A stretch of 64,000 nt of DNA from Mangifera indica (taxonomy: Eukaryota > Streptophyta > Magnoliopsida > Sapindales > Anacardiaceae): the NCBI RefSeq assembly GCF_011075055.1, contig NC_058149.1:15382449-15446448 (forward strand). The letters are read 5' to 3'. Made by a program: the position numbers and the translations under genes. This document shows, one piece after another, positions 1-64,000 of the stretch. How positions within the stretch are numbered: the stretch's first letter is position 1; each line of letters begins with the position of its first letter. The notes under the pieces were generated by a model, which saw only the letters and a program-made list of their open reading frames with translations, did no database searches and had not been told where the DNA came from.

Positions 1-611
1 ATAATCAGCTTTTGCACAACAGAGGCCTTGTCCAAACAGCTATAGCATAAAGCACAGAAGGAAAGATTTATGAAACAAGTATCTATTAAACGTAAAAAAA
101 CATTAAAGGTTGTAGACTGTTAGGAATATATTTCAAGGTATCTGTAAGTAAAATGACATTGTTTTTTTTTATTCCCCAATTTTGTGCTGAACTGTTTTCA
201 CAAGATTTGCATTTAAGGGCAATATAATGATCAAATGAGCCCAACTAAAACTAGAAAAGGATAAGGGGGAAGACGAAAGGTAATAGATATTTTAAAAAGC
301 ATTTTGTAAGGCAAATATAACACTAGTTTACAGTGAGGTTAGAGAAAAATGATTGGTATAATTTAATTGGATTCCAAGACAACAACTAACTATTTGATAC
401 AATTTATTTAATATATGACACTAGAACAATGGAAGATTCATCAAGGCATGAGCTGAGGTAGTTGATTCTGGGGCTAAACTATGATTAAACAGCAGGATAA
501 AGAAGAATGGTGAAATGATATTCAATTTTTCAGGAGTTGAATTTTTGCAGTTGGACTTGGTGAAGTAGAGAGATTAGTGAAAACTAACATTATATAGACT
601 ATTAGCAATAT
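1..611. other. AT-rich stretch without recognisable gene
   Basis: No coding similarity was seen on either strand. By position it should hold the intron or 3' part downstream of the NPF transporter remnant, but no further NPF exon can be read. The missing C-terminal exon is either to the left of the window or lost. Confidence 0.5.
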
Positions 612-1270
612 TTCAAAATTTATCTACAAAGTTTGTATGGAACAAATTGTTTACTGGAACTGATTTTGTGTCCTGGCTTCTCACATCTTCAGGATAGTCC
701 TCGTATAAGGAGTCAGTGTTAGAAGGTATTTCAATCTTCTTTTTCTTTACAGCTGCCACAACAACTTGGCAGATGTGGACAATGGGACTTCCTGAGCATT
801 TCTTGTATCTGTATCCTTGAGTTCCTGATAAAATATCACTATAGCAATAAACATTGAAATAGAACAAATTTCGTAACCCCAGCTTCGACCAATTTCATCT
901 TGAATGTATACGAGCACTGTAAAAGCCATTAAAGTCCCTGTAATAATTACAAAGAAGAACCTACTAAATAAGTAGGCCATTTGCATCCTTTCCTTTTCAT
1001 CTTTCTCAATCTTTCTCATCAAACTGATCGGTTCCAAATCCTGAAACACTTGATTTTAGGCCACCAGTCCCCAGTGCAATTAGATACAAGGCAAGATATA
1101 AAATTCACATTTGAAATCCGCTAGCTCATTGGCATTGAGTAACTTGGGCAACATGGCAAGGAGGGGGCTGCAGCTTTGGCAACTTCGTTGATATAGCCAA
1201 TAAGCTAGTCCCCTGATTTTTGCATTATCATATCACTTACTGTAATAAAAAGGAAAAAAGTACAAATATA

Positions 1271-1876
1271 TGATAGGTTCCTGGAGATAAGCTAGACTTG
1301 CACTGCCGAACACCTAGAAATGCTCTGCAATCAACCCTCCTACTGCCGCCAGAGAAGTTTGCTCGCTGTGAAACTTGTTGAAAAATTATATTGTATTTGG
1401 GAATGTAATGCACTGTAAAATAAAGTTTTTAAGTACTCAACAAATCCAATGTTTATATAAAGATATTGTATTGATTATAACTCAGAATATCAATATAAGA
1501 GTTTTACAATAAACTCTCTATTCCATCACACTTCTAGCATATGAAACCCAAGAAAATAACATAGAAAAACCCATAAAATGTTCAATGAAACTCAAAAAAC
1601 ACTGCAGTAATAGAAGTTGAAAATCTCTCCCAAATGGCCTAGCTTTCGAGAGGCTAGGTGTTCTCCTTCTCAGTCGAAACTGTCTACTCTTTTCCTGAAA
1701 AATCTCTCCCTCTTCTCACGTTCTTTTCTTTTATTTTTATACCCCTTTCTCCTCTAACTACCCTTGATTTTATTTGCCACGTGTCTGCATTTTCACAATG
1801 GTCCAACCTCTGTCTTGCTTTTGTGTTTTCCTCTCTGTCTTGTTTTTGTGCCCTGCCATTATATGAAGTCTTAACA
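1271..1876 (-). repeat. 3' LTR (left copy)
   Basis: 606 bp, aligned by eye over its whole length with 4562-5184. Differences are scattered substitutions plus a small insertion in the other copy (the extra GTGTGCCTTGGTTTTGT near 5141). The two LTRs therefore differ by a few percent, so the insertion is not very recent. Confidence 0.93.
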
Positions 1877-1938
1877 ATACCTCGCCCAACGAGAATCACC
1901 TTGTCCTCAAGGTGAAAGGTTGGATACTTCACTTTCAT
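1877..1938 (-). pseudogene. Possible end of a gypsy-type integrase ORF next to the 3' LTR
   Basis: The minus strand reads PTFHLEDKVILVGRGI directly before the 3' LTR. Many plant Ty3/gypsy polyproteins end with a LEDKV-like tail just before the polypurine tract. The GGGCGAGG immediately next to the LTR may be a damaged polypurine tract. The match is short. Confidence 0.4.
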
Positions 1939-1980
1939 TGCTACAAAACTCTCTAGAGCGATTTCAAAGGGAAGTAGGTT

Positions 1981-3177
1981 CTACCTTTTGATAAAAAAAT
2001 TCTCGCAATTAGTAAGCACAATAGGTACTTCTGCAGGAGATATATGGTTAATGGTTATGTTGTCACCAAAGTTGAGTAAGTAGCGAGCATCTTTGACTCC
2101 ATAAGGGCCTAGTGGATCAATAGTCATGTTCTTGAAATATGGGGACTTGTGAATGCAAGTCGAGTTTGGATCCCAGGAGTAAAGAGTTGAAGTGGGAATA
2201 GAAAGCTCAGTCCACATAGGGTTCCCCTTTCTAGTTGCCTCGAAAGTACTCTTGAACATATCAGATGACATATTAGATTGAACAACCTTAGCAATTTGTT
2301 CATTAGTAGGCCATATATCCTTAAAGTACACATTCCTTCCATCTTTCCTAGCTCCAATTGGCTCATTCTCGAAGTTGATGTCAATTGTGCTAGCAAGAGC
2401 ATAAGCAACAACAGAAAGCACAGTTGCCACACCAATGTCTTTTTTCGAAATTGCAACACCAATTGATTCATCAATTTCAACAAAATTTTCAATACACGTT
2501 GTGCAGCCATAACCAATCTGGAGCAAATAATTTTTAACAACACTAAAGCCCGACGCAAGACTTGTTTTGACGCAACAGTTGACCTCTAGACCTAGTTCAC
2601 AAGTCTTTTTAGCAATAAGACCAACCGCAGGCATGAGACTAGGGTTTGAAGCATTGGCACAGTTGGTCATGGCTGCGATAACAACACTACCATGCTTAAG
2701 TTCAACAAGCCGTTGCTTGGGTATGTTAAAACTCTTGGCAAACCAGTCTCTAAAGCCTCCACTTCCATACTTGGCTCCAACAAGGACAATCGTATCTTGC
2801 CCAATGGACTTGTACCTCATTGCCATATTAAAAACATGAAGTTTCTCTCTTGTGGAAATATGAATTGTTTTTGGACCGACTTCTCCATTTAAGAGCTTGT
2901 TAACAAGACAAATATTGGCGACGGTTCCTTTGGCCATCACTTCATCATTGCCTCGACAACTACCATAAGAATTGAAGTCTTTGCAATCCACTCCATGCTC
3001 AAGCAGATACTTTACAGTAGGGCTGTCATTGTAGATACTTTCAAAAGGAGATAAAAATGCCACAATTCCCCAACCTTCGCTAATTTCGCTTAAGTCACGA
3101 ATGATTTCACATGAGATGTTCATGTCAAACTCTTGCTTAAATCCAAAACACTTGGATTTTCCTTCTCCCCCCTTCAC
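1981..3177 (-). CDS. Chimeric ORF: poly(A)-binding-protein RRM piece fused to a segment-swapped aconitase fragment (398 aa)
   Basis: An open, intronless frame inside the retrotransposon, in the element's sense. Residues 1-13 carry GKSKCFGF, the RNP1 motif of plant PABP RRM3; LKKVFGEH can be read further upstream to about 3224, behind a TAG. Residues about 14-46 (SCEIIRDLS, then GIVAF) resemble PABP RRM4. Residues about 48-149 match the aconitase region with [39 protein letters not shown] and YGSG-FRDW. Residues about 150-383 match the preceding aconitase region: VVIAAMTNC (Fe-S Cys173), KTSLASG, GYGCTTC (Cys225, Cys228), WDPNST and [14 protein letters not shown]. In normal aconitase the second block comes first. 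Two internal deletions (before GYGCTTC and after ATVLS) remove conserved sequence, and the N-terminal third is absent. A working enzyme is very unlikely. The lack of introns, against a many-exon plant aconitase gene, points to capture from mRNA. Confidence 0.85.
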
Positions 3178-3224
3178 AATGGCACTAGCAATTGTGTCAT
3201 GCTCACCAAAAACTTTCTTAAGCT

Positions 3225-4051
3225 ATTCACATTTGGAATACAGACAAGATTGGTTTGTGTGTGTTTGTTTGTCACATCGGAAACGGAGACCTTGTGTAAT
3301 TTTAGATGGAATTTCTGAAAGAGAAAGGTGTTTGAGACTACTAGGTTGAGAAGATGGTCGATTTCTAGAGCTGTGGTGGTTGGCGTTTGGAAGTCTAGCT
3401 AACAAGTTATTATGTTGTAGTCGTTGTTGTTGGGTGAAGGAATTGCTAGTGCTGAAATGTAACTGCTAGACTGGTGAAGAAAAAGAAGTCCACAGGTTAT
3501 GTGAGGGGAGATTATGGGTTTGGGGTGGTTGGATATTGGTGGATAAGTTAATGGATTTGAGATCTCATGTGAGAGGTTGTGGGTTGTAGTTGTGATTATA
3601 AGTGGGATGGGTTCCAACTATAGGCTTGATTAGTGGTTTGTTAGTAGGCTAGATTTGGGTTGTGGTTGTTTGAGCTGGGTTATGTAAATTTGGTTGTTGT
3701 TGGGGTGAAAAGAAGGTGTGGGTGGGGAAAATTTTATAGCTTGGGCAACATTTTTTTAAGCTTAATTTAGTTGGATTTTGGGTTTTTAAATTTGAGTTTT
3801 TGTGGAGTAAGATTTTGGGTTAGAATATGGATTCTTTTAAATATAAAATATGTGTTAGGCTTGTGGAAAAGCAACTGGAAATAGAGTGGGTGAATGTACA
3901 ACAAACACTTGAGGCTGGGTCATATATTTTGGTTTGGTTAATGGGGTGATTAATAAAAAATGAAAGTTGGGTTGGGTTTGATTTGTGAAAACTAAAGTTG
4001 AGTTTATATTAAAATTGGTTTGAGTTTGAATTAAGTGATAGGACTTTTGGG
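3225..4051. other. Internal TTGG/GTTG-rich stretch of the retrotransposon
   Basis: On the plus strand this stretch is strikingly T- and G-rich (runs of TTGGGTT and GTTGTTG). No protein similarity was seen on either strand. It separates the leader ORF from the chimeric ORF. Confidence 0.5.
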
Positions 4052-4531
4052 CTAGGTTGGGTTTCTAATTCTCACTTTTTCTTCTTCCTTTCTTTTCTTC
4101 ACGCCTCCCACACTGCTTTTCATCTCTTTTGATTGGAAAGCATGAAGGTTAAGCAGGGGAGTTGATTCAAGTGGCCGGACTTTGTCAAAGCCAACCAAAC
4201 CCCCATCGGACTGTACTATCTCCACCAGATCAACCTTGATTTTGCTGAAGATTGCTTCAAAATACCTGGATATTGATGCCCCTCTGTCAAAATCTCCCAT
4301 CTCAATTGACCCATCTTTCTTGTTCTTTGTTTCCCTATTGGTTTCCTCTTTTTGGACTGTTGTTGGTGGTCCAAGCTCTCTCAAATGCTCCTGCAGTTTA
4401 ATTGTAGAAGAGAGACCCAACTTTTGAGCAATCCAAAAAGCGTCTTCAAAAATCTCTCTCCAGCTTTTGTTCATGTCTCTACTTTTATTTGCCATGTTTC
4501 TGTTTTCTGATTCCATTTCTCCCAATTCCAA
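4052..4531 (-). CDS. Leader ORF of the retrotransposon, 159 aa, function unknown
   Basis: The ATG at 4531 lies 17 bases downstream of the primer-binding site, where gag is expected. The product is hydrophilic and rich in Lys and Glu (for example KSWREIFEDAFWIAQKLGL, then a KKRKEEEKVR tail). I do not recognise a gag zinc knuckle or capsid motif. It may be a degenerate gag N-terminus or element-specific sequence. An uninterrupted 159 codons at this position argues for coding, but similarity evidence is lacking. Confidence 0.4.
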   Translation of the reverse strand: MELGEMESENRNMANKSRDMNKSWREIFEDAFWIAQKLGLSSTIKLQEHLRELGPPTTVQKEETNRETKNKKDGSIEMGDFDRGASISRYFEAIFSKIKVDLVEIVQSDGGLVGFDKVRPLESTPLLNLHAFQSKEMKSSVGGVKKRKEEEKVRIRNPT

Positions 4532-4547
4532 ATTTATCCAGGAATGT

Positions 4548-4559
4548 GCTCTGATACCA
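4548..4559 (-). other. Primer-binding site (tRNA-iMet)
   Basis: The minus strand reads TGGTATCAGAGC two bases inside the 5' LTR. This is the standard plant retrotransposon complement to the 3' end of initiator methionine tRNA. It fixes the element's orientation. Confidence 0.92.
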
Positions 4560-4561
4560 TT

Positions 4562-5184
4562 TGATAGGTTCCTAGAGATAAGCTAGACTTACACTACTGA
4601 ATACTTAGAAATGTTCTGCAATCAACCCTCCTATTGCCCCCAGAGAAGTTTGCTCGCTGTGAAACTTACTGGAAAATTATATTGTATTTGGAAATGTAAT
4701 GCACTGTAAAATGAAGTTTTTAAGTACTTAAGAAATCCATTGTTTAGATAAAGATATTGTATTGATTATAACTCAGAATATCAATAAAAGAGTTTTTACA
4801 ATGAACTCTTTATTCCATCACACTTCTAGCATATGAAACCCAAGAAAATAACATTAAAAAACCCATAAAATGTTCAATGAAACTCAAAAAACATTGCAAT
4901 AATGGAGTTGGAAATCTCTCCCAAATGGCCTAGCTTTCGAGAGGCTAGGTGCTCTCCTTCTCAGTCGAAGCTGCCTACTATTTCCCTGAAAAACCTCCCC
5001 CCTTCTCACCTTCTTTTATTATATTTTTATACCCTTTTCTCCTCTAACTACCCTTGATTTTATTCGTCACGTGTCTGCATTTTCACAATAGTCCAACCTC
5101 TGCCTTGTTTTTGTGTCTTCCTCTTTGTCTTGCTTTTGTGGTGTGCCTTGGTTTTGTGCCCTGCCATTATATGAGGTCCTAACA
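4562..5184 (-). repeat. 5' LTR (right copy)
   Basis: 623 bp, starting TGATAGG and ending CTAACA on the plus strand. Transcription of the element should start inside it and run leftwards through 4531-1981. It is followed by ATATA, the right target duplication. Confidence 0.93.
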
Positions 5185-5843
5185 ATATAAAATTAAAACC
5201 ACAAGAGAGAAGAATTACAAACTTACAAGAGTCTAGACAGTGGCAAATATTGCAATTGTTTTGTATCTACCTAAAAAGGAGTCAGCAAGGAAGCCACCCA
5301 ATAAACATAGCATAAATGAGGTACCCATGAAGTCTGTAACTATATCTGCAGAAGTAGCACTTGAAAGATGCATTGTTCCACCCAAAAATGTCACAAGGTT
5401 CACTACTATTCCCATTGTTGAGGGTCTCTCGCATCTCTCAACACCTGGATAAAAGGTATAATGGTTTAGTATATTAAAATTGCTTTGCTATCCAGTGCAT
5501 ATATAGAACATAGTCTGTGGCAACTTTTCCTTTTGAGGAAAAAGTTCTTCAGCATTGATTTTTATTCACAATTAAATTAAAAAATAAGTTTAAAACTCAT
5601 AACTTGAACAAAGCTTTTCACTTAAACATTAGTTTCAGAATTCATGATGGAAATGATTTACTAGGAATGAAGCCTTTCACTTAAACATTAGTTTCAGAAT
5701 TTGTGATTGAAATGATTAACTAAGAAGTTTCATATCATACCTAAGCTAAGAGCAGCAGGAACTTAACCACCAGAGTTAGACCTGTCAGCAGGATTTCCCT
5801 TGTAGTCTACTGCACTGGCAACATACCAACTCTTCATCTGATC

Positions 5844-8204
5844 CTGTTAACATAATCAATATGTGCATTTCTATTTGTCAGTGATCATCAAAATAATATT
5901 TATGGCTATAATAAGGAGACTCCATAGACCATGAAAATAACTTGAAAAATAAGAAACTAAATAGACTAGAGACACCAGCCATATTTTGCAAAACTCAGAT
6001 GGAGAAGAGCTTAAATAGAGATTAGAATAGGAACAAAATGGGAAACTGAGATGTTTTGGTACTCAAATGGCTCTAATTTATAGGCAAGGATAGAAGTGCT
6101 TTTCTCTTTACAGTGACCTCCACTAATATTTCTGACAGACCTCACTTTGTTACGGTAATGTTAAGGATTAGGTTTATCATATCCAATATAGGAGTTTTCT
6201 GAACTTGAATCTTCTTGCAATCTTTCCCTTTTTAAATATAATTTTATGGATATTCCATGCAAAAGTTGGATGTTGAAGGTGATGAAGAATCTTTGGAATA
6301 GAGACTGTGGCTAAAGTAAAAGAAATTCCAGGAATCACTATTCTTGACATATTTATATTTTATAGAAACTCATTCTGTTAGGATTAATTAAATTGGGCCT
6401 GAGAGCTGTGAAGGACATACAGAAACCACTCATTGTAAGTGGTTTTGCAGCTTTTGCTACCCACGAAAGCTAAAGCTACTAGCCTTGTATCTTTCTTCTG
6501 TTCCTTTGTACGGACAGAATCCATTATTCCTTCTCTTTAAGAAAGTCGCAGTGACTCAGTTGTGTGTGAAGATAATGAACACAGTATAATCCAAGATCTC
6601 AGGCAATGTTTTGGTCCTCACGAGTAGGCAACTTCAGCATATGATATGATTCAACAGTCCTCCCTTTAACTGTTGAGTAGACTGCTTCCCTATTAAAGCT
6701 AAGAAGCATTGACATCTCATCCACAACATCGTGTTGATCACTGAAGAGCCAGTTCCACTGAGGTCTTATTCATAAAAAAAGGTCTATATGAAGTGCTAAC
6801 CTCAGCCCTTTTAAAGTTCTACACTGTTAGATTGAAGAGGCTCCCTGACTGGGGCTGACTTTGATCTTTCAGTTAAGATATCATTGGAACCTGAAACAAG
6901 TATGGTGAACTTCACAATCAATTAGTCTTGCACAATTTGAGGTGAAAGTGAACCTCTACTACTACAAGGAACATTAGTTTTTATTAGACTATATATAAGC
7001 TCTGTTTATATATACACACACATTAATAATCATGCTTGTATGTTGCTACTGAAAAATCTTATAATGGACAAAGACAACAGGTTATTCTTATGATGGTCTA
7101 ATCCCTACTGAAAATGCACTTGTATGTTGCTACTGAAAAATCTTATAATGGACAAAGACAACAGGTTATTCTTATTAACATATAAACAGGGATTGGACAA
7201 AGACACACACATTATTAACCTCAATATTAAAATCCCTGTTTATATGTTAATAAATCTATATATAAGCTCTGTTTATCAATTCACACAGTTTAATAGTATC
7301 TCTAATCATGCTTTCTCCCTTTATGCTATGCATTATTCCAGTAATGCAGCTATTACCGAGAGAGCAAGAATTCAATCACATTATGTGTGAAAATAAAAAA
7401 ATGTTAGGCTTTTACCACACTAGGCCAAGTTCAAGATAAAGGCTTTCCTACATGATGTATATGTCTGGGCCGAGTGCGAACTCAGCTCCTTCAAGTGAAA
7501 ATAATTGCATATGTTGAGTTCAAAGTTGAAAGTGACAGAGATACGAATTCCAGTTGGCCCTTCTCAAAAGCAAAAGTCTAGTAACTTAAGCAATTTGAAT
7601 GCTATGCAGCCTGTTAAACATGAAGAATTACTCCACCGAACAGAAATTTTTTTATATATACACACACATTAATAAAAAAATCAAAGCAACTTGATCAGTA
7701 AAGCAACCATATATTCCAAGGATCCCTCTGCTACATGCAGATCCAGAGCCCAGAATTTGTTTGCTTTCTTCTAAAAACTGGAATTTATCACAACTTTTTC
7801 CTTTGATCATATTATTTTGCACCCATTAATCTCAAACTCGTATGGGATTATATATTGGCACGTGTATCATATTATAGAAGGCCCAATTCAGCCCAAGCAT
7901 AAGATAATAGTGTCGTAATCAAATAAAGGTCTTCATATGCATTAAGTAATTAAATAATTAAGCAAACATTATATAGAATATTTCAGACAAAAGATGATTA
8001 GGGCTCCCCACTTTATGAAATTATCCAATTTTTAAACATTATTGCCAAGGTCTCATGAAAGGAAGAACTTTTATTTCCTACTGTGGGAGAGGATGGTTTT
8101 TCCCCGAATCAAACAGATTGCTAGTAAGAAAAATGTGGTCCATGAACAATTGTTATATAATCAAACAAGTTTAATTTATTTACTTAAATGACATATGAAG
8201 TGAT
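5844..8204. other. Non-coding AT-rich DNA
   Basis: This lies upstream of the NPF remnant. A promoter and a first coding exon of that gene might be here, but I cannot pick them out. The only structured part is the local duplication and inverted repeat near 6980-7290, listed separately. Confidence 0.5.
6980..7290. repeat. Local duplication with a perfect 20-bp inverted repeat
   Basis: A segment starting CTTGTATGTTGCTACTGAAA occurs twice (near 7034 and 7110). TTAACATATAAACAGGGATT (7175-7194) is repeated exactly in inverse at 7231-7250 with a 36-base loop. The phrase TATATAAGCTCTGTTTAT occurs on both sides. This looks like local copying with inversion. Confidence 0.8.
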
Positions 8205-8405
8205 GTTCATGTGTATTCAAAGTGGATACATATAGTATTACCTTTTTTTTTTATAACAATAAATCTATGCATACTGATTTTGAGTACATAAATAAGTGCA
8301 CACTTATGTGTGTCATTATATGAATTAAAAATAAAGTAATACCTAACACACATAAATATATATTTATTTGTGTACTCAAAGTGAGTACACATTATATTGC
8401 TTGTA
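8205..8405. repeat. Dispersed MITE-like repeat with a short palindrome
   Basis: TGTGTATTCAAAGTGGATAC at the left and GTGTACTCAAAGTGAGTACAC-type sequence at 8370-8390 (9-bp arms, AAG centre) bracket an AT-rich core. ACACATAAATATATATTTATTT recurs in part at about 52685-52705, together with the following TACACAT-ATTATTGCTT. That suggests two copies of one family in the window. Confidence 0.5.
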
Positions 8406-8484
8406 TTCAACATACTTAATCCAGTAGTATTTACTGTCAAGATATTATCTACTTTATACATACAGTTCATCATGATTTTGCTTA

Positions 8485-9148
8485 CGGGTTTTACAACTCA
8501 AAACGCGTCTTAACAACTTAAAGAGCTCATAGAGTATTTAATTAGTCGAATCCTCCTACCGCTAACCAATATGAAATACACAGACAAATCCAACATCTCT
8601 CTGGTGCTTTGTTGATATGAAATTTGTCTAAAAGTATTACATACACCCCCCTTTATAAGACTCAACGTCCTTGCTGAGGTTTGTTCTACCATCTTTCAAG
8701 AGGATACGCGGAATCACTCTGATACTATTTGTAACATCCCTATTCAATAACTTGTCTCATTGTCAAAATATTGTCTATTTTGAACACAAAATCTGTCATT
8801 ACTTTGCTTCTAAACTTTGTAACTCAAAACGCATCTTGATAGCTTAAAAAACTGACAAACTATTTAATCAGTCAAACTCTTCCACCCTTAACTGATGTGG
8901 GATACACAGATAGAATATAGACAGACCTAACATCTCCCTCGTGTTTTATCGATGTAAGATTTGTCTAAGGGTATTATATAATGTAAAGCTTAGAAACAAA
9001 ACCATGATAAACTATGTATCCAAAATTGACAATATATTGATAGTGGACCAAACTATTGGACCAAAAGTGTTATAAATGGTATTAGAACGACTCTTGACAT
9101 GTCATCTTGAACGATAGTAGGATAAACTTCAACAAAGTTGTTGAGTCC
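8485..9148. repeat. Two tandem diverged copies of a dispersed repeat (left part)
   Basis: About 170 bp is repeated at 8485-8660 and 8815-8985. Shared landmarks are ACTCAAAACGC, ACACAGA, CCAACATCTC or CCTAACATCTC, and GATTTGTCTAA. The same family reappears inverted at 11430-11600. The flanks on the two sides of the solo LTR (9149-11419) join cleanly across its target duplication, so the LTR inserted into this older repeat. Confidence 0.7.
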
Positions 9149-10214
9149 TGTAACATCCCTCCCTAAAAGTACTACCCACCAAAGGAAAAATGTTACGAAT
9201 TAATATCCGGAGCATCTATTTTTTTTTTTTTATCTTTTAAAATATTTTAACATGAACGCATCACTAAAAGTGTTTAGAAATTATTTTAAGAAAACTGAAA
9301 ATCTGGAAGCGAACAAAAGATATATATACTCATGTGAAAACTCATCTGAAAGCATCCGAATACGTGGAATAATCATATACAATTGTACCATCATCTCAAA
9401 AAGGTCAAAAGTCGATAAAAACATCTCACTGTGTGCATGTAATATAAACCAAAGATAACTTGTTTCAGTCGGATCTACCTACGCTAATTTGACCCTGCCT
9501 TGCAGCTACCTCGATCACTTGTACCTGCAGTCATGAAAGAAAAGGAAGTTAGTGATAAGAACACTCAGTAAGGGGAAAGAATTAAGTAAACTATTTCCTT
9601 TCCTGTTCTAACTCATTCTCGGAACTTAACCTCACTTATAACCCCCATAAGAAATCGAGGGGATAATCTAGTTTATGCGTAACTATTTGGGTCATACTCT
9701 GTCCCATCTGGTGTCTATTTGATACTTTCTGGAAGCTGACTATAGAGATTTGACACTTTTCTAAGCTCGAGCTCTTTTCTTTTCTCTCACTACACCATTT
9801 CTGAATCTGAATTGAGCTCTACTACGAGCATGTTCTACTGCGAGCGGACCCTACTGTGGGTTTATGTCCTACTACGGACGTGCCCTACTGCGGGCGGTAT
9901 AGTGTAAAGTGCCCCCTCATAGTTCATAGCATGCATGCAGGCCTTATATCTTACTAATTTTGCTTCCATCTAAATCTATTCATAACTCACCAGAGCATAC
10001 TCCTAGGACGACTCCTGTATCTTGAGCCCCAAATTCTTTTTCTTGCTTTTCTTTCTTTTCTTCTTCTTTTCTTTTTCTCCCCTTTCTTTCCTTTCCTTTC
10101 CTCTCTTTTCTTTCTTTTCCTTACCAAAACTGTGAAATACTATTCACAACACTGTTCATTTGACAGGGCAGCTTTAGTTTTCATACAATTTCACAATCTA
10201 AACTGTCTCCTCTG

Positions 10215-10735
10215 TTTATAATAGCACTCATAATTCATTATATATCGTTGAAAAGAGGATTCAAAGAGCTTTCCAACAAGCTATAATAGCACTAATAATT
10301 CATTAGATAAGACAGTCAAAACGTGAGATGAAATCAGTGGCAAAAACTGCCTCCTCTATTTATTTGGTAAAGTAGTCGTTGTGCTTCATACAATATTTAA
10401 CAGTCCAAATGATCCTCAATTCATACAAGTTATATATCACTGAAAAGAGAATTCAAAGAGCTTTCTAACAAGATATAATAGCACTCATTACTTATTAGAT
10501 AAGACAGTCAAAACGTGGGATGAAATCAGTGGCAAAAACTGTCTTCACTGTTTATTTGGTAAAACAGTCCTTTTGGTTCATACAATATTTAACAGTCCAA
10601 ATGATTTCTAATTCATACAAACTATATATCATTGGAAAGAGGATTCAAAGAGCTTTCCAACAAGCTATAATAGCACTCATGATTTATACGATAAGGTAGT
10701 TAAAAACATGGGACGAACTCAATGGCAAAACTATA
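10215..10735. repeat. Tandem repeat of about 184 bp, 2.8 copies
   Basis: The unit is marked by GATTCAAAGAGCTTTC, AACAAG-TATAATAGCACT, AAACGTG-GATGAAATCAG and CATACAATATTTAACAGTCC. It lies inside the solo LTR. Confidence 0.85.
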
Positions 10736-11286
10736 AATATTGTCCAACTCTCTGCTATCAACAAAATTACACACATAGACACCCCAAATGGCAAAACAAT
10801 ATTTCTCAACTTCAAAATCATCATTTATAATATAGATCCAAGGAACTAAAAGCCTAAAACATGCAATATATCAAGGATGATACCCTTTACCTTATTTCAA
10901 GCCAATTTTTTGCAAGTTGACTTCCTTTTTCTTGTCTTGCTTCCTTTATCACCAAAATCACCTTAAATCAACACCAAAACATATTAACATATTCATATAA
11001 CATGCTTCCAATACATATGTAAGCATAGGTAAAGGGAAAAGGAATAGATCTTTTGGTTACCAAGGCTTCCAAAGTGCTTCATTTACTTTTCTTTCCTTAC
11101 TTGTCTTCCAAAACTCCTTTAAATCCTTCCTTTTTCTTCAAAAAGTAAAGAAAAAACATGAAGAAGGCTGCTTTTTCTGGAAGGGACGGAAAAATGATAG
11201 AAAAAGTGTAAAGGTGTCTTTTTTGACTTTTCTCTCCATATATATATATATATTTTTATATCTTTCTCTTTATCTTTTTCTTTTTG

Positions 11287-11290
<4 letters not shown>

Positions 11291-11329
<39 letters not shown>

Positions 11330-11334
11330 CCATA
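11291..11334. repeat. (TA)n microsatellite, about 22 units
   Basis: Uninterrupted TA run within the solo LTR. Confidence 0.95.
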
Positions 11335-11424
11335 CATATATATATATTTAAAATGAGAAGTATCTCAAAACAGGGTCAAAAGACATAATTGCCCCTGGAA
11401 CATACCTGAGGGTATTACAAGTCC

Positions 11425-11660
11425 TGTAAGGGGATATATGTGATTCTCTTAGACAAATCCCACATCAGCAAAACACGGAAAAGATGTTAGATCTGCCTAT
11501 ACTCTGTCTATGTATCTCACATTGGTTAGAGGTGAAAAAATTTGATCAATTTAATAGTTTATGAGCTCTTTAAGCTGTAAAGACACATTTTGGATTGTAA
11601 ACCCTATAAGTCATAATAGACAATGTGTTCAAAATAGAGAATATTTTGACAGTAGACTAA
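11425..11660. repeat. Inverted third copy of the 8485-8985 repeat
   Basis: The sequence runs as the reverse complement of the left copies: AGACAAATCCCACATCAG, TCTCACATTGGTTAGAGGTG, GAGCTCTTTAAGCTG and a final ATATTTTGACAGTAGAC. Together with 8485-9148 it forms the arms of an older element of unknown class. Confidence 0.65.
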
Positions 11661-12890
11661 GTTATTGGCCCAAGAATGCACCCCTGCATGGCTTCCACTT
11701 CCTGCACACTGTTGACTTTTGGCCGTACCCCTGTTGCTTGTCTCTGCATGCACATCATTATGTCCTGCAAGTTGGCCCCTTGACAGTTGGACTGCCTCCC
11801 ACATTGCTAGAACAATGAACTACTGGACTGGGTTGTTTGCGCTGGCTCTCCCCCTAGCCTAGACCCTTCCTAGGGCTGGATTCAAGCCGAGCCGAGCTCG
11901 GCTTGCAGCCAGCTCGGGGTCGGCTCGCTTTATTTAGGGGCGGCTCGAGTTCGACTCGTTTTTGGCTCGGTTCGTTTTTAGCTCGGCTCGACTCGTTTTT
12001 CATATCAAAACGACATCGTTTTGTGTATATATATGAATCAAAACGACGTCGTTTTGTATAAAAATTTTTTTAAAAATTTTTAAAAAAATCTGCCCTGCCA
12101 AGCCGAGCCAGCTCGAGCTCGATCGAGTCGAGCAGAGCCCGACTCGTTTCGGGCTCAACCGAGCCGAGCCGAGCCCGAGCTCGAGCTGGCTCGGCTCGAA
12201 TCCAACCCTAACCCTTCCTTGGTTGCTGGATGGTTAGGGTTGACTCCATAACACTCTGTTACAAGTCTTTTGCCCATTTGTCCTGAATTGGACCCTAGCC
12301 CCTTGACTGGCCTGTTTGCTACTCCCGCATGTGCGTACTCCCGAGCTACGCTTGCGGCCTGCTGTGCAGCACGCACCCCCTGTGCTGTTGTTTGCCTGGA
12401 CTCGTGATCACACTGCAGGGCTGAATCTGCATTCACACAATGACATGCTGAACCCGCATTCCTGCTGCGGTGCACCTGATTGTTACGCTGCGACAACCCC
12501 GTGTTGTGCCTGCCAAAATTACCCCTTGACAAATTACATTGAACAGTATCAAATCTAATACATTGCCAACAAAGCAGGCCACAATCTAAAGACTTCAAGT
12601 GATCCTTTGGCGTAGCTGTACCAGAAGCACCATAATCTCTTTTTCCATCCTACAACAACTCTTTTCCAAAAGATAAGACAAATGAAGCATAATGTGATTA
12701 TATGTTGATGAACTCCTGCCAGAAACAGTATCGCTATAATTGTCCCTAAAAAGGGGCACTGTATGCACCTGCTATGACTTTCAGATGATCCATGGCATGC
12801 CATGTCTACATATTCAGCTAGGTTGATCAAAATTAGAGGACAAGAGTTGCACAGAATTGACAAAGCTTCCACCTAACCCAAACTTTGGTA
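11661..12890. other. GC-richer repeat-like stretch interrupted by a MITE
   Basis: Apart from the MITE at 11871-12210, this stretch is clearly richer in G and C than its surroundings. It shows modest open frames on the minus strand (about 12155-12598), with text such as GVRAAQQAASVAREYAHAG. I do not recognise a domain. A degenerate retrotransposon gag region is possible but not shown. Confidence 0.35.
11871..12210. mobile_element. hAT-type MITE, 340 bp, with AGCTCG-rich arms
   Basis: Terminal inverted repeats start TAGGGCTGGATTCAAGCCGA (left) and, read inward, TAGGGTTGGATTCGAGCCGA (right). The 8-bp target duplication ACCCTTCC is perfect (11863-11870 and 12211-12218), which is the hAT size. 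The centre contains two near-identical 16-base palindromes, AAAACGACATCGTTTT (12007-12022) and AAAACGACGTCGTTTT (12040-12055). A partial relative starts at 63242. Confidence 0.9.
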
Positions 12891-13035
12891 CCATCATCCG
12901 TGACAGTGAATCATCATGAGTTGGAGTTGAAAGCACGATGAAAACCTCAGTGGGCATCATAAGATTTTTTAACTAGACAAGACAATCGTGGAATAAGTAG
13001 ATGGAACAATAATCCTGAAATTGATTATCGGTTTG

Positions 13036-14640
13036 TCACCAGAAATTTCTATAGGAGCATAATCCATCCTTGAAATGGTGGAATCGATTTTGGTCCCTCA
13101 CCACTATTTCTCGATTATAAGTCTTATAGGTGAAATTAATGGCAGAATAAGTGAAAATCAGGAGGCATCTTCCTTGTCTTCCTCATTAATGTGCAGTAAC
13201 ACCGCCAATGTAGAAAGAACACATCCAGCTGCCTTCATCTCTCTACCCATTTCATCTAAAATCTCATATATATCTTTGTATTGATCATGAGATTTATCCC
13301 CGGCAACAAATTCATAAATTTCGTTATTCAGTTCAATAACAGTGCCCCCAGGGATCTTCCTCATCCCCCTTCTGTCCATCACCTCCCTGATATTGATTTC
13401 TTCCCCAAAGTAGCATTTTTGTGTATATGTTGGAAAGTAGTACATAATCAGATTTGTGCATAGGTTTCATTTCCGGTTAACCATTTGGTGATACTCTCCC
13501 CAGGCTTGATTTCACGCAGGCGCAATAAGCTCTAATCAAGGTTGGGCAAACAACTGGGTTTGGTTCAATGAGCATCTCTTGGCCAAACTCATATGCCTCT
13601 TGAACTAATCCAGCTCTGCGTAATATATCTACCATGCTTCCAAAGTGTTCAATTTTAGGTATTATGCCAAAATCTTTTTTCAATAAATCATAATACTCTC
13701 TTCCTTTGTCAACTAATCCGGAATGATTACAAGCAGAGAGCAATCCAACAAAGGTCAGGAGCCACTCCAGCTTCTATCATCTCCTCAAACAAAGCCATAG
13801 CTTCGAAACCATGACCGTCCCTTGCCACCCCAACAATCACAGAAGTCCATGAAACAATAGTTCTCTAGTTCACGTTTCTAAACAACTTCGAAGCTTCATC
13901 AACATCACCACACTTAGCAAACACGTCAATAAGCGCATTACATAACTCCACGCTTTTTTTAGCCTCTCTTTCTAAATAAAATATCCAATCCACTGAGAAA
14001 GTCACGTGCTTCTCTAAGTCGTACACGCAAACAAAACTGAAACCACAGTGATCTCATCTGGACAAACAATACAAATCTGCATCTTCCTGAACAAACCTAT
14101 GGCCTTAGTTGACAAAACCAAACGTGCGTATCCACCAATCATCGCACTTCACGAAACAGAGTCAAACTTTGACATTTCATCAAATACCTTACCAGCAAAC
14201 TCGATCCCTCCTTTTCAGCAACCATACATGTGAACAAAAGTGTTGTGTACATTGATATTATCACCAAAACGGAACTTCAACACCAACCCATGTGTAGACA
14301 TGCCGAAATTCAGGTCCTCAAAACCAGCACAGGCCTTAAGAACAAATGGGTACGTGAATTTATTGGGAAAAACTCCAAATTCGAGCATAGGCTTGTAAAG
14401 TAAAAAATTTGCCTTGAACTTGTTAGTTTGAGCATAAGCTCGTATTACAGTGTTAAATAGTAGTGGATTGAAAATACGATATCGTATTTGGGTGAAAATG
14501 CAAAAGATGAAGCGTAATCTATAACGTTTAGATGGGAGGATGTGGAAGTAAACTTGGTAAGAACTGATGGGTTGTTATGGAGACCCAATTCGATAATGTG
14601 GTATAGACTTGGGTCAGTTTTGAGAGGCTATTGCAAGAAC
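13036..14640 (-). pseudogene. Pentatricopeptide repeat protein pseudogene, PLS class with E and DYW regions
   Basis: Members are organelle RNA-editing or processing factors. Readable pieces on the minus strand run in normal order: NTVIRAYAQTNKFKANFLLY and FTYPFVLKACAGFEDL (14460-14280), VHNTFVHMYGC and VFDEMSKFDSVS (about 14230-14130), then PDEITVVSVLFAC. Next come CNALIDVFAKCGDVDEASKL (about 13955-13890), SACNHSGLVDKGREYYDLLK (13740-13680), the E region with REVMDRRGMRKIPGGTVIEL (about 13385-13325), and the DYW end NREIVVRDQNRFHHFKDGLC to a final NFW and stop (13036-13110). Most of the DYW deaminase core, including the expected HSEKLA and CxDCH signatures, is deleted between 13158 and 13115. 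Stops and frame breaks occur near 13870, 13750, 13990 and 14230. The 5' start is not preserved well enough to place. Confidence 0.88.
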
Positions 14641-14980
14641 GGAGGAGAGATAGGCAGCTCTGCTCTGCTGCTCTTTTGTTGCCCGTTGAAGTTGAAGTAA
14701 TGATTGGGGTGCGAAAGAGTACACCCGATCAAGCAAGGGACATGAGTCTCGTTTTTGAAACTTCAAGGGAGGTGCATGACATTTACCCGGAGCGTTTTCT
14801 TTTATTGCGGATGCCGAGGGTAGATTCAAACAGTTACTTTGCTGTCCACGTCAACAGTGCTCCAACGTTGCTCCGCGTGGTGATAATAGAAGCAGCCACG
14901 TCACCTCTCAATCAACCTCCCTCCGTTTTCTGGACGACAATTTGGAAACTGAAATCACAGTCGTAGCTCTGAAAAAGAAA
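14641..14980. promoter_or_regulatory. Short intergenic region shared by the PPR pseudogene and the AFG1-like gene
   Basis: The two genes are head to head with roughly 340 bp between the first readable PPR codons and the AFG1 start. The stretch is GC-rich for this window and has no obvious TATA box. It probably served both promoters. This rests on position only. Confidence 0.4.
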
Positions 14981-17900
14981 ATGAGAAAATTTTCTTCGAT
15001 GGCTTCGTTACTCTATCTAGGATTGTACATCCAAAGAGGAACTTATAATAAGAAGGTTGGCATAAATGTGCTTCGCTCTTATTCTCGCCTTTTATCTCCA
15101 AAGCCTCCAGGTACCTGGCCTCTTATTATATGCTAGTTAATGCGAAGGTTTTTTTTTTTTTTTTTATGAAAATCAAATTTTGTGATGATGTGAATCACGC
15201 TGGATGATGATAATAAGTATATGCGAAAAGAGTTTGTCTTGGGAATGTAAATATTATTGGTGTCAATAATTTGAGTTTTAATGTTTCTTCGAGCAAAATT
15301 GAGAATAGAAGAGACATGAATTTCTTGATCCATTGAACTTTGAAGAAAAAGAAATCTGTAGTTTTTAACTGCGTAGCTACTTAACGTAACTTCTTACTTA
15401 CCTAGTTCAACATGTAATCTGGTCAATTATTTTAGTGGCTTGTATAATTTACAAAGTGAATTCCTGAATCGATTCCTTTGATCAGGGGATTCTTTTTTTT
15501 TTTTTTTTTAAGTTCCACTTCTTTGATGAATGGCATATTCACTAGACAAAAATGATGGCGGTTGTTGAATTTTCCATGGTATCTTCGTTAATATGGTTTA
15601 AGATTTTATCTCTCAGGACCACTAATGCAGTACAGAAAACTGATTGAGGAGGGGAAGCTGCGGTGGGATCCTAACCAGGAAAGGATTGCTTTGGCATTAG
15701 AGAATTTGCTTGGGAGATTAGAACAATATGAAAAAGATATGGAGGAATATCATGTGATTTTCTGTGTTGCATTGAGTGCCGGATTTGGTGTTCTTGTTAT
15801 TCTTTGACCACCATTATGATTTTTCACATGATTTGCATCCTCTCTTTGCTTTCTTTTAGGTAAACCTAGCCAACTGGGAGAAAAAAAGAGAGTATGAGAG
15901 GCGCAAGCTATTGATGGAGGAAGCTGAGCTAAAGCAGCAGGGAGATCTGTTGGGTTCAGTAAACAAGAATAGGAATCAAATATTGGAAAGATTGATGCTT
16001 TGGTGAGGCATTTCTGGTTCTGTCATGACATGTTTTTGACCAACCCTCCAGTTTACCATAAAATATATGTTTATATTTGGGTAGAGCATAGTAATATTGT
16101 TGCATATTTTGATGACTCCGTACTTTTTGTGCATGGATGTAATCAAGAATAAATATCATTGAGTTAATTCAAGAAAAACTATAGCATAGAATTAGCTGAA
16201 ATTATTCGTTTTGACTGAGTTAATTGGTCTCTTCTGTTTCCCTTACTAGAGGCAAGATTCCCAAAAATTAATATGCTGTTAAATCAGTTTTTAACTTCCT
16301 AAATAAACTATAGCAAATACTGCCAAAGATTAGGAAACCTCAGAAATTATCATGGATGCTTTCTATATTCTATGGCCATGGGCTTTTCAATATTAAAGGC
16401 ATGCATCTTTGGTGATTTTTCTTGAGGATATTGAAACAAAGTTGATATCAACACTGGAGAAGTTTTAATGGCTTTTTTTTGGTAAGTAGAAGTTCTAATG
16501 GTGCCTTGTCTGATTAAATGGAACCTCTTTTGATTCAGGAAAAAACCTAGAAATGTAGAATCAGGAGTGGGTAAATGGGTTTCATACCTTAACCGAGAAA
16601 GGAAGTTGGATTCTCTTGTTGGGCGGCGTCCAACTGCTCCTCCAGCCCCGAAAGGAGTATATATATATGGCAATGTTGGAAGTGGTATGTTGGTGGATCT
16701 TTTTTGCGCTTATTTTTGAAGCCTGGGCATACAAGATAAAATACTTAATTACACATTGGACAATATGAAAGAATTGGTTTCTGATCTGATAACATGGTAT
16801 TGTTCCATAAATCATTTTTTGTTGTCATTCAAATAAATCATTTGCAGTGGAGATTGCTAGTTGCTTTTAAATCTATTTCTGAGCTTTTCATTTAATCTTG
16901 TTGACTTATGAATGTGCATATTCACAAGAATATAATAAACTAAAGAAATTGTTCCATGCAGGCAAAACCATGCTTATGGACATGTTTTATTGTGGCACTC
17001 AAAGAATTGTTAAACATCGACGAAGGTTTCATTTTCATGAGGTAAACTCTTGATTATTTTGCTGAAATCCTGAAAGTTCCTTGCATTCAGATATAAATTT
17101 AAATTTATTTTGATAAATGAAAGAATATACATTTTTACTAAAAAGGTTTTTTTCCCTACAGTTTGAGATTGCTGTCCTTTGATGGTAATTCTTAGGATTT
17201 TAAATTTTCTTTGCATGCTATTAATAGGTGGCAGTATATGTAATGTGCACTTGATTCCATTTATTAAAAGTATGTTTTTGCAGGCTATGCTCAAAATTAA
17301 TGAACATATGCACCAGTTCTGGAAAAATCAAGTGGAGGAAAAGTCTTTGCAATCTAACATATCTAGTTGGATTACGAGTCTTCCATTCGATATGAAAGTT
17401 AAGGAATGGGTAGCTGCAGAAGAAAGATATAAGCAGGATGTTCAGATGAAAGATATTCTTCCTGCGGTAGCTGATAAGTTTCTTATGGAGTGGCATGCAG
17501 ATCAAAGAGGGGCCAGCATTCTTTGTTTTGATGAGATACAGGTGATGATACATTTATAAAGGGTCTGGTTTTCATTTATGTCATTGACTTCACATTTGTA
17601 ATGTCCTTTTGCACTCTTGCTTCAATGCAAATCTATTGCTCAGGTATCATATGTTAACACTTTTACATTTCGCAATCAAATATATATGGGTTTATTCCTT
17701 ACTCTGAAGTTCAGTGATGAGATCCTTCCTGTAGCTGTCTGTAATTTGTTTGCAAAAATCCATGTTCTAGAGGTCATATTAAGGCAGAGCTCTGCTGATG
17801 ACCAAGACCAGGGTTGTCACTGTACAAAACAGCATGCTATTTCACTTTGATATTACCCTGACATAGTGATAGCCAAGAACTCTCTGCATTTTCCAAAAGA

Positions 17901-20900
17901 TGAATTAGTATTATGTGGGAATATTCACTATTGTTTATCACTATCCAGAACCTGTTGCTAAAGGAACCAGCTTATGGAATTGGCAACTCTTCATGACATA
18001 AATGTTTTGCTTTCTAGTACAGACTGTGGATGTGTTCGCTATTGTAGCCTTATCCGGAATTTTGAGCAGATTGTTGAGTACTGGAACTGTTCTTGTGGCC
18101 ACGAGTAACAGAGCACCACATGATTTAAATCAGGTATGTTGCTGATTGATGTTGATGAATGCAAGAGCTTAATTGACCAGAACTTGCATTCAAATTCCCC
18201 ATTATGTTGATAAAATTTCAATAAATTGAGTTTGTTGTCATCGAATCCCCCTGTTTTATTTACTGTTATGATAAGTTGTGTATGTGGTTTGTATGTCTGA
18301 TCCATTTTTAAGGTTAAATAGTATTATTGTTGGTCCTTGTCATTAAGTGTATGCTATTGGATGTAGTGGTTATTTCACATACACAATGCATAGAAACATT
18401 ACAACAGGTTTCAGAAAAAATCCTTCTCATGCAGGATGGGATGCAGTGGGAGTTATTTCAAAAATTTGTTTCAAAATTGGAGAAGCATTGTGAGATTATT
18501 GCAATTGGAAGTGAAATCGATTACCGTCGCCTTATAGCACAAAGATGTATGGACCAGGTGAGATATTATCATGGTTGGTTTCTTCTTTATCTGTTATCTA
18601 CCATCAAGATTTTTAGTCTAAGAATTATCTTGACATCATAACACCAGTTGATTTTGTATAGATTTTAATATCTTCCACAACCTTTCATGTTCAACCTTTT
18701 GGAGGCCAAATGAGAACTATCTAGATGGCTTTTCTCGGTCTTAATTTTCCGTCATTTACTTAGATTTAGGAAGAACTCAAGTCCTCTATATCATGATAGT
18801 TCAGTGAAATATGAAAAAAGGATTTTGAAAGATTAAGACTACATATGGAAACATTTTCGTTAAATTTCCAAGCTTTTTCTGGTTGGAGTATCTAAATCTT
18901 AGCTTGTAATCATGCTTTAATTTTTTCTTTCCCAGTGTAATATAACTTTGAGAAATAAAAAGTCAGGTTCCAGTTTTTGACAATTCTCTGAGGATGCTAT
19001 TGCTGTCTGTTTAGTTTTTGAGATTATCGTCTCATATATGCAGGTCCACTACTTCTGGCCCTTGGATGGTGGTGCTCTGACGGCATTTGAGACAATGTGG
19101 GAGCAAGTCACAAACCAGTTGGGAGGAAAAATCACGTCCTATACCATCCCGGTGATGTTTGGGAGGTACTTTTCAGTCTTAAATACACAAATTTAATCAA
19201 TTTACTCTTCCCAAATTAAAGTACACTTTTTTGTTCTCAACCAGAACATTGGAAGTTCCTCAAAGCTGTAATGGAGTGGCACGCTTAACATTCGAGTATC
19301 TATGTAGTCGCCCGGTAATAGACTTGCCTTTTTGTATGAATTTGTGATTTTTGTTCATAATTTTTGTATATGGTCAACAAATCATTTATAAGTTAATTGC
19401 TGTATATAGCCACACTGTCCACACATCTTCAAATATATGGGTGTGTGTGTTTTTCTGTGTATAAATCCTCATTTTATTACTAATCTTTTGTTTATCCATT
19501 TATTTGCTAAATTGATAACTTTTATCTGCCAGGTTTTTTAACATCTTAGGTGAGCTTAATATCTCAAAAGCTCATCAGACTCTTCTTTTGGTGACTTTAG
19601 AAGATGGCAAGGCATTTGAATTATTTGACAATTTCTTTTCCTTTTTTCTTTAGCCTAGGCTTGTTTGTGGTTCGCTCACTTTACCTTTCCTGGATGGTGT
19701 TATTAACTTTATTGTCCAATGTCAGTTAGGTGCAGCAGATTACATTGCAGTAGCACAAAACTATCACACTGTTTTCATCTCTGACATTCCAGTAATGAGT
19801 ATGCGAATTCGTGACAAGGTATGTTAGCAACATTTTAATGCTTCAAGCGCCAAGCTTGGTGTTGGATATTTGATATAAATGAGCTAAGGAACAGTATTTG
19901 GGAGTTCCATTGCAGAAACTGCTTTCTACTTTAAGTACTTCTATAGATTTGGAATCTTGTTTCAATTCCTATGATCAACTATGATTGACTTACAGTTAAT
20001 TTCATTCTTGTTGCTGCTGATATTAACATGCTTCACTTTCAGGCACGTAGGTTTATCACCCTAATTGATGAGCTATACAACTATCATTGCTGCCTCGTCT
20101 GTTCTGCAGCTTCTTCTATTGATGATTTATTTCAAGGAACTGAAGAGGGTACACTTTTTGATTTGGAAAGGTAGGTATTTTATTCTATACCAGGTGGCTT
20201 TATAATCATTTGTTTCTCATCTGCATAGAATACTCTGCCTAAATGTTTCTGGATCTCAATAAATTGTTTTTCAACTGTAGCTTTTAATTCTGTAATTATT
20301 ACTTCTTCCTGTAGATGTAAAAATGAAGAATTTTGATTTTTAGACTGAGTTGCAATTTGGCAATGTTACATATTTTCCTTTTTTATAAATGTTTATGAAT
20401 GCACCTCAAGAATTTTCAAAATCTAGGGGTTCTGAATTCATATGTATATGACTAACATGGGCATCTCCACTTGAATTTCAGTTTCCAGTTTGAAACAGAG
20501 ATAGAGGGAGGGAAACTTCGCCGAAATGTTTTGGCAGAAGGCTCTGTGAGTTCAGGGGGTTCACCCACTGGTATAATTTCCATGCTATCTGGACAAGAAG
20601 AGATGTTTGCCTTCCGCCGAGCAGTAAGTAGAGTTCTTCTTTTCTCAAATATTGTTTTGTTTGTTGGTGCCCTCACCCCTCTCTTAAGAAAATATGTTTG
20701 TTGAGCTGATCCAAAAAATATTTCTTTTTAACATTTGAACAATGATACCGTGGCTTGCTTGGTCAGTGTTTTTTTATATTAAGCACAAAAGCATCATGTT
20801 TCTTTATCAGTGATTCCTTACTGTGTACCTATCTGATGATTCATAATATTTACTGGTTAACAAGAAATTGTTATATATATAGCCTTTATGCCAAAAACAT

Positions 20901-21050
20901 ATGTTAAACATAAAATTGATCATATATTTAGTTAACAGAAACAAGTTGTCAATGTAGGTCTCTCGCTTGATTGAAATGCAGACACCTCTATACCTGGAAG
21001 GAGTTCATTCTCTTCATCCATTTTTCCAAAACAAAATCAAGAGTATGTAA
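14981..21050 (+). CDS. AFG1-like AAA ATPase (LACE1 family), 14 exons, 591 aa
   Basis: A mitochondrial P-loop ATPase family linked to turnover of respiratory-chain subunits (yeast Afg1, human LACE1). The coding exons are 14981-15110, 15617-15753, 15860-16002, 16539-16684, 16962-17041, 17284-17541, 18023-18133, 18435-18557, 19044-19165, 19245-19314, 19726-19818, 20043-20170, 20482-20623 and 20958-21050. All junctions are GT/AG and the frame stays open throughout. Walker A is GNVGSGKT (about residues 181-188), Walker B ILCFDEIQ (291-298), and the sensor-like VATSNRAP is near 324-330. The N-terminus (SMASLLYLGLYIQRG, with Arg and Ser and few acids) suits a mitochondrial presequence. A second in-frame ATG at 14999 could also serve as start. 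It ends LEGVHSLHPFFQNKIKSM. It appears intact, and its coding length is normal for plant members. Confidence 0.93.
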
Positions 21051-24000
21051 ATAGTCATGCAAGTGCCTTCTCGATCCCAATCATTGATCAAGAGAATAAA
21101 TCCATTGTGCTTATAGGGACCCCTTTCAACCATGCATATGCAGAAGAATGCTTGCCCTTCCTCATTTTCTATTTATTTTATTCTATTATGATTTAACCAT
21201 TTTCAATTGGTTATTATGAGGATGGATGCAGAAATGTCTTGTAAGAAAAGATGTTATTCATATAGTACTAAGTGACAAGTTGACATCTGAACTCTGTACA
21301 TGATTCACATTTGTCCCTTTTGATTTAATAATCTAGAATTTTCAGTGGATGCCCGCCCTAATTTTGGATTCATACTGGGTGCTCTTGACTGTCATTTCAC
21401 TGCCAAAAAAAACTACAGACAAAAAAACAGTGTGGCCATTTTAGGATTATCTTAATATAATAACCCCATTTGACATTGAAGTTGTTGAATATGACCTCAT
21501 TTGATCTTGCATGGAGGTACCGAAATGGTATTATTTTAATGAATATCTCTCCTCTAACCTTAGTACTTTTGCTTAATTTTTTTCTTCATTCTCTATATGA
21601 ATCCATACACTGATTCAATGGATTGGTAGTTCTCTCCCTATACATGTGTGCCAATCTTAATTTTATTCATCGCTTTCTGTCACTGCTTTGTCTATATGGA
21701 ATAGTTGAAGCTGATATCACATGCATGCCATATGCAAGAGGCTTAGAGTCTTATGGCCATGGAATGAGGTCAGTTTTCTTTTCTAGAATTGCCAGTTAAG
21801 TTGTTGAAATATATTGGCTGATTATTCTTCTTTTAAAAGTTGTGTATGACATTTGGGAACTTAATTCTTTTCAATTTGGTCTAGAAGTGATTAACTAATA
21901 ACTAATCAGGAAAGCAGATAGTTGTACAATATAAATATCACTTGATTCATTGCCAATCTTGTCCCATTATTCACTTCACCGCACAAGATGTTCACAATTT
22001 TCTTTCTTTTTGCTGTGCTCTCCCCTAGATAGTAACTAGCCATGTGAATGTGATGTGATAGAGTTACAGTTCTAAATATAAGAACCTTTCTGCTTTGTTA
22101 AGTGACTCTGCATAATCACTGCATGTGGGATATTATATTAAGAATAGTGGATGTCTTTGTTTTAAGATCTTTCATTATCATCTTTAAGGTGAAAAAAGTA
22201 ATGATTATGATGACTTGGATATGCATGGTTGAAGCACATTTATAATAATGTATTTTGCATAGACATTACTGCACCACTTTGAGATAACCATCCTGCCATT
22301 AAGTCACTAACCACATGATAAGATTCATTAAAGATTGTTTAATTACTTGGCCATAACACAAGGGTAGGTGTCATTTTTTAAGATTGAATTTCCTGACCGG
22401 CTTGTTCTAAGAGCTCCTCAATATTGTCAGCAAGTACATAAATGAGTGAACAGCCAATTGTGGGTGGCTGCACTGGAGGATTCAGATCTAGCCTTGTTTG
22501 AGTTGATTATAATATTTCATCATTGGAGTGTGAGTGGCATTTGTTTCTTTTGATACTGTCCACTTATTCAAGTGGAAGTCAATTTTGTGAGGAAATAAAA
22601 CTTATGTTTTACTTGGTTGTACCACTGAATTCTCTGTGCCATGGGAGGCTTGGCAGCTAAAAACTATATTAAAATTGACTTGATAAAGTCGCCTGGTGTG
22701 TGTGTGTGTGTGTGTGTATAAAATACTTTAGCTTAATAATCTATGCATTTATACTTTTATTAAGATGTAAAATTTTATTAAGAGACTGGGCAGAAGCTTT
22801 CTTGATCACTACTTCGTTTGATGATAACATGCATCACATTACTGTGGTCAATGAACCTTGAAGCTTATGAGACTGCAAATTAACGCTCTAGAGGAAGCAG
22901 AAGGATCAGTGTCTGCAAAACCATGTCTGTGCATAAGATATCCACAGCATGTTTGTATTATTGGTTCTTGATCCCAAGTTCAAAAGTTACGAAGCATATC
23001 GCCATATTCCTAGAAATCTAGCTGAATAAGCATGTACTGATAATGTTATGGAGCAATGAAGTGATTGATGTGTTGGAAGCATTAAATTTTGATGCTTATC
23101 CAATCAGTAGTGTTCCATGTTGACAATTGCATATTGAATTATAGATAGAATTTGGGGCAATTCATTGAAGAGGTTCAATTGTGATGATCAAACCGATGTT
23201 TTTAGTGCAGTTAGGTCCACCTATATATTATCGATAATATCATTAATTTACAAGTAATTGCATAATTGATTACTAAAACTTTAATATAATAAATGTGGAT
23301 AAATTTTATTGTTATGGAAAGTTGAGGGTTGTGTGCTCCTAATAAGATAGAAAATGATTTATATCCTGTAATGACAGGGAATGAAAATCATAATTAAATC
23401 CTAAAATCACAGTTGTTATGGAAAGTGGAGGGTTGTGCCCTAATTTGGTAAGAAATGATTCATATAAATAAGAATGGTATGTTACAAAGATTATGGTAAG
23501 AGTTTTCTGTCATGCATTGTAGATAATATGGACGAAATTGACCAGTGTCGTTTCAATGTGTGACTAAAGAGCACAACAAATAGATCAAAAGATTGGGAAT
23601 TAAATCAACCAACGTAAGCTCTTATTGACTTGTGGTAGATACAATATGTCACAAATAGACTTCAGGATGTGGATATTTTGAATAGGAATGTATCTTTTTT
23701 CATCGATTTAAAGTGTGAATTTAATTTTACAGTCAATTTCTGATTCAATTCCATGATTAACACTACTTCAACAGTCTTTCGGCCTTTTATGAGCTCAATA
23801 TTATGGGAAGGTTTTGCTTCTAACTTTGTCACATCCAATGGATGATAGTACAAACTCATGAATTGATAGTGGACGAGCATGATTAAAAAGCCTTTTATTT
23901 TAAAGATTAAGCAGAACATGTATAATTAAGCATTATCTTGGGCAATTTAACAGAATATTGAGACAGTAATTCCAGAAATTTTGAGAATGACAGTCATTAG

Positions 24001-24095
24001 AACAAGTCAAAATTATTACAAGATTACTGGCATTGCAATTATACATTTTGTTCCACTCTTCACAAGCATATTATTGTAGTTGGATAATGTCGAAG
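21051..24095. other. Intergenic region, including the probable AFG1 3' UTR
   Basis: No gene-like frame or splice pattern was found on either strand over 3 kb. A (GT)n run is at about 22696-22718, and two related AT-rich phrases starting GTTATGGAAAG recur near 23312 and 23414. The first 100-200 bases probably belong to the 3' UTR of the upstream gene. Confidence 0.5.
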
Positions 24096-24674
24096 TCATA
24101 TCCTGCAAGGACAATTAGAGTGGAATAAGAAGAAAGAGGAGAGAAGAGCAGGATAAGAGTGAAGAGAAAGAAAAGATACGTACTGGGCATATTCAATGTT
24201 GATTTTTCCAGCAGAGCGGGAGACGGCAGCAAAAGCATCATTGGACAGGAGGATGGTTGCAGGGCAAGGAGATTTGGGGCAGAAATCCACCACCTTCACC
24301 TCAATACTACCACTCTTGCAGGGTTTATCAATGCCACTCAGGCACCTCAATCTGTAACGTCTCCCACAAGCAGCGCCGTTGTCCCACAACCCTTCACTAA
24401 CCGCAACAAACAAATTTCCTGGAGGGAATTGATCTTGACTATTGCCATTACACCTAGTTGCTGCACAAATCACACAAATCAGTAGCTAGTAACCTGTTTG
24501 ACTGAATAAGGTTTTATATTGATCCAATAAATCAAACGTATTTTTCATGGTTCACTCACGCAAGTATGGAGGATTATAAGATGAAGCGGTACCAATATCA
24601 CCAAGAACAAGGCTTACTTCTAAGTTGCTTAATAAGCTCAATACGACTGCCATGATCACAAAGAGTGAGGCCAT
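24096..24674 (-). CDS. EG45-like domain protein / plant natriuretic peptide type, 3 exons, 132 aa
   Basis: Small secreted proteins with an expansin-like double-psi beta-barrel, implicated in water and ion balance. Exons (minus) are 24560-24674, 24184-24460 and 24096-24102. The last exon adds only G-ATA-TGA, giving the usual family ending INIEYAQI. The donor GTACGT at 24183 and acceptor TTGCAG before 24102 are good, so the longer read-through frame is not the real end. Residues 1-25 (MASLFVIMAVVLSLLSNLEV...) form a signal peptide. The core shows TASSYNPPYLPTRCNG, LWDNGAACGRRYRLRCLSG, VKVVDFCPKSPCPATILLS and AFAAVSRSAGKINIEY, with the expected cysteines. Nearest known types are Arabidopsis PNP-A and At4g30380. 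It appears intact. Confidence 0.93.
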
Positions 24675-26658
24675 GATAGTGTTTTAGTGTAAAGCCAGAG
24701 AATAAATGATTAATTGCTTCAAAACTTACTTGTTGGACCCTATTTATAGATGAAGAGGAACGAGTTTCGGTCTCTCTACTTGCCCAAAAAAAAAAACTCT
24801 CTCTCTGTTCGAATAATTTATTTTGTTTTTCCACTTTTAAATTCCTCATAGAAAGTGCAAAGATAAACGTGTACAGAGTGATGGTAATGGGATGAAATGG
24901 ATACTTAGCTTTAGAAGCTAACGGTATTAACCACCTGGCAGTAAACAAGTGAAGTGAGTCATCAACATTCGGAAGTGGGAGTTTTATTTAGTCTGAAATC
25001 CATGAAAGTTGTACATTATGCAACTCTGTTTTCAGTTTAACAATCCTTGTGTATATCCACTACTCTTGGCGACTCCCACAATTTGTAATGTTTATCTCTA
25101 AGGGTGACATAAATTCTTATCTCTAATGTTAGATAGAATTCAGGGTGACGGTGGTCTGAGTTTGATCTGAAAATCTGATAGTGTAATCATCCATGTGTCA
25201 GGTAAAAAAACACGAGAGATGGGAAAAGTAGACCTTGACCTTTAAAACAAGAAGTGTAACTCCTTGCTTCTTTCAGAATGGAACATACTACTCACAAAAT
25301 TTCTTCATGGAACAGAATAAACATGGTCGCAATTCCCTCCTAGAGAGAGAATCAGTCAGACAAACGATGAGTTTTGATAGATTGGACTTAGGCCTCAACA
25401 TAGTTGGGACTTTACTTAATTACTAATAATGGGGTGGATTTAGCCAAACCTCAATTTTACGTTATTTGAATTTGATTCGACATAAAAAGAGTTAAACTTA
25501 AGTATACACTTGAGTTTAATAATTTTTTAAGACTTGAACTTGAGTTTGAATTTAATATGATAGTTGATACTTGAACCTAACTGATACAAGCTTGATACTA
25601 TAAATACGAGCTTAATAAACTCAGGGTATGTTCAATTTAAGTAATATTTTATTATAAAAAATAAAAGATTACCTCACAAATAGAATACTAATATAAATTA
25701 TTACTATATTTAAAAAAATTTAGTATATATAAATAATTATTGTATTTAGTTTAATGTAATAAAAATATACTAATACATTATTTTACTTGAATATCTAAAA
25801 TATTTTTTTATATTACATAGTATATTAATTAAAAATGAGGACCTAAAAAATTAATAAACAAATAAAATTATAATAAAATCAAGACTGCCATATTAATATT
25901 TTTATATTTAAAGTAAATGTGGTAATAGAATACATTATCATTGTTAATACAAAATTATCAAAATATTTTATTACCTAATAACATAAATAAAATAATAAAA
26001 AATATATTACTAAAATAATTTTTAATTACCCTTATAAGGTGTTTGGTTGAGAGAATTAAATATTACCAATAATGATGTGACACGTAATATAATAATAATT
26101 TGATTACTACATTTACTTTAAGTATTAAAACAAGGTAATCTTGATTTTTATTATAATTATATATTTATTTATTAATTTTTTAAAAAAAATAATTTCATTT
26201 TCAATTAATTTAACAAATAATATAAATAATATTTTAGAATAATTATATTCAAAAACATTTAAGTAAAATAATTTACTGATATTTTTTTATTACCTCTAAT
26301 CAAATATAATAATTATTTATATAAATTAAATTTTATCAAATATATTAATAATTTATATCCATATTAAAGATTAAAAAATATTAATATATTATTTTACTTA
26401 AATTTTATTGTATATAATTATTTAAAAATATTTTTTACATTATTTATCATATTAATTAAAAATAAGGTTATTTTTATCTTAAAAATTAATAAATAAAATT
26501 ATAATTATAATAAAATTAAAATTATCTTAATAATTTTTTAATAATTAAAGTGAATCAACCAACCCCCTTGCAACAAAATATTATTGCTTCGATAAATTAT
26601 ATAATAAAATCACATTGTATCGTACTGTTCATGTAACACAAAACGTCATTTAAAATTA
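24675..26658. other. Upstream region of the EG45-like gene, then very AT-rich repeat DNA
   Basis: The first few hundred bases should contain the EG45-like promoter. From about 25430 the sequence becomes extremely AT-rich with no coding content. The part at 26030-26420 shares ordered phrases (TTTGATTA, TTAAGTATTAAAA, TTAACAAATAA, ATTTAAGTAAAATAAT, AATAATTATTTAT) with 55830-56090, so both are copies of one AT-rich repeat family. Confidence 0.55.
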
Positions 26659-27447
26659 GGCCAAACGACTATTTCCCACCCAAGATATGATGTAATGACA
26701 AGTTTCCACCTTTTAACTATGGAAACACCAAATACCCACCCATGGCCGATTAAATTTAACAAAACTCTAACGGTGTTAAATTTAATCTTATTTTCCCCCC
26801 TAAAAGTTTAAAACTAACATTTTTTCCCTAAGCTAAGTTTGAAAAGATCGCATTCCCCCCTAGGGTTTATTTCCAAACCCTTTCACTTTCTCTGGCGCCA
26901 TCGTCGACCGTCTTCCCCTCCCGACGGTTTCTCTTCCACTGACGGCCCCCTTCAACTTCACCCCAACCCATTCGACACAGAGATACGTCGTCTGGGAAGA
27001 CGATCGTCTTCCCAGATGAAGACGACTCGTCTTCCCAGACGACGACCAGTTCTTCGTCTTCCTCGACGAAGTTCTTTGTCTTCCACGGCTTCTCCGATAT
27101 CGATCGGACGTCCAAATGGGAAAAAAGAGATCGCCAACAGGAGAGGATGCTTCAGGAGGGAGAGGTTGTCGGCAATAGAGTTGGAGATTTCAAACGAAAC
27201 CCTAGGGTGAAACTGTGATTTTTTAAAACTTAGGGTGGAGGAAATTTTTGGTTTTTAAAGTTTAGAGGGGCAAAAGTAGATTCTATTTTAGTTTATTTTT
27301 AATATTATAGAGAAAATAACGATTTTACCCTTACCACCGTTAGAGTTTTATTAAATTTAACTAGCCATGGGTGGGTGTTTGATGTTTCCATAGTTAAAGG
27401 GTGGAAACTTGTCATTACAGCATACATTGGGTGGGAAATAGTGTTTT
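26659..27447. mobile_element. Long-TIR Mutator-like MITE family, copy 1 (789 bp)
   Basis: Starts GGCCAAACGACTATTTCCCA and ends, inverted, with TGGGTGGGAAATAGT; the outermost right bases are eroded. The inverted arms run for more than 100 bp (CTATGGAAACACCAAATACC at the left, GGGTGTTTGATGTTTCCATA at the right). The centre is unusually GC-rich and full of GTCTTCC and GAAGAC phrases (26990-27090). It gives an open but probably meaningless frame. Copies elsewhere show 9-bp target duplications. Confidence 0.85.
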
Positions 27448-27539
27448 TTATTTTGTTTAGGGAAATTATTAAAAATAGGCAAAATTAAAGGGGTCAAAGC
27501 GAAATTGCCCAAAAAATTTAGATTTAAGCAAAAATACCC

Positions 27540-28680
27540 AGGTTTTGTGAAATGACGAAACTGGCCCCATATATAAAGTCAGCAAATTTTCATTGTACAA
27601 GCGATAGAAAATTCCAAAGCTTCCCACATCCCACGGCGAGCGTCATTTCCGCCGATTTTCTTTAGTTCCGGCAACCGCAAATGGCAAATAAGGTTAGTAT
27701 ATCTCCTGTAATCTTTTTTGGATCAAGTTATTGCTGATATTATTGAGATTTGATTGAGAATTTTGGGTTTGAAATTTTAGGGTTTACGGTTTGAACAATG
27801 CTTAAATATTCCGATTGTGGTTGTTTTGGTTGAATTGATTGAGGGGTTTTATGTTATACAACGTCTAGCTTTGATGTATGTGAAAATCGGAGGTCGAAAC
27901 GACCAAAATTTGGTCGAAAATGGCTGGCAAATGGATTGGCAGTCTTGTTGTGGGAACGGCGTTTCCCACGGCAAGACGAATTTTCCCACGACAGCATATT
28001 GGGCATGGTTAGTTGGGGGGTAAAGTGGGTTTTTTAAAACATTGGGGTGTCGGGGAAATGCTTAGCCCACATCAGGTTTTTATGAAATTTCGCACGTTGT
28101 CGTGGGAAAAGTGAAATTACGAAACTACCCCCCTTTATATTCACAGCAAAATTTCACTTCTTCCCACGGTATTTCAGCGTTTTCACTGTGCATTTCCACG
28201 AAAATTCCAAAAGCTTTCCACCTCCCACGGCAAAGGTCATTTCCGGAGATTTTCTTGCTTTCCGGCAACCGCAAATGGCAAAGAAGGTTAGTATATCTCC
28301 CGTAATCTTGTTTGGATCAAGTTATTGCTGATATTATTGAGATTTGATTGAGAATTTTGGGTTTGAAATTTTAGGGTTTACGGTTTGAACAATGCTTAAA
28401 ATGTTTCGATTTTTGGTTGTTTTGGTTGAATTGATTGAGGGGTTTTATGTTATACAACGTCTAGCTTTGATGTATGTGAAAATCGGAGGTCGAAACGACC
28501 AAAATTTGGCCGAAAATGGCTGTCGAATGAATCGGCAGTCTTGCCGTGGGAACGGCGTTTCCCACGGCAAGACGAATTTTCCCACAGCAGCGTATTTTGC
28601 ATGGTTAGTTGGGGGTAAACTGGGTTTTTTAAAATGTTGGGGAGCTGGATGAGATTTGTTACAACACAGCTGGTTTTTTG
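27540..28680 (+). repeat. Direct duplication of about 594 bp in the left arm of the MULE
   Basis: Two copies (about 27540-28050 and 28085-28650) are offset by 594 bases. Each has TCCGGCAACCGCAAATGGCA, then AAG followed by GTTAGTATATCTCC, which looks like a tiny first exon (ATG GCA AAx AAG) with a donor site, and a later CTTGCCGTGGGAA / TTCCCACGGCAAG hairpin. ORFs of 68-87 codons here are shared by both copies but match no known protein. Confidence 0.8.
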
Positions 28681-28984
28681 GAAATTTATCATATAACGGT
28701 GGACCTTTTAATTAAAGAATTTTCATGAGGGGTTAAATTGAGAATTTTCTTATCTACGGTTTCTGATCGTGTAGTTTTCGAATTTTATATCCGTTTTTTC
28801 TGTTTTAGGTGTTTCTATATGTATTTTTCAAATTTTAAATTCGAGTTTTCAAATTTTGTTGCTTTTTGACACAACTTACGATGTAACGACGTCATTTCAA
28901 CTTAATATTTCGATTTTTTCGATTATAGGATATATCGATTCGTTTTTTTCAATTTTTCAAATGATTTTTCGGTTAGCGACATTC

Positions 28985-30130
28985 ATAGGTATTTTAACTG
29001 ATAGAGTTCGAATTTCAGTTCCGTTTTTTCGAATTTCACAATTTCAGGATATACTGATTCGTATTTTGAAGATTTCTGATCGATTTTTCGATTATCGTCA
29101 CTTTAAGGTATTTCAACGTATAAAATTCGAACTTCAGTTCCGTTTTTCCGAATTTCACCATTTTAGGATATATCAATTCGTATTTTTACGAGTTCCGAAC
29201 GATTTTCTGATTATTGTCACTTTAAGGTATTTCAACGTATAGAAATCGAATTTCAACTCCGTTTTTTCGAATTTCACCATTTCAGGATATATCGAATCGT
29301 ATTTTCACGATCTCTGAACGATTTTTCAATTATCGTCACTTTAAGGTATTTCAGTGTATAGAATTCGAATTTCAGTTCCGTTTTTTCGAATTTCACCATT
29401 TTAGAATATATCGATTCGTATTTTCACGATTTCCGAACGATTCTTCGAGTATCGTCACTTTAAGGTATTTCAACGTGTAGAATTCGAATTTCAGTTTCAT
29501 TTTTTTGAATTTCTCCATTTTAGGATATATCGATTCGTATTTTCACGATTTTTGAATGATTTTTCGAGTATCGTCACTTTAAGGTATTTCAACGTATAGA
29601 ATTCGAATTTCAGTTCCGTTTTTTCAAATTTAACCATTTTAAGAAATATCGATTCGTATTTTCAAGATTTCTGAACCATTTTCTGATTATCGTCACTTTA
29701 AGGTATTTCAACGTATAGAATTTGAATTTCAGTTTCGTTTTTTCGAATTTCACCATTTTAGGATATATCGATTCGTATTTTTAAGATTTTCGAACGATTT
29801 TTTGATTATCGTGATTTTAAGGTATTTCAATGTATAGAATTCGAATTTCAGTTCCGTTTTTTCGAATTTCACCATTTTAGGATATATCGATTCGTATTTT
29901 CACGATTTTCAAATGATTTTTCGAGTATCGTCACTTAAAGGTATTTCAACGTATAGAATTCGAATTTTAGTTCCGTTTTTTTGAATTTCACATTTTAGGA
30001 TATATCGATTCGTATTTTCAAAATTTTCGAACAATTTTCTCATTATCGTCATTTTAAGGTATTTCAACCTATAAAATTTGAATTTCAGTCTCGTTTTTTC
30101 TTTTTTTCGTCATTTCAGGATAACTTAATT
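28985..30130. repeat. 119-bp tandem array, about 9-10 copies
   Basis: The landmarks TTTAAGGTATTTCAACGTAT, GAATTCGAATTTCAGTTCCG, TCGAATTTCACCATTTTAGG and ATATATCGATTCGTATTTTC recur every 118-120 bases. Copies differ by scattered substitutions and small indels. The array lies inside the MULE, directly beside the truncated transposase. Confidence 0.92.
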
Positions 30131-30200
30131 CATATTTTGTTATTTTCGATCGATTTTTCGATTGTTAACATTCTACGGAAGTTGAACGTATAGAACTCGA

Positions 30201-31322
30201 ATTGATAGCCCAATTTCTTGCCCGCCAAGCCTGTGAGTAGGAAATATCAATTTTATATCGATCGGCGATGTCCACAATTATTTCTTTAGACCGATAAATT
30301 TGATCAATCATCACAAACTTTGATCTCATTAATTGACCTAAAGCTCGGGCCCCAGCTTGTCTGTGATGTGGCATAATTTGATCAACTAAACATGTGTGGG
30401 TAGGATTCATAGAGTTGATCCCCCACACATCACCGACAGTGGACTTGGTTGCATGTATATACCACTTGCAATTTTCAGCCTTGCACTTAATTTCCCACTG
30501 TTTCTTGTCAGACTTTTTGACACCAAATTGAAATCATTTAAGTAAGGCGAATTGCATCACGGCGTCTTTCAATTGGACTTTATTATGAAAAATATCACCA
30601 ATCTTGATACCATTCTCCTCTCGGATTGATCTGGAACCACTTGATGATGCTGATGGCTGTGGAGGAAAATCAAGAAGCCGTCTAAATGGATTAGTGGGGA
30701 CATTGTCAAAAAATGGCCCAGAATAATTTCCACCACCTGAAGTAGGATCTTCAAGCTGCAAACTATCCATACCCTCGATAACTGATGTCATATACTCAGA
30801 CTCTACATCTTCTGAAGGAATGTCGGGCATATCATTTCCATCAAAGTCACCCTAATAGGGAACTATATCTTTTTCTCCATGAGCCCATGAGTTTGCAATA
30901 TACAACGGGTCATTACTGAAATTAATCAACTTTTTCAAATCGTATTCTTTTTCGACCCAACTACTTTCTTTTTCATCTTCATCTTCATCTTCTCCCTTAT
31001 GCCCTTCAATTGGGGTACATGTAACAAAAACAGGAATACATTCCTAAAAGTAATGGGACATATCAAGAAGTCCCTGGACATCTTCATCATTTTGGATCTA
31101 GATGGGGCAGTCGAGCTCAATTTTTCTTAGCTTCATTGATACTTGAATGTAGTTTTTCATTGGATCAATACTGCAAGACTCCGTCAAAAACTCAATAAAT
31201 CCCTCGAATGTTGTTCCATAAGGGATTTTAATCAATTGTTTGGCTCCTCCAACATATTTCATTGTGTTGTTGCGACCTTAAATCCATTCTCTCTGGTAAC
31301 GAACCGATGCATAACCATCCAT
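30201..31322 (-). pseudogene. MuDR-type transposase, N-terminal part only
   Basis: One minus-strand frame from ATG 31322 (MDGYASVRYQREW) to 30201 reads through five in-frame stops without a frameshift. Recognisable text includes KYVGGAKQLIKIPYG, FVTCTPIEG, an acidic linker, GIKIGDIFHNKVQLKDAV, then WEIKCKAENCKWYIHATKS and INSMNPTHTC, the zinc-binding region of MuDR transposases. It then reaches IDISYSQAWRARNWAI. The DDE catalytic domain that should follow is replaced by the 119-bp array. It cannot be active. Confidence 0.88.
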
Positions 31323-31639
31323 TTTAATTATCAATCCTGCAATGACAGGTTTTTGAAGATAATTATTCATTTATAATTAAAAAAAAACAATAATAACTAT
31401 GTAAATCAGTCGTACAATTATTAATAATTAAAAAAAACTCATCATATTTTTCTAATATTTTATTTATCCCCCTATAATTATTTAACAATTTATATAACAA
31501 TTTATATGACACTTTCGTATGTTATGTTATATCAAAATGCATCTATCTGTTTGTAACGTTCCATTTAAAACGTTTTTATAATATCTATACTTTGAAATAG
31601 ATATTCAAATTCTATACTTGAAATACTTTAAAATGTCAA

Positions 31640-31950
31640 TAATAAAAAATTTCTTCAGAAATCTGAAAAATACTAGTGGATATATCCTAAAACGGTGAAA
31701 TTCAAAAAAACAGAACTGAAATTTGAATCCTAAAAGTTGAAATACCATAGAATGACAACAATCAAAAAATTCTTCAAAAATCTGAAAAATACGAATCGAT
31801 ATATCCTAAAGCGATGAAATTCGAAATAACAAAACTGAAATTCAGAATCTAAAAGTTGAAATACCCTAGTATGACAACAATCGAAAAATTCTTCATAAAT
31901 CTAGAAAATGTGCATTGATATATCCTAAAGCAGTGAAACTCGAAAAAACC
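31640..31950. repeat. Inverted, diverged copies of the 119-bp unit (about 2.6)
   Basis: Reading in the opposite sense to 28985-30130: GATATATCCTAAA, GTGAAATTC, GAACTGAAATTTGAATC, GTTGAAATACC and AATACGAATCGATATATCC recur at about 120-base spacing. The transposase remnant therefore sits between oppositely oriented relatives of one satellite-like unit. Confidence 0.8.
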
Positions 31951-32114
31951 TATAATTTCAATTATAATGCACCTACAATGTTTAATATGAAAATGCGCCC
32001 TAATTTTAATAACATTTCATTTGACCCCTCAATTATCTCTTTATTTATTTAACACTCTTGTATGTTGTCTTGTATCAAATCAATACCTATCTATTTTTAA
32101 CATATTATATAAAT

Positions 32115-33445
32115 CCTGTGTATATTGTAAAAGATCTAAAACCCCCATAACAATGTCAAATATCTAAAAACCCCCCGTATTTATCCTAAATTACATTTAA
32201 CCCCCCATACTTATCAAATATTGCATTTAACCCCCATATTATGACATAAAAACTAGACTTAACATATAAAATTAAGTTTTAGGCTAAGATTGGCATAAAT
32301 ACCTTTTTTTGATGAATAGTATTTTTTCGAGTCGAATTCAAAAATACAAACTTCTTTCGTCCGAACGAATCCCTACTAATTGATGTTGAAAAAAAAATGA
32401 AAGTGAGAGTGAGTGTTTGAGTGATATGAGAAGTGTGTGTAAATAAAATGAGTGAGGAGAGTTTATATAGATGAGGGGAAGAGTAATTTTGACATTTTAG
32501 AAAAAGTAATGAAATAAATAAATAAATATGAAAATGTCTTTATAATGTAAAATATCCAAAAAATCCCCATATTTATCCTAAATTATATTTAACCCCCCAT
32601 ACTTGTCAAACATTCATGTAACCCCTATATTATGACATAAAAACTAGACTTAACAAATAAAATTAAGTTTTAGGTTAAGATTGACATAAATACCTTTTTT
32701 TGATGAATAATATTTTTTCGAATCGAATTTAGAAATACGAACTTCTTTCGTCCGAACGAATCCCTACTAATTGATATTGAAAAAAAATGAGAGTAAGAGT
32801 GAGTGTTTGAGTGATATGAGAAGTGTGTGTAAATAAAATGAGTGAGGAGAATTTATATAGATGAGGGGAAGTGTAATTTTGACATTTTAGAAAAAGTAAT
32901 GAAATAAATAAATAAATATGAAAATGCCTTTATAATGTAAAATATCCAAAAACTCCTCATATTTATCCTAAATTTCATTTAACCTCTCATACTTGTCAAA
33001 CATTATTTTAACCCCCATATTATGACATAAAAACTAGACTTAACAAATAAAATTAAGTTTTAGGCTAAGATTGGTATAAATATCTTTTTTCGATGAATAG
33101 TATTTTTTCGAGTCGAATTTAGAAATACGAACTTCTTTCGTCCGAACGAATCCCTACTAATTGATGTTGAAAAAAAAATGAAAGTGAGAGTGAGTGTTTG
33201 AGTGATATGAGAAGTGTGTGTAAATAAAATGAGTGAGGAGGGTTTATATAGATGAGGGGAAGGGTAATTTTGATATTTTAGAAAAAGTAATGAAATAAAT
33301 AAATAAATATGAAAATGTCTTTATAATGTAAAATATCTAAAAACCCCCCATATTTATCTTAAATTACATTTAAACCCCATAGTGAGTGAGGAGAGTTATA
33401 TAAATGAAGGGAATGGTAATTTTGATATTTTAGAAAAAGTTTAAA
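32115..33445. repeat. About 390-bp tandem array, three copies plus fragments
   Basis: AACTAGACTTAACA starts at 32251, 32642 and 33032, a period of 390-391. Other shared phrases are CTTCTTTCGTCCGAACGAAT, GAGTGTTTGAGTGATATGAG and GTGTGTGTAAATAAAATGAG. A partial copy is at 33365-33445, cut by the MITE at 33459, with another fragment at 33925-34060. Confidence 0.9.
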
Positions 33446-33458
33446 ATAAATAAATAAA

Positions 33459-33919
33459 AGCCAAACGACTATTTCCCACCCAAGGTTTGTTGTTTTCTCA
33501 AAAGTCCCCCCTTTAACTATGGAAACACCAAACACCCACCCATGGCCGGTTAGATTTAACCAAACCCTAACTGTGGTAGGGGTAAAATCGTCATTTTTGC
33601 TATAATATTAAAAATAAACTAAAATAGAATCTAATTTTGCCCCCCTAAACTTTAAAAACTAAAATTTTCCCCCAGCTTAAGTTTTAAAAAATGGCAGTTT
33701 CACCCTAGGGTTTGGTTTTGAAATCTCCGGCGACTGTTCCGGCTCCATTGCCGACGGCCTCTCCCTCCCGAAGCAACCTCTCCTTCCGGCGAATGTTTTC
33801 CTCCCATTTGGAGGATCGATCGGCGTCGGCTTGACCTTGGGAGACGAAAAACTTCATCGGGGAAGACGAAAAACTTTTGAGAAAACATCAAACCTTGGGT
33901 GGGAAATAGTCGTTTGGCC
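33459..33919. mobile_element. Long-TIR MITE family, copy 2 (461 bp), nested in the MULE
   Basis: Ends (A/G)GCCAAACGACTATTTCCC and, at the right, GGGAAATAGTCGTTTGGCC. The 9-bp target duplication ATAAATAAA (33450-33458 and 33920-33928) lies in low-complexity sequence. The element interrupts the 390-bp array, so it is younger than the MULE's internal duplication. Confidence 0.85.
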
Positions 33920-34507
33920 ATAAATAAATATCAAAATGCCTTTATAATGTAAAATATCTAAAAACCCCTCATATTTATCTAAAATTACATTTAACCCCCA
34001 TAGTGAGTGGGAGAGTTATATAAATATGAGGGGAAGGGTAATTTTGGTATTCAAAAAAAGTCATAGGCATTTTTTGTTGGAACAGTGATTTTGGGCATTT
34101 TGGCTTGGAAATAGTGATTTTGGGCATTTTTGCTTAGTGGGAGGGCATTTTGGCCATTTTTTAAAATTTCCCTTTTGTTTATATAGACAAGTTACTTAGG
34201 ATTCTACCAAATCAAGAACCCTTATAACTGGAGCTTGAGCTCGGCAGTGCACAACACACTTCGTGGCTTGTGTGGGAGCCTAAATTCTAAAACTAGATGA
34301 TGAGATAGCCAACCACAGAATGGTTAATTGATTTAATTAAATATTTTGGCTAATATTTTTCATTTTTATTTACATCTTCACTTTAGGAGAGAATATAATA
34401 TAAAATAGGTAAGTGGGTTGGAAAAGATTATTTGAATATATCCTTTAAACTTTGAAAGAAATCAATAAATGTTCTAATTATTTTCTCCCATTTTATCATT
34501 TTATATT

Positions 34508-35215
34508 GGCCAAAGGGTTTATTCCCACCCAAAATATCATCTTATCTCAAGTTATCATTCCTTAACTTTAAAAATCCTAAATACTCACATATAAATAGTT
34601 AAAATTAGTGGTTTAGAGGTAAAATCGTTATTTTATCTGTAATATTAAAAACAAACTAAAATTTAATCTTCTTTTCCCCTCTAAATCTTAAAAATTAAAA
34701 GTTTTTTCTTAATTCAAGTTTTAAAAAACTGACATTTCTTTCTTAGGATTAATTTCCAGATTTTTGATGTCAAATCTGATGTCATCACTTGTGATGAATG
34801 TTTCCCGATACCTCGTTTCTCTCTGATGACCAAGTTTCTCTCTTTTGAAGGCTTGGACGACGACGATTGACACCAGAAATAACTCTCAGCTTTGTCATCA
34901 CCAATGAAACATTGTCTCTTAATGGGTTTAAGACTGTCAACCAAAATGGAAGATGGTGAGGGAGCGACCGCCAAAGAAGCGTAGAAGATAGTGTTATAAT
35001 TTGAAAACTAAACCCTAGGGGGAGAAATTCTATTTTTTAAAATTTGACTTTTGAGAGAAATTATTAGTTTTTAGAGTTTAGAGGAGAAAAAAATAAAATT
35101 TTAAGGAGTTAGAGTTTCGTTAATTTTAACTACTCAAATGTGGATAAATAGCTTCAAAATTAAGGGGTGGAAACTGAGATTTAAGGATACATTGGGTGCG
35201 AACAGTCGTTGGGCC
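34508..35215. mobile_element. Long-TIR MITE family, copy 3 (708 bp)
   Basis: Starts GGCCAAAGGGTTTATTCCCA and ends ATTGGGTGCGAACAGTCG-TTGGGCC. The 9-bp target duplication TTTTATATT is perfect (34499-34507 and 35216-35224). This is the clearest Mutator-type signature of the family here. It lies about 570 bp upstream of the BT1-like start codon. Confidence 0.9.
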
Positions 35216-35224
35216 TTTTATATT

Positions 35225-35786
35225 TGTTAATTTATTTATAATGCTAACATATATGTATATATTTTGGTTGGTCCAAGAATAATGCCTTAAAAGCATTACC
35301 AAACTAATTTAAAATCTCAAAAAATAAAATCAAAATCCCAACAGTCTTCACATTCACTTCCATCGCAAAACCTAACTCGTCCCAGCCTCCCCAGTGGCCG
35401 GCGAAGACAGCCGCCTGTCATTTTTTAGGCAAACTAAACTGTATTCTTTGAGAGAAAGTGAGCGTTTCAACTAACCCTTGTTCTTTCTTTTTCATTATTA
35501 CCTTTCTCTCCATTTTCACCTTCCTTCGTTTTCACCGCCTGTGCTTTCGGTGTCTTCAAACAAAACACTTGTTCAACGCATATTCAAGGAGAGCTTATTT
35601 TTCTCTTACCCATTTCGAGAAAAAAAAAAATTTTCTATCCGTCCGTTTGTGCAAAATCAAATATTTTCAGCAAAACTACTGTCTATCAGGTTGAACCTTT
35701 GAAAAACGTCATCTGGGTATTTGCTGAATTCTAAATAAAAGCTTATATCAGACGTGGTTTTTCTTGTTTCGTTAAATTTTCTTGTT
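35225..35786 (+). promoter_or_regulatory. Promoter and 5' leader region of the BT1-like gene
   Basis: About 560 bp between the MITE and the ATG. A pyrimidine-rich stretch (35478-35540) fits a 5' UTR. In-frame sequence upstream of the ATG is open for 11 codons but has no ATG. No clear TATA box was assigned. Confidence 0.4.
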
Positions 35787-38700
35787 ATGGGTAAGAGAGG
35801 AGGAATTCAACTGTTTGATGATAGAAGTGCAATCTGTGATTTGGCATCTCAATGGAATCTCAAAGACGATAACTTTCATTGTCAGTATCAACTGGGTGGC
35901 TTATTTGCAAGCGTGGGCCAAATGGGAGTAAATTTCGGTGTTTCTCCAAACTCGCCAAATCCTCATGACAGTAACAATGGCGGCATCAAATCTCCGTTGA
36001 CTGATTTGTATGTAAAGTACGTTACTTCAAAGGGTGGAGCTTGCATTATTGAGGTGCCGGAAGGTGAAACGACTATGAAGAAGAAGAAGGGTGGACTTAA
36101 ATTGAAAATTAAGATTGCAAATCCTTCATTGAGGCGGTTGTTTAGTGGAGCAATAGCTGGGGCTGTGTCAAGGACAGCTGTGGCTCCACTGGAGACTATA
36201 AGGACGCATTTGATGGTGGGGAGCAGTGGACATACAACTGGTGAGGTGTTCCATAATATAATGAAGACTGATGGGTGGAAGGGCTTGTTTAGGGGTAATT
36301 TGGTTAATATCATCCGTGTTGCGCCTAGCAAGGCTATTGAGGTAATGACTTCTACTGATTTTCTTTTTAATTAATAGATATTGATAGCCATATAGATAAA
36401 AACGTATGTATGATTGCTTAGAATCTTGATTTGTTTAGAAGTTGTTTTGATATGAGTGGGTTATTCTTTCCTATGGAATTTTCAAGTCTCAGTCTTTTCT
36501 TGTTCATGTTTAACAATACTATGGTTGAGAGTGAGGATCTTAAATGAGTTATTTGAGTTTTGCAACCCATTTTATTAATACGTTTCAATGATATCATTCT
36601 TTTTTCTTGTTTGTTCACCTAACTGAGAGTGTGAACATTGGATTGTTGGCTTCAGTAATTGAATTTCTTTTTTTCTCTTTCTGGTGTGGTTGATACGTAA
36701 TGCTTATGACTTATATTTATTTTTTTGTTCTATAAAGTTTAGCATGGGCGGCTCTTTTTAAACTTGCTTTGAGAATAACTGTCTAAGTTCAACTGAAAGA
36801 GTAAATTATTTGCACTGTATTTGAGAGTAAAAGTTTGCTAATTCAGAGGTTTGAAATGGTAGTTAAGTAAGTGTTCTCTTTAAGCTGTTATTTCTGTGCA
36901 TGTTGAACTTCAAAGCTTATTTAAAAAAAAAAAAAGTTGTCATTTAAAAAATTTTGTAATAAACATTTTATAAAACATTGTTTTCATTGGTGGAGCCTGG
37001 AGTCCATGTTGTTAAAGAAGTAGTGTGTAGCAAAGCAATAATTGGAAAATTTTCATTTGAAGCCAAAACTTGAGAATTTCTTGAAGAAAAATATAATACA
37101 TTATAGCAAAGTTATCCTTGAGTTTGACTTCAAAGGAAATATTTTTAAATGGTTATCCATGCATAGATTAAGAACTAGGTCCATCTACTCCTTTGAATCT
37201 AATTTCGGATTCACAAGTTGGGTATCTTAATAATATGAGAGTAAATGTTCAACTTCTTCCTAATGTATGTGAATGCTATGTGCTTCGTAAACTTACAATT
37301 TGGAAGGGATTCCTCTAGGCAATATAAATGAAGGTGAACTGAATTTATATCTAGTATTGTTTTTAAATATTATCAAGGGGTCTTCATGATTATGTTATTG
37401 GACTTATTAGAGTTGCATTGACCTTTGTCTTGTTCTTTTGTTGTGGGATAAGAAACTAAGTATATTCACGATAATCAGTTTTAGACTAGCACTATGCTTA
37501 TCTGCTCTCTACAGCCATGTAACAATAATACATAATGAACTAACAAAATGGATACTAACAGGTACTCTCAGTTGATGTGTCATCATCTAAGTGGGTCATT
37601 TTGAATTAGAAATAAAATAAATAATTAAATCACCATATCATATGATGACATATCAACATTTGTACTCATTTTATTGGTACATTTAGTATTACTCACCATG
37701 TAAATACATTTTATTGGTACATTTAGTATTACTCACCATGTAAATACAACTTTAAGACTTGCATTTTGCACCCAGTAATAAATTTTTTCAGCTAGTAGTA
37801 ACACTTTTAATCCCTGAATAAATTTTTAAGCTAGTATTAAAAATGGGGGAGAGAATAATGGAAGGTGGTTTCCTTATTATTGGCTTTGAAAATAGAAGAG
37901 TCTAGTTCTCAAATGAATTCTTCAATGCTATATCTGATCTGCCTGCATTTGAAGTTCAATGAAATATTCTCTGTTGCTGTGCGCCACATGTGGATATAAG
38001 GTGTCATTTTAAGGAGTTCAGAAATTCCATTTTCTACAGTTTTTAAACTTTGTACCCATTTAGTAGCAGAAATTTATTGCACATGACTTGCATCTAAGCC
38101 TATGTTTTACTCTCTACAGCTTTTTGCTTTCGATACGGTCAACAAGAAATTGTCAGCCAAACCTGGGGAACAGTCAAAAATTCCCATTCCTGCATCATTA
38201 ATTGCTGGGGCCTGTGCTGGAGTTAGCTCAACTTTATGCACATATCCTCTTGAGTTGGTCAAGACTCGTTTAACCATACAGGTACTCAAAACATAATTAG
38301 AAATCTAGACTTAATCTTGCAAATGACATTTATATGTAGGAGGTTTTGTAAATTTGCAGAGAGATGCATATGATGGTATCGTTGATGCATTCGTAAAAAT
38401 ACTGCAAGAAGAAGGCCCTGCAGAACTCTACAGAGGTCTTGCTCCCAGCCTAATTGGAGTAATTCCATATGCTGCCACCAATTACTTCGCTTATGATTCA
38501 TTAAGGAAAGCTTATAAGAAAGTAATCAAGCAAGAAAAAATTGGCAACATTGAGACCCTTTTAATTGGATCACTAGCAGGTGCTATATCAAGTAGTGCAA
38601 CTTTTCCTCTTGAAGTGGCTCGCAAGCACATGCAGGTTGGAGCAGTCAGTGGACAGGTATACAAGAATGTTATTCATGCACTCGCTAGCATTCTCGAGAA

Positions 38701-38830
38701 AGAAGGGATCACTGGTTTGTATAAAGGTTTAGGACCCAGCTGCTTGAAGTTGGTGCCTGCTGCTGGGATTTCTTTTATGTGCTATGAAGCATGCAAAAGA
38801 ATACTGGTTGAGAAAGACGAGGAAGCATAA
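35787..38830 (+). CDS. BT1: BT1-type adenine nucleotide carrier (mitochondrial carrier family), 3 exons, 395 aa
   Basis: Moves adenine nucleotides across the plastid envelope or the mitochondrial inner membrane; the family is the maize Brittle1 / Arabidopsis SHS1 type. Exons are 35787-36341, 38120-38281 and 38360-38830, all GT/AG and in frame. The start (MGKRGGIQLFDDRS) matches the conserved family N-terminus. Three mitochondrial-carrier signatures are present: PLETIR (134-139), PLELVK (228-233) and PLEVAR (323-328), one per repeat. Each is followed by the usual G-LYRG / G-LYKG motifs (WKGLFRGN, AELYRGLAPS, GLYKGLGPS). The roughly 110-residue N-terminal extension ahead of the carrier domain is normal for BT1. 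Intron 1 is 1.8 kb. Its neighbour CESA1 matches the Arabidopsis gene order. Confidence 0.93.
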
Positions 38831-39635
38831 ATCTCTTTTGAAAATAAGAAGGCTGGGATACTTATTTATATATGCTGGGTTGAATAATTTTGCTCTCATC
38901 TTTGATACTGACAATTTTTTTTTCTAATGACTCGTTCAAGGAGGCAATTTTCAGGCGAGAATTTCTTTTTCTTTTTCTTAGAAAGATGTCTTTTTTTTTT
39001 TTTTCGCTTTTTATTGGTTGAGACTGTAAGCCAATTAAGAGAGAATGAGATTTTGATTATATTTTGAAATCGAGACCATTTTTCCATATGCTGTAAGAGA
39101 TAGTTCGTCACCGTCATTGACAAATAATCATGAATTGACAATACAAGATTTTACCTATGAGATGACATCTGTTAGTTCGCTTTGGTAAAAATTTTCAGGT
39201 CCTTTTGAATTAGAGAAATCACACTGTTTTCAAATTAATTTGAAGTGGCAGTACAAATCGTTTTCCCAGGTTACAATCTGTTACAGATGATATCTACTCT
39301 GAAGAAATTCAAAGGCAGTCGATATTAACCCGAGGATTCATTTTTCTTACCACCCTTCTGCCAGCCCATGAAGAGTGATGCTAAAGTATCATGCATAACC
39401 ATAAACAAGCCAACACCAACATATCACATAGTGAAAGAGAGTGAAGGTTACATAAACTTCAAAACAAAATTGAATTGAGCAACCGAAGGCATTGAATTTT
39501 ACAAAACTTCCTACAACAATTATGTTACTACTAGTAAAACAAAACTTAAGAAAGTTCATCTAGGAAGAACCGTTACAGATGTCCATGATTAACAAGCTAG
39601 AGAACAAACTACATTCCAGGTAGCATCTCGTGAGC
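38831..39635. other. Convergent 3' region between the BT1-like and Alba genes
   Basis: Holds the 3' UTRs of both genes. There are T-rich runs near 38918-39005, and AATAATCATGAATTG-like AT-rich text. No additional gene was seen. Confidence 0.5.
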
Positions 39636-42147
39636 TCAGGTCTGCTCCTCATTTTCCAAGGCCTCCTCTGCAGCAGCAGCCATCAACTCATCAAACTTTT
39701 CTGACTTCCCCAGTAGTATTTCAATCTACCAAAAGATTTTTTTATCAGCTCTCTAAGTTATATAGAGAATAGGGAAATCTGGCCCTGAGAACACCCACTA
39801 AACATTCTCATCGTTAAATAGACTGCCCCTTATGAGATGAGAACAGTTACATGTGCTTTTGACAGGTTAAAGAAAAAGTCAAAAGCCTGTTTGATTACAC
39901 TTCACAGGCCTAACAGTAAAATTTCAATGGATAATATTAACGGCGACATACACCTTCATTGCATGTGATACATCAAGACTGAGAGACTCAACAATCAATC
40001 TGACCAACAAACAAACAAGGCATGTAAGAACTTGACATCCATAATAACATACTCTTCCAAGGTATTAGGACACAACACTCAATGTTTCACAACAGCGAAA
40101 ATGTAACAAATCTAACCAGATAACTTTCTCCATTTAATAGATACACAATGTTCATTCGTTTTTAGGAGTAGAAGAAATCATATTCTATGTTTCTTTTTAT
40201 TTGCAACTCTTTTAAATATATGTATATATATACACACATTCTTTCAATTTTCTTTTTGTATTCATTTTTGGATAAAATCTATATTCTGTAAATGCAGCTA
40301 AAGAGAATAAATGAAAACACAAACCACCCATAAAGACATTGACAATGAAACCTAATGCAAATATGCTTGTGTTTTAACTACAATATGAAATTTACTGCCT
40401 TGTACAATATTGCAATTTACCTTCGCTTTTTGGACAGGTCGTCCTCCGGTTTCCTCCCTCATGTCAACAGTAGAAGTCATGATCTCTATATGAATCACAT
40501 GCCACAATTGTGAGTGCACATTATGTACTTGAAAGCAAAAAAATAAAAATAAAAAATAAGTCTAAAAATCTCACTTTTCTCAACAGCCAGTCCATTATTC
40601 TTCAAGATCTCAGCAATTGTAACAACTGTGGCGATAGCTGCAGATGTAACATAAATGTAAATATGTGAGGAAGACCATTTAACAACACAGATGCCAAATA
40701 TACACGGTATCAGACAAGCAGTTCAATAGATGAGAAGACATGGGATTAAAACCATACTTGATAACACAAAAATCTATATAACTGGCCAAACAAGTAACAA
40801 ACATTACAATCACTCTGGTCACAATGAAGATATAGCAAATCAACACCAAACACTTAAAATGCATGAGACAAGCATAACCACTCAAGTATATCTTTCAAAA
40901 AAACGCTTTAGCCAACTTCGTTGAAATTAATCAAAAGAGACATGAATCACTTGATTTAAAATGTCAAGAAAGTAAAACCACAAAGAGAGGAAATTTTTCA
41001 AAATGGAGTACCAAAATATGATTCCATACTATACTTGTAAAACTAAGGACAGGCTTTAGAGAGTAAAAGCTTTACCCATTCCAAGAGCAGAAAGTTCCAC
41101 CTCAGAGTGCTGCTGCATGTACCTCTGCAAAGATAATCATTAGCCATCAAATGATCAAACACCAAACAGGATACACGTGTCATTTACCAAGCATAACCCA
41201 CTGAATCCTAGACCACCACCACCACCACAGGGGCCTCAACTCTAAATAAATACAGAAAAATTAAAGTGAATACAACCATGGATATTCTTGCATGTATGTG
41301 TGCAAGTTCATCAATGCGAAGCTCCATAATAGAAAGGAGAACACTAACTCTAAATGGCCTTATTGAGAAAGGTATTCATCTCAATCTGTTTAGTTGATAT
41401 TTTCCTTCACAGAAGGACAAAAACTGCAAAACCGCGAATCCGAAATTTTCTAATCCACATTTTTTATATTACCAGCAATCAATCAGTATATTAGATGGTG
41501 ACTTTAGCAAATGAGAGGGAGAGAGAGAGTATTGACTCAACAAATAAAGATTTTTAAATTTCTTTCATTGAATAGGACCTGGCAGCACTCATCCGCAAAA
41601 AATTACCTTAATCATAATGTGTATCATAACTTAACTCCAAGATAGCCCTTTTTTGCTATCATCTATTTCTTCCCTTTTTTATTTTTCTTTCCCTCGAATG
41701 CAAACCTAATTTTCAGCCGTACAAGTATAGTAAAATCGAAACTGTTGTCACTGTTGTTATATTTCCCTTAAATTTTCAGCAACCGAACATGGGTTCATGT
41801 AAATGAAAATGCAAGAAAAAAAAACATATCAGCACATAAAAATTAAAAACCCTAATCCCTAACAGATTTTACTAACAATCTACAACCCCGAATAGAGAAA
41901 ACCAAAAAAAAAAAACACTAAGAGAGATAGTTTGTACACATTTTAGCTACTTTTGTTGACCGTTTCGGGCAACGATACATAAAGCAAAAAGAAGTTGTGT
42001 GCGAGGGGAGAAAAAGAATACCTTAGCGAGATTCACATAAAAGAACAGGGGTTTCTTGGTATTAGAGACTTGGATTCGGTTCTTCTTGTTGGCTGCAGAT
42101 GTATCAGTGATGTTCAAGTTGTTAACTTGCTCTGTAATTACCTCCAT
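39636..42147 (-). CDS. Alba DNA/RNA-binding protein (At2g34160-like), 5 exons, 130 aa
   Basis: Small Alba-superfamily proteins bind RNA or R-loops and chromatin in plants. Exons on the minus strand are 42022-42147, 41076-41124, 40575-40637, 40421-40485 and 39636-39725. The sum of 393 nt gives 130 codons plus stop with continuous frame. Sequence landmarks are RIQVSNTKKPLFFYVNLAK (ends exon 1), RYMQQHSEVELSALGMA, TVVTIAEILKNNGLAVEKK, IMTSTVDMREETGGRPVQKA and IEILLGKSEKFDELM, with an acidic Ala/Glu-rich tail. This is the complete single-domain form, with no RGG extension. It lies in tandem downstream of CESA1 and convergent with the BT1-like gene. It appears intact. Confidence 0.93.
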
Positions 42148-42602
42148 TTGAGAGAGAGAAAAACCCTAGTTCCCAAGTTCAGAACACTCTCTCTAGCCTC
42201 AGAAAATGTTGATTTTGAAATAACAGCACAAAACCCTTCCTTGACCCCCTTTGTCTTTATAGCCGGGGCTTAGACATTGCTCTCATATGTTTACACCAAA
42301 TCGGCGTCGTTCTGTGTGTTCTAACTTCTAATCATGTCTCTTTATGAGGTTCCAAACCAAGCTGGGCCTTGGGTGATTTAAACCTGATCCGATAAAGCGT
42401 AGCTGATTGCAGATTATTTATATATTTTTTATAATCTAAATAAACAAAAAACCACCTTGTCTTGAGAAATTCAGGCATTTTTCGAACATCGATGCAATGG
42501 ACGAACAATTAATTGAAAAGAATAACAATTTCTTTCGTTCTGTTTCTCAAACGGAAGAGTACATTGCTTCTACATGCTCTTTAACTTTATAAATAAATAA
42601 AA
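42148..42602 (-). promoter_or_regulatory. Promoter and 5' UTR region of the Alba gene
   Basis: About 450 bp between the ATG and the MITE end. CT-rich leader-like sequence (42150-42200 on the plus strand appears as GAGAGAG and CTCTCTC) lies next to the ATG. No confident TATA assignment is made. Confidence 0.35.
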
Positions 42603-43542
42603 GGCCAAAACACTAATTCCCAAAACCCAAACTTATACAGTTAATTTAAAAAAACCTAAAATATGTTAAATTTTTAATTAGAGTTAAACATCAAAATCGT
42701 TATTTTAATAATATTATTAAAAATATATAAATTTATTATATTTTTTTTAATTTTAAAAATTAATAAACTTACTTTTAAAAAAAGTTTTTCAATTTTAAAA
42801 ATTTATATTTTCACCCTTAAATCTAAGTTTTTTTCTTTACTCTTCGCCCACCGATGACCTCTTTTTTCTATCCTAAATGATCGATATCATTATCTCTTCA
42901 CTTCTTTGGTAAGAACCCCGTCATCTTTTAACTTAGAAACTAGTTATCCAGATAATTTTTTTCTAAATTTGATGAATCCAGACAAAAAGATCTCCACTTC
43001 GAGAGACATTGAGTCGTCCCTTCCTTCCACTGTCCATCAGCAACATCAAAAAATTACGTTCAACAGAAAAATCATAAAAAGGTGGCTATAGAGAAATCAT
43101 GCTTGACGGAGAAGAATCACGTCTCCATCTCATTGGAGAAGGATACTAGGCTAATTATAGCTTGATCCAGGAAGAGAGGTGGTGATAGACAGGGAGAGGA
43201 GGGCGCCGAAAAAAGGTCAACAAAGGGATGGAATTTTAGAGATGAAATAAAAGTTTCAAAAAGCTTTAAGGGACGACTGTAAGCAAATCTTAAAAAAAGT
43301 ATTAAACCCTAAATTTGAGAGAAAAATATCATTTTTTACAACTGGAATATATAAGATTAAAGAAAAAATTATTATTTTCTAAAACTAAGGTAAGAAAAAA
43401 AAAATAAAACTTTAATTTTTTAATATTATAATTAAAATAACAATTTTATCTTTAATTTTAACTGAAAATTTTAACAAAAATTTTTAAAAATTAATAAATA
43501 TAAATTTGAAATTACACGAGAGTGGGAATAAGTCTTTTGGCC
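42603..43542. mobile_element. Long-TIR MITE family, copy 4 (940 bp)
   Basis: Starts GGCCAAAACACTAATTCCCA and ends GAGTGGGAATAAGTCTTTTGGCC-type sequence at 43542. Flanks TAAATAAAA (42594-42602) and TAATTAAAA (43543-43551) match at 8 of 9 positions, a worn 9-bp target duplication. It sits between the Alba promoter and the CESA1 3' end. Confidence 0.82.
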
Positions 43543-43844
43543 TAATTAAAACTGCGTAACTTACGGTCCAGTACAACTAAGAATAGAGTAAGGACCAACA
43601 ACGTACACCTCTATAGAAGTGAAAAAGCAAGAAATAAATTATTCGATACAAAGAAGGGATCTTGTAATGTCTTGTCCTTCAGCACCAGACAAAATTAATA
43701 AGATCCATCAAACTCCTTTCTAGACAGAAAAACTGTATGATTTAGATCATATCATCCACAAACAACTTCAATAACTTCATATCTTATTGTATAAACACAG
43801 GATGAAAAACTTCATGGAGAGATGACATTTGGTACTGGTATGTC

Positions 43845-46800
43845 TCAGCAATTGATGCCACATTGACCATTTGCAGCAGATTTGGTGGAATTTGAGGTGA
43901 AGGGATCAATTCTCACCCAGAGCAAGCTGAAAATGGAGGCAAGAAGTATAGACCAGACAATGACGATGGTAGGTGTACGGTTTTGGCGACCCAACAAACC
44001 CTTCAAGAAAGGATAGAGATGGGCAATGACCCATATGGCAAAGAACAGCTTGCCAAATAGGGGACCCCATGATTGGTACCCACTGTTTATGGCATATGAT
44101 ACACCAGCAACAATACCCACCAGGTTCACAATAAGGACAGTAGTTGGGGGGATGAGAAGAGATGTCCATTTGAAAACATAAAGCTCTGCAAAGTCTCCAT
44201 CATCGTCAGATGCCTTTGAGGTAACAGTGAAGCTAGTATCAATACCTGCAAGCACTTTTAAAAGACCCTGGAAAACAGCAAACAGGTGCGCTGATGTACC
44301 ACCAATGACCCAGAACTGTTCGTTCCTCCACCAGTCCTCAATACCAACCCCACTCCACCGTAGCTCCAGTATTCCAGTAGCAAAAATGGAGACAAAAAGT
44401 AAAATAAACCACATGCTAGCAAAGTTGCTTATCTACAAAAAATGGTTGTGTCACAAATTAATTGGACAGGTAATATTCAGATACAATATTGAAAGAAAGC
44501 ACAAGTCAGTTGTAAGCCAATGTAAGCAAAAAAATCACTTACCTCCGGAATAATGAATTTTCCAGTAAGAAGGCAAAAAGCAGGAAGCATGCAGTAAGCA
44601 AGCAGTGGAATAGAGGTCAGGGGGTAGACAATGGTATTAATGTAAGCCAGTCTTTCCAAAAGCTTCAATCTTCCCTTGTAGCCATACCATATGGGGCAAT
44701 GCCGGCTCAGCAAAATCTCAATTGACCCCAAGGCCCATCGAAGAACTTGGTTCAATCGATCAGAAAGATTGATAGGAGCAGACCCCTTAAAAGCTGGACG
44801 GGGTGGCATGCAATAAATTGATATCCAACCACGAGCATGCATCTTGAACCCAGTTAAGATATCTTCTGTAACAGAACCATAGATCCATCCAATCTGGTAG
44901 TACACTTAGAGATTTATTAGTTAATAAAACATAGTTAAGACAATATCCAACTAAATCCCCAGTTGGCATGACACTAACCTCTTTGCCCCATTCAGTCTTG
45001 TCCTCATATCCACAACTTATAACATGGATTGCTTCTTTCAAAAGAGTCGCAGGATTAGTGGTTGGTGGTATGCCTCCCTGTTCCATGAAGGTGGCAGCAA
45101 TAAAAACTGGTGACTGACCAAAACGCTTCTCTAAGCTCTTCTGGGACATAAGAAGGGACCTCTCATCATCATATCCTGAAGAATGCAAGGAATACAGTTA
45201 AAAAAGTCAAATAGTATGGACTTCCCCTCAACCCTACTTGAGTTAACCAGCAACTTTTGTCAAATAAAAAGATAGAAAAGGCCCGAAGATACTCCGATAT
45301 ATTAAATTAATGGTCATTCAAACAAGGTTATTGATGGCTTGCAGTGCTAGCTTATTAAGAACCTACCTTCAACACCCTCTTCAATGTCTTCCATATTAAA
45401 AATTGGAACAGTAGATTCGGTTCTTTTCATTGCCCTCTTCTTGTCCATGTATTTCTTGTTAGAACCCTTTCCCTTCTTTCTTGAACCACAACATCCCTTG
45501 ATAATAATGTTTGGCTCCAAATCCTCTTCAGTTAAAACTGGATCATATCCATATAGAGCTTGTCTATTGAAACAACAACCAGTTCCCACATAGACTGGAC
45601 CCTGGATGCCATCAAGCCCCTTCAAGTTGATCTGACAAATAAAAGAAGAAGGGTGTGCTTAACAAGCCTAAGCCCAGTAACTACTACAATGAAATTAATT
45701 CATACTAGCAATCTGGCTAGAAATCCAAGTGGGACTTACATCAAAAAAAACAATATTGCGATTGGCATATCGATCATGAATATCAATGCCGTCAAAACGC
45801 TGTGGGAACTGTACATAGCAAGTTTTCTTTCCAAGTACAGGATCCATCATGAAACACATTGCCTCTCTAAGAGCTTTGCTGTTATTGAAGTAGTGATCAC
45901 AATCAACATTCAACAGATATGCACCATTGGTCAAGACAGCTGAAACTCGAATCTGCATTACAAGGTAAAACCTACCTGGTTAGTAAATAAGAAAGGCAAA
46001 AGAATTTGCACACAGCATGAGTTACAGAACTGACTGCGGCAACCGAAATGGGAAGAATTTATAAATAACTTGTAGTACATTATTAATAAATAACTTGATG
46101 AAATAAAACAAAATGTTTGAAGATCACAAACCAATGCATTCATAGCTCCAGCTTTCTTGTGGTGTTGGAAGCCAGGACGCTTCTCACGAGAAACATAAAC
46201 AAGACGAGGTAGCTCATTTCCATCAGTATCAAGCCCTCCACTGTGGCCTAAGAACACCTGTTCTCCACCAAAGAGAACCAGAACCAGAAAAAATGGAAAA
46301 TAAAATGATAAGAACACAACAGATAAAAAGGAAATTTTAAAGGTGATTTTTTTATGACACTTGGAAAGATGATAATACCTGAATCATTCCAGGATGATCC
46401 CTAGGATTATTACCGGGCCATGGAGTGCCATCCTGCATTGTCCAACCTTCTTCCGGCATCTTCTGAGCTTTTGCAACAAGGGCATTGATCTGCACCTTAA
46501 ACTCCTCATATTCTCTCTGCAAGGAATAAAAATTATCTGTTATTTATAACTCAAACAAGGGCAATGTAAAATCAAACCACTATAGCCATACATAGGTTTA
46601 TGTTAAATAATTAGAACAACACATCACAGTCAGAACTGTAGCTTTTATACACACATCACACAAATGCCTCACAAAACCTACTTTAACAGATCTGATATAT
46701 CTTTTTCCTACAGTATACAGGCTCAAACATTTATGATCTCTTTAGTCTTACCTCAAATACACTTAAAAATAAATATTGTATTTTCTTCCTTTCTCTTTAC

Positions 46801-49800
46801 TTTTACATTTTTCTTTTCTAGACTGGGGACTAGGTGGAAACAATAACCTTGGTAGTCATAACCATGGGCTATGTTATTGCAAGTATGAAGCTTAAGAGGT
46901 TTAAACAGTAACTCCTGGTTGGAAATTAAAGTTCTTAACACCACAACCCCATTGTTGGTTCTCTATTTCTAATGTAACATGCAAGCCTCACCTACGACCG
47001 TACTTATGGAGACTCACCTTCATTGCTCGGCGTTCTTTCACAAAAGAAGGTTGTATTTTGTCCTTCAAGTAATCAATCTTCTGGGCGAAATAAAATTCAG
47101 GGGCCCTAGGCTCAATATTGTGCTTCTTACAGAATGGCACCCACTTCCTAGCAAACTCTGCAGTTTCAGAGAGGGCTTCAAAGGTCAACATTGCTGAACC
47201 ATCATCCGAAACATAGCAAGATACTTTGTCAACAGGATAATCCACAGCAAGTATGGACAAAACAGTGTTTGCTGTAACAAGAGGCGGCTCTTTGAGGGGA
47301 TCCACTGTACTAACGAAAATATCTACAGGAGCTAATTGTGATGGTTCCCCTTCCCTATCATATCTGCAAAGCAGAACTACGATTAATAATATAGTAGAAT
47401 CCCCTGCATATTCAGGTCCCAAATCCAACAAACTCAGAAGTTAAGTAAATTAAACAGACCTCAATACAAGCCTGTCTAAATAGGTCTCACGGTTGACTGG
47501 ATACCATTTTGGAAACTGATCTAGAAGCCAGGACAAGGCAAACCAAATCTCACAGATAACTGATGTCAGCCATAAAGGATAAGCATCTTTCACCGGATGA
47601 GTTGCCCGATATTGTAAGAAAAAGCCCAAAATTATAAGCCGGAGAATGATTACAACCCGATAAGGGGTCAAGTGAGATGAAGGAATTGGTACCACACGAC
47701 TCAACGGCTGTCGAGCATCATCAGCCCTGTATCAAAAAATTATAAATATCAATGAAAGTAAAAAGAGGCACAAAGCTCAGTTGACAGTTCAGCGATACAA
47801 AAACATTCCACTATTTACCCAAACAACCTGCTGGTCAGAAGTAGAGGGAAAAAAATAAATAAATCCCAATAGAAGTCCAAAGAAACTTACATTTGGAGTT
47901 CTTCTCCATTTGAACCAGTGCCTTCTATGTCTCCCTTTCCTTCACTAAATTTACTGCTCATCTGCATCATATTTTTCTCCTGTTTAAGTTTCCAGCCTTC
48001 AACCCTCTCCTTCCAGTCAACATTTCCAAGGCCATAAGAATTCAAGTCCTTTGAAGGGTCCACAATTCTCACCGGAACTGTAAAAATAGATTATATGATC
48101 AAATGATAATTCATAAAGCAACAACAATGATATAGAGCCTTGTGTAAGGATTTTCAGATAAAGAAAACTCAAGTTACTTGAATACCTGGTTGTCTTGGAT
48201 CAACGTAAGGAGAAGAATTAATATTCCTTTCAGCAGGGCCCAGAGGACCAGATGTAGTTCGCACAGATTGAGTGTCAGGTGTTGGAATTTCACTAGAGAC
48301 CTGAAAAAGGAAAAGAAATTGAGTTGGAACACAGTAAAAAATTATAACAATTTGAACATGTCTTATCAAGCTAAGAACTCTTCATGGTAACCAACCTACA
48401 ACTACAAGAAAACATTGATACTTGTACTCAACAATAGAACAACCCATATTTTAGACAGACTATTAAGTTATTCTGATCATTAGTACAAAAGGTAGATTAA
48501 TTCCAAGAGAGGATATGACAGTAAGGTCAAAGAAAGCTTCAAATTACTTCATATGCACCACAATTAGATACAAGAAGGGAACTTTATATATGCATTTCCA
48601 AAAACTTAGTAGCAAATCAGCGAAAAGCATAGACACAATGATATGCCTACCGGCTGTCCATTGGTCAGAAGGGGAATTGGTTGTCGAGATTCATGTCTAG
48701 AAGATGCAGATAGTTCTGGGTCTTCGCCCTGCCACTGGTGTCTTGCTTTGCTATGTACCTGGGCATAATTGAACTCATTCTCCAGATCATCGATATCATC
48801 CTCTTCATCATCTCCCTCAACTCGTGGACTCCCTAAATTATGCAGGCTTGATTTATTTTGTTCTTAACAATATGACTGAAACCAGATTTTGCAAAAGGAT
48901 AGTTAAAAAAGTTATTTTTTTTTTTAAAAAAGGCAAACCTTTGTGCCTCCTATATCTAGTCTTGCACTGAGGGCAAGACTGAGTTCCATCTTTACGCTCA
49001 TACTCATAACAAGGCCTGCAAACTGGGAAGGCACACTCATTGCAGGCAACAAATATATCACCAGTAGCTGTGAGTCCAACGTTATCACCACAAATCTGGC
49101 ATGTTTGACCATTTAAATTCTTCAGGGGCTTGGGCTGCAGATACACAACAATGCACTGCTCAGGAATCCAAAATTGGAAAAGGAAAAATTCATTGTTTTG
49201 ATTTAATTGCCCTCAAATTTACAAGTTGCAGGCTCATAAAACCAAAAGATTTTAATGATGAAAAACAAAAAAGCACACTCAACTGTTAATCGAAGTCCTA
49301 ATTATTTGTGCCAATAACTACAATGCAGACAGGGGAAATTTTTTACTTAATAATTTCATAACTTTCTTTCTTTCCTTTTTTTCAATTTCTCTTATTATTG
49401 TAAAGAGCTAGATTAATTTCGCATCCTTTCAAAACCATTGAATATGAACAAAATAACAAGTTCTTGCATCTTCATATACATCTATCTTTTTTTTGCAGAT
49501 AAAAAAACTTTACAGACTAAGATGCAGACTAAGCTAAAAATACTTTACACGAAAACTTTGTTAAACAATGAAATCAACAGATGTAGCAATCCCTAAACTC
49601 TTCCACACTGTTGGCCCACACCTAAAAATGTTAAGTAAATAATGTCCTACGATACATAAACCCAATAGGCAATAGCACACCATAACCAAGCTCTTCCACA
49701 GAGTTGTCGAAACCTAAATGCATTAAGTAAATATAAAGTCATGTGTTACATAAACCCAATAGGCAATAGCACACAGTTATAACCAGCGTTCAAACATATA

Positions 49801-50698
49801 TCAGATGTGTGTCCAAGAGAGAATATATGTAGAGCCAAAAAAAGAAAATACAAGAGTTCACGTTTTCCAGCATGTGGCATCTAAGAGGACAAGAGATGTT
49901 TAAATCCAACTGGGATGAAGAACAAAACATCAAGATCTCAAACATAATGCACCATAATAATAGCACACGCAAGGAACTGAACAAAATCCAAAAATTAGAC
50001 AATTAACAAATGGATGAAATATCCTTAAATCCAGTTGTCAAAATCCTAATTCTAATAAATACCTTACAAAATTTGAAGAAATGGACACAGAACAACAAGA
50101 TCACAACTACAAATACCTAATCCGAAAAAACATAGAAACCCAAGAATTCACTAAAATAACGACTGACGGAAAAACTTAGCACCAGGAAAACTCAGTCTCA
50201 TAAATCAACGCTCTGATCCAAACACCAAAACTTGAAGGACCACTCCAGAAAGGTTTTAAACACTTGAAGTCAAACTAAGATATCAAGATCAACCTACAAG
50301 CACTACACAACTCTTCCAACTAATAGCCATTTTCATACAATTAACAATCAGACTTAGGCACCATAAAGCAACCAACGAAAATGACTTACAACACTGTAGT
50401 CACAAGTTAGTTAATCTAAAATGATATTCAGCTACAATCTTGTTTTCAACTCAAACATAACGACTCAAACTCAAGCTCCAAAGTCACTTTCAGATAGTTA
50501 CCAATTAGATCCACAAGCTAACAATCAGAATTACGCACACAAAACAGAAACAAAAATGAAACGCAAAGTTAAAATTTTGAGCGTTGAATCAGAAAAGGGT
50601 AGGCTAAAAACACAAACCCCACTGTCGGAATCGTGCCGAATCCGAACCAACTCGTTTCGGCGGTGAGAGCCGGCCACCATACCGGCATTGGCTTGCAT
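43845..50698 (-). CDS. CESA1: Cellulose synthase A catalytic subunit, CESA1 type, 14 exons, 1083 aa
   Basis: Polymerises UDP-glucose into beta-1,4-glucan in plasma-membrane rosettes; CESA1 acts in primary walls. Exons (minus) are 50618-50698, 48939-49134, 48651-48832, 48186-48300, 47891-48077, 47460-47726, 47018-47363, 46379-46516, 46132-46257, 45740-45952, 45367-45631, 44979-45175, 44543-44893 and 43845-44432. All are GT/AG and in frame. The N-terminal RING-type zinc finger has four CxxC pairs (about residues 39-84: CQIC, CNEC, CRPC, CPQC). Two TM helices follow near 265-320. Catalytic motifs are DDG (about 396-398), DCD (563-565), TED (780-782) and QVLRW (820-824), followed by six TM helices. 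The N-terminus [20 protein letters not shown] and the [16 protein letters not shown] segment are CESA1-like. It ends [11 protein letters not shown]. No damage was seen. Confidence 0.96.
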
Positions 50699-50898
50699 GT
50701 TGTGTAATAAAAGGCCAAACGAATCGTTATAGTTTCCAGTGATTTGCAAAAACAGATCCCTGCAATTTCTTAATTTTGTGAGACTAGGAGAAAAGAGTAA
50801 CTCTGAATTCTTCGCCCATTCAATACGCCATCTCTCTCTACACTCCCATGTAGCTGAACATTGCTGGTCTATCACCTTTGCTCGTCTTTCTATCGTTT

Positions 50899-51681
50899 GG
50901 CCAAAAGACTTATTCCCACATCAGGTACGGTAAAATTCCAAAATCAGTAGGGTCAACTTCCAAAAATCTAATTACTCACTCATAAACTAAAATGTTTAAA
51001 TTTTTCAGTTATTATTAAAAGTAAATTTATCTTTTAATAATAATATTTAAAATAATAAAAATTTATATCATTTTATTTTATTTATTAAAAAACCTAACCA
51101 TTTGATCTTAAAATTAAGTTTTAAAAAATGATAATTCTTTATTTTTTTTAATGAACGATAATTGACCTATCTCCCTCTTGTTGACATATATCTTTTTGAT
51201 GTTTTTCCTATAATCAATGACATTTGGATTTAATAAAATCCAGATGAAGGGTCAATAATCTTTATTTAGACCTTTGTCATCTAGACAAAGTTAGTTTCGT
51301 ATAGACGACAATAATAGTTCAAACGAGAATGACTCCTCTTTTAGATCATCGTTATCATTTAGACAAAGTTTATTTCATTTGGACGATGAAGGTTGAGACG
51401 AGGAGTTTTGACTTTTTGTTTAGATTTGATATTCAGAGAGAAAATGTCGAATGAAGATATGTCTTTGGGAGGGAAAGAGATCGACCATTGTTCGTTGGAA
51501 ATTCATTGACGAAATTTGAAACCCTAGGTAGGGAAGAAATTGTCACTTTCAAAACTTAATTTTAAGGGAATTATTAGTTTTCTAAATTAAGAGAGTAAAA
51601 TAATACAAACTTTTATTTTTTAAAATATTATTATTAAATAACGATTTTATCTTTAATCTTAATGGAAAATTTTTACAAATT
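50899..51681. mobile_element. Long-TIR MITE family, copy 5, right end missing
   Basis: Starts GGCCAAAAGACTTATTCCCA about 200 bp upstream of the CESA1 start codon. The body resembles copy 4 (TAATATTATAATTAAA-type AT-rich arms around a GC-richer centre). The right TIR is absent; the sequence runs straight into a second left end at about 51682. Confidence 0.72.
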
Positions 51682-51835
51682 AGCCAAAAGACTTATTCAT
51701 ATTAAAGGTATAATGAAAACTCAAACTCATACTCGTCAACTTTTAAAAATTTAAATACCCACCTATCATCTAATTTTTGTTAAAATTGAAGGTAAAATTA
51801 TCATTTTACTAAAAATATTTTTCAGGGTCGGATGG
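51682..51835. mobile_element. Long-TIR MITE family, copy 6, left-end fragment
   Basis: AGCCAAAAGACTTATTCATA begins a second, same-orientation left arm followed by AATACCCACCTATCATCTAA, like the left arms of the other copies. It stops near 51830. Confidence 0.6.
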
Positions 51836-53266
51836 TTAACAAAAAGGTAGTTACTAAGTGCAGTTGATTATGTCTCAATCGAGCCGTTGATAATCTAACA
51901 CGTCGTCTATTATGCCTGTTGAGAAGTTTCTTTCAAGGGCTGTGTATTATAATTCATTTTGTCAATATATTATTTGTAGGTAACAGCCTGTCTGTGCTAC
52001 GATGAACCGGTGATTGCCGGTAGCTCCCCTTTGCCACTTTACTGGCTGTCGGTGGACTCGATTTTGCCTTTTAATGTATCAACATTTAATTTACGGTACC
52101 ACAGCCTACTTGCAGAATCATGTTACTACCAAAGAAAGATTAATTTCAACTACTTATGTAAATTACAGGATTATAATATCTTTACAAAAAGCTTTATAAA
52201 AAAATTTACGTTGTCATCGCTAGATGAATATTATCTAAATGGATAATTTTTAATATTTGAAAAATAGTAATCTCCTTTTTATATTGCTTGAATTGCTTAT
52301 TCTTATGTCATGAAATATAAACACTGTCATTATCAATTTCAATTGTTTGTGCCCCATTAACAAATGGCCTGGTTTCCTTAGAGGTTGAACTAAATTGTGC
52401 TAAAAATAATTAATTTAGATTATCAATATGATGGGCAATAATATGAGCAAAGTTTTGTACGGTATAATATAAAACCCATCAAATTCTATGATTCAAACTT
52501 TAATATAATCTTTTATTATATTTAAAAAAAATGTCATTGAACAATACATTTTTTGAAAGTAGTAGCTAGTAAATTGAGTGAAAAATAAGAAATTTATTTA
52601 CTCGAATAAAACACATTTTATGTGTTTCATTATACGAGTAAATAATTTTAAATAAACATAAAATAATATTTAATCACATAATAACACATAAATATATATT
52701 TATTTATAAATTTAAAATAAATACACATATTATTGCTTTTGTTTAATACTCAGACCTTTAAATTGCATTCATCTAGGATGGACCTAAGTGACGACAGTGG
52801 ACATTGTTGAGTGAATTTGAAGCATACATTCCATTAACTCGGAAAGGTAATTATATCAGTTTTCATTTTGGCACCAAACACTGGTAATGGGAATAAATTT
52901 AATACACAAAATGAACCCCACATGGTAGATGGAATAGGATTGGGCGTGGGCATGACTTGTCAATTAAATAATAGATTAACTAGATATCTTTTTGGGTTCT
53001 AGCCTATAGAAAATAGTAGGTAAGGATGATTCACTTTTCATAAGATAGATAGGTCACAATTCCGGCAAACGCATGCGACTACTTATTATTCCTTAATTTG
53101 TCATTCCTTCACATTGACAATCTGAAAATTTGTGCTACCCCAGTGGGTTGAAGAGTTTGGAGAAGCAACATTGATTAGAAATTTTCTATTTCCACGTAAA
53201 AGGTAAAATCAAACATCAAAATCTTCTTTTTTTTTAACCTCATAATATGTCTTATTCACGAATCAC
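51836..53266. other. Intergenic region between the CESA1 promoter side and the HY5 3' end
   Basis: No gene was recognised. AT-rich repeat sequence at 52600-52745 is related to 8205-8405. The last 100-200 bases should be the HY5 3' UTR. Confidence 0.5.
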
Positions 53267-54894
53267 TCATAAGGACCCATCGGCATTTGTATCACTTCCG
53301 CCTCTCCTGCTTGCCGTCGTGTTCTTCAATATCTGCATGTTACAATCAACAAAACAGGTCTCATAAGTTATAAAATGTATTGAAGCTCCACGTAAAGCAC
53401 TTAACTGATCCAAGGCATGCCACAGTGTCTGGCAGCCCATGAAGAGTCTATTGGGCCAAAGAAGCACATGCAGCAAATGGATAGTACTAGAATGTCTCCA
53501 CCCTATATGCTAAACAGTGCCATCTACATTTTCTTTATCGCAAAATCGTCAAAGCACTCTTCAACAATATATACAGTTGAATTATTAAGTTTACTTGATT
53601 GATGAAATGAAAGCAACAAATAACAAAAACGGTATAAAGAACCATAACATTTTATTTTCATTTTTTGGGTAATATCAAATCATTCTACTTACCTCCTCCG
53701 TGTTTCTGATACAAACCTAATACAAAGAATGGAATACTTTCATTCTAAATTTCAAATTCCTTTCTGTGACATTTGGGTAGTTGATTGGAACTGGATGTTT
53801 AGGCATGGATCATAATGTCAAAAAATGCCCTTTAAAAGTACAATTATTTTTAAGTTACGTAAAGTACGACGGAAAATAACATTGCACTTACGTGTCTGAG
53901 CATCTGATTCTCGTTCTGCAACGTGGACAGTTTCTCTTCAAGCTCAGAGTTTTTCTTCTCCAAGTCTTTAACTCTGGTTTCCAACTCATTCAAGTAAGCC
54001 TTTTTCCTTTCTCTTGCTTGCTGAGCTGAAACTCTGTTTCTCAACAACCTGACACATCACACATTGTCATCAAAACGCCACAGTAAGATAGGACACACCA
54101 CACTGGTTCCAATGGTTAAATCAGCCATAAGCTTACCTCTTTAGTCGCTTGTTCTCTTTGTCAGCTGGACTTCTACCTCTCTTCCTCTGACTTTCTCCTG
54201 ATGGCTGAACTCCTGCACCTGCCACTGAACCGCTATCACGGCCGGACGCTGACGTTCCAACAGGTTCCCCGCCGATCTCGGGGACTCTTCGGATCTCTTC
54301 ATCACTTTCCATGCCTGAATTCATCGAAACCATAAATTTAACATCTGACATTTAAACAAGCATTCCCATAAAAGAACGTAGAAAGGGAAAATCTGGCTGA
54401 TCTCAGATAATCTCTCGGGAAGCATGATTCTAGAGAAAAATTTCAAGTCCCAGTTGAGGAAATATAAGACATACTCAGATGGGAAATCCCGAGAACCTTT
54501 GATTTCAGTAAGAATAGTAATTATTTAAAAAAAAAAACGCAGCAAATATATGTTAAATCATATTTATAAAGTGAAATCTCATATTAATTCGACAGAAATC
54601 GGAAGAAGAGATTCAAACTTTTTTCTGAGATCATTAAGCGCAAAAATAAGCTAGCAATACTAAAAACAAACTCTTCCCATCATTTAGAAACTGAAAAGTT
54701 TCAAAATTTAAAGCCGCAACGATTGAAAAAAAAAAATACATATGTATCTTGAAATTTTGGATAAAACAAACGGAAAAATAAAGAATATTTAAGGGACCTT
54801 CTTTGAGTTCGAGCTGAAGAGCAGAACTTGAAGATCTCTCACTGCTGGACGGCAGAGAACTAGCTGCAATAGAACTGGTTGCTTGATCTTGCAT
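53267..54894 (-). CDS. HY5: bZIP transcription factor HY5, 4 exons, 165 aa
   Basis: A light-signalling master regulator in the nucleus that binds ACGT-core elements and is degraded through COP1. Exons (minus) are 54798-54894, 54137-54314, 53892-54048 and 53267-53332, with canonical splice sites and a continuous frame. It starts [20 protein letters not shown]. The [15 protein letters not shown] block (about residues 35-49) contains the casein-kinase site region and the VPE core of the COP1-binding motif (43-45). The basic region has N96-x7-R104 in NRVSAQQAR, followed by a leucine zipper ([19 protein letters not shown], then [11 protein letters not shown]). The end [21 protein letters not shown] is typical of HY5, not of HYH, which lacks much of the N-terminal region. 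Arabidopsis HY5 is 168 aa. It appears intact. Confidence 0.96.
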
Positions 54895-55291
54895 TTCTTC
54901 TTCGATATCGAAAAAGGGAAAATGCGAGAAAGACCCCTTTGGCGGTCTGAAAGAGCGGGATATTAATGCTACAGTTTGCAGCAAATCAGTGTTAAATGTT
55001 GCATCCACCGTCGGATGGGAAACGTATCTGACGGTGATGAGAATGCAATCGTGGAGGTATAAGAGCCATGAGGAGTTGATTAAATCAAAGGTAAGCTGGG
55101 AGGAAGCGTGGAGGTTATTATGACCGTCTATGGGATCGGACGGTTAGGATAAAAATTGGAATAAAAAATATAATAAAATGGGACCACCACATTATATGCT
55201 TGCTGGCTAAAAGTGTTGATTGGTTTGATTTTTGGGAAATGTGTAAACAATCCTCATATAGGCTTGGAATTTGAGTCCCAAGCGTGCATGT

Positions 55292-55297
55292 CACGTG
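55292..55297. promoter_or_regulatory. G-box CACGTG upstream of HY5
   Basis: A palindromic CACGTG lies 398 bp upstream of the HY5 start codon. HY5 itself and PIF-type factors bind this core, and HY5 is known to act on its own promoter in Arabidopsis. The site here is only a sequence match. Confidence 0.45.
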
Positions 55298-55299
55298 TA

Positions 55300-56147
55300 A
55301 TTTGTGATGGGAAAGAAAATTATTAAAAATGTTTTTTGAAAAATTATTATAAAATATAAAGTAAATTTAATATATACCCTCAAACTAAAATTTTTTTAAA
55401 ATAATAAAATTATGTATATAAATAATAATATTTTATTAAATAATATTTTATTTTTAATTTAAAATAATATAATAATATTTTATTATTTATATTCAAATTG
55501 TAATTTGTATATATAATATTAATCTTTGAAAAAATTATTTATTTGCGTTTGAGAATTGATTTAAGGATTTTGGGAAAGTCAAAGTCATTTAGTTTTTGAA
55601 CCCTTCCCTTATCTCAACAAAGACATAAAGCAATAAAGGATTCCCTGGCTGGACACTCAGAGGACATGAAGAAACCACAAGGCTTTCCAATTCCCGGGCA
55701 TTTGGTTAGAAAATATTAAAAATCACTCTAATAATTTATTATTTATATTATTTTATTTAATTTATAAATAATAAAATATTTTGATAATATTTTATTATAA
55801 ATAATGATATAAAAGATAATATAAAAAAATAATTTGATTATTACCGCTAATTTAAGTATTAAAAGATTAATAATATAATTTTCATTTTATTATAACTATA
55901 TCCTTATTTATTAATTTTTTTAAGGACAAAAATAATATTATTTTTAATTAATATAACAAATAACATAAAATAATTCTAAAATAATTATATCTAAAGGTAT
56001 TTAAGTAAAATAATATACTATTACTCTTTTGTTATCCCTAATCAAACATAATAATTATTTATATTTATCAAATTTTATCAAATTTTATGAAATATAGTAA
56101 TAATTTATACCCAATAATATTTTAATTTTGATAATAATTAATATATT
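55300..56147. repeat. AT-rich repeat, second copy of the 26 kb family
   Basis: 55700-56130 shares ordered phrases with 26030-26420 (TAATTTGATTA, TAAGTATTAAAA, TAACAAATAA, TATTTAAGTAAAATAAT, ATCAAA-ATAATAATTATTTAT). It ends exactly where the hAT transposase text begins to be readable. No coding content was found. Confidence 0.6.
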
Positions 56148-59100
56148 CATAATTTTCCTCGATGTGATTTCATCGTTTGAAAGTATTATATAATGTCTTC
56201 ATTATCAATATTATCAAATACATTTTTCTCTATATATATAACTAAACTATAATTCAATCATTGATCACTCATTCTATTTTGCAAATGATTCTTCACAAGA
56301 TTCATTGTTGAAAATGCTCTCTCTACACTAGTAGTGGCAACTGGTAAGCTCAAAACTAATTTCACTAACAAATAAACCAATGGAAACACTTTATCTTTCT
56401 TAGTTTCAACCATCAATCTTACAAGATCCCCAATCCCATTCAATCCAAAAAAATTGACATTAGAACATACATCCAAAAATATAAACATCAAGTTGAGAAT
56501 CAAGTGCCATGAATTCTAAGTTAGAAAAATCTTTTGGATAAAGTTCAGTAATACGCATCATTTTTGTTTATCAAAAGCAACAAAATTCTCATTTGGACAT
56601 AAACATGCCAAACAAATAAGCAATTTCATGTTTACCTCATTGAAACAATTATTCAACTCTAGAAGTTGCATGTCAAACACACTATAAAATACTTCAATGC
56701 GGTAATAATGCACATTTGTGATACCTTGAGTCCTGCGTTGTGATCGCCGTTGAATAAAATATTTATCATTCATATTTGGAACATCAATGTCCTAATTGAT
56801 ACAAATAAAAAAAAAAAAACTTTGTGTAGTAAATTCTCCCACCCACTATCCCTCTTTATTTGCAAAGCTTGCTTACACGCTTCAACCAAATTCATAGCAT
56901 TTACAGTATCTTGATTTTCCTTTGTAGTGCTTGAGAAAGTTCATTTGTAAAGCCGAGTACATCCTTCATCTGAAAAAGACTAAACACAAAGTCAAATAAT
57001 TGCATCAATTTTAATATATTTTTTGCTTGAAATCTTTGTTAAGAGTTTATCCCATCCTTTGACACAATTTCAAGAACATCAATAATGGATGAATACAATA
57101 AGATTATGCTTATCAATTAATCATAGTGCGAGCCCTAACGCATATCACCGGTATGTTTCAAATTTAACTCCTAATTACGACTTTTTCCACTTGAAAGTTC
57201 ACCATTAGAAAAACCCTTAATAACTTTACAAACTTGCTTATCTCTAAGAATATCACAATGTTTTGATGAAACACTGACAATATTAACTATAATCACCACA
57301 ATATTAAAGAGGTCATTAACATCATTTTGGTTCTTTGCTAAACCCACAAGAGCCAATTGAAGTTGGCGGGCAAAACAATGAATATAATAAGTACATCTAT
57401 TCTCTTTTAAAATCAATGTTTTCAAACCATTAAATTCTCCTTGCATATTACTAGCTCTATCATAACCTTGTCCTTGCACTTTAGAAAAACTCAACCCATG
57501 CCTAGAAAAAAAATTGTCAAATGATGTCTTGAGTAAGTTGTAATACTAGTAACATATTCAACACCTATAAAACGCTCCACAACAAGTCCATTATTGTTAA
57601 TATAATGCAAGACAATAGCCATTTGTTTCTCTCTAGAGATATCACGAGACTCATCAATCAATGTAGAGAATAAAAAATCCTTTAAATCTCGAATGATAGC
57701 ACTTATAGTTTCCTATGAAATGACACTTACAGTATCTTTCTGAATCCTAGGTGATGTTAATTTGAGATTATCAAGAGCATTTTTGAAAGTAACATTATAG
57801 ACATCTTCATTATGAACAGTAAGAAATCGTAGAAGCTCAAGAAAATTCCCTTGATTGTTTGAATTATCAGATTCATCATAACCACGAAATGCTAGTCCTT
57901 ATCTTAGAAGAAAATGAACATAGTCAACTATAACATTTAAACAAGTTTGATACTTAGTTTGTGCTTTAGAAGAATGTCTATAAAGAAAGTTTTGAATAGG
58001 TTACTCTTGATTCTATAATGATTCACACATTCTTCGAGCCTGATTATGAGCACTATTAGCACTTCCAAAATGAATATTCAATTTTTCTTTCTTTTTCCAA
58101 TTTGAAAACCCTTGACCAACAAAACGATCACCACCACCTTTATCACCAACATTTGACTTGAAAAGATAACAACAAAGACAAAATATTGCGTCTTTTGTTA
58201 TATTATATTCTAACCATTGATCAAACTTATTAAACTAAGAAACAACAAATCGTCTTGCAAATCCACCAAAATCTCTGAAAGGAAACTCATAGCCTTTTGG
58301 TTGACAAGGACCCCTTTTCAAATACAATCTTCTAATTTGATCTCGAATATTAGGATTATAATCTAAAATTCAAGGTTGTAAGCCTGGATCCATAAGAAGA
58401 TCTTGCAAATTGACCTCCACATTTTTACTTGAATCATCAACATTATCCTCTTGTTCAGATGATGAGATCATTATTGATTTCTTTTTGAAATATTTCTTCA
58501 AACTATTTCAAAACAATAATATATTATTACATTATATCAGTTAGACTTCAGTTGAAACATACTATCACATAATAAAAATAAATAGAGAAAATAAAAGTAT
58601 ATAAGCAATATCCTTGAGCACTAGAACAATTGTTTAAGAGTTCAATAAAATTGTGTGATTCTTTATTACTTTATTTATTACTAATACCTGTCACAAAACA
58701 CATATAAACACTCAATACAGTACAATGGCCCCATGTTGAAAGTGAAAAGAATTTTATTAACGTGTCATGTAAAAATCATGTATATAAAACAACTTACTGT
58801 ATTAGTGTATTGCAAACATTATGTTTTTTTTTAATAAAAAGTTTGCTTTATTGAGTTTAACTTTGTTGAGAGGTTAGCTTTATTTCAAGAACCTAAATGT
58901 ACCAACATAAAATAGAAAGTGCCTAGAGTTCAATTTATAATGATTTAGTTCATGAACTGCTATATATTATATGGGTATGAAAAGTTTGCTTTTGTTAACC
59001 AACAATTTTGACATTAAAATTTGAAAAAGACAAAGAACAAATATTTTATAGACAAATAGGACAAAAAATTGCCACAAAGTATTGGCATCTTCATTAATAA

Positions 59101-59648
59101 AATATTAAAAATTGGTTCCCCTAATTTAATTTTCTTGCCCTAGTAGGTAGTGGCAAACATTTGGTGAAAATTGAAAAAGGTTAATACTTTGAACAAAAAA
59201 GAAGATTACTTATAACTTCTATATTCAATAATAAATTATCTATAAACAAAATAACATAATATAAATATGAGGAATATGTTTTAATCCAATAATATTGTAG
59301 AAACTCAGTAAAATATTATAAAAACTTAGTGATACAAAAGTAAAGAAATAAGGATGAAATATACCTTTTGAGGAACAAGTCAAGGAATAAGATTATTCTA
59401 TTTTTGTCGGTGTTATTGAATGAATAATTGAACATTAATTTTAAATAGAGATTGAGAGAAAAAGTTATGTAGAGAAAATGGTGAGAAATTCAGAAATAGT
59501 TACCTTATTTCGTCTGTGTTAAGTATAATTGGAAGGAGTTTTGAATAAAAAATTATAAATTATAAGATATAAAAACAAGGGTATAATTGTAAATTTATCA
59601 AAACCTAAATTTTTTTTGAAAAGTCAAAACCCCTACTGTGTCCGCCAT
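56148..59648 (-). pseudogene. hAT-superfamily transposase remnant (zinc-finger MYM-like), broken
   Basis: Minus-strand readable text from about 58506 to 56148: LKKYFKKKS, EVNLQDLLMDPGLQP, YNPNIRDQIRRLYLKRGPCQ, PKGYEFPFRDFGG, CLCCYLFK, GFSNWKKKEKL, FSTLIDESRDISREKQMAIV, YDRASNMQGEFNGLKTLIL. It ends in the hAT dimerisation region SLPVATTSVERAFSTMNLVK and a tail YIEKNVFDNIDNE. Many stops and frame breaks are present. At the 5' side, the reverse complement of 59629-59649 reads CAATGGCGGACACAGTAGGG, close to a plant hAT terminal sequence, so the element probably began there. The other end was not found and is probably lost against the AT-rich repeat. It is inactive. Confidence 0.82.
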
Positions 59649-59689
59649 TGATATGTATATATTTTTATATATAATTTAAATAAATAAAT

Positions 59690-59694
<5 letters not shown>

Positions 59695-59773
<79 letters not shown>
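59695..59773. repeat. (TA)n microsatellite, about 39 units
   Basis: An uninterrupted TA run, likely length-variable, just outside the hAT terminus. Confidence 0.97.
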
Positions 59774-59776
<3 letters not shown>

Positions 59777-60399
59777 ATGTGTATATAATATTATTTAACC
59801 TTTTAAAGCATATCTAGTTGGCGAACCACGAGGTTACTTTTTAAGTCAACAAAATATTATTAGAAATTGACTAGGGAACTCCTTATGACATCGATAAGGA
59901 TAATTTTAAATCGATTTACAATCACTTTAAGCATACACTTGTAAAACATATTATAACAAGAAATTGGATCCAATTATTTTTTAGTTTCGTCTAGCATTTT
60001 TAATTTAGATTTTAAGATCTAACTTGACTTTAAAAAATAGAAAAGAAAAAAAACTCAAAGATATTTACATAATTCTGTTATTTTTCATTAAAATTAATGA
60101 TAGCTTAATTAAACAATTTATAACTTTTGCTCTTTAATTGAAAAAAGAATCTAAAAAAATTATACTTTAATGATATATAATACCCTAATAGAAAATAAAA
60201 TGAGTGGAGGAGAATTACCGTCAACCAAATTGCTCAATCTATTTAAAATTTAAATTAATTTTAAATAAATATGTAGAATGGATATTGTAAATTCAAGATT
60301 CTGAGATACAAACATTCATTTTGCTAAGTAATATTACAAACTCTGCTGCACCGTATTTGTCTGTTACTACAGTAAATTAAGATAAGAAAATATAATCGC
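59774..60399. other. AT-rich non-coding stretch
   Basis: No gene or repeat arms were identified. It may hold the 3' UTR of the small minus-strand gene that follows. Confidence 0.45.
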
Positions 60400-60691
60400 T
60401 GAAATATGGAAGGCAGTTGCCCGTCGTTTCCAAGATACGGCAAAGATGCTGCCTCCAGAAGTAGAAACTTTGTTAAAGAGCTGGGGAGTTGAGAGACTAC
60501 GAGGGCAAGTAGTTGGTGATGCAAATATTAATTGCATTTGAGAAACTCTTGGTCTCTTTGACAGTGAGGCATGGTCTTAGCTCTCTCATCTCCACCTTTC
60601 CATCTTCTCCTAGATAGTACTTTGTATCCCACACTATTCCTGATGAACCTTGGCTCCTGTATGTAACTTCAGACCTTTGTAAAATTGCCAT
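60400..60691 (-). pseudogene. MASS1-like (MAPK kinase substrate protein) short gene, probably frame-shifted
   Basis: The ATG at 60691 opens 64 codons: MAILQRSEVTYRSQGSSGIV, WDTKYYLGEDGKVEMRELRP, then CLTVKETKSFSNAI. Known plant MASS-type proteins (At1g80180 family) start with LQRS, F-RQGSSGLVWDDK and continue with ELRPCQSV, then a Ser-rich SPKVS-C-FC region. Here the frame ends at 60497 without that region. A weak continuation (KVSTSGGSIFAVSWKRRAT) appears in another frame around 60470-60410. The first half is convincing. The second half looks decayed, though a genuinely short protein cannot be excluded. Confidence 0.55.
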
Positions 60692-61689
60692 CCTAATTTC
60701 TCCCTTAACTTGTATTGATAGATGACTTGATTAATTTAAGATGTTTGTTATTCTATGAATATATATTGGGCGGCTTGGGTGAGAATAAAAGAAAGAATTA
60801 GGGGACAAAGGTATAGAATGACATTTAAGTTGGACTGAAAATGAGGCAAATCGAGCCTGAATAAGCCCAACTTGTTTTACACTAGGCTTGACTTGGGTTC
60901 AAATTCGGGCTCGCCAAGCTCGTTCACTCACATATTCATGATTGGATTCCTACTCATTGTCTTAGATTGTGTTCAAACTCATCCCAACTAAATTCATTTC
61001 AAGCTCAAAAAAGCTCTCTTTAAATCTAACCGTATCTTCAGATGGGATTAGAAACAATATTGTTTGCTAAAGGTTCAAACAAACCATGCTTGACTTGCAA
61101 TCTGAGCACAATTATAGTTCAGGTTTGAACTCAAATTTATTTTTGGTTTTACTTTCCAACTCATGCTTGAGTTTGTATTTATTGTCTCGAATTCATGATC
61201 GAACTCATTCAAACTAAACTTTTTTCAAACCCAAATAAACTCGTTTCGAATCAAACCTTACATCTGATTAGACATAAAGGAGTCAAATTTTGTGGCGTAT
61301 GCATATGCATTGCATACTCTTGTTTTATCTTTTGTTTGAAAATTTGTTCGTCTGTAGTCAACCTTAAACCATGTTTTTTACCCTACATAAGGTGTTATAA
61401 CTCCTAATTATGACTTTGAATATTGAAAATTTATGTTTGTTTGATTTGATTTAGTTTGTAAAATGATTTAGTTTATAATGATAAATTTTTATAAAACAAT
61501 TTTCACTTTGGGTAATTTTCAAATCGAACTAAATGTATTTTTTTTAAATACATATATATATATAACTATATTTGAAATATAAATCAAATCAACCATTCAA
61601 AAAATGTTTAATCTCATAAACATACCTAAAAACTATAATATATATAGTCAAATACCGTCACAAAATAATAATGAAATAAAACTGATAAA
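60692..61689. other. Repeat-like sequence with recurring AAACTCATTC / AAGCTC phrases
   Basis: Two loosely similar blocks (about 60955-61045 and 61150-61265) share CAAACTCAT-C-AACTAAA, TTTCAA-C-CAAA and AACTC or AGCTC phrases. No coding function was seen. Confidence 0.4.
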
Positions 61690-62730
61690 ACTGAAATGAC
61701 TGGAATGCCCTCACAACTTTATGTTCATTGACCATCGCTCGTTCTGCAACCATCATGATCATCTATAGCTGTACATATGAAAGTAGAGGAATGAGTGATA
61801 AAACATTCAATATTTAGGAGACTCTACTGATAACTTCCACTAAAATCCCCAACATGCCCTTAGTCTCGACCTTTACTATCTCTATCATCCGAAATCGACA
61901 TCAAACTCCCTTATAAATGATAATTGGTTCTATATACTGTCTTTATGCTTATACTATACTTTAAGAAATATCTAGACTGCATATCATAACTCCCGGGTCA
62001 AATTATGTTTTGCTCAGTCACTAAAGAACTACTCTTCAAATTTCTATTTGACGTGCCCGTACTAAACTTGGTGGAAACATTTGAATTTGAAATTGTAATC
62101 TAAAATTGTGTACTAAGCTAATCGGTTGATCGAATACAAAGATTTAACACCTTAGCCATATGAGCCATCTTTTTATTCCATTACACAAAACTATATCTCA
62201 GTTGAGTTCTAGTATAAGCAAGTACTCTATTATAGGTTCGGTGTCTTATTGCATATATGCCCTATTACGAGCGGTGTAGGAAATGTATACTTATGGTAAC
62301 CCTTTATAACTATCTTATGATGTTTAGTATGCATGCATCTCAAGTCTTAACTTGACTCGCTCTTGCTTCCACCTAAAATGTATCTCGTGCCATTCTATAA
62401 CTTAACTCTTAAGCATTTAGGATACTACTGCGTACTTGGAATCTTGGTATTGTTGCTCGGGACAACCCATATACCCTTAGTCTAATTCCCTTTCTCATTT
62501 CATTAACTCTACTACATACACGAGTGTGTGCCTATGGACACACAGAGGTGTGTCCCTTTTTATTCTACACACACGGCTACCTTATTGTGACATCTTCCTG
62601 TGTGCAAATTTTCTATACACACAAGTGTGTGCCTCTCTAAATATTTATTTCGCTTTCCTTTTTCTATTATCAATTGCACTACTTTGTAAGGGTATTATAG
62701 TCATTTCACCCCACCCACGATTGTAATAAT
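61690..62730. mobile_element. Decayed LTR-like relative of the 9149-11419 solo LTR family
   Basis: TTGAGTTCTAGTATAAGCAA, TATTGCATATATGCCCTATT and ACGAGCGGTGTAGG (62205-62275) parallel TTGAGCTCTACTACGAGCAT, GTGCCCTACTGCGGGCGG and TATAGTG (9815-9905). Both then have a GTATGCATGCAT or GCATGCATGCAG phrase. Most differences are C-to-T or G-to-A, as expected after long cytosine methylation. Clear ends were not found. A block of CACACGAGTGTGTGCC and ACACACAGAGGTGTGTCCC palindromic phrases is at 62515-62635. Confidence 0.5.
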
Positions 62731-63241
62731 TCTATACAAGAAATGTTCACGTCCTAGTTCATTGTTCACCGGTTAACAATGTCCAACGATCAATGGACTG
62801 CCAGAAAACTCGACCTGAAATCTAGGGTTCGCACATACAAGCGTTCGTCTCATACCACATGGCTGAGTAACGAATGTAGACAACAGATCGAGAAAAACCT
62901 AATTTCAATCTCTACTTTGTTTTTATGCAATAACTCACTGTCTATACATTCCTTGGCACAAATAATAATCCTTACATTGCAATAAGCCAATTCTTAACAC
63001 AAACGAACACCCAAGGGATCAAACGCACTAACTCAAAGCATTAGAACTCAAACTATTAATCATAATATAGAGGATTAACACACATCAAGCCTAACTTTTC
63101 TATATTATGAGACCATTCAACCCCTCCTAAAATTCCATATCACAACTAGATTTCATTCAGCAGGAGATCATCTCAACTATAACATAATCATCATGGCAAT
63201 ATCTATATAACAAATTAAACATATCAACTCATGCATTTCCC
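62731..63241. other. Non-coding stretch
   Basis: Short open frames only. No recognisable product or repeat arms. Confidence 0.4.
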
Positions 63242-63400
63242 TAGGGCTGGACTCGAATTGAGCCAGCTCGAGCTCGAGCTCGAGCTTGGCTCAGACAAGT
63301 CCGAAATGAGCCGGCCTTAGTCGAGCTTGAGCTATTCGCCAGATTTTCTAATTAAAAATTTTAATACAAAACGATTTTGGTTAAAAAAGTATATTGTATT
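63242..63400. mobile_element. Partial relative of the 11871-12210 hAT-type MITE
   Basis: TAGGGCTGGACTCGAATTGA, then GCCAGCTCGAGCTCGAGCTC match the left terminal repeat and AGCTCG-rich arm of the complete copy. An ACAAAACGATTTTGG phrase (63364-63378) may be a worn form of the central palindrome. The right end was not found before the window end. Confidence 0.6.
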
Positions 63401-64000
63401 TTCCATATGAAAAATCTGTAGTTGAATGAATATAGACATATTGTAGCAACAGAACGTGACAAAAGAATTAGGACAAGAAGAGATTTGGGAAGAAAATTAT
63501 AAAGAGAGAAAAGAAATATCTAAAAAATCATCTAATTTAGTAAGAATTGTCATACTACAATAGAATATTCTGAACTGAAAAAACACACAAAAAAAAAAAA
63601 AAAAGCACAGTGTTACAAATAACTTATGTTGAATTTTAGTAATGATGTAACATGAATTATTTCCCACATCTGCGCCTATTCTTATTACTGTTCCTATTAT
63701 TGTAACAGTTATACAAAATCGAACATGAATATAATTACACAAGATAATAAAAACAAAAGTAAAACATCCACAACTGTTCTAAAAAAATGAAAGTTATCAT
63801 CAACCAAACATTTCCTATCAAAACTACTAAACATTTTTGAAAAATCTATTGAGACACAAACTACAAAACAACTATAAATAAAAAAAAAAAAAATAATAAG
63901 CACATATTGCAACAACATTGAAAAAAAATAATGACAATTACTGCATATTGCAACAAAATTGCATGACAAAAGTCGTATGAAAAACATACAAAAGTCTCAT
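63401..64000. other. A-rich non-coding end of the window
   Basis: Long A runs on the plus strand make T/F/I-rich open frames on the minus strand with hydrophobic low-complexity products. No gene was supported. Confidence 0.4.

Follow-up and report, generated by a model that had tools for sequence, protein, structure and literature searches.

A chimeric reading frame of poly(A)-binding protein and permuted aconitase pieces in a non-autonomous LTR retrotransposon of mango

The element and its surroundings

The window analysed here is a stretch of 64,000 nucleotides of the mango genome (C13:15382449-15446448, in an assembly of 391 Mb in 241 contigs). A complete LTR element occupies positions 1271-5184 of its minus strand, on which all parts of the element described below are read. 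It presents the hallmarks of LTR retrotransposons: a 5′ LTR (4562-5184, 623 nt) and a 3′ LTR (1271-1876, 606 nt) with TG...CA ends, identical at 556 of 604 aligned sites (K2P 0.085), two copies of the target-site duplication ATATA (1266-1270 and 5185-5189) and, adjoining the 5′ LTR and 2 nt inside it, a primer binding site TGGTATCAGAGC (4548-4559; GCTCTGATACCA on the plus strand), which we take to be of the iMet type. The longest frames are an N-terminal frame of 159 aa (4052-4531, hereafter the N-part) and a chimeric frame of 398 codons, the two being in different frames in the window. The N-part finds no counterpart in Pfam, in NCBIfam or among scored proteins, and in PDB it gave myoneurin at E 0.22. 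Neither a gag-pol region of its own nor a reverse transcriptase frame was found in the element, which is a member of a non-autonomous family of LTR retrotransposons. The internal region ends in a 3′ tail (1877-2022; frame ending FHLEDKVILVGRGIV) common to relatives without captured genes. Between the backbone and the chimera lies a segment (3223-3362) that resembles a putative gag zinc-knuckle region and shares about 59 nt with an element at C10:7116933-7121112; its assignment, like our reading of the tail motifs, is provisional.

Exons of an NRT1.1-related gene lie on both sides of the element (5233-5415, residues 49-107, E 4e-23; 750-1049, residues 177-236, E 2e-17), which places the insertion inside an intron or close to one; element and gene have the same orientation. 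This NRT1.1/NPF-like gene looks broken, since stops and a frame change occur inside the homologous region at 740-1260 (minus strand). Elsewhere in the window, a 189-aa frame at 43845-44414 (minus strand) covers the C-terminal region of a cellulose synthase (E 8.7e-97 to Pfam Cellulose_synt) and a 206-aa frame at 35754-36374 (plus strand) has a domain of mitochondrial carriers (E 2e-19 to Pfam Mito_carr). Two short near-tandem duplications (5606-5723, 59 nt, 86%; 7035-7175, 57 nt, 100%) and a perfect inverted repeat of 23 nt (arms 7172-7194 and 7231-7253) were also observed.

Composition of the chimeric frame

The chimeric frame (1981-3219) combines two pieces of poly(A)-binding protein (PABP), two aconitase segments and the element tail. 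The 398-codon ORF itself spans 1981-3177, and the frame remains open to 3219, with a stop at 3220-3222. In the direction of reading, the pieces are PABP RRM3 (3139-3229), PABP RRM4 (3040-3117), aconitase segment C (2731-3053) and aconitase segment B (2026-2733). The first-pass annotation, made from the sequence alone, had described an intronless 398-codon frame inside a complete LTR element and had read PABP and aconitase text in it; all of this was borne out by our analysis. The aconitase identity is unequivocal in direct searches (PDB phmmer, E 7e-76; Pfam Aconitase_C, 3.6e-14; Pfam Aconitase, 4.8e-8). Direct database support for PABP is weak but specific: the sole NCBIfam match of a 64-aa region is TIGR01628 PABP (E 0.0083) and the sole PDB match of a 29-aa piece is yeast Pab1 (E 0.044). 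The PABP region did not match Pfam RRM, a 63-aa version of it had no PDB match at E 1, the second PABP piece alone retrieved only an unrelated protein from PDB (E 0.92), and a protein search with residues 1-66 gave five candidates, none at E 10 or better. The identity is settled by PABP genes of the mango genome itself, those on C19 and C11, which match the RRM3 piece at 77-81% over 75-94 nt and the RRM4 piece at 67-71% over 63-70 nt. These genes need not be the direct source.

The aconitase segments match an aconitase gene on C18 exon block by exon block, at 83-93% identity, and its paralog on C1 at 81-92%. The element has none of the C18 gene's GT-AG introns and lacks the PABP intron after TGCAAG, so that the RRM4 piece crosses a parental exon junction without interruption. 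The absence of the introns of both relatives indicates that both sources were spliced RNAs. Intron-free fragments of at least two host genes thus reside within one LTR element, the arrangement typical of maize Bs1.

The aconitase text is permuted and not one colinear piece, a feature missed by the first-pass annotation: the 3′ part of the captured piece precedes the 5′ part. ORF residues 43-149 correspond to human IRP1 680-785, residues 157-255 to IRP1 420-532 and residues 255-382 to IRP1 555-682. In parental coordinates, segment C (nt 5594-6023) comes first and segment B (nt 4013 to 5611, minus introns) second. The 18 nt at parental 5594-5611 (TATCTCCTGCTGGAAGTA) match both the start of segment C and the end of segment B. 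At the outer join, CTCCT..TGAA is common to PABP and aconitase, and given this similarity the true overlap may be only about 4 nt. At the inner join, segment C ends with GCCAAGGGT and segment B begins with GGTTTTGCC, preceded in the spliced parent by GGATTCAAG; alignment of GCCAAGGGT with spliced GGATTCAAG followed by GGTTTT reveals the microhomology CAAGGG(T).

Three stretches, of 36, 42 and 69 nt, have been deleted within segment B (sizes counted from alignments). Exon skipping was considered for them and rejected, all three lying inside exons. The capture does not include the aconitase N-terminus (IRP1 1-419), the chimera has lost the GNRNFEGR segment, and in place of GSGSSRDW of aconitase it reads GSGGFRDW. 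The three cysteines that we take to be the Fe-S cysteines of aconitase are retained in the window copy. The first ATG of the frame comes after the RRM3 piece.

Copies, relatives and other captures

When the ORF was searched against protein sequences, 7441 of them scored at E 0.001. All 120 matches listed contain aconitase domains and none spans more than 69% of the query, which means that no further copy of the chimera is among those listed. In viral contigs, two pattern matches were obtained and neither was confirmed. A search of the mango genome for further copies, suggested in the first-pass annotation, recovered at least four near-complete copies of the chimera ORF (the window copy, C96, C34a and C34b), with no intron-sized insert across the ORF in any of the four. 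The flanks of C96 and of the window insertion are 97 and 99% identical, indicating that C96 represents either the second haplotype or a duplicated copy of the window insertion, and the flanks of C34a and C34b are 94% identical over 305 nt and 99% over 295 nt. From this sharing of flanks within each pair, the four copies represent two insertion events with the same joins. Their LTR K2P values are 0.085 (window), 0.0875, 0.140 and 0.114. The chimeric frame is open in only one of the four copies: among codons aligned to the window frame, the window copy has no stop, C96 has three and the C34 copies have two and six, with frameshifts that bring 22 and 24 stops if they are read straight on.

Shared changes were counted at sites where both host paralogs agree and where the change is present in all four copies. 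Among these 72 changes, 52 are nonsynonymous, 20 are synonymous and none is a stop, against a neutral expectation from the observed spectrum of 69% nonsynonymous, 28% synonymous and 3% stop, and they fall on codon positions 1, 2 and 3 in the numbers 23:26:23. Between the window copy and the C18 gene there are 136 changes over 958 sites (42, 41 and 53 at the three positions of 314 codons). Nei-Gojobori dN/dS between copies, a comparison that the first-pass annotation had also suggested, gives no sign of constraint: the values are 0.44-0.94 in the six copy pairs and 0.51 against C18, and the neutral value that we calculate under a transition-rich spectrum is about 0.7. The amino-acid sequence of the chimera is without detectable constraint and the chimera is not a conserved gene, a point that had escaped the first-pass annotation. 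For the N-part of the element (dN/dS 0.40-0.74 in 15 pairs), there is at most mild constraint.

We compared 10 related loci with the window element. Four of them (C20, C1a, C1b and C3) are free of captured genes at the corresponding site: their internal region runs straight into the 3′ tail, with about 20 nt standing where the window has 3361-2025. Similarity of these relatives to the LTR is confined to its first 265-270 nt, which makes them cousins and not the direct ancestor; LTR positions 271-611 were unmatched in all seven relatives tested (C20, C1a, C1b, C3, C4, C11 and C10b). In C3, a single frame of 577 codons, matching no Pfam family, runs from near the primer binding site through the N-part region into the 3′ LTR. 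The C10 element that shares the 59 nt beyond the backbone (L031, C10:7116500-7121500) is without host pieces and has a partly duplicated internal region, unrelated inserts and a truncated 3′ LTR. Five further loci (L057-L061) have one LTR match apiece and are solo-like, and L055 and L056 have partial matches only. No autonomous partner was recognized near the LTR matches on C6; the ORFs there, with 120-140 aa as the minimum length, have the look of a single, ordinary gene family. Loci L042, L043 and L053 (C6:854500-896900) carry recurring, similar single frames of 424-460 codons, and the one that was scanned is Pfam Chloroplast_duf (PF14476, E 3.7e-148); the position of these frames between matches to the LTR of the element suggests segmental duplication.

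The family also carries other host pieces, again missed by the first-pass annotation. Two of the 10 related loci (C4 and C11) contain a fragment of a PPR gene, the source of which is a PPR-DYW gene with a 905-codon frame in C1:4019500-4026000 (95-96% identity); the joins show the microhomologies CCACCGCAGC and about ACCCCA. In C4, one frame of 863 codons passes through backbone, PPR piece and tail. Shared changes in the PPR piece comprise 17 nonsynonymous and 12 synonymous changes and no stop, and part of them may belong to the side of the host gene. Another related element, C10b, carries, upstream of its PPR piece, pieces of two further host genes, presumably encoding PIE1-like and RBM25-like proteins. 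The closest match of the first is C1:22559399-22559933 (84%) and that of the second is C5:9908744-9909255, in two blocks (93 and 97%) that are 99 nt apart on C5; this spacer, presumably an intron, is absent in C10b. Both pieces recur at 94-95% identity in a locus on C2, a candidate element whose right end is out of frame with the tail. As judged from these matches, the element family has evidently taken up host messages more than once.

Origin of the chimera and comparison with known systems

We favour, at a probability of about 0.8, template switching during reverse transcription, by which PABP and aconitase mRNAs were captured and afterwards drifted neutrally. In an ancestor, the reverse transcriptase would have departed from the element RNA at a point within the internal region, copied first parts of a spliced aconitase mRNA and next parts of a spliced PABP mRNA, and then returned to the element RNA, the capture replacing about 20-23 nt of backbone. 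The chimera would later have reached at least two genomic sites and drifted neutrally. The proposal of the first-pass annotation that two unrelated mRNAs were captured by template switching is therewith supported by the intron-free fragments and their intron-bearing relatives, the LTRs and target-site duplication, the four capture-free relatives, the same joins at two insertion sites and the microhomologies of the PPR capture; against it, the capture-free relatives carry a different part of the LTR. The long frame, to which the first-pass annotation had attached importance, is indeed open in the window, but it is closed in the other three copies and shows no constraint, and in 3000 runs of a neutral simulation zero stops were obtained in 17, 10, 6 and 2% for 60, 80, 100 and 136 changes, respectively. 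The window frame is probably open by chance or through a weak requirement for translatability, and not through conservation of a protein.

Selection on the frame itself, host pieces being kept only if fused in frame to the element ORF, is a possibility to which we give limited credence, and the same tentative status applies to its rationale, namely that untranslatable transcripts would be degraded or left unpackaged. All eight joins or deletions in the aconitase lineage keep the frame (counting backbone to PABP as one), in a lineage picked for its long ORF; this hints at frame selection, a hint that the neutral reading does not need. In the captures found by their backbone, for which the ORF was not the criterion, six of seven joins or deletions are in frame (two in C4 and four in C10b, with C2 as comparison, the right end of C2 being out of frame), for a binomial P of about 0.007 at 1/3 each, a figure that rests on few independent events counted post hoc by ourselves. 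The single frames of C3 (577 codons) and C4 (863 codons, across backbone, PPR piece and tail) point in the same direction; on the other side stand the different frames of N-part and chimera in the window and the absence of stops in the window copy, which is not improbable under neutrality (0.02-0.17). Speculatively, the element could even spread as a one-frame unit that swaps host-protein modules into its own ORF, with five host genes, at least three capture lineages, mostly in-frame joins and one single-RNA, one-lap copy whose permuted footprint abuts on itself. If so, the family would be a natural record of a reverse transcriptase leaving and re-entering host mRNA.

For the permutation, our preferred reading, which we rate somewhat above even odds, is a backward jump on one linear RNA followed by run-off. 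Minus-strand synthesis would have moved onto the aconitase mRNA at about parental nt 5611, heading to its 5′ end, and at the CAAGGG(T) microhomology would have jumped back to the downstream CAAGGGT of the same RNA. Copying would then have continued to about nt 5594, where the template would have ended, the part already copied having been removed by RNase H, and synthesis would have switched to PABP at the CTCCTnnTGAA-like similarity. Such a run-off would place both outer breakpoints on the same 18 nt, a coincidence that we estimate at roughly 1/100 by chance, assuming an aconitase cDNA of about 2.7 kb. Against the backward jump, the first nucleotide of segment B is also the first of a parental exon (CAG|GGTTTTGCC), which this reading treats as coincidence. 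That exon start is what a circular RNA would explain: the exons from GFAIPK to KGPKLL, back-spliced and copied for one lap, would also yield coincident outer ends, and the same boundary is marked by deletions and insertions in plant gene models. However, segment C falls 12-15 nt short of the exon end CTTCTG|GTAGTT, and the inner join is without the 15 nt expected in the back-splice product of those exons, barring a second, later deletion that could hide them. As a single step, the jump at the microhomology, suffices for the join, a circular template appears improbable.

A functional new gene, as claimed for maize Bs1, could account for the long open frame, the in-frame joins and the three cysteines that we take to be Fe-S ligands. 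Against this stand the stops in three of the four copies (3, 2 and 6 in aligned codons), the even spread of shared changes over codon positions (23:26:23), the proportions 52:20:0 against the neutral 69:28:3, the uncaptured N-terminal part, deleted GNRNFEGR segment and altered GSGSSRDW motif, and a first ATG downstream of the RRM3 piece; we reject this explanation as very unlikely. Joining at the DNA level, by rearrangement of nested pseudogenes, is scarcely credible, having only the small deletions in its favour against the missing introns of the aconitase and PABP relatives over the captured stretches, the pieces in element sense between LTRs, the joins with short microhomology and the lack of an intron-sized insert over the ORF in four copies.

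To our knowledge, LTR elements of plants usually show gene capture as an end product only. In mango, a single genome contains elements in the captured state, relatives that are capture-free, host relatives with introns and alternative captures, with breakpoints readable to the nucleotide, which opens the order of template switches to testing. The permuted aconitase may be the fossil trace of a backward jump within a single molecule, with RNase H setting its limit; such a step is otherwise studied in vitro. In circRNA-derived pseudogenes, described originally in mouse, exon order is inverted relative to the gene, as here; the mango join differs in lying off the exon end and its carrier in being an LTR element. 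In retroviruses with gag-host fusions, host mRNA sits between remnants of the element's own frame, again as in mango, where the carrier is a plant LTR element, the decay is neutral and no cell-growth gene is involved.

The literature search found no report of aconitase capture by a retrotransposon, and neither the main text of PMC13317346 nor PMC3726574, in the parts considered, mentions a permuted capture. The maize Bs1 element, which contains pieces of ATPase, xylan endohydrolase and glucanase genes (PMC13317346), is the closest parallel in those parts, and had been named as a known parallel in the first-pass annotation. The parallel stands as regards fragments of unrelated host genes joined in one LTR element with a hybrid frame; it fails, on the published description considered here, for the permuted fragment with coincident ends, for the capture-free and differently loaded relatives surviving in the same genome, and for function, of which the mango chimera gives no sign. 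The mango element also resembles other LTR elements carrying host genes, many of which have decayed to pseudogenes in rice, and departs from the LTR captures in these published accounts by its permuted piece and by the differing captures in one backbone. With respect to these accounts, the transduction of several genes by plant LTR elements is already known, and what is new in mango is a permuted capture together with repeated, mostly in-frame captures within one family.
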